A program made the translations under genes and the position numbers. 64,000 nt of DNA from Chrysoperla carnea (taxonomy: Eukaryota > Arthropoda > Insecta > Neuroptera > Chrysopidae), in the NCBI RefSeq assembly GCF_905475395.1, contig NC_058341.1:70191501-70255500 (forward strand), written 5' to 3'. Of the stretch, positions 1 through 64,000 are shown piece after piece (position 1 is the stretch's first letter; the number at the start of each line of letters is the position of its first letter). Under the pieces are notes generated by a model that saw nothing but the letters and a program-made list of their open reading frames with translations, had not been told where the DNA came from and searched no databases.

Positions 1-1075
1 TGTGAAGGATTAATCAGGAAAATCCTTGTAGAAAAATAACCAACACTTTTGATTTCTTTTAAAACTAATCTTTAATTACACTAATAATACTGTTTATATT
101 TGATTATTAATATTTTGTTGATTTCAATTCAGCTTGATCATCAAGGTTAAATAATTACTGCATTCTTTTACGATGTTACTTCAAGTTGTATAATCACTGC
201 ATACTTTTAATAATTTTACATTGTCTTTTTATATAGTTAATTGTGGGCCAAAATATTGGCTATCGTGACGTATTATTTTAAAATATTTGGCTCGTCAGCA
301 AAATTATTAAATTTATGTCAGTTTAAATAAATATAAAAAATAATAATAATATTAAACAAAACTTTGTTTATAATTAAGTAATAGTTTTTACTTAAAAATA
401 TGATTGATTTAGTGTATTAGAACCACTATTTTAAGGATAACGCTGTCTAGGGCCTAACAATATATGACGATAACAAAAGCTTATAGAAAAATAATTTCGA
501 TTAAATTTAACTTTTTTTTTAAATGAAGATTCAGGGACTGTAATAAAAAAATAGGAGTTGCCATTTAAAACCTTAAAGTTGGCCCCGGTTTTAGCTGAGA
601 ATATTTGGGGATTTGGGAGGGGGGAATGAGACACATGTTTAATCGTCTTACTAATTAAAATTAATCGTGTTTTCGACTGTGCCTATACTTATTAAATTTT
701 AAGTAGATACATCAAATTTTTTTGTTTTATTCACAATTTTATCTGATTACGAGGTAAAAAACAAAGTGTATAGATGATAGCAAAATTTGTAATTAAGTTC
801 AAAAAACAGTATATTAACTCATATTGACACATTTGAATTTAATATTGAACGTAGTCTGTCAATTTTTTGAATTTAAAGCATTAAAGCAATTTCATAAAAT
901 TAAATTAACGTGTAATACATTTATTTAGATTAAAGAATATACATTTCCCAAAAAGAAAGATTTTTATATGAAGCATATACACTTAAAGTTATTTTAGCGA
1001 TTGGTAGCCAAATTTATAAAATTTATTTAAAAATAAGTATTTTCATAAGTACTTCGAATTTCTTAGAAATTACTT
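1..1075. other. AT-rich non-coding stretch
   Basis: No convincing coding region, RNA gene or structured repeat is seen. Short open frames here lack any recognisable motif and have AT-driven composition. Confidence 0.6.
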
Positions 1076-1082
1076 TTCGAGA

Positions 1083-1745
1083 TAATAAAACTGAACAAGT
1101 GAAAACAAACAATTGACTGAGTTAATTGTTGAAATACCATGTATAGGCAGTGTTGATAACTCTGTCACATTGCACATACATACATATCTGACATATTTAA
1201 CTGATATTCTCATATAATGCGCAAGTGTTGATGCGCACTCGTTTGTTTTTTTGACGTCACGTAAATAACAAAAGATACTCACTTTGATATTAATACATAC
1301 TATAAAATTTGTATCTAATTAACGCCCTCGTGGGTAAACAGTGATGTTTACAAAAAAATGTTTCAAACAAAAGTTGTTTATTTTTTTGTAAGGAACATTT
1401 TTTACATTTAAACTTTTATTCTATCTCTAACGGTTTACAAGATGGGTACTACGGACCCATGACCCAATTGACCCATTTTGCTCATTTACGAACTTGACCT
1501 CACTTTTTACGTCCTAAACACGCTGTAAAAGCTTGATATCTCTTTTCGTTTTTGAGTAATCGTGACCACAGACGGACGGACGGCCGGACGGCCGGACGGA
1601 CGGACAACCGGAAATGGATTAATTAGGTGATTTTATGAACACCTATACCAATTTTTTTTTTGTAGCATCAATATTTTTAGGCGTTACAAACTTGGGACTA
1701 AACTTATAATACTATGTATATTTCATATATACATGGTATAAAAAT
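1083..1745 (-). repeat. Interspersed repeat family R1, reverse copy
   Basis: This is the reverse-strand copy of a roughly 550-bp family that also occurs at 8917-9425, 21822-22362, 32276-32835 and, as an end fragment, 27215-27345. Shared landmarks are a start near TTTGTAACGCTTAAAAATAT, a CCGTCCGTCCGTCTGT block, a phrase around GGACCCATCTTGTAAACCGT, and an end near CAATTGTTTGTTTTCACTTG. In this copy the tetranucleotide block has expanded with GGCCGGAC interruptions (1572-1606). No protein is encoded; it is probably a non-autonomous mobile element of unknown class. Confidence 0.8.
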
Positions 1746-3585
1746 GACCAAAGGTCGGAATATACAAGACAGTCAAAGTAAAAAAAGTCAGGTAGATCTG
1801 AAAGTGTGATTTTTAAATTTACAAGTTCGTAATAACCAATCGTGCTCAAAATTCATTAAAATAGAATAAAATACTATTAATTTAACTTTTTTCTATACTT
1901 TTATAGATTCAAATTTTCAAAAAAAAAAAGTAATAAAAAAAATCGTTATTTTTTTTCGAAAATTTGATATTAAGAAAATTAACAATTATTGTGTGATTTT
2001 GATGAAATGTTTGATTATAAAAATAACTGATTTTATATTTTGCTTAATCTAAATACTTCTTGAATACATACAACTGAACTACCAAAAAGCTAAATAATAC
2101 AGTTTTTTACATTACCATCATTTTTTTGCATTTAAATTGAAAAATTTCAAAAAATATATATCCGCACGTACTAGAATTGTTGGACATGTTGTCAGTACTT
2201 AAATAAAGTAAATTGGAAAGCGGCAAGAATTAATTTTAGTTCCCGTTCGTTTTAATTTTATGTAACGACGCTCGGCTGCTGTGTAATGAAAAAATTAATT
2301 AACCGATATTAGAGATAACGATAAATATTTGAAACAAATTGTTTTGAATGTAATAAACAGCGGTGGATTTACACTAGGGGCAGTCGGGACTAGTGCCCAG
2401 AGCGGCAAATTTTCTAAGGCGGAAAAATTTGGAAAGCGGAAAAAATTTTGTTATTGTCATCAAAATTTCACAATAGAAATTTTTTATTCTTTTAATTAAT
2501 CATACATCATTTAAAAGATAAACTTAAGAAATTCGACTCGAGGCATTGCTGCATTTCACATTTCTTCATGCATTTAATTTGAGTGTCCAAATTAAGGTTA
2601 AGGTTAAGTCAAGGAAAATTTAGGTCACTAACACATCAGACTTTTCCGATACGCTTTTTTAATCTATTCATTCAAGTTGCAATAGTTTTTGAGAAACATT
2701 ATATAAATTTAAAAATCACAAATTCGTAACTTCCAGAAATTTTTTAATATAATTGGATAAAAATGTGTACATAGCTTAGTCTAAATTCTAAAGTAAACAT
2801 TTTTTATCTTAACAATTCGTTTATATCTTGATAACTCATATTCGTCACTCGAAACTTAAAAAAAGTTGATCAATAAAGATATCGTATTTATTATTTAATA
2901 AAAAAGTGTTTTATAAATTTCTCAATGTACTTCTTTTTTCAGATAATTTTGGAAACGAAAATGGATAACAAGAAATCGGAACTTAGAAATACAGATTAAT
3001 CATTAAAACTATAATTTTTAAAATTTTTTCGCAAACATATCTGATGCAAAAGAAAACAAATGAATTAAAATTTTTGCTAAAGCCGCTAGGCGATAAATCA
3101 AACCTATCATTAGACTATTAGGTGCCAGTATATAAAACAATAGGGAATATTCATGATTTTTTTTGCTTTAAACAAAGTTCAATCATGTAACAAATGGAAG
3201 ACAAAAATTATTTTTCGAATATCTATCAAATCAACAAAGACAAAAGCCATAAAAGATTTGTTTGTTTCTTTCTAGCAAAACAGAATTGAACATGGATTAT
3301 TATGGTGAACTTAATATATGACATCAAATACCATGTCCGATCTCCCTGTCTAATTTGTAGTTTAAAATGTTTATTTCAACCGTATTATTTGGTTGATTAT
3401 AATTTTACTTTCACTTTTATCATCTTTTTGGCCATGTTTTGAAATTAAGTTGAGATATGCGAGAAAATTTCATTAATATAAAAATCTGTGTGAACCTGTG
3501 TTATGTTATCGAACTATGGGGATCCGTTAGCAACAGTATCATCAAAATTCTGCAACGTTTGAATTAAAAGTGTTTTAAAAAATTA
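1746..3585. other. AT-rich non-coding stretch with decayed repeats
   Basis: No gene is supported. Apart from the hAT-like terminus listed at 2359-2450, only diffuse AT-rich sequence is seen. Confidence 0.55.
2359..2450. mobile_element. hAT-like element terminus fragment
   Basis: The stretch starts near CAGCGGTGGATTTACAC and continues with AGGGGCAGTCGGGAC and GCGGCAAATTTTCTAAGGCG. It resembles the end of the complete hAT element at 15483-16115 (CAGTGATGGATTACCG followed by GGCCTAAGGCGGC). The partner end and a target duplication were not found, so this is a fragment. Confidence 0.4.
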
Positions 3586-3589
3586 GTGA

Positions 3590-3900
3590 ATCTCCGTGGT
3601 ATGTGCGTAATGGACGATATACGCCGTAGTTTCAAAGTGTCAACAATTTTTGAAGAAATTTCGCCGCTAAGTGACAATAACTTCATTCCCCTTGAACAGC
3701 AACCATTCCACTAGACACTTAGTGAAGAAGTGTACTTAATTTAAGATTTATATTTACTTACGTAATTAGTTTACTATAATTTCAACTAGGTATCTCTAGT
3801 TTACATACTATAATTTCGATTAATTTACGATTCATAGTGAGTAGTAACTGTTCAAGACATTTATATATCAGAAAAAGTCTAAATTAAAATAGAATAGATA
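3590..3900 (+). pseudogene. Jockey-like LINE 3' end (reverse transcriptase C-terminus remnant)
   Basis: A decayed reading frame contains WYVRN, then after a frame disturbance RRSFKVSTIFEEIS. This resembles the very C-terminal part of Jockey/CR1-type LINE ORF2 proteins (W-Y-V-R-N, I-R-R, E-E-I). A stop (TAG) and an AT-rich 3' tail with ATACTATAATTTCGAT follow. A sister copy at 31205-31500 has HPNDEALNLL in its coding part and the same tail. The piece is 5'-truncated and non-functional. Confidence 0.45.
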
Positions 3901-4042
3901 TTAAGATGTAAAAAAAATTTGGTTAAAAATTTGGTGATTAATTTTGAATTGAATTGAGTTTAAACTATACAGAAATACTCATGACAGAATCCACAATCCA
4001 TCTCTGGTCTCTTTAGTCCTTTGTCCAAAAACTGAAAATACA

Positions 4043-5140
4043 TTTGTCAAATTATTGAAAATATTCGCAATGGTGCAATGATTTTTAAATGTTTCAGTAA
4101 TATTTATAATTTTATTTCATATTAATTGACGAATCTTTAATGTTTGTATATATTTATTAATTTCGATTATGTAAATTGTTAATACTAAATCGTAAAATGC
4201 TCCTTTGATATGTGGCAAGTTCTTGCATTTGGGTTTGGACATTGACATTTTCCATAAAATAACTAATTATTAATAATAATACAAACGACATTAAGATTGT
4301 ACAATGATAGAAATAAAAAGAATTTATATTAAAAAATATGTCATTGTAAATTTTCGTATGTGTTCGACGAAACTACAGTTTTAAATAATTTTTAATTATC
4401 ACAACTTGTATTAGTTTTTTAATTATAGCAATTTTTTTTATAGTCATTTTGTAGTCATAATCAAAACTTTGTGATAGCTATCTAAACCCGTCTGTTGGTT
4501 GTCTGATCCAAAATTTGTCAAATTATTGAAAATATTCGCAATGGTGCAATGATTTTTAAATGTTTCAGTAATATTTATAATTTTATTTCATATTAATTGA
4601 CGAATTTTTAATGATTGTATATATTTATTAATTTCGATTATGTAAATTGTTAATACTAAATCGTAAAATGCTCCTTAGATGTCGCAAGTTCTTGCATTTG
4701 GGTTTGGACATTGACATTTTCCATAAAATAACTAATTATTAATAATAATACAAACGACATTAAGATTGTACAATGATAGAAATAAAAAGTTTATTTACAA
4801 ATGTGCCATTGCAATTAAATTTGCAGGACTAACCAAAAATTTATTATAACTTTGTCAACCCGTTTACGGTCTGTTTCATTAAAAATTTGTTAAAAACAAC
4901 TGAAAATACATAGCGGTGCAATGATTTTGTTACTTTTGTAGTATTTATGATTTTCTTTCGTTTTTATTGATGAATCTTAAATGTTTATATATATTTACTA
5001 ATTTTGATTTTCACAAATCAGCGCATTGCTGTCGTCAGGTCCGGGATCTTAAACTGATTTTAACAATTTTGCATAAAATCATTGACAATTAATAATAATA
5101 TAAACGAAATTAAGATTGTACAATAATAGAAATAAAATAC
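4043..5140 (+). repeat. Large tandem duplication, about 470-bp unit
   Basis: Positions 4043-4320 and 4514-4789 are almost identical over about 278 bp (starting TTTGTCAAATTATTGAAAAT and ending ATAGAAATAAAAAG), with an offset of about 470 bp. A third, more diverged copy runs from about 4885 to 5140. The copies share the GTGCAATGATTTT block and a tail with TTAATAATAATACAAACGAC. No protein is encoded. Confidence 0.8.
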
Positions 5141-5149
5141 TAATTACAA

Positions 5150-6060
5150 TAAATTTAACATCAATTTTTATTAGGTGTCCGAATCTACTGATTTATGCTT
5201 ATACATTCTATTAAATTGTTTTCAAATAGCAAAAATTGTATTAGTGTTGTAAATATTTGTTTTTTGTTTTTTTTTGTTTTTTTTTTTTTTGTTAATAATA
5301 TCCATTTTCTTAGAGTTACTTCGATTTAAGTCCTACGATTAAGAAATAGTCCAAGTTGGCTTTTGAAATAAACGGTATTAATTCATTTTGGGAAAAGAGG
5401 CGATTTATATTCATTTGAATAAAAGATTTTTTTTAAATATTATGTGTTTTTAATTATTTTAGCAAAAACAAGTCCAAATAAATTATTACTTTTAATTATT
5501 AAAATTAGTATTAAGCGGTCTATTCAATAAAACTTAATTTAAAATTTATATTATTTTTGAAAATTGATTTATAAAATTTATGTAATTTATTGTGTTAAGT
5601 ATGTAAATTTATTATGAATGTATAAAAACAGTATTAATAAAATAATTGTAAAGAAAATTTAGCGTAATATTTTACCCAAGTCCTGTACGAAATTAGCTTA
5701 AGAATAATTAGTTACTTATTCCCGGAGTTTCTTTTATTCCAGCATATGAGGGAAGTTTTTAAATAAAATGCAACATTGTTATAAATTACTAAAATGAAAG
5801 AAATGAACGTGCTGTCATAAAGCATGATACAACTGTAGTAAAATATTTTATTTTCTTAAACACTAATTAACTGAAACAAAACCACCTAAAATGCTCATAC
5901 GGTTAAAATTTTAGAACTATTTTTAAATTTATTTCTCCCACAACAGAATGTTTTATATAGCATAGAGTTCTAGAGAGGTGAATGGGAAGATTTTTTTGGT
6001 TTATCTCCTCACAAAGCTAAAAATTATTATATTTCTCTCGCAGACACAGAGTATTTTAAT
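5150..6060. other. AT-rich non-coding stretch with long T tract
   Basis: No gene is seen. A T/G-rich tract with long T runs sits near 5255-5292. The remainder is featureless AT-rich sequence. Confidence 0.55.
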
Positions 6061-6535
6061 TTCTTCTACGTCTAGCCAACATTAACAACATATAGATATG
6101 TTCTTTTTGTATAAAAAAATTGTTTTACGTTTTGAATGGAAGTAGATCTTTATAAAAGGTTTGCATTATTGAATCGCTTTCAAAGTCATTTAATCGAAAA
6201 TTTTTCATAGCTTGGTTCTTGACTCATCATCTACACAACAGAAACACCATATAAACATGTGCAAATTGCATAAAAATATTATTTTATGTCTTAAAAAAAG
6301 TCAAGATTTTGTACAAAGAATTGTATCATTTTTTTACATTTCCTCTTCCTCTATATCTAGGCAACAATAACAACATATAAACATGTGCAAATTGCATAAA
6401 AATATTATTTTATGTCTTAAAAGTAGGCAAAATTTTGTAAAAAAGATTGTATTAATTTTTTTAGTTTCCTTTACTCTATATCTAGGCAACAGTAACAACA
6501 TATATACATGTACAAATTGCATATAAGTCTTATTT
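6060..6535. repeat. Tandem repeat, about 122-124 bp period
   Basis: The phrase ATATAAACATGTGCAAATTG recurs near 6250, 6374 and (as ATATATACATGTACAAATTG) 6498. It is followed each time by a GCATAAAAATATTATTTTATG-like block and preceded by CTATATCTAGGCAACA. A degraded first copy lies near 6070. This explains the short leucine- and cysteine-rich open frame on the minus strand, which is not a gene. Confidence 0.75.
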
Positions 6536-7154
6536 TAGATCAGATTTTTAAAAAAAGTTTGAATATTTTTTCGAATTACTTTCACATTGAAGTCTTAATT
6601 CGGTTTATTTTTAAGAACTCCAACTTTTTTTTAAGTTTTAGTTCATCTAAAATTTAAAAATTTGTAATTTTAATGAATCGAATTGAATCGCTTTCAAATC
6701 GAATTTATTAACTCGAATATTCGAATTGATTAATACCCTTTTTGTATCAGGTGGAACTCCCGGACACCATATTCTCTCTATTAAACATTTTAAAAAAAAT
6801 ATTGGAATGTTTATTTTAACTTTGACATTTTTTACTTAACATCATTCATTTTCGAGATATAAACTTAATTTGAAAGTCATAAGGTATTATAAATTGGACT
6901 ATTCTAAGCATTTTTTCAAATTAAGGTCAGGTAAAAATTTAAAATAATAAAAAAACTCAAAAGCCTAAAATATAAACATTTCATAATTTAAATATCAAAA
7001 TTCATAATTAATGTTAACAAATAAGCTTAAAAATATATATTTTTTATGTATAGCTGAAATTGAGGCCAAAATATACTTTTTTCTTTTCGAAGGCTTATAT
7101 ATCAATAACGAATTTTTGGAAAAATTACGTTACTTTTTTTTTTAAACGCTTATA
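6536..7154. other. AT-rich non-coding stretch
   Basis: No coding or structural signal beyond low-complexity AT sequence is seen. Confidence 0.55.
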
Positions 7155-7790
7155 CAGTGTGTCCTCAGATAGAAGTAACTATACTTGTAAATTTTCTTAT
7201 TTTGCATTTAAAAAAAAAAGTCATTCTTTATAAGAAGTTTTGCTTATTATGAAAAGTATGTAGGAATATTTATAACTTCTAAATAATGTACAGGGTAGCA
7301 AAAAATTTGGTATCACTTTTTTTTTTTTTTTGGGTACTACTCTTCCTTTTTATAAGCTGACAAAATGTTACTAAAAAAAGTTACTCGAAATTAACAATTA
7401 TGATTCTATACAAAATTTCAAGAAGATCTTTCCAACTTTGACAATTCCATTTTTAGTTAATGTTTATCCGAGAAAATAAATTTTCTTTTTAATTTTCTAA
7501 ACTAGTCCACAATAAAGTACACTCTCAAATAGTACATGTTAATTGATTTATTATTATTTTCTTTTACACGTTCTTTTGTGAATACAATTTTTGTTCAAAT
7601 AAAAAATGATGCTATAATTAAAGTACACGGATCTTCTTGATATTTTGTATAGAGTCATAATTATTAATTGCGAGTAACTTTTCTGAGTAACATTTCGCCA
7701 ATTTATAAAAAAGATGGGTAGTTTACCAAAAATAGAAATAGTGATACCAAATTTTTTTACGCATTCATGCACTCATGTATATGACATTTG
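7155..7790. mobile_element. Fold-back element (degenerate inverted repeat)
   Basis: The segment around 7300-7430 (TTTGGTATCACTTTT, then AACATTTTG, TAATTATGA, CAAAATTTCAAGAAGATC) reappears as its reverse complement around 7640-7765 (GATCTTCTTGATATTTTG, TCATAATTATTAATTGCGAG, AGTGATACCAAATTTTTT). The left side begins near ACAGTGTGTCCTCAGATAG, similar to the ACAGG-type ends of other fold-backs in the window. No protein is encoded. Confidence 0.6.
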
Positions 7791-8115
7791 TGAGTACTCT
7801 CAGACAAACATTTTCCACCAGCCCCCATAAAAATCTACCGATGAGGAGAGCATTCCTCAGTTATACGGTAATTTTGGTTTCATTCCTTCGATTAACCATT
7901 GAGCCTAAGATCCCCTGCTAATTCTGATGAAATGACATTGCCAACTTTTTTATTTTGCTTATTTGTGTATGAGAACTCCCGAACCCTAAGTTTATACGTC
8001 ACACGCATTTTATATAACTTTTATTTTTTTATTGAATTGACAGACTTGAGTGATAAATATTGTGATTTATGTTTTTATAATCACAGGTAAAAATAATGAA
8101 TAAATATATTATACT

Positions 8116-8530
8116 AGCAGATACGCGCCCGCTTTACTGGGCGCGTTTTTACCACTTAAAACAAAGACTACCATGTTATAGCCGTCATTTTCCTTGACCT
8201 TGATTATCCTCTCTTTAGTTCATAATTGTATGGATTTTAATTTTTTGGTGCACAACCCAAATTATTTTGAAAATAAAATGAAGCCCATGATACTCGCTGA
8301 TAATGCAACTTTCTATAAAGTGAAAGTTTCTATCTTAGAGAAATAATTAAGCTGTCGTGGAATTATTGTAAGTAGCTGTTTAGTATTAAAAAGTACCAAA
8401 AAAAAGGTCAGCAATAATTGTCCACGGGAACATACTATCGAGATAATAAGTATGCTACATGTTAATCCAGGTTATAAACTATTTGTGTTTCAAATTTCAT
8501 TCAAATCCGTTGTCTAATTTTTTTTTTCAT
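8116..8530 (+). mobile_element. RTE-like LINE/SINE remnant
   Basis: It begins CTAGCAGATACGCGCCCGCT followed by TTACTGGGCGCG, and ends near CAAATTTCATTCAAATCCGT before a T tract. These are the kinds of ends seen on RTE-type non-LTR elements and their SINE partners in arthropods (established family knowledge; the match is from memory of pattern). The interior phrase GAAAATAAAATGAAGCCCATG recurs at 27478-27500 and, shortened, near 27930. No open frame survives. Confidence 0.5.
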
Positions 8531-8546
8531 CCATCTTTGATATACA

Positions 8547-8640
8547 GAGTGCCAGCCTAAGTTGGCTACATATGGAAAACTTCCGTTCATTTGTTTTAAC
8601 AACGTTGGAGAAATGGAACCATTTTGATTTATCTCAGTAA
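8547..8640 (+). mobile_element. Terminus of the 19.7-kb fold-back family
   Basis: TACAGAGTGCCAGCCTAAGT then TGGCTACATATGGAAAACTT closely resembles the left end of the large fold-back at 19671 (TACAGGACGTCTAGCTAAGT, TGGCAACATAGGGAAAACTT). Only about 90 bp are present. Confidence 0.5.
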
Positions 8641-8916
8641 TATACAAAGGAGTACTTGGTCAATAATTTATTTGATTCCAGATTTCTTAGCTGCAAACTT
8701 TAAAACTTCGTTCACTGAACCAGAGCGTATCGTTAGGCTAAATTTCATAATGTGTGGCCAACTGTGGTCTAATGAAAATATATTGTATTTGCAATTTTGA
8801 ATATATTTTGTTTGTCATAATTTCCTCCAACGTAAATAAACAAGTATTCTTTTTCCCGATTTCTATCTCTACATTTAGCTATAACATGAACATGTATTAG
8901 ATTATTTGAATTATTA

Positions 8917-9425
8917 TACCCAAGTTTGTAACGCTTAAAAATATTGAAGCTACGAAAAAAATTTTGGAATAGGTGTTCATAGAATCATCTAATTAGTCCA
9001 TTTCCGGTTGTCCGTCCGTCCGTCCGTCTGTGGACACGATAACTCAAAAACGAAAAGATATCAAGCTGAAATTTTTACAGCGTACTCAGGACGTAAAAAG
9101 TGAGGACGAGTTCGTAAATGAGCTACATAGGTCAATTGGATCTTGACCTATGGGTCCGTAGGACCCATCTTGTAAACCGTTAGAGATAGAACAAAAGTTT
9201 AAATGTAAAAAATGTTCCTTATCAAAATATAAACAACTTTTGTTTGAAACATTTTTTTGTAAACATCATTGTTTACCCGTGAAGGCGCAAATTAGGCGTA
9301 AATTGTATAATATGTATTATATAAATTGTATATGTTTGTGCAATGTGATAGAGTAATCAACACTATTTATACTTGGTATTTCAACAATTAACTCAGTCAA
9401 TTGTTTGTTTTCACTTGTTAAAATT
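8917..9425 (+). repeat. Interspersed repeat family R1, forward copy
   Basis: It shows the same landmarks in the same order as the other copies: AAGTTTGTAACGCTTAAAAA, the CCGTCCGTCCGTCCGTCTGT block, GGACCCATCTTGTAAACCGT, CATCATTGTTTACCCGTG, and the CAATTGTTTGTTTTCACTTG end. No open frame of note is present. Confidence 0.85.
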
Positions 9426-9464
9426 ATTAATTTATTTTTTCACAAATGATATTTACTAAATTTT

Positions 9465-9790
9465 AAAAAAACCCGACAAATGTTTCGGGTACGGAATCCT
9501 AATCTTGTACTTGAAACATAGCTAAGAACACTCCATTAAATTACCTTTTTTCCATAAAGCTCTCTCCAAACTGAACCGATTTTAATGATCATTGCCTCTT
9601 TTTTAGTTGTTTCAGGTACAGAACCCTAAACTTGCACTTGAAACATAACTAAGAACGCTCTCCGTTAAATTACATTACAAAAAAAAAAAACAAAATTAGT
9701 TAATCCGTTTAGGAGCTATGATGCCACAGACAGGTACAAATAGCGGCCAAACTTATAAAAAGCCTCTTCGGAGGTTAAGAAACGTGAGCA
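9465..9790 (+). repeat. Unclassified repeat with internal direct duplication
   Basis: About 60 bp beginning TTTCGGGTACGGAATCCTAA (near 9484) recur with changes near 9611 (TTTCAGGTACAGAACCCTAA). Both copies continue CTTGAAACATA and then TTAAATTAC. The 3' part has GTTAATCCGTTTAGGAGCTA, resembling ends of insect non-LTR elements. No coding potential is seen. Confidence 0.5.
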
Positions 9791-9904
9791 CAATTTTTTA
9801 AGAGATAAACTTTTTTATATATATATTATTAGCTAAACATTCTATATATTTTTTATTTATTTTTCATCCACTATTTTGGATATCCGAGCTTTTTATGTTT
9901 TTAA

Positions 9905-9980
9905 TACTCCAGGGGCTAAAGAATGATGTGGGTGGCCTCTGTGTATGACATAAAAACGGACCCCATTATTATTATATTAC
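9905..9980 (+). repeat. SINE-2 tail fragment
   Basis: AATGATGTGGGTGGCCTCTG followed by ACGGACCCCATTATTATTAT matches the tail of the SINE-2 copies at 12182-12495 and 30955-31195. Confidence 0.55.
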
Positions 9981-10094
9981 TCTAGGGGCTGCACTAAGAG
10001 TAATTTTTGATTTTATACTTTAACAATTCAATTGTGTGTATAGTTTCAGAGATCTCGTGATGAATCAATCAGGGGTACCTATTTCGCTTATATA

Positions 10095-10712
10095 TTATAT
10101 ACAGAATTGTTCACGCTATACGACACGGAAGATTAAGCCGTTAATTTGAATAATGTCTTCTTTCAGGGATAGATGGAGGGTTATTGGCTGTACATTCTAA
10201 AATTATTTTTGTAATAACCAGACCATGACCTGTATGGATATGGGTGGGCATGGGTATGACAGGTTTTCATTCAAGTTTACCTCACCTAAGCTTTTTCATA
10301 CACTGGTTTCGAAATATTCTGTATTTTCTGAAATTATAGTAGCAATTTTAACGTATAATTTCTCAAAGCTTATATCAGTTTTTCAAACCAAGTTTAACTT
10401 GAAGTTTTGAAATTGCTACTATAATTTTAGAAAATATAGAATATTTCGAAAACCGTGAAGTTAATTAAGTGAGGTAAACTGAATTGAAAACACCTTTATT
10501 TTGATCGTAGAACCTGAAAATGAAATAATAAACAGGGTGTTTCATTTTAAAAAATACAACTCTGATACATTCCGCGTTTCCGGCCTAACCTTTATACTAC
10601 GAAAAAAATTTTAAAATGTACAGTCAATAGCCTCCATCTATTCCTGAAAGAAAACTTTGTTAAAATTAAGCCGTTTAGTCATAATATTCCGTGTCGTATA
10701 GCGTGAACAACC
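10095..10712. mobile_element. Fold-back element, about 620 bp
   Basis: The left end, ACAGAATTGTTCACGCTATA then CGACACGGAAGATTAAGCCG, returns inverted at the right end as ATTCCGTGTCGTATAGCGTG then AACAACC. Inner arms also pair: GATAGATGGAGGGTTATTGG with CAATAGCCTCCATCTATTCC, and CGAAATATTCTGTATTTTCT with AGAAAATATAGAATATTTCG. The arms span about 10095-10395 and 10400-10712, leaving almost no loop. Short open frames inside are by-products of the palindrome. Confidence 0.8.
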
Positions 10713-10929
10713 CTCTATATTAAGATAAACAAAAAAGTTGTCTACAGTTGAATTTGACATTCTAATTTTTCCTACCCGCATACTTGGCCCTATAGAAAAT
10801 GTTTTTTTCCTTTTTCTATTTTCGATCGAAAATTTAAGGTAAATGAACATTATTATGGGGTAGTACGTTATTCCGGGAGTTTTTTTATTTTAATCAAGAA
10901 ATAAGAAACACTAAACAAATTTTAATAAT

Positions 10930-11960
10930 AATAGTTCCGACTCTCTTATGGAACTCGTGCGCGATCACGAGTTACAGGGTAAAGGAGCATTATTGTTCTC
11001 TGCAGCACAACATGCAGCGTCTAAATTGAGCCTTGCTTTTGATCCGTCTAATCGTGATCTTGATGATAACGTGGCCCTTCTCTCCAAGTCTCGACTTCGT
11101 TCAGCTGTGAAACGACCTGAAATACGCTCCCTCTTTGAAGATCATCAAGAATTGTGACCAGCAGGGAATGTTCTACCGTCATCTAGACACCTGTAGTCTT
11201 TCCGTTGATCTTACGTTCTCTTTCCTCCGATCAGCTGGACTCAAGTCCGAAACAGAAAGTTTTATCATCGCTGTCCAAGATGGTGTGATAGCCACGCTAA
11301 CTTACCAAAAGTATGTATGTAAGGAAGCAGTCTCCGCCACTAGGTGTAGAGCGTGCAAATCTCATCAGGAGACGCTGATGCACCTCATCTCGGCATGTAC
11401 TTCTTATGCCTCGAACACCTACATACATCGCCAAAACGATGCCTCCCGCGTGCTGTACTACTGTACAAGTATGAAGTGGACCCTACACCAGTCCTACCAT
11501 ATGCTCCAGGTGAGATCGAGTTCGTCGTCAAGAACGAGAAATGCATTACCTTCTGGAATTTCTCGTTCCCCACTACCAGGCAGCTCTACGCTACTAAGCC
11601 TGATATAGTGCTCCAGGATATCTCACCCAAGACTATGTACGTCATCGAGTTCTCTGCGCCTGCAGAAACGAACATAGTTTCGAAGGAGGAACAAAAACGG
11701 ACTAAATATCTTGATGTCTTGGAAGAACTACGACAACTACACCCTGGATATTCAGTTAAAATAGTTGTTCTCATTATCGGTTGCCTTGGCGGAATTCATC
11801 CCACTCTCGAGACGAATCTTTCTCAAATTCCGGTCTGCAGGTCTATCTTCGTCACCTTATTTCTGCCATGCAGAAGGCTGTCATCATAGGCACAATCGTA
11901 CATGGAGGTCGCATCAGACTGTCTTCAAGTAACGGTCCTTGAAGTTTCTTTTATTTTTAC
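10930..11960 (+). pseudogene. R2-type LINE ORF remnant (RT tail, CCHC finger, endonuclease)
   Basis: This is the 5'-truncated, frameshifted C-terminal part of a non-LTR retrotransposon polyprotein. The frame from 10948 (HELQGKGALLFS ... SLFEDHQEL) ends in a stop. The next segment, in another frame from about 11155, reads GMFYRHLDTCSLS, then a CCHC-type knuckle CRACKSHQETLMHLISAC near 11351-11404. A further frame change near 11460 leads to LYKYEVDP, TKPDIVLQDIS and MYVIEFSAPAE (to 11889). The finger followed by a PD...EF-type segment is the order of R2/restriction-like-endonuclease LINEs. GC content is clearly higher than the surroundings. At least two frameshifts make it non-functional. A non-coding tail continues to about 12160. 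Confidence 0.7.
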
Positions 11961-12181
11961 TTTAGTAGGTTCCACATCGCTCTAGTAGGTTCCAGGTCGC
12001 GTAAACTGACGGATGTACAGACTACACGGACACAAGTCAGTGAACTTTCTTCAAAAGACGTAGCTGCCTTGTGAAGATTTATGTCTCTCAAGGAGATGGG
12101 AAGCTCTGGGGTGTACTCCCTGTATCTTCTCTCCCAACTTGGCAGACATGAATTCGTTAATATATCAAATTTAAATTAAAA

Positions 12182-12495
12182 ATAATAATAATAATAATAA
12201 TAATGGAGTTCAACCTCCGTTTCTCTGACATATGCCTTAACAGAGGCTACCCACATCATTATTAGTTAATCTTTATTTATTTAACTACATTCGTATGTAT
12301 ACAATTACAATTTATGATTTTGATGGATTCGGTTACTTCGTTCTTATCCAAGCGACGACAATGTGATCAATTCTGCACCCCTATTAATTATAATTGTTCA
12401 TAATGCCGCTGCCTGGACTCAAACCCGCAACCTCCCAGTCAGTAGCCAAACGATCAAAGACTAACGCCTTAAACTGCTCGACCATTGAGTCGGTT
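12182..12495 (-). mobile_element. tRNA-derived SINE-2, full-length copy
   Basis: Read on the minus strand, the head starts near 12495 with an A-box-like GGTCGAGCAGTTTAAGGCG and a B-box-like GGTTTGAGTCC about 50 bases later. A body follows containing TTGTCGTCGCTTGGATAAG and GAGAAACGGAGGTTGAACTC. It ends in a (ATT)n tail that appears on the plus strand as eight AAT units at 12184-12205. The same body and tail occur at 30955-31195. The boxes and the simple tail are the hallmarks of a Pol III SINE. Confidence 0.75.
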
Positions 12496-12996
12496 TTTAA
12501 ATATGTAAAAATATTGATTGAAATGAATAAATTATTTTCTTTAAATAATGATTCCCGTAATTATGATCTTAAATCAGTGATAATGAACCATATTACGGGA
12601 GTCTATCGTAATTAGGGAAAATAAGAAGCAATTATTTTTTACTGTCATTTTAAATTGGTGTTAAAATTATTAAAATATTTTATACCAATAGAAGCAATAG
12701 ATGCTGTAGATTTTTGTGAGGTAATTACGGGATTTTTTTTTTTTTAATTTGTCTAATTAATTCTAAAAGACTTACTTTTTATGGTAAGTATCAAATGTGT
12801 CTTCAACTCCCGGAATAATGAGCAGAGTTTTTACTTATGTATGCAATTCCGGAAGTATCACATTGTAAAGGAGAAAACTGAAACTGACTTATATTTTGTT
12901 ATTTAAATTAGTTTTCAATGATTATTTATTCTAAAATAACTTTTACTATTATTAAAAGAATCAAAAAATATTAATTAGTTAATAGTTTCTATTAAC
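12496..12996. other. AT-rich non-coding stretch
   Basis: No gene or clear repeat is seen. A few scattered phrases of the type ACTCCCGGAATAATGAG recur around 10.87, 12.6, 12.8 and 13.5 kb, suggesting a degraded dispersed element, but boundaries cannot be set. Confidence 0.45.
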
Positions 12997-13335
12997 TTAA
13001 GGGAGTACTATTAGTAATAGACTTTGCATTCAGAATTTAATGAAACTTGGCATAGTTGTCCATTATTAAATCATAATTAACCAGTTAAATTTTTAGGGAC
13101 CTTCAGAGAACTGAAAATCTGAACGTCCAGTTTTGTGAAATAAAATAAAATCTGTGATTTCCCATAAGGATGAATGTTAAAATATATTTAAAATATCTTT
13201 TTTTCAGTTTTCTGAAGGCCCCTAAAAATTTAACTGGTTTATTATGATATAATAATGGACAACTATGTCAAGTTTCATTAAATTCTGATTGCAAAGTCTA
13301 TTACCGATAGTAATATATAATACCTTAATTAATTT
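12997..13335. mobile_element. Fold-back MITE-like element
   Basis: The left arm, starting TTAAGGGAGTACTATTAGTA and running through TAATAGACTTTGCATTCAG and CCAGTTAAATTTTTAGGGAC to about 13125, is the reverse complement of about 13205-13335 (GGCCCCTAAAAATTTAACTG, ATGGACAACTATGTCAAG, GCAAAGTCTATTACCG). The central loop is about 80 bp. No protein is encoded. Confidence 0.75.
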
Positions 13336-13584
13336 AATAACGATAATATTTATAATACCTGTGATTTATTACCGTTAGTATTAAGCAATATAATATGTAA
13401 TCATTTTTTTTTTATTTATTAAAAATTTAAATTTTTTCTTTTTCAATCAAATTTTATGTAAAAATATTCAATCAAATCAATAATTATTGTTAATTTACCT
13501 ATGTTATGTGTATCCCGGAATTATGTAGTTTCACTCCTAGAATCAGGTTCAAAGCCAAAGGGTCTAGCCGTATAAGCATAAATA

Positions 13585-14165
13585 GCCAAACACATAATCT
13601 CACACCCCTCTAGTAAGGGAATAATAGGGGTAACAACCCTGAACGTAAAATTTTTTTTTCGCGGTAGCTATTGAATATATCTTCATGAAATTGAAACTGT
13701 ACATGACTATCGATAAACTAATTAAAATATATTTTTTTAGAACTTTTGCAATGTTAGAAACAGTAGAGGTGAAGGGTTGAATCCTAAAATTCTCTAGGTA
13801 CAATTTTTTAAGTTCCCCCTCGATTTCTAAATCGACATGTTTTCACTCAAAACAATAATCACATCAAGTCAAGAGATATTAAGGATTGATACTTCCTTTT
13901 GTGACTTTAATATGTAATAGCTGTCTAATTAACAAACAAGATATATTTTTTTGGTAGGTGTCAATTTGGGGGTTGGTTTCAGTTTCTAATATTGCAAAAA
14001 TTCTAAAAAAAATATATTTTAATTAGTTTATCGACAGTCATGTACAGTTTCAATTTAATGAAGATATCTTCAATAGTTACCGAGAAAAAAAAATTGTATG
14101 TTCAGGGTTGTTACCTCTATTATTCCCTTACTAGAGATGTTAGGGGTGTGAGATTAAGTGTATGG
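13585..14165. mobile_element. Fold-back element, about 580 bp
   Basis: The left arm (13585-13770: CACACCCCTCTAGTAAGGGA, GGGGTAACAACCCTGAACGT, TGAAACTGTACATGACTATC) pairs with the right arm (13990-14165: GACAGTCATGTACAGTTTCA, TTCAGGGTTGTTACCTCTAT, CCCTTACTAGAGATGTTAGG). A loop of about 220 bp lies between. Ends near ATAATCTCACACCCC and GGGGTGTGAGATTAAG match each other. Confidence 0.75.
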
Positions 14166-14169
14166 CTAT

Positions 14170-14855
14170 TTTAGATGAAAAGCAATAAAAACAAGGTAAG
14201 AACCCTTCATCAGACGCGAGTGCAGTTTTCATATGCTCATACGGTTAGACCCTTTTATCACGGAATTAGAGACAAACTCCAAATCCAGAAAATTAACGTT
14301 TAATACTATAAATTAAAGACTTAGTCATGAAAAAAGGATAAAAACTAATTCTCAATAAATAATTTTGTACGACAAACCAATTTTTATAGCGGAAATACTT
14401 ATATTTATTACAATAATCAGATTCAAAGTGCATTATGTCTAAACATTCCGTAATATGGTAAATTTACCTTAACTTGACTACTACGGAACCGTTGTGTTCA
14501 TATACTACGGAACCTTTGTAGTTATTTACATACATTATCCACAATTTTTAAATAAATAATAACAAATTCTCGTGGGCTAACTATTTAGATCGGATACTTT
14601 CAATATAACATAATATTTTAAACATATAATTTCATTTCCTGCTTTATATTAATTAATATTTCACAATATATTTTGTATATTAGTAACCATTGTAATAATT
14701 CAAGGTTGATGAATTTGTTCTAACTTTGTGTAAAGAATTATTTCTTGTGTTTTTCCCCATCTTGATTACCTAACGGTCAATTTCATTTATAAAAATAAAA
14801 GTATAATAATATGTACATATTTAAAAATTTACATATGAATGAGTTTTGTGTAATT
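14170..14855. other. AT-rich non-coding stretch
   Basis: No gene, RNA or clear repeat could be recognised. Confidence 0.5.
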
Positions 14856-15482
14856 TAATCCGTCAGCACTCGCGTCAATCGTTCGATAATCTTTAGTGAC
14901 GTGATGAGAGACTTGCTCACGCGTTTTGCACTTGTGTCAAATATTTCTCAAGCTAAATTTTTTTTAACTTAATGATGAATGATGTTTAAGATTGAAAATA
15001 TTAGAGCAGAGAAATACTCTAAATAACTAAATTCATTTTAACTAATTTTTACAACTTATATCACTATTTTTTTTTTGGAGTGTGTCACAACAGTATGCTC
15101 TGCGCTGGCCCACACTATAATGACATGTATTTTAGCATTGCGTATGTTATATTACAGTCATAGAATAAAGTACGGATATTTCAGTGAATAGAGGCGTGAT
15201 TATTTAATTTATTATTTTAGTGACTACTTAGTTCGAATCCAGCAGCAGCAATTTGTTTTATCATTTTCTTATTTTAAATTAATTATCATATGTTTTTTTG
15301 TAAATACGCTGGGCTGGTTGGGTTGAGTTTGTCGACGACATAGGAGTTGGTTGGGTTCTGAAGTTTTTATTACAGAACTATTACAGAAAACCGAGATATT
15401 ATCGTAAACGATATTCACCCGATATATTCTTTGTGCAAAGATATTATATAAATATATCCACCTTGATATCCACCCGCTTCAC

Positions 15483-16115
15483 CAGTGATGGATTACCGCC
15501 TAGGCCCGTGAGGCCCGGGCCTAAGGCGGCACAATTTGGGGGGCGGCAAATTTTTCAGAATGTCAAAATTTTAAATCTGATATAATGTAACGACAATACA
15601 TTTTAAGGATTTATTCGAATTTTTTTTATATAAATTTACAAATAAATTTCTATGAAATAGAATGGAATTTATTTCCTTATTAGACATTGCTCTACGTATT
15701 TTTTTGAGTATTCCGGCTACGAACTGTTCAGGAGAAAGATCTTTTTCCACCTTGAAAAGAGTAAAAACGTATTTACGCGGAAGTATGGGCCAAGAGAGAC
15801 TCAATGCTTTAGCACTACTGTCAATTGAAGCTCAACTTGTTCAAGAAATTGATTACAACGACATAGTTGATGATTTTGCTCAGACGAAAGCAAGAAAGAA
15901 GATATTTAAAAATTAAGTTATACATTATATTTTAAGAAAACTGACTGTTGTTTATGTTGTTAATATTTATTTGTATTGTTCAACAATTGTATTTTTATGA
16001 AATAAATATTATATCTAAATAATATAAACGGATTCAAAAAAATAAATTTCCATCTTTTAAAAAGGGCGGCTAATCAGACAGGGCCTAGGGCGGCAAAATA
16101 CTTAATCCGCCACTG
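15483..16115 (+). mobile_element. Non-autonomous hAT element with 8-bp target duplication
   Basis: The ends are CAGTGATGGATTACCG at left and the inverted CTTAATCCGCCACTG at right. Both sides also share GGCCTA...GCGGCAAA words (left GGGCCTAAGGCGGC, right GGGCCTAGGGCGGC in direct form). The element is flanked by perfect 8-bp duplications CGCTTCAC at 15475-15482 and 16116-16123, the hAT signature. At 633 bp it keeps only the end of its transposase (15662-15916), so it is an internal-deletion derivative. Confidence 0.9.
15662..15916 (+). pseudogene. hAT transposase C-terminal dimerisation domain remnant
   Basis: This is an 84-residue open frame with the hAT C-terminal (dimerisation) signature: LRIFLSIPATNCSGERSFST, then LKRVKTYLR, then GQERLNALALLSIE. 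The family is related to ZMYM-type hAT proteins. Full-length hAT transposases are about 600 residues, so only the last tenth or so remains. The frame ends in a natural-looking TAA, followed by an AATAAA-type A-rich stretch. It lies wholly inside the element with CGCTTCAC duplications. The catalytic residues are absent, so it cannot act as a transposase. Confidence 0.85.
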
Positions 16116-16116
16116 C

Positions 16117-16600
16117 GCTTCACTGAACTTAAAAGTAAAAACCACCGCTTTATAGCTTTCTCCTCTCTTGATCTCATTCATCCTCCTTCCATAACACTCG
16201 AAGGAATTTTGTTACATAGCTAAAATATATGCGCAGTTTTCAATTTTTTAAATGCAAAATAATCGTAATTCATTGTGTATATGACAAAAGATGGCCATGA
16301 ATTATTTAATATTTACTATTTTAAATTTTTAAAAAATCTGAAATCTGATAACATTTGATTTTGTCACAGTTGGTATCGGCAGCCTAGATCATCCTGTCGA
16401 GACGGACGTGTTTTTTTAATTTACCTTCTGAGTACAATTAACATTAAACTTATGACAGTAACGAACAGGCCAAATGTGATTCTCAAAATTTCTGAAAGAC
16501 TCGAAAAAAAAAAAAATTTAAAAAACTGTAGATTTCAAATAGATAAAATTATATGAGGAAGGAAAAGTTTCATCCACATATACCATTTGAAAAATAAAAT
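16117..16600. other. AT-rich non-coding stretch
   Basis: No gene or recognisable repeat is present between the hAT element and the next fold-back. Confidence 0.5.
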
Positions 16601-17116
16601 AAAGTTCGAAAACTAAAACCCCGACAATTACAGAATCGCACTCTTAAAAGTATGAAAACAAGAAAATATTTTCGTCTTAAATTGTTACGATAAGTAAAAT
16701 CGTCATTACAGGCGGAGGACCTCTTTTCGGTCCTGTGCAAAACTGTTTAATGTCACCCTATTAGCTCAGTTAAAGCGTAACCAACTCCGGCCGTGAATAG
16801 TGTAGCGAGTTCGATTCCCGTCGTCGCAACATAATTAATTTAATTAATAGTTGTGATGGGCTGGTGTAGTGCATGGTATATGCATATGAAGGAGGTGCAC
16901 TCAGCCTTTGAAATAGAGGAGCTGATAAATGAAATTATCAGCGGAAAAAAACACATATATAGTATCACAATGGGCTCTATAGCCTAGGAGTGTCCTTCGT
17001 GGACAGAAAATACAATCTAACCTAACTTAGAGGCCCCCCGAATATAATGACGATCTTACTTATCATAAAAATTTCAGATGAAAATATTTTCTTGTTTTCA
17101 TACTTTTAAGCGTGCG

Positions 17117-17125
<9 letters not shown>
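16600..17125. mobile_element. Fold-back element split by a SINE
   Basis: The arm 16605-16740 (ACAGAATCGCACTCTTAAAA, GTATGAAAACAAGAAAATAT, GATAAGTAAAATCGTC) is matched inverted by 17034-17122 (GACGATCTTACTTATC, ATATTTTCTTGTTTTCATAC, TTTTAAGCGTGCGATTCTGT). SINE-1 sits between them. A related copy in opposite orientation lies at 31535-32100. Confidence 0.7.
16752..17020 (+). mobile_element. tRNA-derived SINE-1
   Basis: The head carries an A-box-like TTAGCTCAGTTAAAGCG and a B-box-like GAGTTCGATTCCC, spaced as in tRNA genes. A body follows with GTGATGGGCTGGTGTAGTGC, GGTGCACTCAGCC and GAGCTGATAAATGAAATTAT. The tail contains ACAATCTAACCTAACTTAG. A headless piece of the same body lies at 35083-35187. 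Confidence 0.7.

Positions 17126-17183
<58 letters not shown>
17122..17183. repeat. (TA)n microsatellite
   Basis: About 30 uninterrupted TA units are seen, located where the fold-back arm ends. Confidence 0.95.
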
Positions 17184-17186
<3 letters not shown>

Positions 17187-17775
17187 AAAAGTGCTATCAT
17201 AGTTTTATGTCCTCTATAGAGGGCACTATATTCAATTTTATGTGATGGTACATAGCCTATACTATAACCAGCGGACGATCAAGACGCTTCTAACGATACC
17301 TCATTAGTCAAATTATGATATGTAGTTTAAAAGCTCGGAGGGAACATACAAAAATACTTACATATCGGTCAAACACATAACCCTTGCCATTGTATAGTCG
17401 GAATAGTAAATATTTTTTATGTTTTAAATCCATCGTGAGCAAAGTGCTCATAACGCGAGTGCTGACGGGCTAATAATAATTAATTTACCTAATGAAATTG
17501 TTTTTATTTCATTCGCGCAAATGTATTTAAAAATATTTTCAGTGTGAGAGAGATAAGATTAAAAATGTGTTATTGTTAAAAATTATATTGAATTTATATG
17601 TATAGGTGATTTTTTTTTTGTATAGAAGTATATTTTATGTATTATCTTATCAAATTTAACAATAATTTTTATAAATAATGTTGTTAATTTTGGTTTAGTA
17701 TAAATATTTGTATTTCAAAATATTTGATAAGTTATTGATTGCCAAAATAATATTAAAATTAAATAAAACATAAAC

Positions 17776-20700
17776 ATGGGCAGTGAAATTAGTAAATCAA
17801 GTTTAACTAACGATATTATTGACGATTATGTTGAATTAACGTATCTAACTAAAGTTGAAATTATTCAGTAAGTAAATGATTCATTTTTATTGTTGTACCG
17901 ATTTTATTATTTAGATTAAGGGTCCTGTATCAAAAATCTAGTATACCTACGTAATAATCCAATTAATGTATGGAGCCCCAATGCTAAATTTGACAAAATT
18001 GAAATCAGAAAACAAAAAATGCGTTTTTAAAGAAGAAAAAAGCCAAGAAACATAGCGTTTTTTGTTTACGGCTATCAATGGCTAAGCTAATCGAAAACAT
18101 TCGAAAAAGTAAAAAAAAAAAAAAAAACGGTTGAACTTTGCGATTGAAAAAAAGTTAACGTCCAATGCAAACAAATTAAATGGGAAACTTCTAGACTTAA
18201 AAAAAACTTATCGATTGACGTCTTATAAGTCCGATTTGGATGCGTAGGCGCCGACAAAACTTGAAAAAATGAGCAAAAATAGTCGTTTTTACATTTGATT
18301 ATAACTTTTTTTCTTCTTCGATTTTAAAGTTGATACCTATATAGTGAAGTTATAGTATAATAGGTATATATAATAGGTTCACAAATCTTCAACTTTTTTG
18401 TTTGTTGCAAATTTAGAAAATTTTTTTGAAATATCCCATTATTTTGAATAAAAAATGATTATAAGGCGGTAAATTTCGCAATCTTGTCATTTCATTGAGG
18501 GAGTTAATATCATAGGGTTTATTAAGTAGCTTACGGTGATCTAAACTACTGATTATTATTAGTCCATCTAGATATCTAACCCGGCTCAACACTACATAGG
18601 CTTGACCTATCGCAAAAATACGTGAACTTAAATCAACTACACCTTGATCTAAAGAAAATCCTTGTAATTTATGTACAGTAACACCAAAACACAATAACAA
18701 TGGCAAAATTTTTCGCTCTATTTTGCCCTGGCCACGAAGTGCATCAAATTCTGTCGTCGATGGTTCGATTCTGACTCCTACTCCAGGTACATTGTCTAAG
18801 TCAGTCTAAGGCAGTTTTGGAAGTTTAATTTCTTAAAATCGTAATTATGGAGTTCCATAAAGTGAAGCTCCCTACAATTCATTATATATTTATACATATT
18901 GGCTTATAAGCACATTCCCTATAATAAGTCGGGACCCATTGCTGGGAAGATTTGAGCTTGTCAAGATTTTAATCGCTCCCGATTGTTAAAGTCACTATAA
19001 AAACTACTGGATAGACGCTATTTATACTAAGTTCTTTTCCTTTCAGTTTTATTTTTTTAATGGGTATAACGTCAGTCGAATTGTCTATTTAACAGCTATT
19101 CAATGAAATTGCGCCACATAGGAACATACATAATTATTTTCACGTCAACGCGTCTGTTGGTCGTCATATTGAATTTTCATTACTGCCGTATCTTCAATAG
19201 CACTTACAAGGTTAAAAGAAATCGATTGACGTCAGAATCATCGAAATCGGCCCACGCGTTTGGTCTCTAGTGAACCAGATAGGAACACACATATATAGCT
19301 GATAAACACAATTACTACACCTTTCCGTTGCTCAGTCGGCTTTGCGTGATCTCGCGATGAGGTTCAGACAACCTCATATCGATTGGTATTGTGATTATTT
19401 TTTCCAGTGTAGTGTCACAAACTTTTGGGTCACGCTTCTTCGATTTTGGATTCAAATTTTTGCAACTTTAGTAATGTCATCATAATAAGTTCCCTCCACC
19501 AGATCCATCAAACTTCTGTTCTCCCATATCGTTGCAACGGGACGATACAAGGAGTCTCAAGCCAAGCCACATAATAATACACGATTTTAAAAAAAAAACA
19601 CTAAAAACTGGAGAAAACAGTACGAAAACTGTTCATAAATGCATAGATACGACAGAAATCGTTACTAATATACAGGACGTCTAGCTAAGTTGGCAACATA
19701 GGGAAAACTTTTTTATTATAACGTTTACGAAAAAAATTTATTCTCTATAAAAAAAATTATATACGCTCTATTATAAAAATATTAACTTTCAGCTATTCAT
19801 TCTTGACATCGAATATGAAGAGTGTCCACAAATTGAGATAGTTCGATAGGAATGTTAATGGTCGTTTAAAACTGTACACCATTTTGAACAGATAGTAAAG
19901 AAAACGATTTAACGAATCACATCCGAAATATGTAGGAGTATCTTTAAACAATTTTGTAAAAGAACAGTTACATGTATGGAACGCGAGTTGAGGCAAAAAC
20001 GAACTCAAGATAACTGTTTAGAAATGAATTATTAACGAAGGGAATGTTTTGTCCACTTCTATTTTAAATCAAATTTTGCAAATCCTATTTACAAAACAAG
20101 TTATCTGTTATTCAAATTAACCAGTTATCGTACTTAAAATATTTATTTTAATCCAAAAACGGTTCACAAAAGGGGTCGAATTGGAAAGTTTTGGTGTAAT
20201 TGTTTTGATTGGTTTATTCTATATTTTTTGGGGTGCTGAACACGAATCTGAAGTTGTCCATCAAAAATTTGCTCGGCCAATGTAATAAATCATCAAAAAG
20301 CACTAAAAATCATGTCTTTTAGGGGTTTTTAGCTTATAACTTGCAAAGCAAGCAATTAATGCAAAAAATGTGTTTATGCCGTAAAATAAAGAAAAGAAAA
20401 TTTAATTTAATTTACGTCTCTTATTATTTTTTCGTACATCTTATGGTTTCCCTGTAAGAGAGTACCGAAATATGGGAGAAATCGGTAATTTTTGGAAAAA
20501 AGAAAAAAATAATGAATGAATCGATTCAATTTTCTCTTTAAGTGAAAGACTTCATCTGCAGCGCTTCGCCTTTCGACGTAAAGGCAAAGACCGTTCGGCT
20601 CGACTAGGCTGACTTTAGGGGGTATGTGTCAAGGACACATCTTCTGCTAATGCCGTAGTCGTGTCATTTGCCACTCTCTGCAACGGTGTGAAGTCCAATT

Positions 20701-23700
20701 ATTTTCGTTTTCGAATGTTTTCGTTGAGATACAAAGCAACCCTGGCGGAAAAAAATCTGTCCTGGAACCCCTCACATTTTCGAAGAATTCATTACTGTAG
20801 GTTTTACTTTTATCATATTGATTACTTCTTTTAAAGAATATAAAAAATTTAAAAAAAATTATTTTGAGGTTTTCTGACTTATTTATTAAATCTGAAGAGA
20901 AACCAGAGTGATTCTAGGTATATTCAATATACACATGATTTCGATATTTCTATTGTAATTATAATGATAATATATTTAAAATAAAAATGAATTATTCAGT
21001 ACATTTTCCAAACTATGGCCATAAATACTGAATTTTACTTAATCTATCAAATGTTCACCTACATAAAATACTAATGATGACTTCTGCTATATTTTTAAAT
21101 GCTAATTTCTCCCATATTTCGACACTCTTTTGCGTGGAAACTATACGACATACGAAAAAATGTTACGAGACATAAATTGTAGGAAATTTTCTCTTCTTTA
21201 TTTTACTGCGTAAATACTTTTTGCATAAATTGCTTTAAAAGTTATAAGCTGAAAATCCCTAAAAGACATGATTTTTAGTGCCTTTTTGATGATTTCTCAT
21301 ATTTGCCGCACCAAATTTTTTTGGGCAGATTCGTGTTCAGCACCCCAAAAAACATAGAATTAATCAATCAAAACAATTACACCAAAACTTTCCACTTCAA
21401 ACTACCCTTTTTGGGCTATTTGCTAATTTGAAACATTTATAACAAGATACTTACAATTATTATTGTTGACGTAAGTAAAAACAGTTATTTTCAGTTCGTT
21501 TTCACCTCTACGTATCTACCTGCACGATCCATACATGTAATTATTCTTTTACAAAATTGTTTAAATTACTCCTACACATCTCAGGAGTGATTTCTTGAAC
21601 TGTTTCTCTTATTATCTGTTCTAAATGGTTTACATTTCTGAACGACCATTAACATTCCTATCCAGCTTTTTCAATTTATGTACACCCTGTATATTCGATG
21701 TCAAAATTGTATAGCTTAATGTTAATATTTTTGAAAGTAAAGCTATTTAAAAAGAATAAACTTTTTTCGAAAACCTTATAATAAAAAAGTTTTCCATATG
21801 TTTTGGTGTTTTTATACCATGTATATATGTAATATATACCAAGGTATATTAAATTTAATGCAAAGTTTGTAACGTTTAAAAATATTGATGATATGAACAT
21901 AATTTTGGTATAGGTGTTCATAAAATCACCTAATTAGTCATTTTCGGTTGTCCGTCCGTCCGTCTGTGACCACGATAAGTCAAAAACAAAAAAAAAGATA
22001 TCAATCTGAAATTTATATAGCTTAGTTAGGGCGTAAAAAGTGAGGCGAGTTTGTAAATGAGCAACATCAGTCATTTGGGTCTTGGGATCGTAGGACCCAT
22101 CTTGTAAACCATTAGAGATAGAATAAAAGTTTAAGAGTAAAAATTGTTCCTTATAAAAAAATAAACAAATTTTGTTTGAAACATTTTTTCGTAAACATAT
22201 CTGTTTAACTGTGAGTGCGCAAATTGTATAGTATGTATTCTATGAGAATATCAGTTATGTATGTGTGACATATATGTGTGATTAACAGTATAATTAACAC
22301 TGTCTATACATAGTATTTCAACAATAAACTCAGTCAATTGTTTCTTTTCACTTGTTTATTTTAAATCGTGTATTATTATGGTGGCTGAGCTCTTTTGGCT
22401 CACTCTCTCTAACCTTCCCTCTCTCTCTCTCTCTGTTATATGACGCAGATAAAGTTGCGCGGATCTAGTTGAATATAAAATTAAACGTTTATTTTACCAT
22501 TCAATTTTTATAATGGTAAGAGGTAAAGGGAGACTTTAAATTAAAAAATTGATCTTAATAAGAAAACGTTTAACTAAACTAATGTTTTGTCTGTTTTTAA
22601 CATTACTTTTAACATTAGGACAAAACATCAGCCCCGTAACTGCCCGTTGCAAAAAACTTTTATTTGTATGTTTGACTCTCCACTCAGATCTACGGTCCCC
22701 GGTTGCCTGGCTGATATTTTGGCAAACTATTTTTAACATCTCTGTTAACATTCTAGCAAAACATCAGCCACGTACCTGTTAGTTGCAAAAAAAAATTTTC
22801 TGCATGTTTGGCTCTCCACTCAGACTTACGGTCCCCGGTTACCTGGCTGATGTTTTGGCAAACTGTTTTTAACATCTCTATTAACATTTAGACTAAACAA
22901 CAACCACGTACCTGTTCGTTGCAAATTTTTTTTTTCTTTTAATGTTTGGCTCTTTGTTGAGACCCACGGTCCCCGTTTTCCTGGCTGATGTTCCGACATT
23001 TGTTAAAGTAACCTTAAATATTTATTTTACGCAACAGAAAACACACATACCTGCTCGAGAGTAAAACTTACATGTCCCTCTTGCTCTATCATAAAGACAA
23101 GACAAAGGCTTAATTTAAACTAATATATTTTTTATATATTTTCAGAATATACAAAAAATTTCGTAGTATAAATGAAACTGAAGTTGATAATGATATACAA
23201 TATCGAATTCGATTTTCAAGCGTACAAGAAGTTTTTCCTGAATTAAAAGTACAGTAAATAAAGATGGCGCACAGAAATTAACATGTTAATGTAATAATAC
23301 ATTTTTCTTTACAGCACAACCCGTTTTCTGATCGTTTATGTTCCGTATTCTCATCAAAAAAAGATAATCATTTTTCATTTGAGGACTTACTTGATTTATA
23401 TTCAGTGTTTTCAAAAACTTGTCCGGACAAAGTAAAAGCCGCATGGGCTTTTCAAGTTTATGGTTAGTAAATAATATTTATAAGGATTTATTAAGGAGCG
23501 CCAGGGCAATTTTGTATAAAACGCTTGATTTTTTTTTAAATATGAAGTTTGACTAAGTCTAACTCAATAGAACAACTTTCGTTTGTGAAAAATAAATTAT
23601 GAAATTTGATAAAAATTAAAATTTATGTAGAAATATATACGTAAATATTCTGATTGTTAGTCATAAAAGCACATAATTGTTTTATTATATTAAAACTAAA

Positions 23701-26700
23701 AATTGTAATTTTTAAACTGTATATCACGTGACCTAAAACATGAGCCTGATGTGTTGACATATAGGAAAAAATTGTCAGTTCAGTGTAAACAGCTCGGTAC
23801 ATATCTGTCAAAAACTGTGTTCTTTCGTCAGTGCATTTCATTTGTACCTATTTATTTATTAAAATGCAAATAATAACCTCTAAGGACATGATAAAAAAGA
23901 AGGTAAAAACTGATGAAGGCAAAAGTATGAATACAGTGACAAGTGTGGTAAAAATTTTTTTGACAGAATAAAAAAACAATTACTACATTACTTATTATTG
24001 TTGTTCACATTTTTAATTATGCACACAATATTTACATCATGGTCCGTTCGACTAATTTTGATATATAATATGTTACATTCAATCGTAAACTAATTATTGA
24101 CAAATTCTTGTCTAGTAATCTTAATTAAAGAGAATTGAAAAAAATACACTCGAACCAGGACTCGAACCTGGACTTCTTGGATTCATGACAAGCGCCCTAC
24201 CAATTAGGCTATTCGAGTTCTAGACACGAATGCAATTTTTTCAACTCAATGATTTTTTTTACTTTTAAATATAAACAAAATAAAAAAATCATTGAGTTGA
24301 AAAAATTGCATTCGTGTATTTAAATAAAGTTATAACCTTAATAAATTATTGAAAACAAAAAAACCCGCTGTGCCTGACTAATTAAGGATGTATGAGCACG
24401 GTAGTGGGAACACAAATTTAAAAAAATGTAATATTTTCAATTTTGATGTTGAATTATGTTATTACTTGACGATATAAGACAAAAATTAAGAATACAATTT
24501 TTCGATATATGGAGTAATTTTCAAAAGATGAAAAATTGAAAACTTTGTTTAGTTATTTAGTTTTCGATATTTCGAAAACCAAGACAGATGTCCAAAAATT
24601 TTATTTTTATTTTTCGTCTACATTCTTGAAGTTATAACAAAATTCATCCTCAAAGTTAAAAATAAGGAACAAATAATTCAACCAGTCAAAACTTGCCTTG
24701 GAGCTCGTACTACCTAAAGTAGCATAATACAGTACAAACTGCATGGAAATTATGTAGAATCATAACTTAACCTATTTTTGTATACAAAATAAAATAGAAT
24801 GAACTTTTTTTAAAATTTTTATAGCTGTAGGTCTATTGATAAAAAAAAATTATTCATTATTATATTCTTAAAACTTACTGATTTAAGATCAGAAAATCAA
24901 AAAAAATTCATAGGGGGCAAATAATCTGGAGGGGGAAAAGGCAATGTCCCGACTGATATATCGACGCCCACGCTCATGACAGAAGTTTGATATTTCGAGA
25001 GGATATTGATTTTATACTGTAGGTGCTATTTTAGAAAGGCTTTTTCAAATGTTTCCACTAAGAGGTTGAAATAGGGGATGATGGTTTCTTTGAAAATATA
25101 TACAAATCTTCATTTTTGAGTTCTCTACTTAACCGATTTTAAAAATTCCTTCACCTATAGAATGCTCTCTTATCAGTAATAGTCGTGCCATTTTAGCATT
25201 TCAAAGATAATTCTCAAAATCTACATCTTTTTGCCGCTAGAAATTTTGGTCATTGCTATAGGCCAAATAGGCCAATCATTAGAATCCATTAATGAAATGA
25301 TGTTTGAAATTTTAAAACCTTGAAAATATGGGCATGAAACGTATACTCGGGGGTTTTTGGGTCGCTGATCACTATTCCGAAATCATAATTTCGATATATT
25401 CCCCCCTCTTGGGGAAATTCATCTCGCTGGTCCAAAATTTTGCAATATTCTGTAAGCATTCAACAAAATGGTGAAAAAAGTATACTCAAGGATTTTTGGA
25501 ATCACTGATCTCGATTCCCAAGTTAGAATGAAGATATACTCCCCTCTCCTGGAGTTATTCGCCCCCGCTGGTCCAAAACAGCAGAAGTCTGTAAAATATT
25601 CGACAAAATGGACCAAACAAGTATACTCGGGGATTCTGAGGTCGCTATTGAATATTCTGAAATCAGAATTCCGATATAACCCTCCTGGGGCAGTGCCCCA
25701 CCCCGGTTGTCCAAAACGGCAACATTATGTAAGTATTCGACAAAAAGGGCCAAAAAAGTATATTCGCTCTGCTGGTCTAAAATTGTAATATTCTATAAAT
25801 ATTCAACAAAATGAACCAAACTGTATTCTCAGTGTTTTTTGGGGTCACTGATCACGATTCCGAAGTTATAATGGGGCTATAATCTCCAATCTTGGGGCTA
25901 GTCGCTCTTCACTTGCCCAACACAGCAGGGAATTTTGGGGTCGTTGATGACGATTCTGAAATCAGAATTCCGATACTCCTCCCTGGGGAATTCGTCAAAT
26001 TGGACCCAAAAAATATATTTGGGGTTTTTGGGGTCCCTGATCACGATTCCAAAGTTTGAATGGGGTTAACTCCCCCCTCTTTTTTTGATACAGACTTGGG
26101 TATATTTGAAAATACTCGATCGTTTATTCCCATTTCCACTTCTCTTCCCACATCCCCGTGCGCCCGAGGTAATAGTTTTGTAATGTACACGTCACGCTCT
26201 TTTATTTGATACCCCACTTGACTATATTTGAAAATATTCGATCCTTCGTCCCCACTTTCATACTCTCCTCGCATATGCCTTTGCGTCGCATTGAAGTTTT
26301 GTAATGTACACGTCATATTCTTTTATTTGATACCCCACTTGGGTAAAAATATTCGATTGTTCATCCCCATTGCTGTCTTGCGGGAAGCGAATTACCGCAG
26401 GAGCTGAGGGAGTATATCCACATTCTACATTCAGAACGGTGAATAGCAACCCCAAAAATCCACCGAGTATACTTTTTTGGTCTATTATGTTGAATATTTA
26501 CAGAATATTTGTGTGTTGTGCCAGCGAGTGGCAAATAATCCCAGGATGGGGGAGTATATCCCCATTTTAAATTCGGAATCGTGATCAGCCACTCCGAAAA
26601 CCCCCCAATCCTACGTTTCTTTTCCAATTTGTGCATATTCTCAAGGTTTTAAAATTTTCAAAAATCACCTCAAAAACGGATTATAATAATGGGTTTATTT

Positions 26701-29700
26701 GGCCAATAGCAATGGCCAAACTAGCAGCAACAAGTTAGATGTAGATTTTGATATATGGACCTTCCTGAACAAAAAAAACTGGCCCGATAGGTTGAGGTAC
26801 ATAAAAATTCTTCATTTTACACTTTTTTGATCTAAAATGATTCGTCTACAGAATAAGCTCATAAAGACGAAGGAAAAAGTCATTTACCAATTTTGGATTT
26901 GAGCCCTAGTTTGGGCGCTACAGGTATGGCAAAAATTGATAAATTTGTTCATTCACTGACTATGATCGATAACCAGCAGCCAATGATAATCAGTAGATAT
27001 TAGTACATTTCATTCAAGAATATTAAACTAAAGAAGGGATATGAACTGATTTCAATTGGATTATATCATTTTGAAAAAACATTTTAAAAAAATATTTGAT
27101 TGGTTTAGTCAAATCCTACTTTTTTTTTTTTATTATATTTTTCCAAGAAAACATTAGATTCTTAGTAAAAAAACAAATTAAGTCATAAAAGGCGTTGTTT
27201 TAATTTATCGTAAACAAACATTGCGCATCAACACTGTCTATACATTTTTGTATGTGTTATGTGATAAAGAAATCAACACTGACTATGCATGGTATTTCAT
27301 CAATTAACTCAGTCAATTGTTTCTTTTCACTTGTTTATATTGATATTTATATTGTTTAAACAATATTTGTGCAACTTAAATAAAAAAATTACTCTTGCGT
27401 GATTTTTTTTACAAAGTATGTATTTTAACAATAAAAATGGATTTTACCTTTTGGTGCGGAACTACAACTTTTTTGAAAATAAAATAAAGCCCATGTTGAT
27501 TAGTGATAATGTAGCATTCTATAGATGAAAGAATTTTTAAAATCGGTTAAGTAGTGATTCAATGGGAGCGTTTGGCAGAAAAAAGCGCTTGAGAGCGCTT
27601 ACTAGCGCTGAAAAACAAACTGTACAGTTTTCGGCCAGGACATGTTTGCTAGCTTCAGTTGCGCTGACACAATCCGCCATTTTGCTTATTTATTTTGTTT
27701 TTTTTGAAGTAGAGTTCATAAGTTGTTTTGTGCAATTAGTTTCAATTTCAAGTAATATTAAAATAAACAATAATGTCAGTCTATTTACTATTTGACAGCG
27801 CTTACCGCTTAACAATCGCCATTTTGCTTACAAGCGCTTCCTAGCGCTTTTTTCTGCCAAACGCATCCAACAATGACTGTTTCACTTTTTAATGGATTTT
27901 TAATTTTGGCGCGGAATTATAATTTTTTTGAAAATAAAATATAGCTTACTTGCCATATCCTCTCGAAATTTCTAACTTCTATCATTAGCGATTTAGGCTG
28001 GGCTTCGATACATCAGTCAGGACATTGCATTTTTCCCTGCAATTTATTTCCCCTGTTTGAAAGGTTTCAAATTTAAAGTAATATATAAAAAGAAAAATTA
28101 AAAAAAAAAAATCAAAATCGGAGCTGTTATTGAGGACTTCTTAAGAATGACTATTTTATATATTCCTTTATCCGACTTTTTATCATCATTTTCTTGTAAA
28201 ATGGATTATACGGATTTTCACTATTGATGTGAGCATTGTTGCCGAAATTCTCAGTTTAGTCAAACAAATTTCAGATGGCCACTACGGTTCTATGTTATTA
28301 CTTCTATGCTATAAATAGTACTAAGTAGGAGCAATTTTTGTCAAAATTTTAAGTTGGTATTACTGGTAAATGTAAGCTAAATTGTCAAATGTGTGATTAT
28401 TATTAATTAATATTTATTGACATAAATCAATTATATTACATTTTACAAAAAGGCAATACTAAGATACAATGTAAACAAAAAAAAAAAAAGGTTAATAAAT
28501 AAATAAACAGACATAAACCACTCTGCATAAAAAATTAAATAGTTAAACTAAACTTAAAAAAAATATAAATAAATAGATTCTAAAGCCAAAATAATATGTT
28601 ATAGAAAAAAGAGAAAAAAACAGAATATTCTATTTAGGAAACATGGGCGGATTTAATTCAAATATAATTTTCTTTTCTCATAAATAAATTTTAAATATTT
28701 TACGACCGGCGGTATTAAGGATGTATGAGCATGACAACAATGTTTGATTTAAAGGCTCAAAATTTGTTTGTAGGTAGTCTTTTACTCAAAGAATATGTGG
28801 TTAAAATTTCAGCTTAGGTATCCGTGCAAATTTTTAAGAAAAATGTCATTAAAAATCGATATAAAATACATTGGCTCTTATGGAGGAATCTCAAAAAACG
28901 ACATATTTTGGAAGTTTTTGATAATTTTCATTTGGAATGAATGAAAACAAATTAAAAAAAAAACTTTTTAATAGAAAGTAAACATATTAGCAATGAATTA
29001 GAAAAGAAAAAAACTAAGTGTTTCCGTCCATATAAGGGATGTAAGAGCAGGGTAGATTAAGGGTTGAAATTATTTTTATTTTATTTTCAACTTTGATGAT
29101 GAATTTTGTTATAACTTCATGAATGTAGACGAAAAATAAGAATAAAATTTTTCGATATGTGTCTTGGTTTTCGAAATATCGTAAGCTAAATAATTAAACA
29201 AAATTTTCAATTTTCGATATTTTGAAAATTAAGCCAGATATCGAAAAATTTTATTCTTACTTTTCGTCTTATATCGTCAAGTAATAATATAAATTTATCA
29301 TCAAAATTGAAAATATCTATTTTTAAATTTGTGCCCCCACTACCATGCTCATACATCCTTAATACCTACCTATATATCTGATATACCTAAGATGTCCTGG
29401 GCACTTTTAAGCTGCAAACTGTTCACAGCATCTCTTTCAGCACCAGAGGTTCCCGGACAGTCTTCTATCAAATGCTTTATGCTTTCAGTTGGATCACACA
29501 ATACACATATTCTCACACCATCAACTTTCATACTATCCCATTTGAAACCATACATGTGAAAATTTGCAAACAGATATCTCTCATTCCTATCACAATCATA
29601 CAAATATCTAGCACCTTGTTTATAATAATTTAGTGTTGCATATTTGTGATAACGCTGTATTTCTAAATATTTTGAGTAAACAAACACACGCGTAAAATTT

Positions 29701-32700
29701 TAATTATTTTCAATAACAATACATCTAAAATATTCAACGAAATTTAAAATATTAATGGAGACCCGTAAGATTAATACCTCGGATTCGAAGAACATTCAAT
29801 GAATCTTTATAAAAACTGTGCGAGTGCATTTTTTAAAACTAAAGAAGTTAAAAACAAAAGTTTGTACGATCTTGCCCACACCCTGGGCAAGTGTCATTGA
29901 AACATATTTCGAAAAGTCAATGCTTTCGAGTTATTGGCGATTGAAATTCGGAGTATTTAACGTCAAACAATAGAAAAATTTGTCGTTTTTTTAAAAAAGT
30001 ATATAGTATACTTTTTAAAATAAGATAAAAAACATGAAATTGAAAAATTTTTCAAGTTATTTGTATGAAAATTGACGGAGTTATAATGAAAATAAAGTTT
30101 ATCGGACCTTTCTTTTTATGGTTTATTCAGTACAAAAACTGGCGAATTTATCACGGAAACTAAAATTAATGCTTGCGTCTTTCCAATTAACTTTATTTAA
30201 GTACTGGGAATGGGTTCAAGAAGTTCTAGCAGTTTTGGATAAAAGTTTTTTTTTAAATATTGCCACTTAAATACTCCGAATTTCAATCACCAACATATCG
30301 GAAAGTATTGACTTTTCAAAATATGTTTCAATGACACTTTTTGCTTAGAATTCATTCCTATATCGATTCTCGTTGTCATTGTCAGCATTAATTTTTTTTT
30401 CTAACTTTTTTTAAGTGATCTTTAAGCAATGCAGTCACACCGGTTTTTAAAAATTCATTGACTTTGCCTGGATTCCGAAATTCTATGATATTTATACATT
30501 ACGGCTCTCTGTTCCATACGTTTTTGATGGTAAAAAGGAATATTATTCAGCGCTGTCATTTTTCCCTAAATTTATTTTCCCTCTGCAAAAGTAGCTGTGG
30601 TTTTTTTTGCGTCGAATGGTAAGTCTGAGGTATAAATCAAGTAGAGAGATGGGCCCAGGATGCTACCTTGCGGTTCACTAGAACGAATAAGAAACAAGTC
30701 AGATAGCTCCTTGTCGAGTCATACCTAATCTAACACCTTGCTGACGTCACGATATTCAATCATTCAATATTTCATTACTTCTTCTAAAGGAGTTATCTGA
30801 CTTGTTTCCTATTCAATCTAGTATACCGCAAGGTAGAATCCTGGGCCCAATTCCCCACTTGATTTATACCTCGGACTTACCATTCGATGCAAAAAAAAAC
30901 ACAGCTACTTTTGCAGATGATACTACCAATTTATCCATAGATGTGAACCCAAATGTAGCTGGTTCGAATCCAGGCAGCGGCAGTGTGAACAATTTATAAT
31001 TAATGGGACTGCAGAATTGATCACATTGTCGTCGCTTGGATAAGAACGAAGCAACCGACTCCACCCACATCAATAATGTAATTGTAAGTATGTTTGTAAT
31101 TAAATAAATAAAGATTAACAAATAATGATGTGGGTGGCCTCTGTTATAGGCGTATATGTCAGAGAAACGGAGGTTAAACCCCATTATTATTAGGTATAAT
31201 TAAATCTTTGTGATACGTGCGTAATGACGACATTTACCGTAGTCTCGAAGTGTTCACAGTACGTATTACTCAGTAAGAAATGCATGGTTCTGACACAGTT
31301 ACTTGACTTGAACAGCATCCAAACGATGAAGCACTCAATCTATTAGAATCTAATACAGTACTAAATAGACAGAGTGTAATATAGATTTAAGATTTAGATT
31401 TGCGTAAATAGTTTACTGTAATTTCAACTATAGTTTACATACTATAATTTTGATCAAGTAACTACCAGTGTCTAGGTCCTTTAGGAACTGATAATAGAAT
31501 ACTTAGAAACAAAAAAAAAAAAAAAAAAATTGGTTTACCTTATAATATAAATTTCTTTGGTTTCTAGCTCTTTTAGTTTGGGAGCAATTTGATTACATCC
31601 ATACACACACATTTTTGGTACCTTAAAAGTAGTATTTTTAACTCGACTATACAATGGTGAGGGTTTTGTGTTTGACCGATATGTATGTATGTTCATCTGT
31701 TCGCTCTGAGCTTCTAAACTACTTATCATAATTTGATAAATGAAGTATCGTTAGAAGCGTCTTGAATTCCCGCTGATTATACGCCATGTACCGTCACATT
31801 AAATTAAATACGGCGCCCTCTAAAGGACATAAAGCTATGATAGCACTTCTCAAATATATATAGGTTGTTATACTTTCTCAAGAAATTATAATAAAATATA
31901 AAGGTTTAAATAAAATAAAGTTCGAAAACTAAAACCCCGACAATTACAGAATCGCGCTCTTAAAAGTATGAAAACAAGAAAATTTTTTTATCTGTAATTG
32001 TTATGATAAGTAAAATCGTCGGGAGACCTCTAAAATTAAACAGTTTTCCACAGGATCGAAAAGAGGTCCCCCGTTTTCGAACTTTATTTTATTGATATCA
32101 GAGAACATTAAAATATGAAGGCCCGTTTAAAACTCCTCTTCGAATTTTCGGGTGGAAATTATTACTATAGATAATTAATTAACTATAGATAATAAACTAA
32201 TTACTACATATTAAAAACATTTTTTTTACCCAAAAATAAATAAAGCGAGGAGCCACAAGAAAATAAATAAATTTAGTCCCAAGTTTGTAACGCTTAAAAA
32301 TATTAAAATATTGATGCTACGAAAAAAATTTTGGTTTAGATGTTCATAGAATCACCTAATTAGTCCATTTCCGTATGTCTGTCGTCTGTCCGTCTGTCAT
32401 CACGATTATTCAAAAATGAAAAGAGATATCAAGCTGAATTTTTTATAGTGTGCTTAAGATGTAAAAAATGAGGTCGAGTTCGTAAATGAGCAACATAGGT
32501 CAATTGGGTCTTGGGTCCGTAGGACCCATCTTGTAAACCGTTGGAGATAGAACAAATGTTTAAATATAAAAAATGTTCCTCACAAATAAACAACTTTTGT
32601 TTGAAACATTTTCTTGTAAACATCACTGTTTACCCACGAGGGCGCTAATTAGGTGAAAATTTTATAGTATGTATTAATATGGGAATATCAGTTATGTGTG

Positions 32701-35700
32701 TGTGGCTATTTAAGAGTGGAAATCTTTCTTTATTTACGTGACGTCAAAAAACAAACGATTGCGTCATCAAAACGGTCTATACATGGTATTTCAACAGTTA
32801 ACTCAGTCAATTGTTTGTTTTCACTTGTTTTATTCGTTACTTTGCCACCTGGAATACTTGAATAAAATTAAAAAGAAAATTTGCGAAATTGTTTTCTCAA
32901 AAAGTAGGTTAAGTCGTAAAAATCTTAACAAAAGTCAAGCTTAACCTAAAATGAAAATATAAATTCATATACGATGTATTTAATAAATTAATTTTATTGT
33001 ATTTTAGACTTTAACGAAGATATGCAAATATGTAAAGAAGATATTAGTGAAGCAATTACAAGATTGGCAAAACATCGTGACCGTAGAAAAGTGTTAGATG
33101 ATGATGAAATAGATCATATATCAAATGTTGTAAGTTTATTATTTTAACCGCATAACAGCTTTCATTATTTTCGAAGATTTTGAAGTTGTTAACACCAAGG
33201 CTGGTTATATTTATTATTAAATCGTTACTAAAGCGATATAATTCCGCGTATAATGTGACCTCGATCAATTATAAAATACTGAAGAGTTTACGTAAACAAG
33301 TCGTTCGAAATCCATAATTTGTATTGCAATTCTTTGGTTTGAAGCATCTTCAGCTTCGTGCAACGTGAATTATTTTTTCACATATATTTCTGGAATTATT
33401 TTTTCACATATATTTCTGCTACTTCCTCTAGATTTAACATTAAAAAAACTAGGTATATATTATGAGCCAGGTTTTCCTTTCTAACGCTGGTCAACTGGTC
33501 TACAATTTCCTTTTCCCTCCCGTTTCACTCTCTAAGGTATTCATCGTCTGTGATATTACACTTTTTGAGGATCCCCCCGGCTGCATAATTTCCTGTAATT
33601 ATTCCGATGGTAAAGTACACCATCCTATCTGAGTTAGTACAAGATCCTATATGAGTATCAATAATTGTAAAGGTTTATCTGTATATATCGCGAGCCACAG
33701 TGTCCGTGCCGTGCTTCAATCCTCGTGGTCCTGACATAATTCATTTCGCTTTACCGAGATCATCTAAAGCCTTGTTTATCATGCTGATCAGAGAATGTGA
33801 AAAGCATATAGCCTCGGCACTGCCTTTTACTAGCTTTACTTGTTATTATCATTGTGTTCAAGTGCCTAGTAGAAATTGACGTCATATCCTTTACTTCATG
33901 ACAGTGCCTCCCTAAAATTCGTAACCACCATCGACTAATAGACCAATCAAATTTAACATTGAACCTTGCATTAAATCAAGTATTTTTGTTCTCAAACGGC
34001 ATCTTTAAACATACTACAATTTTTGATGAAAAGCCAGTCAGTCTTTCAGGGTCAAAATCGACAGTAACTGAAATAAGGTCAAAATTTTTGAGGTTTTTCT
34101 TATTTTTCGACATGATCCGGTCGTTTGCCGAGCTCGAAAACTTGGATTTAATATTTGCTTTACCCTTTACATTGCAAACAATATATCAAAAAAAAAAAAA
34201 TAAAAATACCCGATTTGATGCAAGGTTCATCCCCTTTTCATGTATAATTTGATTGAATCATAAGTTGTTTCAAATAGTTAATACTTTTATGCTGTCGGGC
34301 TATTTGGGTGAACTGTGGTGTTTCAAATAGCTTGTAAATATCGTTTATTAGTATAGTGCCAAACTTGGCTATATTAGTGTATAACCAAACTGCCAATCTT
34401 CTCTCGAAGGCCTGAAATCACTCATCTGTTTTTCTAAATTATAATTTTTTGTCCCCTTAGATTCCTTATTACTAAAACGATCCTTGCATATCAATAGTTG
34501 GTTTGTTTCCAAAGGCTCGTGTTCCAGAGGCTTAAGGCTCTTTTGAGAGCAGGCTTAAGTCTCTTTTGAGAGCTAGTTCCAGTGGTGTAATAAAAGGTAC
34601 TTGGGTATACATTGTGATTTTTGTTTGGCAAATAAAGTATACTGTACCTGGTTATTTTGAAACAGTAAATTGTTTTATTGCATATTTATTTACCTATTCA
34701 ATAGATCCAGTCTTCAGAACTATTTTAGATCTATTATAACCTCACGACTGCTTTACCAATTGTTTCAACTTTCCATTCTCATTTTTAATAGAATTCTTTC
34801 CAAAACAATACAAAGTAAACGAATGCAAAAAAGTATAAAGTTCTGATTGAAGTAATCCTAATTTTAAACCCCCGTCCCTCATTGGATTCGGGCTTATACT
34901 ACGAATTCAAAAATAATTCCCTTTTAAAATGTTATAACGGGAAAAAATATGATTAAGTCGTTATCATTCCTCAGTATTATCCAAATATTCATTTACCCAG
35001 CTCTTCCAAAAAGATGGTACGTACCACTTAAATAGGGGAGACGTGTATTTTAAGAATCATATAAGAGTAATATTTAATTGTAATAGTTGTGATGGGCTGG
35101 TGTATTGCATGGTATATGTATGAAGTAGGTGCACTCAGCCTCTGAAATTGAGGAGCTGATAAATGAAATTATCAGCGGAAAGGTGGTAAAACATATTAAA
35201 TTTAGTCAGTAACTAAAGGCTGTTGTCTCCGTACGATATTGTAAAAATGTTGTATACTACTTCCACAACAGTTTAATATGTATGTACACACATCCTTGAC
35301 ACACATGCATATTCAAATATAGTTCCGATTTTTTGCAGACTTGTTTATGATGTGGTCAAATCAAAGTGCTAATACTGTAGGGAGAGAAACACTTTAAATC
35401 AACTTGAAAAAAATTTTCAAAATGAAATAAATTTACAATAACAGAAAGTTTTGTAAAAACAACTTTTAGATTGATTTCGATTCAAATGCAAAATTTCATT
35501 GCAACACAATAATTTTTTTTTTTTTTTTATTAATTTAAATTTTGTTTTTTGAAGACCGTTTTTCTTCGTATGAGAGTAAAGCAGACTAAATTCAACAAAT
35601 CACGTCCACAAAATGACATTTTTCCTCAAAAAATTTTTTGTTGAGACACTCATGTTACTCTTATCTACAACATTCCTAAATGCATCCCTCCTAAAAAATT

Positions 35701-35983
35701 GACATCAAAACTTTCGAACGAGTTGATAGCACGGTTCGGTGTGATTTTTTAGCTTTTTTTGGAAGAGAAATTGCTATATGGTTAGTCCGATTATAATTTG
35801 ACTGAATTTAAATGTGAAAAAAGCCTGCCTGAATTTTATATTTTTCAAACTAAAAATGGAATTTTATTTTAGTTACTTAATGAAATGGATTTACAACATA
35901 CTGGAAGCATTGGACAATTGGAATTTCAACATGCTATTGGAAAAATGTCTGATTTCCCGTATTCCTTCACATTAAATGTATAA
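17776..35983 (+). CDS. CIB1: Calcium- and integrin-binding protein, CIB1-like (5 exons)
   Basis: Spliced host gene: exons 17776-17867, 23146-23248, 23315-23462, 33008-33129 and 35873-35983. All introns are GT-AG and phases agree, giving 576 nt and 191 residues. Human CIB1 is also 191 residues (known). The N-terminus MGSEIS fits N-myristoylation (Gly2, Ser6), and LTYLTKVEI matches the first CIB helix. Exon 3 encodes HNPFSDRL and FSFEDLLDLYSVFS, the degenerate EF2 region. Exons 4-5 carry EF3 (DFNEDMQICKED, a good Ca/Mg loop) and a weaker EF4 (DLQHTGSIGQLE), ending EFQHAIGKMSDFPYSF. CIB proteins are small EF-hand regulators that bind integrin tails and kinases at membranes. I see no lesion. CIB2-type identity is less likely. 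Introns 1, 3 and 4 are swollen by transposons. Confidence 0.92.
18413..18800 (-). pseudogene. Helitron Pif1-like helicase C-terminal fragment
   Basis: It is read on the minus strand inside intron 1 of the CIB1-like gene. Upstream residues RIEPSTTEF and KIERKILPLLL lead into FGVTVHKLQGFSLDQGVVDL and then FAIGQAYVVLSRVRYLDGL. These are the TVHKxQG motif (helicase motif V region) and the GQAYVALSRVR motif (VI) of Helitron/Pif1 helicases. Pif1-type helicase regions are hundreds of residues long; here only about 130 C-terminal residues remain. The Walker motifs, Rep/HUH domain and Helitron ends were not found, so it is a dead fragment. Confidence 0.85.
18801..19670. other. Intron 1 sequence without recognisable feature
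   Basis: Mixed-composition sequence with GC-richer patches (for example near 19330-19560). No open frame of meaning, RNA gene or repeat partner was recognised. Confidence 0.45.
19671..21800. mobile_element. Large fold-back element, about 2.1 kb
   Basis: Three successive arm blocks pair inversely. Around 19795-20000 (GACATCGAATATGAAGAGTG, GGAATGTTAATGGTCGTT, TTTTGTAAAAGAACAGTTAC) pairs with 21540-21705. Around 20180-20300 (GGAAAGTTTTGGTGTAATTG, GGGGTGCTGAACACGAATCT) pairs with 21290-21410. Around 20310-20490 pairs with 21105-21280. The loop (20500-21100) carries a GC-richer patch. Part of it (ATTACTGTAGGTTTTACTTT) resembles the fold-back hit by BEL at 36.6/43.0 kb. The left end TACAGGACGTCTAGCTAAGT also occurs at 8547. 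No protein is encoded. Confidence 0.85.
21822..22362 (+). repeat. Interspersed repeat family R1, forward copy
   Basis: It has the CGGTTGTCCGTCCGTCCGTC block, AGGACCCATCTTGTAAACCA, and the CAATTGTTTCTTTTCACTTG end. It directly follows the right arm of the large fold-back. Confidence 0.85.
22550..22990. repeat. Tandem repeat, about 137-bp unit, three-plus copies
   Basis: AAAACATCAGCC recurs at about 22622 and 22758 and in altered form near 22894. Each is followed by a GTTGCAAAAAA-type tract, GTTTGGCTCTCCACTCAGA, and ACGGTCCCCGGTTGCCTGGC with TGATGTTTTGGCA. Unit spacing is about 136-138 bp. A CT-rich microsatellite (22410-22436) lies just upstream. The short open frames on both strands are by-products. 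Confidence 0.85.
23463..24148. other. Start of intron 3, no recognisable feature
   Basis: AT-rich sequence after the exon 3 donor. No gene or repeat was identified. Confidence 0.5.
24149..24217 (-). tRNA. tRNA-like sequence (pseudo-tRNA or SINE head)
   Basis: On the minus strand, CTCGAAT can pair with GTTCGAG as an acceptor stem. CCAGG/CCTGG enclose TTCGAGT as a perfect T arm. CCT/AGG form a short D stem around AATTGGT. The anticodon arm CTTGT...CCAAG has a mismatch, and its loop CATGAAT lacks the universal U at position 33. I therefore favour a tRNA-derived pseudogene or SINE head over a working tRNA; the isotype is not assigned. A strong hairpin follows immediately at 24224-24318. Confidence 0.55.
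24224..24318. repeat. Near-perfect hairpin, about 36-bp arms
   Basis: ACACGAATGCAATTTTTTCA then ACTCAATGATTTTTTT (from 24224) is repeated as its reverse complement ending ATTGCATTCGTGT at 24318. The loop is about 20 bp. Arms appear essentially identical, so the structure is recent or conserved. It adjoins the tRNA-like sequence. Confidence 0.85.
24389..24700 (+). mobile_element. Partial copy of the TTAAGGATG MITE family
   Basis: It starts TTAAGGATGTATGAGCACGG and continues TAGTGGGAACACAAATTT and TTACTTGACGATATAAGAC. It then includes ATTTCGAAAACCAAGACAGA and TTTTTCGTCTACATTCTTGA. This is the inverse-oriented equivalent of the right part of the complete copy at 28711-29363. The matching terminal repeat on its right was not seen. 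Confidence 0.65.
24701..25235. other. Intron 3 sequence without clear feature
   Basis: AT-rich sequence leading into the palindromic satellite block. Nothing was recognised. Confidence 0.45.
25345..26060 (+). repeat. 137-138-bp tandem array
   Basis: Units begin GTATACTCGGGGGTTTTTGG (25345), GTATACTCAAGGATTTTTGG (25482) and GTATACTCGGGGATTCTGAG (25620), spaced 137 and 138 bp. Each continues with a CTGATCACGATTCCGAA-like phrase, a CCCCCTC...TGGGG segment, GGTCCAAAA and ATATTCAACAAAATG. Later units (about 25758-26060) are shortened by deletions. Confidence 0.85.
26080..26370 (+). repeat. About 121-bp tandem array
   Basis: TTTTATTTGATACCCCACTT recurs at about 26199 and 26320, with a variant near 26080. 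Each is followed by a GAAAATATTCGAT phrase and a TTTTGTAATGTACACGTCA phrase. The unit is unrelated in sequence to the 137-bp unit beside it. Confidence 0.8.
26746..27214. other. Intron 3 sequence without clear feature
   Basis: AT-rich sequence with a T tract near 27120. No gene or repeat was recognised. Confidence 0.45.
27215..27345 (+). repeat. Repeat family R1, 3'-end fragment
   Basis: It contains only the end of the family: GCATCAACACTGTCTATACA, GGTATTTCATCAATTAACTC, and CAATTGTTTCTTTTCACTTG. Confidence 0.7.
27420..27960 (+). mobile_element. RTE-like remnant carrying an inserted MITE
   Basis: TGGATTTTACCTTTTGGTGC and GAAAATAAAATAAAGCCCAT repeat the inner part of the element at 8116-8530. 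The 3'-type phrase AAAATCGGTTAAGTAGTG follows. A MITE (27565-27870) is inserted at CAATG. A second piece of the same family follows from about 27885 (TTTTAATTTTGGCGCGGAAT). Confidence 0.55.
27565..27870. mobile_element. MITE with GCGTTTGGCAGAAAAAAGCG inverted repeats
   Basis: The left end GGAGCGTTTGGCAGAAAAAA then GCGCTTGAGAGCGCTTA is the near reverse complement of the right end AAGCGCTTCCTAGCGC then TTTTTTCTGCCAAACGCATC. CAATG flanks both sides (27560-27564 and 27871-27875). At 306 bp it has no transposase. The open frame starting at 27562 is inside the element and has no meaning. Confidence 0.8.
27961..28710. other. Intron 3 sequence without clear feature
   Basis: AT-rich sequence including an A-rich stretch (28475-28620). 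No gene was recognised. Confidence 0.45.
28711..29363. mobile_element. MITE/fold-back with TTAAGGATGTATGAGCATG ends
   Basis: The element begins TTAAGGATGTATGAGCATG at 28711 and ends CATGCTCATACATCCTTAA at 29363, flanked on both sides by TA. Inside, 29095-29190 (TTATAACTTCATGAATGTAG, ATTTTTCGATATGTGTCTTG) pairs with 29210-29290 in inverted fashion. It has no coding capacity. A partial copy lies at 24389. Confidence 0.85.
29370..29687 (-). pseudogene. LINE ORF2 C-terminal fragment with CCHC knuckle
   Basis: This minus-strand open frame of 105 residues contains GVRICVLCDPTESIKHLIED followed by C-P. That gives Cx2C-(8)-H-(4)-C, the zinc knuckle near the C-terminus of several non-LTR retrotransposon polyproteins. 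An upstream segment RYLFANFHMYGFKWDSM precedes it, as in those families. No reverse transcriptase motif remains. It is a fragment lodged in intron 3 of the CIB1-like gene. Confidence 0.6.
29885..30345. mobile_element. Fold-back element
   Basis: AAGTGTCATTGAAACATATT, AAAAGTCAATGCTTTCGAG and GATTGAAATTCGGAGTATTT (29890-29965) are matched inverted by AAATACTCCGAATTTCAATC, AAGTATTGACTTTTCAAAAT and ATGTTTCAATGACACTTTTT (30257-30340). Confidence 0.75.
30578..30945. pseudogene. Jockey-like reverse transcriptase fragment, inverted duplicate
   Basis: The plus-strand half (about 30795-30945) encodes SSIPQGRILGPIPHLIYTSD, LPFDAKK and then ATFADDTTNLSI. These are the conserved PQGSVLGP and ADD (catalytic) regions of non-LTR reverse transcriptases. 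The segment 30578-30715 is the reverse complement of about the same stretch, giving a head-to-head pair with a spacer of about 80 bp. Everything else of the LINE is missing here, although a LINE 3' end follows at 31205 after SINE-2. Confidence 0.7.
30955..31195 (+). mobile_element. SINE-2, head-truncated copy
   Basis: It starts at the B-box-like GGTTCGAATCCAGGCAGCGG and includes TTGTCGTCGCTTGGATAAGA, ATGATGTGGGTGGCCTCTGT and GAGAAACGGAGGTTAAACCC. It ends ATTATTATTA. It is the opposite orientation of the copy at 12182-12495. Confidence 0.75.
31205..31500 (+). pseudogene. Jockey-like LINE 3' end, second copy
   Basis: It contains a decayed C-terminal coding part with HPNDEALNLL (near 31318-31347), then an AT-rich tail with TAAGATTTAGATTTGCGTAA and AGTTTACATACTATAATTTT, like the copy at 3590-3900. 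Several stops and frameshifts are present. Confidence 0.5.
31535..32100 (-). mobile_element. Second copy of the 16.6-17.4 kb element, inverted
   Basis: 31640-31860 (CTCGACTATACAATGG, GTGTTTGACCGATATG, TAACGATACTTCATT-type words in inverse) is the reverse complement of 17190-17405. 31925-32030 (ACAGAATCGCGCTCTTAAAA, GTATGAAAACAAGAAAAT) matches the arm at 16640-16700. An A tract at 31510-31530 precedes it. Confidence 0.65.
32276..32835 (+). repeat. Interspersed repeat family R1, forward copy
   Basis: AAGTTTGTAACGCTTAAAAA, the CCGTATGTCTGTCGTCTGTC block, AGGACCCATCTTGTAAACCG, CATCACTGTTTACCCACGAG, and the CAATTGTTTGTTTTCACTTG end are present in order. The open frame covering its 3' edge is not a gene. 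Confidence 0.85.
33130..35082. other. Intron 4, no gene recognised
   Basis: This is intron 4 of the CIB1-like gene. A 27-bp direct duplication (ATTATTTTTTCACATATATT plus TCTGG/TCTGC) lies at 33365-33418, and a short repeat with CTCTTTTGAGAGC near 34535-34575. A 97-residue open frame at 33959-34252 has no recognisable motif and AT-driven codons; I do not call it a gene. Confidence 0.5.
35083..35187 (+). mobile_element. SINE-1 body fragment
   Basis: GTGATGGGCTGGTGTATTGC, GGTGCACTCAGCCTCTGAAA and GAGCTGATAAATGAAATTAT match SINE-1 at 16850-16945. The tRNA-like head is missing. Confidence 0.75.
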
Positions 35984-35995
35984 GAGGAATGCCAT

Positions 35996-36005
35996 AATAA
36001 ATAAA
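35996..36005 (+). terminator. Polyadenylation signal of the CIB1-like gene
   Basis: Two overlapping AATAAA hexamers (35996-36001 and 36000-36005) lie 13-22 bases after the TAA stop at 35981-35983, implying a very short 3' UTR. Confidence 0.7.
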
Positions 36006-36685
36006 ATTTTATTTGATGTGGTTTTTCATTTCACATGCCTATGGCTGACCTTTTATTTGTTCCTCTTATATAATTATACTAAAATTCTTCTCTAAATTTA
36101 CCTCCAAAAAAAATCCTCGCTCTTCCATTCCTCCTTACAAGCTTCGAAATACAAGCTTTTCAAATTGTATGAGATAGCGAGAAATAGAAATAAATGAAGC
36201 TGTGGTGAAGAAGCTTATAACGTATTTCAGTTACTCCTTCTCGAAGCAGCATTTTACCGGAACCACCAGTTCGGAAGTCCAAAGAAGTTCGCCAGTACAG
36301 GATCCGCCTTTTAAGCGTGCATATCCATGTGGAAATAAATCTGTTCTGGTCTGAATATTTAGTTTGAAATTCAGAAAAAGAATATGTGAAGTAAAACTAT
36401 CTCTGAAAAAGTCAGAGAGAGTCTGAAAATATCAAATAAATTATTATTCAATCATTTAATCACAGAAAATGGTAACAGATTGAGACGCCTGCGGAAGAAA
36501 TATTCTGAATTCTTCTAGAAGATTTTTTAAGAATTAATCAGTAAAATTTAAAACATTTTCGAAAAACTAATTACTGTAGGTGTTACTTTAATCATATTGA
36601 CTAAAAAGGAAAATAAAATTTTGCCAGGCATTGATTTATAGTTTTTTTAACTTATTTATTAGCTCTAAAGAATAACAATACTGAA

Positions 36686-36898
36686 TGTTAAAAGTCTCGC
36701 TATTTAAAAATTTAAGAAAAGAATATCTTTTGTTTTTGTTTTATAATATAGTTACAGTTTATTGATTTATTGACATTTGATGTAATACTAAAAAATAAAG
36801 CTGATAATTGATTTCAAAAAAATAATAAGAAATATTTGTCTAAAAGTTTAATTAATTAAGAAATAACTAATTATTAATATCTTAATCAAATCATAACA
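36686..36898 (+). repeat. 5' LTR of the BEL element
   Basis: 213 bp, TGTTAAAAGTC ... CATAACA. It is identical to the 3' LTR except for one T/G difference near 36731 and one A in a poly-A run. Confidence 0.95.
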
Positions 36899-36902
36899 TT
36901 TG

Positions 36903-36920
36903 TGGCGACCGTGACAGGAC
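36903..36920 (+). promoter_or_regulatory. Primer binding site of the BEL element
   Basis: TGGCGACCGTGACAGGAC lies 4 bp after the 5' LTR. Its reverse complement ends in CCA and fits the 3' end of an insect tRNA-Arg (UCG), from memory of that tRNA; the TGG start is the general rule. Confidence 0.75.
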
Positions 36921-36972
36921 TTATTTAAGTGTGATTAGGATTAAAAAAATTGATAAGTTGGTTATTATAAAA

Positions 36973-38781
36973 ATGACGAACGTACTATTAGACAAATTAA
37001 AAAGGAGCAGGAAAGCAGCACGATCAGCGTTTTCAAAAGCTTTTTCGGTGTTTAACGAAGAAATAAATCAAGAGGAACCTATATATGAAGATGTTCAAGT
37101 CGCTTTTCAAATATTAGAGGTTAGATCTTTTGAGTTAGATGCTTCGAATACTAAAATTTGTGAAGCTATGGTAGAATTGACGGCTGAAAAAGAAGATCAT
37201 GAGAAAATAATGGAGGATGAATATGAGGGAGCAGCGGAATATACAAGTAAATATTTACGTGCAAAAATTGAGGTTATTAAATTGAATAAACGACAAAATC
37301 AACCGGAACAACGACAACAAACTTTTCAACATGCTCCAACCACTGATAATGATTCTAAAAGGAGATTTAAGTTACCAAAAATTGAATTAAAAAAATTCGG
37401 TGGTGATTTAAAAGACTGGTTGCAATTTTGTAGTCAATTTAACAACATTCATGATGATAAGAGTATCACTAAAGAAGATAAGTTCCAGTATTTGACTCAA
37501 GCAATGATTCCGAATTCAAGAGCAGCTGATTTAGTAAACAGTTACCCACCAACAAATGATAATTATGATAAAGTTATTGATAGTTTAAAAAGTCGTTTCG
37601 GTAAAGATGAATTACTAGTTGAAGTTTATGTTCGAGAATTATTAACATTAGTGATAAATAATGCTATCAAATCAAATGAAGAAACGTCATTGTCAAAAAT
37701 TTATGATAAATTGGAGGCACAATTACGTGCTCTTGAATCACTTGGTGTTACAAAAGACAAGTGTGCTGCAATGTTATATCATTTAGTTGAATCATCTTTA
37801 CCAGAAGAGTTAAGAAGAACGTGGCAAAGGCAAGCAACTACGATCAAATGTAAAGACATTGGAGAAAGATTAACTAAATTGACAGAATTTTTACAAGATG
37901 AAGTTGAAAACGAAGAAAGACTTAAAATGGCTGTCAATGGATTTAATTTAAATGAAAATAAACATTCAAATAATGTGAGTAATGTTAAATTTAATAAGAA
38001 GAAAATAAAGACGACAAATGAAACTAGCATTCCAACAGCTACTGGGTTACTGACAAAGGAAGGTAAAAATGTCAAACAGAATTTTAAAACTTATACTTGT
38101 ATATTTTGTGGAGAAGAACATCGGAGTTCAAGATGTGGAAAAGCGAAACAGATGACACTTGATGATAAGTGGAACATCGTTAAAGAAAAGAATTGTTGTT
38201 TTAATTGTTTGATACCAGGTCACAATACACAAGAAACATGCGGGAAGAAACATTCAATACTATTGTGCCGAGGAATATTGAATCCAGAGAGCTCATCAAG
38301 AAAAACAGCCAAAGAAGATTCAAGTAAATATAATAAAGAAGCCAACTTAGCTAATTTGTCGTTAATACCAGAAGTTTGTCTTCAAACTGTACGGGTAATA
38401 TTAAAAAATGGAGATGAAAAACGCATAGTACGAGCAATATTGGATAGTGGGTCTCAACGATCATATATTTCAAAACGAGTAGCGGAAGAAATGAATTATC
38501 AATCACATTGTAAGAATCAAGTTGTCCATTTGCTGTTTGGTGGAACTAAAACAAAACCACAGGACCATAAAGGTTATTTAATTCATCTTGAAAGCTTAAA
38601 TAATCAGTATGCTTGCAATTTTATGGCGTTTGATCAAGATAAAATTTGTCATGGGATTCCTAGTATTAATAATGGACCATGGATTCAAGAATTATTAAAC
38701 AATAATATTATATTAACTGATGTGAGTCAAACTTTTGATCCTATTGATATTTTAATTGGTGCCGATGTACTTGGAAAATAA
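36973..38781 (+). CDS. BEL/Pao Gag and protease region
   Basis: The first methionine in good position is at 36973 (MTNVLLDKLKRSRKAA). The N-terminal third is coiled and charged. A DUF1759-like domain follows (KLPKIELKKFGGDLKDWLQF to about residue 310). Zinc-knuckle-type cysteines come next: CIFCGEEHRSSRC and CFNCLIPGHNTQETC. Last is a DUF1758-type aspartic protease with the active site AILDSGSQRSYI. It ends at TAA 38779-38781 in ILIGADVLGK, where the family normally reads on into the RT region without a break; the next frame is the same. About 602 residues. Role: particle formation and polyprotein cleavage. The stop probably prevents normal pol expression unless read through. Confidence 0.9.
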   Translation: MTNVLLDKLKRSRKAARSAFSKAFSVFNEEINQEEPIYEDVQVAFQILEVRSFELDASNTKICEAMVELTAEKEDHEKIMEDEYEGAAEYTSKYLRAKIEVIKLNKRQNQPEQRQQTFQHAPTTDNDSKRRFKLPKIELKKFGGDLKDWLQFCSQFNNIHDDKSITKEDKFQYLTQAMIPNSRAADLVNSYPPTNDNYDKVIDSLKSRFGKDELLVEVYVRELLTLVINNAIKSNEETSLSKIYDKLEAQLRALESLGVTKDKCAAMLYHLVESSLPEELRRTWQRQATTIKCKDIGERLTKLTEFLQDEVENEERLKMAVNGFNLNENKHSNNVSNVKFNKKKIKTTNETSIPTATGLLTKEGKNVKQNFKTYTCIFCGEEHRSSRCGKAKQMTLDDKWNIVKEKNCCFNCLIPGHNTQETCGKKHSILLCRGILNPESSSRKTAKEDSSKYNKEANLANLSLIPEVCLQTVRVILKNGDEKRIVRAILDSGSQRSYISKRVAEEMNYQSHCKNQVVHLLFGGTKTKPQDHKGYLIHLESLNNQYACNFMAFDQDKICHGIPSINNGPWIQELLNNNIILTDVSQTFDPIDILIGADVLGK

Positions 38782-40731
38782 ATGACTGGAAGATTACATA
38801 ACTTAGAATGTGGAATGACAGCAATTGAAACAAGGTTAGGTTGGACTTTGATGGGTAAGAAACCTACTTTAAATTATTCTGAAAATGATGCAGCATTAAT
38901 TGTAACATCGATGTATGTACAAGAAGCTGATATTTCAAATTTATGGAGTTTAGATGTTATAGGAATTACTGACCCAATTGAAACAAAATCAAAGAAATTA
39001 GCTGAACAAGAAATTTGTGAAAGATTTCGTGAAACTGTAGTTATTAATAACGATAAAAGATATGAAGTATGTCTTCCATGGAAAGAAAATCATCCTCAAC
39101 TTGAATCAAATAAAGAAATTGCTCAAAGAAGATTACAAATTACGACAGATAAATTGAAGAAACAAGGACTTTATGAAGAATATGATCAAATACTAATGAA
39201 ATGGCTAGATGAAGGAATTATTGAAAGAGTTCCAGTTGATGAAGAAAACTCTTGGGACCAGTATCTTCCTCATCGACATGTGTTGAAAATTAATAGTACA
39301 ACTAGATTGAGACCAGTATTTGATGCATCAGCGAAATCTAAGAATGGAGTATCTTTAAATCAATGTTTAGAAACAGGTCCTAATTTAATAGAATTAATTC
39401 CTTCTATGCTTTTACGTTTCAGAGAGAAAGAAATAGGAGTAATTTCCGATATTGAAAAAGCATTCTTGCAGATCAGCGTTACTCCAAAAGATCGGAATGT
39501 CCTACGTTTTTTGTGGTGGAAGAATGATGTTATTGAAGTTTTACGACATTCGCGAGTAGTATTTGGAGTAACTAGTAGTCCGTTTATACTGGCTGCTATT
39601 ATTAAATTACATTTGGAGTTATTATCAAAAGAGGACAAGTTTAAAGACATGTTGACATCTATAATCAAATTAATTTCATCCTTTTATGTTGATAATTGTG
39701 TTACTAGTGTAGATTCTCTTGAAGAATTACATCAATTTAAAGAAGAATCAACTTTATTAATGGCAGAAGGTGGTTTCAATTTACGAGGGTGGGAGTACAC
39801 TCATAACGAAGAGCCGCATCGTTTAACATCAGTTCTAGGTCTTACTTGGGACAAGAGAGACGATGTTTTAATACTAAAAATTTCAAATTTATCTGAGACA
39901 ATTCAAGAAAAAATAAAAAAGAGAGTTATTTTGTCTATCAGTCATAAAATATTTGATCCAATCGGTTTTGCTTGTCCAGTATTATTGTTACCCAAGTTAT
40001 TGTTGCAGAAAATTAATACTTTAAAATGGGATATTGAAGTTCCTCAAGAAATTAAAGAAGATTTTGAAAAATGGTATCATCAGTTAAAATTATTAGAAGA
40101 AGTGAAAGTTCCACGTTGGATTTCTAGTACTCATAAAACAGAGAGACAAACTTCATTTCATGTTTTCATTGATGCTAGTCAAGTAGCTTATGCGGCAGTG
40201 ATTTATATGAGAACGCAGACTGATACAGATACGAAAATACAACTGATTGCTGCTAAATCAAGAGTATCTCCAAATAAAAAGATGACTATTCCACGTTTAA
40301 AACTTCTTGCAGCAACTATTGGTGCAAGACTGATGAAATCTGTCCTTGAAACTATGGTTTATGACCAACAAGAGATTTATTTATGGAGTGATTCAACGAC
40401 AGTATTAACATGGATACAACAAGAAAGACAGTGGGCTACTTTTGTTTGGAATCGTGTTCAAGAAATTCGTAAAATAACAAATATTGAATGTTGGAGATAT
40501 GTACCAGGAGTCTTGAATCCAGCTGATCTTCCTTCCAGAGGGTGTACAACAAGTCATTTGATTGAGTCAAAATGGTGGGAGGGACCAGATTGGCTTTATA
40601 ACTCTGAAGAATGGCCTGTAAGCAAATATTATATTAATAATGAAGAAATAAATAGTGAATTGAAGAAATCAGCAACTAAAAACGAATCTGTAGATGATGT
40701 TAATTTAAATAATGTTTCTGCCACAATGTAA
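38782..40731 (+). pseudogene. BEL/Pao reverse transcriptase and RNase H region
   Basis: It continues in frame directly after the TAA at 38779. TAIETRLGWTLMGK marks the Pao linker. RLRPVFDASAKSKNG and GVISDIEKAFLQI (first catalytic Asp region) follow. FYVDNCVTSV is at the usual YVDD position, with Asn replacing the second Asp. RNase H-like motifs VFIDASQVAYAAV and LWSDSTTVLTWI follow. The frame ends at TAA 40729-40731 within a region that should lead to the integrase. No independent start is expected, since this is normally part of the Gag-Pol polyprotein. It is probably non-functional in this copy. Confidence 0.88.
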
Positions 40732-42350
40732 GAAAACGAGATAAATAAGATAAATAATGATGAATGGCATTTTAATTGTTTTACACAATACAGTAAAATC
40801 GTAAGAATGTTTGGTTGGATAAAAAGATTCATTTATAACGCTCAAGTCACTATTGAATCAAGAAATCAAGGAGAACTTTCTGCTGAAGAATTTTTTAATG
40901 CTGAAAAGATCGTGCTAAGACTTGTTCAAAAGGAATGTTTTTCTGGAAATCAAGATCCTCGAATCAAAGATTTTAGACCATATATAGATGAATATGGGTT
41001 ATAAAGAACAAAGACTTTAATATCTAATCGAGATGATAGCCCTGATTTTCTTGAACCAATAATATTAAATCCAAATCATTCTGTTGTTTTGAGTCTAATA
41101 AAACATTATCATGAGAAACTACAACATGCAGGTGTACAAACAGTCTTAAATAATATCAGAGAAAAGTTTTGGATTCTTCAAGGAAGAAAATTTATTAGAT
41201 CAGTAATGAATAAATGTATTATTTGTAAAAGATACAAAACTTCTCATGTTGATACAGAACCTACAGCTTTACCAAGAAACAGAGTAAAAGATGCAGTGCC
41301 TTTTGAAATATCAGGTGTTGATTTTGCTGGTCCAGTTTATTTGAAAGAAAATCAGAAGAGTTGGATATGTTTATTCACTTGTGCTGTTTATCGGGCTGTA
41401 CATTTGGAACTAGTAACCTCACTATCTACAGATGCTTTTCTAAAGGGGTTAAGACGTTTTATTGCACGCAGAGGTAGGCCTGCTATAATTTATAGTGATA
41501 ATGGTACAAATTTTACAGGTACAAAAAATTGTTTACTCAAAATTAATTGGGATAAAATAAAGAAGTATAGTTCAGTTGAAAAGATAGAATGGTACTTTAA
41601 TCCTCCATCAACAGCATGGTGGGGTGGTTGGTGGGAAAGATTGGTACGTGTAATGAAAGAATTACTTCGTAAAGTACTCAAGCGATCAAGTTTGACTTAT
41701 GAAGAGATGTGTACTACTCTATGTGACTGTGAAGCGATAATTAATTCGAGACCAATAACCTACCATTCAGATGACATTAATGAACCAAGACCGTTATCCC
41801 CAGCGATGTTCTTAATGGAAGCAAAAGGTACAGAAGTGCCTGATTTGGATTGTATTGAAACAATGGATTTTAAAAAGAGGTTTAGATATCGGCAAGAGTT
41901 ACGAAATAATTTACGAGAACGTTTTCGAGTTGAATATCTAGGTCAATTATCACGAAGACAACCACAAGCAAATCATAAATCTAAGGTACAAGTAGGTGAA
42001 ATTGTTCTCGTTGGTAACGATAATCAAAACGTTTAGATTGGCCTCTAGCTAAAGTTATTGGAATAATACCTGGAAAAGATGGTGAAATAAGAGTTGTTAG
42101 ACTGAAGACTGCGAATGGAGAACTTATTCGACCAGTGCAACGAATTCATCAATTGGAGGTACAGTCACCTAATGAACAGATAGTCCTTCAGAGAAATGTT
42201 GAAAAAGAAATTAAATTAACTAAAGCAAAGAAAATAACATTGCCAGAGAAAGATCAAGAAAAAGAAAATGATTCATTTAAGGAAACGGTAATAACGACTA
42301 GATACGGAAGACAAATAAAAGCACCAAAAAGATTTGGAGTAAATGATTAA
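40732..42350 (+). pseudogene. BEL/Pao integrase region, broken
   Basis: In the same frame, 40732-41001 encodes the linker (MFGWIKRFIYNAQVTIESRN) and stops at TAA 41002-41004. After it come an HHCC-like zinc site (HYHEKLQHAG ... CIICKRYK) and the integrase core: GVDFAGPVY, YSDNGTNFTG, and PPSTAWWGGWWERLV with its Glu, i.e. all DDE residues. RPLSPAMFLM marks the DUF5641-type C-terminus. The frame breaks near 42030, and the final segment (WPLAKVIGIIPGKDGEIRVV onward, to 42350) is in another frame. The integrase active site is intact but the polyprotein is interrupted twice. Confidence 0.88.
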
Positions 42351-42397
42351 TTTTGTTATTGATGAAATTATTTTCTTTGTGTTCATTTGTATTAAAA

Positions 42398-42403
<6 letters not shown>

Positions 42404-42443
<40 letters not shown>
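42404..42443 (+). repeat. 40-nt T homopolymer inside the BEL element
   Basis: An uninterrupted run of 40 T lies between the end of pol and the polypurine tract. The length may be unreliable in sequencing. Confidence 0.9.
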
Positions 42444-42444
<1 letters not shown>

Positions 42445-42463
42445 TTAAAAGAAAAATTAACTC

Positions 42464-42476
42464 AAAGGTGGGAGGA
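42464..42476 (+). promoter_or_regulatory. Polypurine tract of the BEL element
   Basis: AAAGGTGGGAGGA directly abuts the 3' LTR; this is the expected plus-strand primer site, with a single T interrupting the purines. Confidence 0.8.
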
Positions 42477-42688
42477 TGTTAAAAGTCTCGCTATTTAAAA
42501 ATTTAAGAAAAGAATATCTTTTGTGTTTGTTTTATAATATAGTTACAGTTTATTGATTTATTGACATTTGATGTAATACTAAAAAATAAAGCTGATAATT
42601 GATTTCAAAAAATAATAAGAAATATTTGTCTAAAAGTTTAATTAATTAAGAAATAACTAATTATTAATATCTTAATCAAATCATAACA
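42477..42688 (+). repeat. 3' LTR of the BEL element
   Basis: 212 bp, TGTTAAAAGTC ... CATAACA, followed by the target duplication CTGAA. Confidence 0.95.
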
Positions 42689-43649
42689 CTGAATGTTTTC
42701 AATATATACATGATGTCGACATTTTTCTTGTTCTAATGACCATATATTTAATATAAAAATAAATTATTAAGTACATTAAAGGAACATAATTTCGAAAATG
42801 TAAGCAAGGTAAACTTTTTCGCTAAACTTTGAGCATAGTTTAGCTTGCGTACATTTTTGAAATTATGGTCCTTAATGTACTTAATAATTCATTTTTATAT
42901 TAAAAATATAATCATTCGCACAAGATAAATGTCTACATCATGTATATACATTGAATATACAGTCCCTCTTGATACTCTTCAGTGCCAATAAATACGTCAG
43001 AAAAACTCTAAATAATTTCCTGGCAAATTTTTATTTTCCTTAAGAGAAGTATTCAATATGATAAAGGTAAAACGTACAGTAATTAATTTTTCGAAAATGT
43101 AAAATTACCCACTGATGAATCCTGAAAAACTCTTACTTTTACTTTATTTTGATAATTAAATTTTCATAAAATCTCTTAATTCTGAAAGTCTTCTCAGAGA
43201 ATATTTCTTCCGATAGAGTCTCAATCTATGACTATTTTCTGTCATTAAATGATTGATTAATAATTTATTTTATATTTTCAGACTTTTTCAGAGATAGTTT
43301 TACTTCAAATAATTTTTTTCTGAATTTCAATTTTTTTCTGAAGTATTATGAGTTCCAGAACAGACTTATTTCCACAAGGGTATACCGATCTTTTCGTTGT
43401 CTCTGCACTACAGGTAACTGGCAGACATCTAGGGATCTTTTCTTTTTCGAGATCGAGAGTAAAATGTACCATTATACTGGAGGGGTCGTGAGAATCCATA
43501 GAGCTCCAGGAGACACCTTCTGGAGTTCAGTAGAACACATATGAAAATACTACACATGAAAATAATGTTAACAAATCCAAATATGGTTATCCGATTTAAA
43601 TTTTTTTATGTAAGAAAACCTTAAAGATTTATATGTAAGAAACCATAAA

Positions 43650-44965
43650 AAAATTATATTTAAAATAGATTCAGGCGCGCAAAAGAATGTAATACCGTTG
43701 CACTACTAGGTAAAAGTGTCCAAATTAATAAAACTAGGGTCAAACTAAGCCATTTACATAGCCGTAAATGAATCGAAGGCTTGCCCGACTTTAGGTTTAG
43801 ATGCTTCAATAGGATTGAAAATAATTGCACGTATAGACACAATAAATAACGACATGATAAATTAAATAAACATACACACTTGTTCAGGGGTATTGGTGAA
43901 ATTAAAGATATTAGATATAAAATTAAACTAAAGAAAGATTATGAACGAGCTATCGCGACATATAGAAAGGTTCCTTTCCATTGAATGCCTGAATTAAAAG
44001 TAGAATTAGAAAAACTCAAAAAGCTGGAAATCGTAGAAGCGGTCAACGAACCAACAGAATTTGTGAACCCTATTGTCTTTGTCAAAAAACCAAATAACGA
44101 AATATGAATCTGTTTAGATCCAGAAAAATTAAATGATGCTTGTGTCTAAGATAAAAATCACATTTCCACATTTGATGAACTAACAAACGATATCGCGGGG
44201 AGGGGGGGGCTCACTTCAGCACACTAGATGCAAATCGGGGGTTTTTGGTAAATAAAATTAGATAAAGAAAGTTCCTTACTAACGACGTTTATAACCCCTT
44301 TGGGTAAATTCAAATTTAATCATATATGTTTCGGATTAGCAATAGCAGCAGAAGTTTTTCAAAACATATTCAATATTATATTCGGTGATATACTTAATTT
44401 TAAAGTCTACATCGATGATATTCTTATACACGCCAAGAGTCAAACTGAACATGACAAAATTTTAATCAAAGTACTAGAAAGAGCCGAGCGTTACGGGGTG
44501 CGGTTCAACAACGGAAAATGTAAAATTAACACTAAAGAAATAAGATACGTAGGTCACATCATATCAGCAGGCGGAATTCGAATTGATCCATTGCGAATGA
44601 AAGCAATTAATGAGATAAATCCACCAAAAAAGTGGAGAAGAACTAAGCAGATTCTTGTGTATGATCAATTTTGTCAATAAATACATTTCGAATATGGCTA
44701 GCCAAACCGCCAAGCTAAGACAACTGTTAAAAAAAGCCACACATTTCGTTTGGTCGGAACAACACCAAACAGAATTTAATAATTGAAAGTCATTACTCGT
44801 AAATTCACCGGTACTAAAACATTTTTACGAAAAAGAGACGCTCACACTTTCGGTCGACAGCTCCAAGGACGGGTTAGGAGACAGAGACGGGGAAACAGAC
44901 CAATAGCGTACGGATCTAAAACGCTTACACAACCCAAGCAGAGTTCGCCGGACTAAGACACGTGG
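43650..44965 (+). pseudogene. Ty3/gypsy pol remnant (protease, RT, start of RNase H)
   Basis: A decayed pol reads through many stops. The protease site FKIDSGAQKNVIP is near 43656. The RT start includes LKKLEIVEAVNEPTEFVNP and VFVKKPNN. The best-preserved stretch is 44300-44680: FGKFKFNHICFGLA, then FKVYIDDILIHA (the catalytic YIDD), then VGHIISAGGIRIDP. RNase H-like words follow (FVWSEQHQTEFN; LTLSVDSSKDGLG). Gag, integrase and LTRs were not found. There are at least five stops and frameshifts, so this is old and dead. The motif order protease-RT-RNase H and the sequence style place it with Ty3/gypsy, not BEL. Confidence 0.85.
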
Positions 44966-45638
44966 CCAAGCATTGGCCCATTAAGGGTTAATGGTACTTG
45001 GCAATTTTTATTGGGCCATTGCTAGAACCAAGAAAAGGCCGATGTACGGTTCATAGAGATAGCCAGTATATATTTTTTTTATATAGCCAATGTATGGCAT
45101 ATCAACGGCAATTTTATGGCATATCATCATCTACTATTACTTATGCAACTTAGGCAATCTTTTAAGCCATGTATGTATAAAAGGTTGCTTGCCAAACATA
45201 ATGTTAATGAAATAAAAATTAGTGATTATAAAAGGATTAAGATTTAAAAAAGTTTCATAATTCTTGATACAATAAAAGGTAATAATTGAAAGGAATGTTA
45301 GGAAATTTAGGTAGTCAATAAATTTAAAATGGATAATACATTTGAAATTTTAATGCATTAGCCATGGCTATTCAATAACAATCCGTGTCTCTGTTTGAGT
45401 GTTGACGAATAAATATCAGTTATTTATATAATTTTTTTAATGATAACTATCGATGAAAAAACGATTCTAGTTAAGTTTTGACAGTCGAAGGCTTCCCTTG
45501 AAATAAATTTCATCTTTTATTTTTGAAAAATAACCATAACAGATGACGTAACATAATTAAAATATTTGTTTACATGTAAGAGCAACGTGTGGTTCGTATA
45601 TACACTCACTATTAGATAACTATTTTGTTATTGTTTGG
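44966..45638. other. AT-rich non-coding stretch
   Basis: No gene or clear repeat was recognised between the gypsy remnant and the P-like element. Confidence 0.5.
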
Positions 45639-45893
45639 CAGTGACTTACATGTGCAGTCCAAAGACTATAAGATAGACAAGAAGCAGCCGTATAATTGTA
45701 AACGACATCTGGTTTTTCAGGATATACACTAACGAGCTTGTTGGCTTTTGCGGGGGCGACGATGAAGGAGGATTTTTGAAATATGACAGATAGTCTTTGT
45801 GACAGATATCTACGCTTGGGTTTTTGATGATTTTGGTTTCTTAAGACGTAATACTTAATAAATTAATAATTTTAAAGTAAAAATTAAAAAAAA

Positions 45894-48800
45894 ATGGTTC
45901 GTTGTAATGTGAAAGGTTGTACAAGAACACAAAAACAAGATAAAAATCATTCATTCTTTTCTGAGCCGAAAAATTTAATGATGTAAGTACATAACAGTCA
46001 AGTAAATGTAAAATTTATTTGGTGATCTATTGAATTTGGAAAATATTAATTATAAAATAAAAGTATAGTGAAAAATGAATATTTTAACAAGAATAAATAG
46101 TAAAGATAATGTAATTAATTATTAACTGATTTATTGCAGACGAAAGCAATGGAGAAAATTTGCTGGTATTACGAATAATCCAAAAGATTTTCGCATTTGT
46201 TCGGATCATTTTGAATTGTCCTGTTATCGAAAGAGAACACCACCACGTTGGTTGTTATATCGAGAAGCAGTCCCAACGATTCGTATGGGAGGTAGATTTC
46301 TTTTTTTTTTTGTTTTTTTTTATTGCATTGAATTATCACCAAACTTACGATTATCCCGATTTTCTTAATTTCAAATGACCACTATTTCTAAACCAATTGA
46401 TCGATTTCACTCATTTTCAAATATATCTAAAGTATTCATATTTATCCAAAATATTTACTGAGAAGTCTCTTGATATATTGAGAATTTTAAGTGATATTCT
46501 TATCGAATTTCGATAAGAATAGGTAATGAATTGTACATATTTTATAAAAAAAAATTTTATTTAAAGCAATCAAATATTTTACTGATTGGAATTTGTAAAT
46601 TAGTATAATAATCGTCACCGTCAAAGTAGTATATTTGAATTAATTCAGTCACAATTCGTTAAATGTATGAAAATATCAGAGTATAATAGAAAAATATGAC
46701 TGTTATTTTTACAACCACAAATATTAAGCCGTTTTTTAAAGTAGTTAATTAATCCGATATTATTTATTTTTATTTAATAAGAAATTTCTCCATTAACATT
46801 TAATGACTTGTTTCTTTTTTTCAATAACGTTGATTCTTATGAAACTTTGCTTCACCTAATTAATTGGTTTTTTTTTTTTTTACTGAAGAGGATCATTCTT
46901 ATGCATCATCTGCAGGGACTCATTCATCATCAAATGCTTCAGCAACAATTTCTTCACCGACACCATATCAACCATCGCCTACATCTACTATTAGAACATC
47001 AGATCAACCTAGTATTTCCGCATCTATAGATTATTCGCATAACTCTGTTACGTTGAATACAGCAGACAAAGCGACGATGTATGTTCAAGAAAACGTTTCT
47101 TCTTCCAGTACACCAGTGTTTAGCGAAAGCATACCAAAAAATTTCAATAACTTTAACACAATCGGTATATGTTCTTCACCCGTTAGTAGTAAGCTAAGTT
47201 CATTAAATGCAAAAGTGTCTCCAAACTCACGTTCTCAACAATCATCAAGATTATTAATGACTTCATCGAAAAAAGTGAGTCGAGTACCAAGAACATTAGT
47301 TTTCAAAAATTCTACTGTTCCACCAAAAGAAGCAGTAACTTCGCCTTCTAAGTTACATCATATGAAGAGTAGTACATCATATAATCAATTAAGAATAAGA
47401 AATAAAGTTGATCGTCAAGTGCAATTAACACCAAAGTCTTCACGTATTAAAATAAAGATCGTTTGTTAGCTGTTTATCGAAGCCGAATTCTAAGACTAAC
47501 TAAACAAAAACGTAACAATCCGTTAGTCACTAACGAAGTAGAAATAAAATCTATTATTAATGCATCCTCCAAATTTCTGGATCCGGAAGCTCTAGCTTTT
47601 TTTTCTTCACATTTACGTTTGTGCAATGTTTCAAAAAATCGTCGACGTTTTACGAATGAAGTGAAAGATATAGCGTTATCTATAAAATATCATTCACCTA
47701 AAGCATACCGTTATCTTAGCAAAGTTTTTCACTTACCAACTGAAAGAACTCTAAGTAATTACCAAAAACAATTTCCAATTCATCCTGGATTAAATAATAC
47801 TGTATTAGAGCAATTGAAGACCTCTATGGAGAAGTCAAATGCCAAAGATAAGCTGGTGAGTGTGCTATTCGATGAAATTAATTTAAGTGAAGAGATACAT
47901 TATGACAATAATTTAGACGAATTCAAAGGTATTGCTGATAACGGTAAAACGCGTACTTCTGAAAATGCTAAAAGTGCGTTAGTAGCAATGATCAGATGGA
48001 TTAATAGGCCCTGGAAGCAAGTTATTGGTTACTGGTTATTAAGTAAAAATGACAATTCAAGTTTAACTCACGAAATAATGGAAGAAACTGTGGTGAAATT
48101 ATTTGAAGTAAATCTAATAGTGAAAGCTCTGATCTGCGATCAAGGGCCCAGAAATCAAGGCATGTTCAAAAAACATAAAATGACTCCAACAAAACCATTC
48201 TTTAAAGTTCCAGGATATGATCATAAAATTTATTTCATTTATGACCCACCACATTTGTTGAAGTCTATTCGTAATAATTTATTTAAAAAACATTTCAAGT
48301 ATGATGGCGGTTACGCACGTTGGTCAGTTTTAGAAAAAATATTTTCTCTTAGCAAAGAAAGTCCTTTGCATTTAATTCCTAAAATAACTGAAAGACATCT
48401 ATACAATATTTCAAATGGTGATAAAATGTCAGTATCGTTAGCTGCACAAGTATTCTCAAAGTCGATGTATACAGCTCATTTAGTTTATACTACTATAGAT
48501 GCAAGTAATTTCCCAGAAGATGATACAACTGGAAAAATGATTTGGGATTTAGACAGATTATTTGATTCTTTGAATTCTAGACTTGAACGGCCAATACTAG
48601 AGAGTTTGGAAAAACTAAACTATGCAATTTCAAAAGATTCAAAGCATCACGAATTTTTGAGAAACATGATTGATAAATTGGATAAGAGTTCTTTTGTTCA
48701 GAATAAAGATAGTGATAAAGCAAGGCCGCCGTGTTTGAACGGATTTAAAATTACAATTAATAGCGTTTTGCAACTGTCTGAAGAACTTCGCGTGGAATAT

Positions 48801-49676
48801 GACATCCCGATTCTTAAAACTCGTCAATTAAACCAAGATCCATTGGAAAATTTATTCGCAACTATTCGACAGCAACATGGTTGCTCTGTTAATCCCTCAC
48901 CAAAACAATTTGAATCTGGTTTGAGGCATATTTTTATAACTCAGCTGAGTAAATTATCAAACGCTACTAATTGTGAAGAAGATCAAAATAAAATTTTTGC
49001 CAAACTGAGTAAAATTGAATCAGCAACAATTTTAATTCCTGTCAAAGAATTCTTAAATAATAAATTATCAGTACCAAGCATCATGAACAATTTTGAAAAT
49101 GATATGAAGCGCACAAAAAAATCAGAATTCACAGAATCGAATGCAGTTTATTATATTTGTGGTTATTTAGCTAAAAAATTTATTAAATCTCATAATACTT
49201 GTAGACAATGTGTTGATTATTTAATTTTACCAAGAGAAAACAAATCTTTTGAAGATTATAAGTTATTCACTTTGCTAAAAGATTGTGCTGATGCTAATGG
49301 CCTTAAATATTCATCAAAAATATTGTTTGACTCAGTGTTAGAGTGGGAGAAAACATATCAAAGTGTTATTAAAAATTTCTTCCATTTAAAAAAAATTTCT
49401 TGCTATCTTAATCCAGTTTTAATTGATCGCACTCCAAAATTTAAATTATGTACTGAAAAAGCAACAAATGCTTTTATTAATTCATTCATTAAAATTCGCT
49501 GCTTTTGGGAAGCTAGATTTAGACGACGTGCTGCGAAATCTGCCGATACCAACACCAAACAAAAAGTTAAGAAATCAAAAATGAAAAAGTTTACTAATAA
49601 AAACACAATTTGCCAAAAAGTAAAGAAAGTGATACCAAGTAATGAAGCCAAAAATATACAGCCTTCCGAAAAATAA
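45894..49676 (+). CDS. THAP-domain P-element-like transposase (3 exons, one frameshift)
   Basis: Exons are 45894-45982, 46140-46291 and 46889-49676; all junctions are GT-AG with matching phases. Exons 1-2 encode a THAP zinc finger (C2CH): MVRCNVKGC, RKQWRKFAG, FRICSDHFE and the closing AVPTI. Exon 3 starts with a Ser/Thr-rich linker, then about 730 residues of P-type transposase: LFDEINLSE (first Asp), ALICDQGPRNQGMF (second Asp), YDPPHLLKSIRN, and NQDPLENLFATIRQ (the Glu), plus a late YICGYLAKKF/CRQC motif. THAP9 and P transposases share this order. One frameshift near 47449-47460 (net one base missing) separates linker and catalytic part, so this copy would not make a full protein unless the base is an error. 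Confidence 0.88.
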
Positions 49677-50163
49677 AAGACTGAAGGTATATTTTTTAAC
49701 ATATTTTTTATTATGATTATTTTTTTATATCTGTCAAAAAATTATTTTTAGCATAAATCTCTTTAAGATTCTATTATTAGTAGTTTAAAAAATGAAGTAT
49801 TTTTTATTTTATGTTTATAGTATATTTATTGTTACTAGAATAGCTTATATTTTATTTAATTTTATAACATAAAATGTTTTTTAATAAGTTTAAATTTATT
49901 AACCAAAAAATATTATTGAATATATCTATGTTATATTTTACTAAAATATTTATATAAAGTATGTAATATCTTTTTACGCTTTTGTTTTTGACAGCTAAGA
50001 ATAAATAAAAAAAAAAAAATTAATCAACAAGTGCGTTATAATTTTATTCTTTTACTTTCATTAAATTATTTTTTAAATTTAAACCTGGCGACGAGGTTTT
50101 TCTTAGTGCCTGACTCGGTAGAGGCGCTGAAACTCGTATACTACTATTTTTCATTAGCTCTTA
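49677..50163. other. 3' flank of the P-like transposase gene
   Basis: AT-rich sequence with possible polyadenylation hexamers (AATAAA near 50002). It presumably belongs to the P-like element. A GC-richer patch (50085-50140, CTGGCGACGAGG) precedes the right inverted repeat. Confidence 0.45.
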
Positions 50164-50336
50164 TGGCCTGCTTCTCCTCTATCCTATACTCTTTGGTGCA
50201 GTCGTGAAAGAGTTCCCTGTGCTATTAGAACGATTGGTCTCTCGACAATACGTAAAATAATTAATAACAGCCGTTTATTGAATAGTATTTATTGTCTAGT
50301 GTTTTTTTATTATTTTTGATTTAAAATTTTACTAAA

Positions 50337-52412
50337 ATGTCTAAAAATTATTATAGAGTTAAAAAACATCGTACGATGAAAAAAAAAGAAATTAGTGATA
50401 GCAATTGTAGTGAAGATCAGTGTCAAGACGATTGTGAAATAATTAATAGTGTAACTGATAATATCTTGCAAAGTACAAGTGCTAATACTAGTTTTTCATC
50501 AAATAATTTTTCAACAGAAATAGAGCCGTGTGAACATGGCGAACTGGATTCCATAGTTATAGATGATTCTACAGCAGATTTATCATCAGAAATTTTGTTA
50601 AGCCATCAAGAAGCAATAGTAAATAAACCTGGCATTCGAGAAAAAATTCATAAGTGGACGTTGGATAATTTAAACGTATTATCTTTAAATACGGTGACTG
50701 AACTATTATGTATTCTTCGTGAAGAAGGTCATACAACACTGCCAAAAACTGCACAAACATTATTGGGTACAACCCATCGTCTTACTTTATATCCAATGTT
50801 AAGCTTCAAAAATACTACAGGAGAATATATATATTTAGGAATAGAAGAAGGGTTGAAAAATATTGTTTGTCCTGAATACAATGGAACTGATTTACAAGTA
50901 TTTGTACATATTGATGGGATGCAAGTATATAATAATTCCTCGATTACAGTGTGGCCACTATTAATTAGATTATATGATGAAAATTACGTTACAAGACCAT
51001 TCATTGCTGGAATTTATTGTGGTGACTCCAAATCTGCTGAAGTATCCTTATTTTTGAAAGACTTTATTGACGAAGTGAATAACCTAACAGATAACGGTAT
51101 TATTATTGATAAAAGAAAATATAATTTTAATTTTTTGGCATTAATTGCTGATTCACAGGCTAGAGCTTTTATAAAATGCATAAAAGCTCCGGGAGGCTAT
51201 TACGCTTGTGAACGCTGTGAAACTAAAGGTTTAAGTATTGGAGAAAAACATAAACAAGTAAGGGTTTATCCAGAAATGAATGCAAAAAAAAGAAATAAAA
51301 AATCGTTTAAAAAGAAAAAACAAGAAGACCATCATAAAAAAGATTCTCCTCTACTGCGATTAAAAAACTTTGACCCTGTAAAATCGGTAGTGATTGACTC
51401 AATGCATTTATTATTTCTGGGAGTGATGAAATCCTTATTGTAAAAATGGGTGTTGATGTCGAGCATGATAAGATTAAAACGAACTCAAGTGCGACGTCTA
51501 CGAGATCAAATGTTTTCGTTAAAAAAGAACATAACTTGTGATTTTCAACGGAAACATTACGATATAAGTCAAGTGTGTCGATGGAAGGCGACACAATTTC
51601 GTTTTTTTCTATTGTATTGCGGGCCAGTTGTTTTAGAGGGTATTTTAGATAAAAAGTATTATGAACACCTTTTGCTTCTTTGTGTTGCGTGTCGTATTCT
51701 TCATAACGACGAACTCGTCAAAACAAACAGCAGTGATGCACGGGTATATTTGAGAACATTTTTTAGCTTACTACCATCTAATAAAGTCCAGGTGCTAAAT
51801 ATGCACTATTTACTTCATATAGTAGATGATGCTGAAAATTTTCAAACATCTCTGAGCATATTATCAGCATTTTGGGGCGAGAGTTTTATTGGTAGCTTAA
51901 AAAAACTCGTCAAGTCACCTTATAAGCCTCTAGCTCAAATGGTTAACCGTTTGAGTGAATTGAAATATGGACAACCATCTAAAATGATTAAGAAACAGAA
52001 TATTAGTCAAATAATAATGAAGAATCCACTTGATAATTATTACTATAGAGAAAAAAATTATTCAACAATTCGCTCGATCTTGATCAAACAATTCAAAATA
52101 ACGTCTACATCTCCAGATAATATTATACAGCTGCGGGGAGGAGAAATAATGCAAATAAAAAAAATATTATTACTGAAAGAAAAAAATAATGCTAATGCCA
52201 GAACTGAGAAAACTAAATTGTTCTTTATTGGCTGTAAATTAATTACTGAAAATTTATTATTTAACTATCCTACACCTTCTACTGATGTTGGTGTATATGT
52301 TGGAACTCAATTTTCAAACATTGAAACAATGATGTCTGTAAAACTCATCGAACACAAGTGTTTATTATTTAACCATAACCAAAAAATCTGTGCTGTTACA
52401 TTACATCATTAG
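50337..52412 (+). pseudogene. CACTA-like (TNP2-type) transposase with one in-frame stop
   Basis: One frame of 692 codons is split only by TAA at 51441-51443. The N-terminus is acidic and Ser-rich. The core has LQVFVHIDGMQVYNNSS (an Asp in the HIDG motif), FIAGIYCGDSKSAEVSLFLK, ALIADSQARAFIKCIKAPGG and a YYACERC motif. After the stop come WKATQFRFFLLYCGPVVLEG, LHNDELV and a C-terminal LFNHNQKICAVTLHH. This order matches metazoan transposase-domain proteins of the CACTA/EnSpm-like group, where these segments are continuous. Identity rests on motif memory, not on a search. A small partner gene of the type found with this group follows after the piggyBac insertion. Ends of the element were not determined. 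Confidence 0.7.
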
Positions 52413-52617
52413 AAAGAGAGGCAGTGATAGAAAACAGTTGACTATATATGTGTATAACGCAATGTTATTTTTATTAGTGTTTTAGTTACATTGGTCCTTG
52501 TGTTCACAGTATACATGTGAAGGAAATATAAACAAATGAGGCGAACTCAATAAGCTTCTCTTCAACAAGTTTATTGCAGTGTGCGTTAATACTGTGATAT
52601 ATTTATTTTCTATTGTA
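52413..52617. other. 3' flank of the CACTA-like gene
   Basis: Non-coding sequence up to the TTAA where the piggyBac-like element is inserted. Confidence 0.5.
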
Positions 52618-52706
52618 TTAACCCTTTGACACATAGTGTAACTCAGGAGTAACATAATATTCTTTTGGCATTCTAACGCATTCTGTTGGGATTATTGAGA
52701 ACTACA

Positions 52707-53333
52707 TGTGGTTTAACTAAGATGTGAACTAGTTGCGTACAAAAGGGGTCGCGAGTGTGCTTTAAAAGATACTTACATATAAGCGTGTGTGACAAGAGAG
52801 TCAGTCAGTCTGAGTTTGGTTACAAGCGTTAAGGTACCTATTTAGTGAGTGCAAGTACTATTGTTGAAGGTTTTGAACAAGCAGGCTGCGGTGAGTTGTG
52901 AGTCAGTGTGTTGCCTGGTGTGGTGTTGTGTACGATTGCTTGGTTCGTTCGGGTGTGGTCATTGGAGCCTGATAGCAAGCAAGTGTTACTGTGGTTGTTG
53001 CATAGCAGGTGAAAGATAGAACTGAAAAGGCGGACTTAAGTGACCGTTAAAAAACACCGTGTTAAGCTACATGTACAGAAAGTGATGAGTGTATTTTGAT
53101 TTTGTTGCGTATAGTAATCTATTGAGTTTATTGCGTATCTGAACTGTATTACATACATTAATTTAATTTGTGCAAGAATATTGACGAACTTTAATATGAA
53201 CATTGATGTGATTTATTTGAGAATATAAACGAACATTTTTTTTATGTATATTAATTTTAATTAAATTTCCAAATTCTCTTGAACGTTATTTCGTCGTGTT
53301 TTATTTGTCTCTGCGCAACCCCTATTTCTTACA
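52707..53333 (+). repeat. 5' LTR (627 bp) of the nested element
   Basis: It starts TGTGGTTTAACTAAG and ends CCCCTATTTCTTACA. The body is GT-rich. It is followed after only 13 bases by the gag ATG. Confidence 0.85.
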
Positions 53334-53346
53334 AGCTATTTCGGCC

Positions 53347-53835
53347 ATGTCGACTGTTTCGATTAAATATTCTGACATTATTAAACAGTTTGATGGCGAG
53401 GGTGATTTTTCGGAGTGGTTGAAAAAGTTGGAGTTGGTTGCGCAGTTGCAAAAGGTGAAGGACTTAGTGTCGTTTTTGCCATTGTTTTTATCCGCGGGTG
53501 CGTTCGCTGTATACGATAGTTTGGACAATGATACTCGGGCGGATTATGGAAAGTTAACGGCCGCGTTAAGAGAAGCGTTTTCTGCGCATTCGTTATTAGC
53601 GTATGAGAAATTCGTTTCGCGAAGGTTACTTCCGGGAGAGTCGGTTGACGTGTTCGTGGCAGATCTGCGACGTTTGTTCACATTGGTTGACCCATTAGTG
53701 TCAGATGCTTGGATCAAGTGTGCGATGGTTGAGAGATTGATTGAGAGGGCTAGAGTATTAATTAGTACGTCGGATGTGGATACTGGAACATTTGATTGGA
53801 ACTGGATTGAGAAACATTTTTTTTATGTATATTAA
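53347..53835 (+). pseudogene. Retrotransposon Gag N-terminal fragment
   Basis: The ATG at 53347 starts MSTVSIKYSDIIKQFDGEGD, followed by FSEWLKKLELVAQLQ, AFAVYDSLDND, FVSRRLLPGESVDVFVADLR and a final MVERLIERA. The pattern FDGEGDFxxWLxKxELVAxLQ and LxPGESVDxFxADLRRL is that of Gag proteins of certain Ty3/gypsy-type elements. The frame runs out of gag at about 53813 into LTR sequence and stops by chance at 53835. No nucleocapsid, protease or pol is left. GC content is higher than in the surrounding piggyBac sequence. Confidence 0.75.
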
Positions 53836-53914
53836 TTTTAATTAAATTTCCAAATTCTCTTGAACGTTATTTCGTCGTGTTTTATTTGTCTCTGCGCAAC
53901 CCCTATTTCTTACA
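53814..53914 (+). repeat. 3' LTR remnant (101 bp)
   Basis: As far as I can see by eye it is identical to 53233-53333. It is followed by the target duplication CTACA. Confidence 0.9.
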
Positions 53915-54352
53915 CTACATTTTGTAACCTAGTTGAGACATCATGCATTATGGTCTAAAGCCAATAGCAACAGTATTTGGTTGGGAGACAGCTGGGGAAA
54001 AAAAAGTTGTTCAGTGTGGAGTCCCTGACTTGGCCAACTTTGAGGTTACCTCATTTTTATATCAGTTTTGTCTTATTATTTAAGGAAACTACAGCTACTG
54101 ACAAATATATTTTGATTCATGAACACCTCAGCTTTACAAATTCTATTCAGGTAAGTGTAGTTTTGACATATATTTATTCTTATGAATAATTTTCTCTATG
54201 TAACTCAAGTGTAACATCATGCACACAATGAAGTTGATCAATAATTTTTATGTAACTTGAGAGTTACATCATGAAGCTGTTAGTGTTTTCTTTTTCAGCC
54301 TAACTATAAGTTTTACACAAGATTTATGCTATTTCAATTATTTTTAGGTGCA

Positions 54353-56289
54353 ATGGATAGAAGTATCAAAGATCCTGAAATAATAAACATCTTGACTCTT
54401 CCCTACGATAGTGAAGATGAATTGGGGGAGCTGCTTGATGAAGATGATATCAACGAAGAAATTGATGACCGAGAACTAATCAAACAATTAGACGAAGTAC
54501 TTGCATCTGCATCTGCATCTATATCTGCATCGTTAGGCCTACATGACGAGGAAGATGTGCCAGCACCTACAAGCTGTGATCATGCCGAGATCCAGGTTGC
54601 AGAGGATGTGGTTTCTGATGTCGAAGGTGAGTCAGTGCCACAAATTGATGATTCTATAAAAATAATGAGTGAAGCAGCAAAAAAGCCCCAGAACAAAGGG
54701 GAAAAAAAGAAAAAGACGAAAGGGAAAAGAAAACGACCACTTGAGTCCGACAAACAAAAAGCCTCCGTAAGTAATGTAAATAAAAATAAAAGGACAAGTA
54801 AAAGTAAGAAACCGAAACAGATATGGACGCATGGTAATTTGGAATATAGGGAGGAACAAACCAGATTTAAAGGAGACTATAGCTTACCTGAAGTAAGTTG
54901 CGAAGAAAGTTTGCTATACTCAACACAAAAAAATCCGGCTAGGCCAAAACCTATATCCAAAACAGAAATTGAGAAATTTTTAGGAATACTAATATTTTCT
55001 TCCATTTCTAATTGTAGCAGTTTGAGAGACATGTGGCACCCTATTAGGGGACACAGCATTGTCAGTGACTGTATGGGAGTAAACACTTTTGATACCATAC
55101 GTTCATTGTTGCATTTTAATGACAACTCGCAACAGCTAGCTCCTAATGATCCAAATCGAGATAGACTGCAAAAACTGCGACCAGTCATCGATAAGATAAA
55201 TTCTAAGTCATTGTCTATTCCAATGAGATCTACCCTGTCAATAGATGAGCAAACATGTGCTACAAAAACAAAACACCACTTGAGGCTTTACAACCCTAAC
55301 AAGCCACACAAATGGGGCTACAAGTTGTACGTTCTTTGTGATGATAGAGGTTTCGCACATAAATTTGAAATATTTTCAGGCAATGTAGAGGCTTCATTGT
55401 TAAATGAACCTGACCTTGGTACAACTGGTAATCTTGTAGTTAGATTGGCTAGAGAAATTCCCAGAAATATGAATTATACCATATACTGTGATAATTATTA
55501 CTCGAGTCTGCCCTTATTTTCGTTCTTCCACACACAAGGCATCTTCATGCTTGGTACCTTTCGAAGAGATCGCCTTCCAGACTGCCCGTTTGAAGAAAAA
55601 TCTGTTATGGCGAAGAAAGAAAGGGGCTATTCCGACGAATGGCTAACAGTTGTAGACGATACAACAATAACTGTTGTAACTGGCATGACAACCAAATTGT
55701 CACAATTGGTTCTACAATGTGTGGAATTTTGCCACAAGAACGTATCAAAAGATACGACAGGAAAACAAAAACTTATAATGAAATCCCGTGTCCAAAGACT
55801 GTGGAAATCTATAATAAGCATATCGGTGGTGTCGACCTAATGGACTCTCACATTGGAAGACACCACATTAGAATCAAGAGCAAAAAGTGGTATTTCAGAC
55901 TTTTCTACCACTTAGTCGACATGGCTGTCGTAAATGCGTGGATATTACATTCGTCCGTACACGAAGACAAGAAGATGAGCCAAAAGGATTTCAGGACAGA
56001 ATTAGCAGTAACCCTTTGCGGCAAAGGACAAAAAGCAACTCCTAAGAGAGGAAGGCCATCAAGACATCTACAAGAACAAGAAGAACTTCGCAAGAAAGCA
56101 TCAGCAGCGCCCAGACCTACCATTCCAGTCATCAAAGACAAAACCGATCATTGGCCAATTTGGGACGAAAAAAGAAATCGGTGCAAAATGCCAAACTGCA
56201 AGGGAAACACAAATGTAAAATGCAGCAAATGTAGTTTGAATCTTTGTTTTCATGCAAAGAAAAACTGTTTTATGGCTTACCATAACTGA
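54353..56289 (+). CDS. piggyBac-like transposase, one frameshift
   Basis: The likely start is the ATG at 54353 (MDRSIKDPEIINILTL); a TTTTTAG acceptor just upstream hints at a 5' UTR intron. An acidic N-terminus is followed by a Lys-rich basic stretch (GEKKKKTKGKRKRP). The catalytic domain has SIDEQTCATKTKHHLRLY, YTIYCDNYYSSLPLF and, after the frameshift, HIGGVDLMDSHIG: the three Asp residues of piggyBac transposases. The C-terminus is a cysteine-rich domain (CKMPNCKGN ... CSKCSLNLCFHAKKNC). The frame changes near 55675-55690 (net one base lost) between TVVDDTTIT and NWHDNQIVTIGST. About 645 residues, close to the family norm. Otherwise intact, so inactivation is recent or a sequence error. 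Confidence 0.92.
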
Positions 56290-56719
56290 CTGGAAAATTT
56301 GTAAATTTGTCAAAATTGCTTTTTATTATAAGCCTCTATATCTTACCATATTATACTGTTGTATGTTAGGTTAGGTTAGCTTCATGATGTAACTCAGATG
56401 TGACATTTATTTTTTATTAGTTTGCGAACTAACGCATGATGTAGCTCAAGTGTAACATTGCAAAAAACTTAATTTTAAAATACTTTAGAAAAAAAAAAAT
56501 TTTTTTTATGATTTTTTACCTGTTTTGGCTGTTATAAGGAACAAAATATATTTATTTCAAGTAAATATAAAAAATCATGTGTCAAAGGGTTAATAGTTTG
56601 TGCAAGTTAGTCTTGTCTTAATCATACGAAGAGAAACACGTCAAATTACTTTATATTTGTGCAATTTGTATCTTAAAGTTAAATTATTGAATTTATTATT
56701 TACGTGATATTATTTGTAA

Positions 56720-57213
56720 ATGGCTGCTGTAACAGAAAATTGCGTAAAACGTTACGCTATTGTGGACTTGATTCAAAAAAGCAGGAAAAAAAAAGCGTTC
56801 TATCGATTTGGAACCTTCTTCCTGGGTTTATGACTATGAAGAACAAAGTTTCTGTTATTTCCCTGAACCCGAAGACTACTGTCATCTACCGAAATGGTTA
56901 ATTGAGTTAAAACCCTATGAGCAAACTTGGAATGACTATTTAGTCACTATTATTTCATACACAGGTGAATGTCAAGTTAATAAAACTTATATTCTACAAT
57001 TTTTTTATTAAATAATTAACTTTCGTTAAAAATTCATTTTTTTAATAGATGATTTAGACCAAGGGTATCGTCGACTACGCAGAGCATTCAAACAATTAGA
57101 CGTAGAAAGTACCGATACGGAGATAAATCCTACAAATGTTGAAAATAACGTTTCTATTTTTGACGAAGAAGAAATCAACACTCATCTACAAGATGTACCA
57201 AAAATGTCAAAAG
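56720..57213 (+). pseudogene. N-terminal part of a CACTA-associated (DUF4806-type) partner gene
   Basis: The ATG at 56720 gives MAAVTENCVKRYAIVDLIQK. After an A9 run (about 56788-56797) the frame changes to DLEPSSWVYDYEEQSFCYFP, then LIELKPYEQTWNDYLVTIIS. A GT-AG intron (56965-57048) leads to DDLDQGYRRLRRAFKQLD and an acidic stretch, ending at a GTAAGA donor at 57214. The layout (short W-rich domain, 'CYFP', 'W..Y.V.I', then Arg-rich helix) resembles the start of insect proteins that end in DUF4806 and accompany CACTA-like transposases; that identity is inference. The later exons are absent before the next element starts near 57391, so they may lie beyond 64 kb. Confidence 0.5.
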
Positions 57214-57520
57214 GTAAGAACATATTTATGTTAGTATTTTATGTTATGTTTATAATAATATGTTCAATACTTTTACAATACATTTTATTAGTAATGAATT
57301 GAACATTATTTTGAAGTCTGCGAAACTTCACCCCCGTGAAGTTGGCCACCGCATTTTTTGTTCCAGAATATAAACCATATGGTTAATAGTAGGGGAGCCC
57401 AAGCGGGGATTTCGGATGTGACTCGAGCTGAGCAGTTTAATATTAGGAGAGAATCTTAGTACTATGTTAAGTACTTTTACCAAGTAGGGTCCCTCGATAT
57501 AGTAACGTGTGTCTAGGGCA

Positions 57521-57715
57521 GCCGATCAGATTAGTAAAAAAAAATCGATCCTGAAAAAAACTCGAGCGCATCAGATTTAAATAATATAACTTAATTACAT
57601 GCAGGAAATATAATCCCTTTAATAATCTGACGGTTTGAGCGTGACTTAAACATGTGAGCGAATCAGTAAACTGCAAAAAAAAATCGTTACCTTGAAATAC
57701 TCGAGCGTAAATTTT
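57521..57715. repeat. Left subterminal repeats of the candidate element
   Basis: Two direct copies: GATCAGATTAGTAAAAAAAA then ATCGATCCTGAAAAAAACTC and GAGCG (57524-57568), and GAATCAGTAAACTGCAAAAA then ATCGTTACCTTGAAATACTC and GAGCG (57659-57707). The second is the reverse complement of the right-side block near 63678-63705 (CACGAGTATTTCAAGG, ATGATTTTTTTTT). Confidence 0.7.
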
Positions 57716-57969
57716 TTTTTTTTATTTCAAAAAGAATAGTTTTAAATTTATAGAAATACCATAATCTGCCGATTTTCATGAGCCTAAGCATCTAAAATTA
57801 TCAAAAGAGTGTCGTATGTACAACCGCTAAGAATTATGTATTTCCCGCTCGACGCCTCTCTTGCCTTCTCACTCTTTCTCTACGTCTTACTCTGTCGCAC
57901 TACCACACACTACTTTTTGCCGCCATGTTGATGTCCCAGCTGATCACAACAACTCGTCCGGTGTTTATC

Positions 57970-58095
57970 TGCGTACAACGCTCGAGTTTGTTTATTGTAT
58001 TTTTACAAGTATTGTATTTTTATGAAATAAAAATAAGTATTGTATTGAAAATACTTGAAAATACAAGTATTGTATTTTTATGAAATAAATGTAGT
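57970..58095. repeat. Short tandem repeat upstream of the nuclease gene
   Basis: ACAAGTATTGTATTTTTATG followed by AAATAAA recurs near 58006 and 58063, with a partial copy between. It lies directly before the ATG at 58120, in the presumed 5' UTR or promoter. Confidence 0.7.
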
Positions 58096-58119
58096 GAATT
58101 TGTTCTATTTTTTGCGAAA

Positions 58120-61100
58120 ATGAGTGATGATAATGAAAATAAAAAAAAATGTGTATTTTGTACGCACGAAACACTTGAAAAAACTATTTCTTTTACACCA
58201 GATACTTTGAAAAAATGCTTAGTGGTTTTAGAGTACCGTCGAACAAAACCAACAAAAAGAAAATCTCGAAATAATTATGACGAAGTAGAATTATTTGATG
58301 AAATATCATTAAGTGAAGTTTATCATGCACAGTGTTATAAACTGTTCACTGCAATAAAAATACCCGCAGACTTTAAAAAAGCAAGTGAAACAGAAAGGAG
58401 TATTATACCAGAAGTTTCAGAAAAAAATGATGTTCCTGCTTCTACAGCAACTCAAATTGCTGATACTTCAGCAGAGCTGTCTATTCCTAGTACTTCTACA
58501 GCAACTCAAATTGCTGATACTTCAGCAGAGCTGTCTATTCCTAGTACTTCTATAATCACTCAAGATACAGAAATATGAACAGAATTGTTAATTCCCAGCA
58601 CTTCTACAACTACTCAACTTGCTGGTACATCAACAGACGAGTAAGTGCAAATATCACTGATAATATTACTTAATATTTTTACTTATTGTTACTTGTTTAG
58701 AAAAAATGTTTATTATTAAAATAATTGTAAATTAATTATAGAAAACTTTTAAAGAAATCAATGTTTGTTTTTAATAATTTCAAATTAAAAAAACAAGTTA
58801 TTGCGAAATTAAACAATGATAAAATTTCTTTGATACATTAATTTTAGTTTTCTAATATTGTTGATTAGTTTCTTATGGGTATAATTTTTTCAGAACGGAA
58901 ATATCAAATAATATTGATGATGAAGGTGACTTGGACAATTATAATGATAACTTTCATGCTGATGAACAAAATAACGAAGAAAATTTGCTGCAAAAATGTT
59001 TTATTTGCGAAAAAACACGCAAACGACGTCAGGGACGGGAACTTCCTTTGGCAGTTACTAGAAAGAAGACGATTGATTTGTTAAAAAGTGCTGCTACGGA
59101 ACACAGTGACGTAGAAATGTTAGAAAAACTTAGTTTATATCCAGAGGATTCCAGTATTGCTTATCATAAATTCTGTAAAGATCAATATCTACGGGATCTG
59201 TCAAAAGGTGAAGAAAGTGATTTTGTCAAGAGGCGCAAGGCAACTAATACATCTTATGTCTTATTATGCGAAATGTTGGATAAATTTATAGTACAAAACA
59301 ACGAATGTTTATTCTTTGATCATGTCAAGAAACAATACCTTTCATTATTAACTGAACAATGTAAGTTATTATCTGATTCAATTAGCGTTTCTTCATTTTC
59401 TGATCGTCATTTGGAGAAAAAACTGATGGAAACCTTTGAGAACAAAATTAAAATCATATATGCAGAGAAAAAAAAATTTCTTGCTCCATTTTCTGCTCAT
59501 ATTGTTACGTACAATGATTTATTTAAAACTATGGCAATGAAAGAAACAATTCGTTCTGTCGCATTACGTCTCAGAGAAGAAATCAATGATTCTGTTAAAA
59601 CCAAAATGCCTGAAGATTGTACTGCAGAAGATTTAATTCGTGGTGAATGTGATTACGTACCGGAACTATTAACATGTTTCTTAGAAACCTTTATTTTGGG
59701 CGATGTTACTCATTTATCGCAAAAATCACGCGAAAAGAAGAGAGATAATTACGATCTTTCACTGTTTTCTCTTGGACAGGATCTTATATACGCCGCTTGT
59801 AATCACAGAATCAAGACTTCAAAGCACGTAACTCTGGGTTTAGCAGTCAAGAGTTTATGTAGCAGTAAAAGAGTTGTTAATATCCTAGCAAAGTATGGAC
59901 ATTGTTGTTCTTACACTGTTTTGGAACAGTTAGAGACGGATCTAGCTTATGCTACGGTGAATAGTGACTCTGTGTGTCCTGAAGATATTTTACAACGCCC
60001 AGATTTGAATACCGGAGTAGCGTTTGACAATTATGATCGTTTTATCGAAACAACAAATGGGAAGGACACTCTTCACGACACAGTAGGCATAATTTTTCAG
60101 GATATAGTTCAGAATAATGACACAATGTCTGTGATGTCTCCAACTATCTGTGAAGAAGAAAATACAACTTCCAATCAAACGGCTCCTGATCATGCTGTGA
60201 TGTCTCCAACTATCTGTGAAGAAGAAAATACAACTTCCAATCAAACGGCTCCTGATCATGCTGTTGAATCTCCAACTACTGCAGTATCTACATCTCAACA
60301 ACGAAAAAACCGAAAACGGTCCTTTAATGTAACATCTTTTGACATGTGTCCATTTGCAAAAAAATTAAAAGTTGCAACCTGGAATAGTCTGGATATTTCA
60401 GCAGTAAATCAAGTTCCTGAAACTTTGAAAACGGTAAAACAGTTGGATGTTACATGGATGATGTCACATTTGTTTAAAATAGCAGATGTTCCAATGTGGG
60501 TAGGTTATCACAGCAAAATATTTATAGATAGTTCACCGGTCCAAAAAATTTCTTATCTTACTACAATAAACGACTCGCCTACAAATCATTCTACAGTTTT
60601 AGAAACCCTTAAATTGAGCCAAAAAATTGCAAAAGAATGTAAAGCTCCATACATCCAGGTCACTTATGATTTAGCCATTGCAAGAATAAGTTATTGCATC
60701 CAAACACAGGAGTCACCAAAATTTGATAATATTTTTATTCATATGGGGGCCTTCCATATTGAGATGGCTTTTTTCAAGGCAATAGGAACATTTATTGAAG
60801 ACTGTGGATTAACTCATATTATGACCGAATGTGACCTGATTGCTGATGGTTCAGTTGCAGGTTTTATAGCTGGAAAAAACTATAATCGGTGTAGACGATT
60901 ACATTCTCTCATGGCAGTAACACTCCAGCAATTACATTTCGAAACATTTTTAGAAAATAAAAATATCACCATCGAAAAGTCGGTAATAGAATATTTAACG
61001 ACCTTCATGCAGCATAAAGATACCTGTCCACAAATACAACATAGTGATACCGAAAAAGTTCTTCAACAGTACGATCAATACACAACTGAAACGTTAGAAG

Positions 61101-63482
61101 GTAAATATGGAAAAACTTCTCAATTCTATGCGATGTATATTGATTTTATAAATCTTTATCACGCTTTTATTGAAAGTATTAGAATTGGGGATTTGGACTT
61201 ATATTTTTATACACTCGGTAAAATTGTGTGCTTATTTTTTACCTATAATCAGCCTAACTACAGTCGGTGGCTTGTATACTATTTAAATCAACTGCAACAT
61301 TTAGACGACACCCATCCAGGCCTTCGAGCTGAAGTTGAAAAAGGTTCATTCGGTATCCGAAGAACAGCAAAACCTTTTTCTCGGATCCCGGTAGATTTGA
61401 CGTTGGAGCAAACAATCAACGGGGAGGCAGCCCGTCGACTCACTGGGATCACTAATTTATCAAGTTCTATCTCTGCTCGACAACGTTGGGCCAGAAATCA
61501 CGGGGGTCGAACGCGCATCATATCCCATGTGCTAGCTCGTGCGGGATTAAACAGTGATCAACAGGACATTGCATCTGATTTAAAACCAGATAGAATAAAA
61601 AATAATCGTAAGCAGATGGAAGCTTTCCTCAATAGTGTTCAACAAACTGCCAACCCATTCTCTCACTCATTGGACAAAGATCAATTGTATAATATTTCGA
61701 CGGGACAAGCTAGCACGCCAGAAATTGCAACTTCTTTATTAAATTCCATGTCATCCGGCGAATTTCTGCGTGATCAATTTATCACTGAATGTAACGTGGA
61801 TTTTAATAGATTCCATAAAGCTGTAAAAAAGAATCCTGTAATGACTTTTGCAAGTTTAAAGAAAAAAAGTCAATCAAAATTGGACAAAAAGTTCATGAAG
61901 TTAAATTACAGCGTGATTTATTTGGTCGTTTATTGGCTTTATCACTTGCAATCGATACCAATATTGATCTTGACAAAATTCTCTGTTTCCCAATAACTCC
62001 TGTCCCTTTATCGCTTTGTCACATTGATGGTTCTATGAATAAGACTGTTAAGTCTGTTTTAATGCAAGAATTAGGAAAAAAAGTTGAACAAATGGATCAA
62101 CCACCGCAGCAGTTGGATTTCTTTATTGTAGATGGCTTCTTTTTCTTCAATACTTTGAAGCAGGTGCCGCGCAGTTTCGGAGATTTGTCAAAAAGAATCC
62201 TTCAAAGCCTTGTGAATAACTCAGCTAGTCACATAGCTATTATTTTTGATCGCTATTTTACACCGTCAATAAAAGACCGCGAACATACTATCAGAGGTAC
62301 TATTGATGATAAAGATTTTAATATTAGCGGGCCACAACAAACGAGAACGGCAGATTTTACTAAAGAACTAAAAAACATCAAGTTCAAAGAAGCTCTTGTT
62401 AAATTTTTGATTGATCATTGGACTGATCCTGAGATGGCTTCGATTATTAGTAACAAAACAATATATCTGAATCACGATTTATGTTACGTTTATTCTGTTA
62501 CGGATAATAAAGTTACACGAAAAATTGATTATGATTTATCCTGTGAAGACCATGAAGAAGCAGATACAAAAATCGTATTTTTTACGTGTCAAATCAAAGA
62601 AGATGCAATGGTTACAATAAGAACTTCAGATACTGATATTGTTGTGATCATGTTAGCCAATATGGAGCATCTGCAAGCCTCTGTAAAAATATGGTTCGAT
62701 CTTGGAGTAGGCAATGCACGCAGATATGTCGATGTTTCTGCTCTTTTTGACAAGTTAGGCCTTTTAGCTTCACAAGCATTACCAGCTTTACACGCATTAA
62801 CAGGATGTGATTTTAATCCTGCTCTTTATAAGCGAGGTAAAAAAAAACCATTGGACATAATGATGGGCTCTGAAGTTTTTCTGAAAGCCTTTGCCAATTT
62901 AGGCTTGGAAACATACACAATTGATGAATTATTTTTGACAATGGAATCTTTTATTTGCCATTTATACGGTCTAAGAAAATTATCTGATGTTAATAGAGCT
63001 AGAATTGAAATTTTCAATAGGACATACAAAGTTACTGATACTACACAACCTTTCTCATTACATGTCCGTAATTACGATGCTTGTAACTTACCACCATGTC
63101 AATCAGAGCTTCGACAGCATTTATTACGAACAAAATATATCGCATGTCTGTGGAGAAATGCTCACTATCGTGTTATCAGTGAAATGTCACCAACAGACTT
63201 CGGGTGGAAAAATGTTGAAGGGAAATTAGAGATGGTTTGGTTTACTGGAAATCAACTACCAGAAGCTTATGAAGATATTGTTGTTACACCTGAGATTTTA
63301 GGAAATATTCCGGATTCTACCGATTCTGGTAAGTTTTTAACGCTGTAATAATATCATGAAAAATAAATAAAAGATTTTTAAGATCATTATTTATTGTTAC
63401 AGATATGCAAGATGTCGATGAAAATGATCAATCTGATTTAAACTTTCGATACGAGGATCATTCAACGGATGACGAAGATTGA
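58120..63482 (+). CDS. Large protein with two C2HC modules and a C-terminal FEN/XPG-like (PIN) nuclease domain
   Basis: Exons 58120-58640, 58894-63328 and 63403-63482, GT-AG with matching phases; about 1,680 residues. Exon 1: CVFC ... YHAQCYKLF; exon 2 start: CFICEKTRK ... YHKFCKDQY, the same C-x2-C/YH-x2-C module twice. The middle is mostly helical, with APYIQVTYDLAIARISY and IHMGAFHIEMAFFKAIG, typical of large 'uncharacterized' invertebrate protein families. The C-terminus has acidic sites in FEN/XPG order: FIVDGFF (codon 62131), IIFDRYF (62248), HEEADTK (62557-62563), SDTDIVV (62629, 62635) and TGCDFNP (62809). Predicted role: metal-dependent nuclease (inference). Lesions: in-frame TGA 58576-58578 in a repeat, and a frameshift near 61890 in an A run. 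The short last exon is acidic. Confidence 0.8.
58441..58560 (+). repeat. 54-bp (18-residue) coding tandem repeat
   Basis: TCTACAGCAACTCAAATTGC and the following bases are repeated exactly at 58441 and 58495. A degenerate third unit from 58549 contains the in-frame TGA. The peptide unit is STATQIADTSAELSIPST. Confidence 0.9.
60131..60262 (+). repeat. 66-bp (22-residue) coding tandem repeat
   Basis: Two copies (60131-60196 and 60197-60262) beginning GTGATGTCTCCAACTATCTG appear identical by eye and keep the frame. They fall in an acidic, Ser/Thr-rich linker (PTICEEENTTSNQTAPDH) of the nuclease gene. Confidence 0.9.
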
Positions 63483-64000
63483 ATATAAAAGAATATGAAT
63501 ATATTTTTTATAAAATATTTCCTATGATTAATTATCTTATACATAAAAAAAATTTTTTAAAAAATTAAAAAAATTTTTTTATTTTCGTCAGATTAAAAAA
63601 ATTCCTCTACCAAATCATCAGATTAAGAGTTTACACTGCTAGAATGTCGAGTTGAACCACCTGTGAAAAATTCTGACACGCACGAGTATTTCAAGGTCAT
63701 GATTTTTTTTTTGCATTTTCAAAAATCGATATAAACTTTTGGTCACGTCCAAATCGTCAGTCTTAGTAATAGGATACTTTTTATAGTTAACTTAACCCCT
63801 CTTTTAAATAGCTGACGAATCCGAGAAAAAACATTTTTTCCCCAACTTCTACCTCGTAATACGGCTACCTGCAACTAGCAATTCGTCAGACTAATATTTC
63901 TCTGTAAACAGGAGTTCGTAGACCGTACACGCTATTGAATTCTGACGCGCTTGACAATTTTTTTGTAACGATTTTTTTTTACATTTTTAAAAATTTATAC
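63483..64000. repeat. Right subterminal zone of the candidate element
   Basis: It carries repeated CGTCAGATTA/CATCAGATTA/CGTCAGTCTTA/CGTCAGACTAA words at 63588, 63617, 63755 and 63885. Two longer direct copies are AATTCTGACACGCACGAGTA (63670) with a following long T tract, and AATTCTGACGCGCTTGACAA (63938) likewise. These are inverted relative to the left-side copies. No gene. Confidence 0.65.

Follow-up and report, generated by a model that had tools for sequence, protein, structure and literature searches.

Transposons of the AcademX lineage have inverted termini, encode one large protein and carry a nuclease of the XPG type. The lineage was reportedly defined by Kojima in 2020 (Mobile DNA 11:15). 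According to the available part of one paper, the target-site duplications are 3 or 4 bp for AcademX and 9 or 10 bp for AcademH, a difference seemingly tied to the encoded nuclease or helicase (PMC10045372). Academ is counted among the DDD/E superfamilies in the parts available of PMC9587614 and PMC10294476, and the Academ consensuses curated in PMC10294476 average 5,565 bp. Academ is also on record in insects, because a whitefly contains 1,097 copies (PMC9143410, available part). Excerpts of PMC9004415, PMC10799480 and PMC12730594 contained nothing further on the nuclease. Furthermore, KolobokE, KolobokP and KolobokD are DDE transposons with an added nuclease, and in that respect resemble the element studied here, but their nucleases are of other types, i.e., lambda-exonuclease-like PD-D/ExK, His-Me finger and DnaQ (PMC9587614, available part). 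No paper combining Academ, transposase and XPG was returned by a literature search.

The element studied here shares the inverted termini and the single large protein with AcademX. It also resembles AcademX in its probable nuclease partner, its probable DDD/E superfamily and its 3-bp target-site duplication, which lies within the 3-4 bp given for AcademX in the excerpt of PMC10045372. With AcademH it would have the Academ superfamily and a DDD/E transposase in common; however, AcademH has a helicase and duplications of 9-10 bp according to the same excerpt (PMC10045372), whereas those of the element are 3 bp. A Pfam scan of the copy B frame described below gave no helicase match.

Boundaries and Parts of the Element

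The window, meaning the whole stretch of 64,000 bp that was analysed, was placed at C5:70,191,501-70,255,500 in an assembly of 559 Mb. The element and its terminal parts are as follows, with window 64121-64132 corresponding to L009:8121-8132.

57387..64132 (6,746 bp; 57387..64000 within the window), forward strand: transposon, window copy, ending at L009:8132
57384..57386, no strand: left target-site duplication TAA; the right TAA is at window 64133-64135, beyond the window
57387..57398, forward strand: left 12-bp terminal inverted repeat TAGTAGGGGAGC, from copy comparison
64121..64132 (L009:8121-8132): right 12-bp terminal inverted repeat GCTCCCCTACTA, from copy comparison
57606..57708, forward strand: subterminal block with inverse similarity to 63678-63782 (72% over 105 bp)

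The common sequence of the copies stops at TAGTAGGGGAGC and GCTCCCCTACTA, and dissimilar flanks follow directly beyond. The original prediction had recognised an element starting at 57391; the element stands, while its true left end is 57387, 4 bp further out. The right end (window 64132) could not be seen then because it lies outside the window, 132 bp beyond its end. The inverted repeats proposed for both flanks were real, being represented by the 12-bp termini (about 430 bp in the second family described below) and by subterminal similarity, which reached 88% over 42 bp between 57668-57708 and 63678-63719 within the longer 72% blocks.

As to the spliced gene that it had been predicted to interrupt, the transposon seems to be nested in an outer repeat, between exon-like stretches with splice-like borders read by eye. 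The outer repeat has inverted ends at 57327-57384 and L009:9355-9410 (59 aligned bp, 93%), and large imperfect inverted repeats were observed in its part to the right of the transposon. In addition, transposase frames at 54284-56289 matched Pfam DDE_Tnp_1_7 (E 1.8e-44 and 2.7e-14) and are piggyBac-like. This piggyBac-like transposase is probably frameshifted, because it is spread over two overlapping frames.

Copies, Target-Site Duplications and Empty Site

Two more full-length copies were found, copy A at C5:65.57 Mb (4.7 Mb off) and copy B at C6:12.76 Mb, with 99.6-99.8% identity to the window copy over their pieces. Both are interrupted by an insert that starts with TG and ends with CA, the 5-bp duplication being GTTAA for copy A and ATCAT for copy B. 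Judged by eye from their open frames, these later arrivals resemble LTR-type retrotransposons. A LINE-like 5' truncation of the two copies was considered and dropped, because their missing left parts were found upstream, beyond the inserts.

The flanking triplets of the three copies were TAA/TAA, TAA/TAA and CAA/CAA. By eye, copy B sits in a frame that resembles gag of a non-LTR retrotransposon, and its flanks joined with a single CAA gave an open frame. The corresponding empty site was present at C6:846000-846477, where the joined flanks aligned over bases 1-478 of 478 at 99%. Aligned one at a time to the empty-site sequence, the 100 bp on the left reached base 273 and the 100 bp on the right started at base 271, so that exactly 3 bp (CAA) were duplicated. 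As read by eye, all 14 insertions readable at both ends had 3-bp duplications, namely 3/3 copies of the window family, 7 of 9 loci of the second family and 4 of 10 short derivatives. The element of the window is a recently mobile DNA transposon.

The mobile element with defined termini and target duplications that had been predicted was thus found in three copies with 3-bp duplications. The other copies and the empty site for which a search had been proposed were both located, and the copies lie at different places with common termini, not at a single syntenic locus.

Relatives in the Genome

A protein search of the genome gave at least 91 matches, among which one copy may yield several pieces. 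Open frames of 1,474, 1,535, 1,584 and 1,588 aa were among the matches, as were four equally scoring copies of 1,533 aa, and five of the frames were read fully. A second family (L032 type) ends in TAGAGT...CTA. Of its nine loci, counted with L022 and L032 left out, seven were readable at both ends, and all seven had 3-bp duplications by eye (TTA, TTG, TAC, TTA, TAG, GAA and TAA).

The left-end search of the genome gave 62 matches, a number of which were inverted pairs about 0.5-0.9 kb apart. Ten short non-autonomous derivatives were taken as end slices; in six of them the right terminus was outside the slice or unrecognisable, and the four readable at both ends had 3-bp duplications (CAA, CTG, CAA and TTT). 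Some derivative termini deviated by one base. C4:62983563-62984494 and about nine other stretches of 0.9 kb agreed in size, hardly differed in score and had related left ends, possibly reflecting a recent burst of non-autonomous copies. Moreover, a decayed relative of the transposon (73%) was present in L012 and L013; a frame next to it, read by eye, resembles the Pif1-like helicase of Helitrons. The two loci had 6,445 aligned bp in common at 98.9%, which suggests that this relative was copied within a larger unit. Viral contigs gave no match to six peptide patterns.

Gene Model and Damage in the Window Copy

The three exons, with GT/AG junctions whose borders were set by eye, give a coding sequence of 5,036 nt, or about 1,679 codons.

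58120..58640, forward strand: exon 1, with a Cys/His module CxxC...HxxxC (by eye) and a premature TGA at 58576-58578
58894..63328, forward strand: exon 2, with a probable DDE transposase region followed by a FEN/XPG-like region
63403..63482, forward strand: exon 3, with a short acidic tail and the stop

A second Cys/His module was recognised by eye at the start of exon 2. The three-exon gene of about 1,680 residues in the original prediction agrees with this model; its exon structure was right, but the break in the reading frame had been overlooked. The in-frame TGA at 58576-58578 has no counterpart in copies A and B, and the A-run at 61862-61868 is one A shorter in the window copy than in copy B, shifting the frame in exon 2. 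The frame of copy B was uninterrupted for 1,378 aa from the insert junction onward. None of the three copies of the window family is intact, since the window copy has the stop and the frameshift and copies A and B are split by their inserts. The window copy also has about 66 bp of its coding region duplicated in tandem, in frame, at window 60125-60281 (L009:4125-4281); in the alignment this duplication was present in copy A and absent from copy B.

Probable Upstream Transposase Region

The upstream 888 residues could be aligned across eight paralogues (alignment A2, whose first row gives the numbering used here).

60026..61418, forward strand: candidate DDE core, with D 60026 (FDNYDR), D 60668 (TYDLAIA) and E 61416 (LEQTIN), all three unchanged across the aligned paralogues

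The residues D289 and D292 (7/7, with one paralogue gapped), D481, H510, C555, H559 and E727 were invariant, and the contexts of the acidic ones were VAFDNxDR, VTYDLAIA and LEQTIN. This pattern and these contexts point to a probable DDE/RNase H transposase core. Pfam DUF6589, a family of unknown function and the sole one of note, matched the upstream half in two of the eight members of A2 with E-values of 0.0008-0.006, under the cut-off, and a literature search on DUF6589 gave nothing useful. The Pfam scan of the intact-looking paralogue L034 gave no match. The mean column identity was 46% over the upstream part (>800 residues) and 49% in the nuclease part.

FEN/XPG-like C-terminal Region

The acidic sites of the C-terminal region were examined in a second alignment of paralogues (A1), and residues are numbered by its first row.

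62128..62811, forward strand: FEN/XPG-like acidic sites, D 62131, D 62248, E 62557, D 62563, D 62629, D 62635 and D 62809

The codons of the motifs start at 62128 (VDG), 62245 (FDR), 62554 (EEAD), 62629 (DTD) and 62803 (GCD). The five predicted sites were real, and all seven acidic residues of FEN/XPG nucleases were present in order. D130, E232, E233, D235, D257, D259 and D317 were invariant in 8/8 aligned rows, and D91, the D of VDG, in 7/7, the eighth row starting later. In L036 the DTD was likewise in place in the paralogue alignment. Compared with FEN1, EXO1 and XPG, the element has the same seven sites in the same order, and the GCD site and the following GxxK stretch are alignable, but the spacings between sites 1-2 and 2-3 differ and the profile similarity is weak. 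The six spacings were 39, 103, 2, 22, 2 and 58, against 48, 72, 2, 19, 2 and 53 in protein L040 of the same genome, which is EXO1-like by our own reading.

At least 119 FEN1-motif stretches were found in genome contigs; the 80 among the matches listed were archaeal by their titles, and 76 of these had a usable frame. The paralogue profile contained 14 sequences, or 12 after the hhalign filter, with L025 dropped as too short. Profile A1 against the archaeal stretches gave an E-value of 0.013 in hhalign, and four pairings with EXO1 added gave 0.015, 0.0027, 0.012 and 0.0016, with probabilities of 2.9, 11.3, 3.5 and 16.2%, respectively. The best score (34.37, paralogues against FEN1 and EXO1) was higher than in any of the 99 column shuffles that ran to completion out of 100, for which the best was 34.26 and the mean 17.9. 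The aligned part was the GCD site with the GxxK stretch after it, and only the GCD part was above noise. Global alignment of the profile to FEN1/EXO1 gave no support (E 0.28). Neither reversing the profile (E 0.39) nor using the upstream region (E 0.84) gave a signal, and an alternative alignment of the FDR site with VFDG was at chance level (E 0.48).

The Pfam scan gave no XPG match for the nuclease region. Pfam 5_3_exonuc_N was matched in one of eight members (E 0.022), beside unrelated matches with E-values of 0.07-0.23. The PDB sequence search gave no credible solved structure for either half of the protein. A search of phages found no EXO1-like relative, and of 61 pattern matches to genome contigs not one could be confirmed. 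From its sequence, the C-terminal region looks like a FEN/XPG-like nuclease, with good motif evidence and weak profile evidence.

Classification and Alternative Explanations

Compared with AcademX by description, the element of the window is most likely an AcademX-type DNA transposon that moves by cut and paste, within the Academ superfamily; its AcademX membership is suggested rather than shown. It is probably a new family of a class that has itself already been described. The original prediction was partly supported. Its mobile element was correct, but an undescribed class was unsupported, since AcademX already combines a nuclease with duplications of 3-4 bp in the available part of PMC10045372. 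The supposed lack of an RNase H-type DDE transposase was likewise unsupported, given the invariant D289/D292, D481 and E727 upstream.

It is rather unlikely that the element belongs to another or unnamed DDE superfamily which acquired a FEN/XPG-like nuclease independently and converged with AcademX. The weak match of the transposase half to DUF6589 would agree with that, as would the fact that Academ is known here by description, not by sequence; however, the duplication length and the nuclease partner fit AcademX as printed (PMC10045372, available part), and an independent acquisition is the less simple course. The idea of the original prediction, that the FEN/PIN-like nuclease carries out transposition without any DDE transposase and so defines a new class, is very unlikely. 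The seven acidic residues are indeed the best recognisable catalytic set, and the upstream RNase H fold is a candidate; but more than 800 upstream residues are conserved about as well as the nuclease part and include an invariant D-D-E-like set. FEN-type enzymes, moreover, hydrolyse and are not known to join ends. DDE joining typically leaves inverted termini flanked by an exact 3-bp duplication.

A single large gene with introns, well conserved among its paralogues, might also be a host nuclease gene or a domesticated copy flanked by repeats through chance. This extremely improbable reading was rejected, because copies at three separate loci have common termini and their own target duplications, and because there is an empty site; many relatives argue against it as well.

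Proposed Mechanism and Significance

As a transposon of the AcademX type, the element would act through a single protein of about 1,680 residues, composed of N-terminal zinc-finger-like modules, the probable DDE core and the C-terminal FEN/XPG-like 5' nuclease. Binding of the ends, excision and joining to a target cut with a 3-nt stagger would fall to the DDE core together with the Cys/His modules; the precise 3-bp duplications and the inverted termini support excision and joining by the DDE core. Intermediates with branches or flaps, whether at the ends or the donor site, may be trimmed by the flap-nuclease part, a role proposed from its nuclease family. That the FEN/XPG-like domain is instead the excision enzyme, with the upstream domain only binding or joining, seems quite improbable. 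If it were true, a eukaryotic transposon would be freed by a flap nuclease.

This recent, well-bounded family has an empty site and, within one genome, relatives whose frames are long and unbroken, and so provides useful material for studying the role of a flap nuclease beside a DDE transposase.
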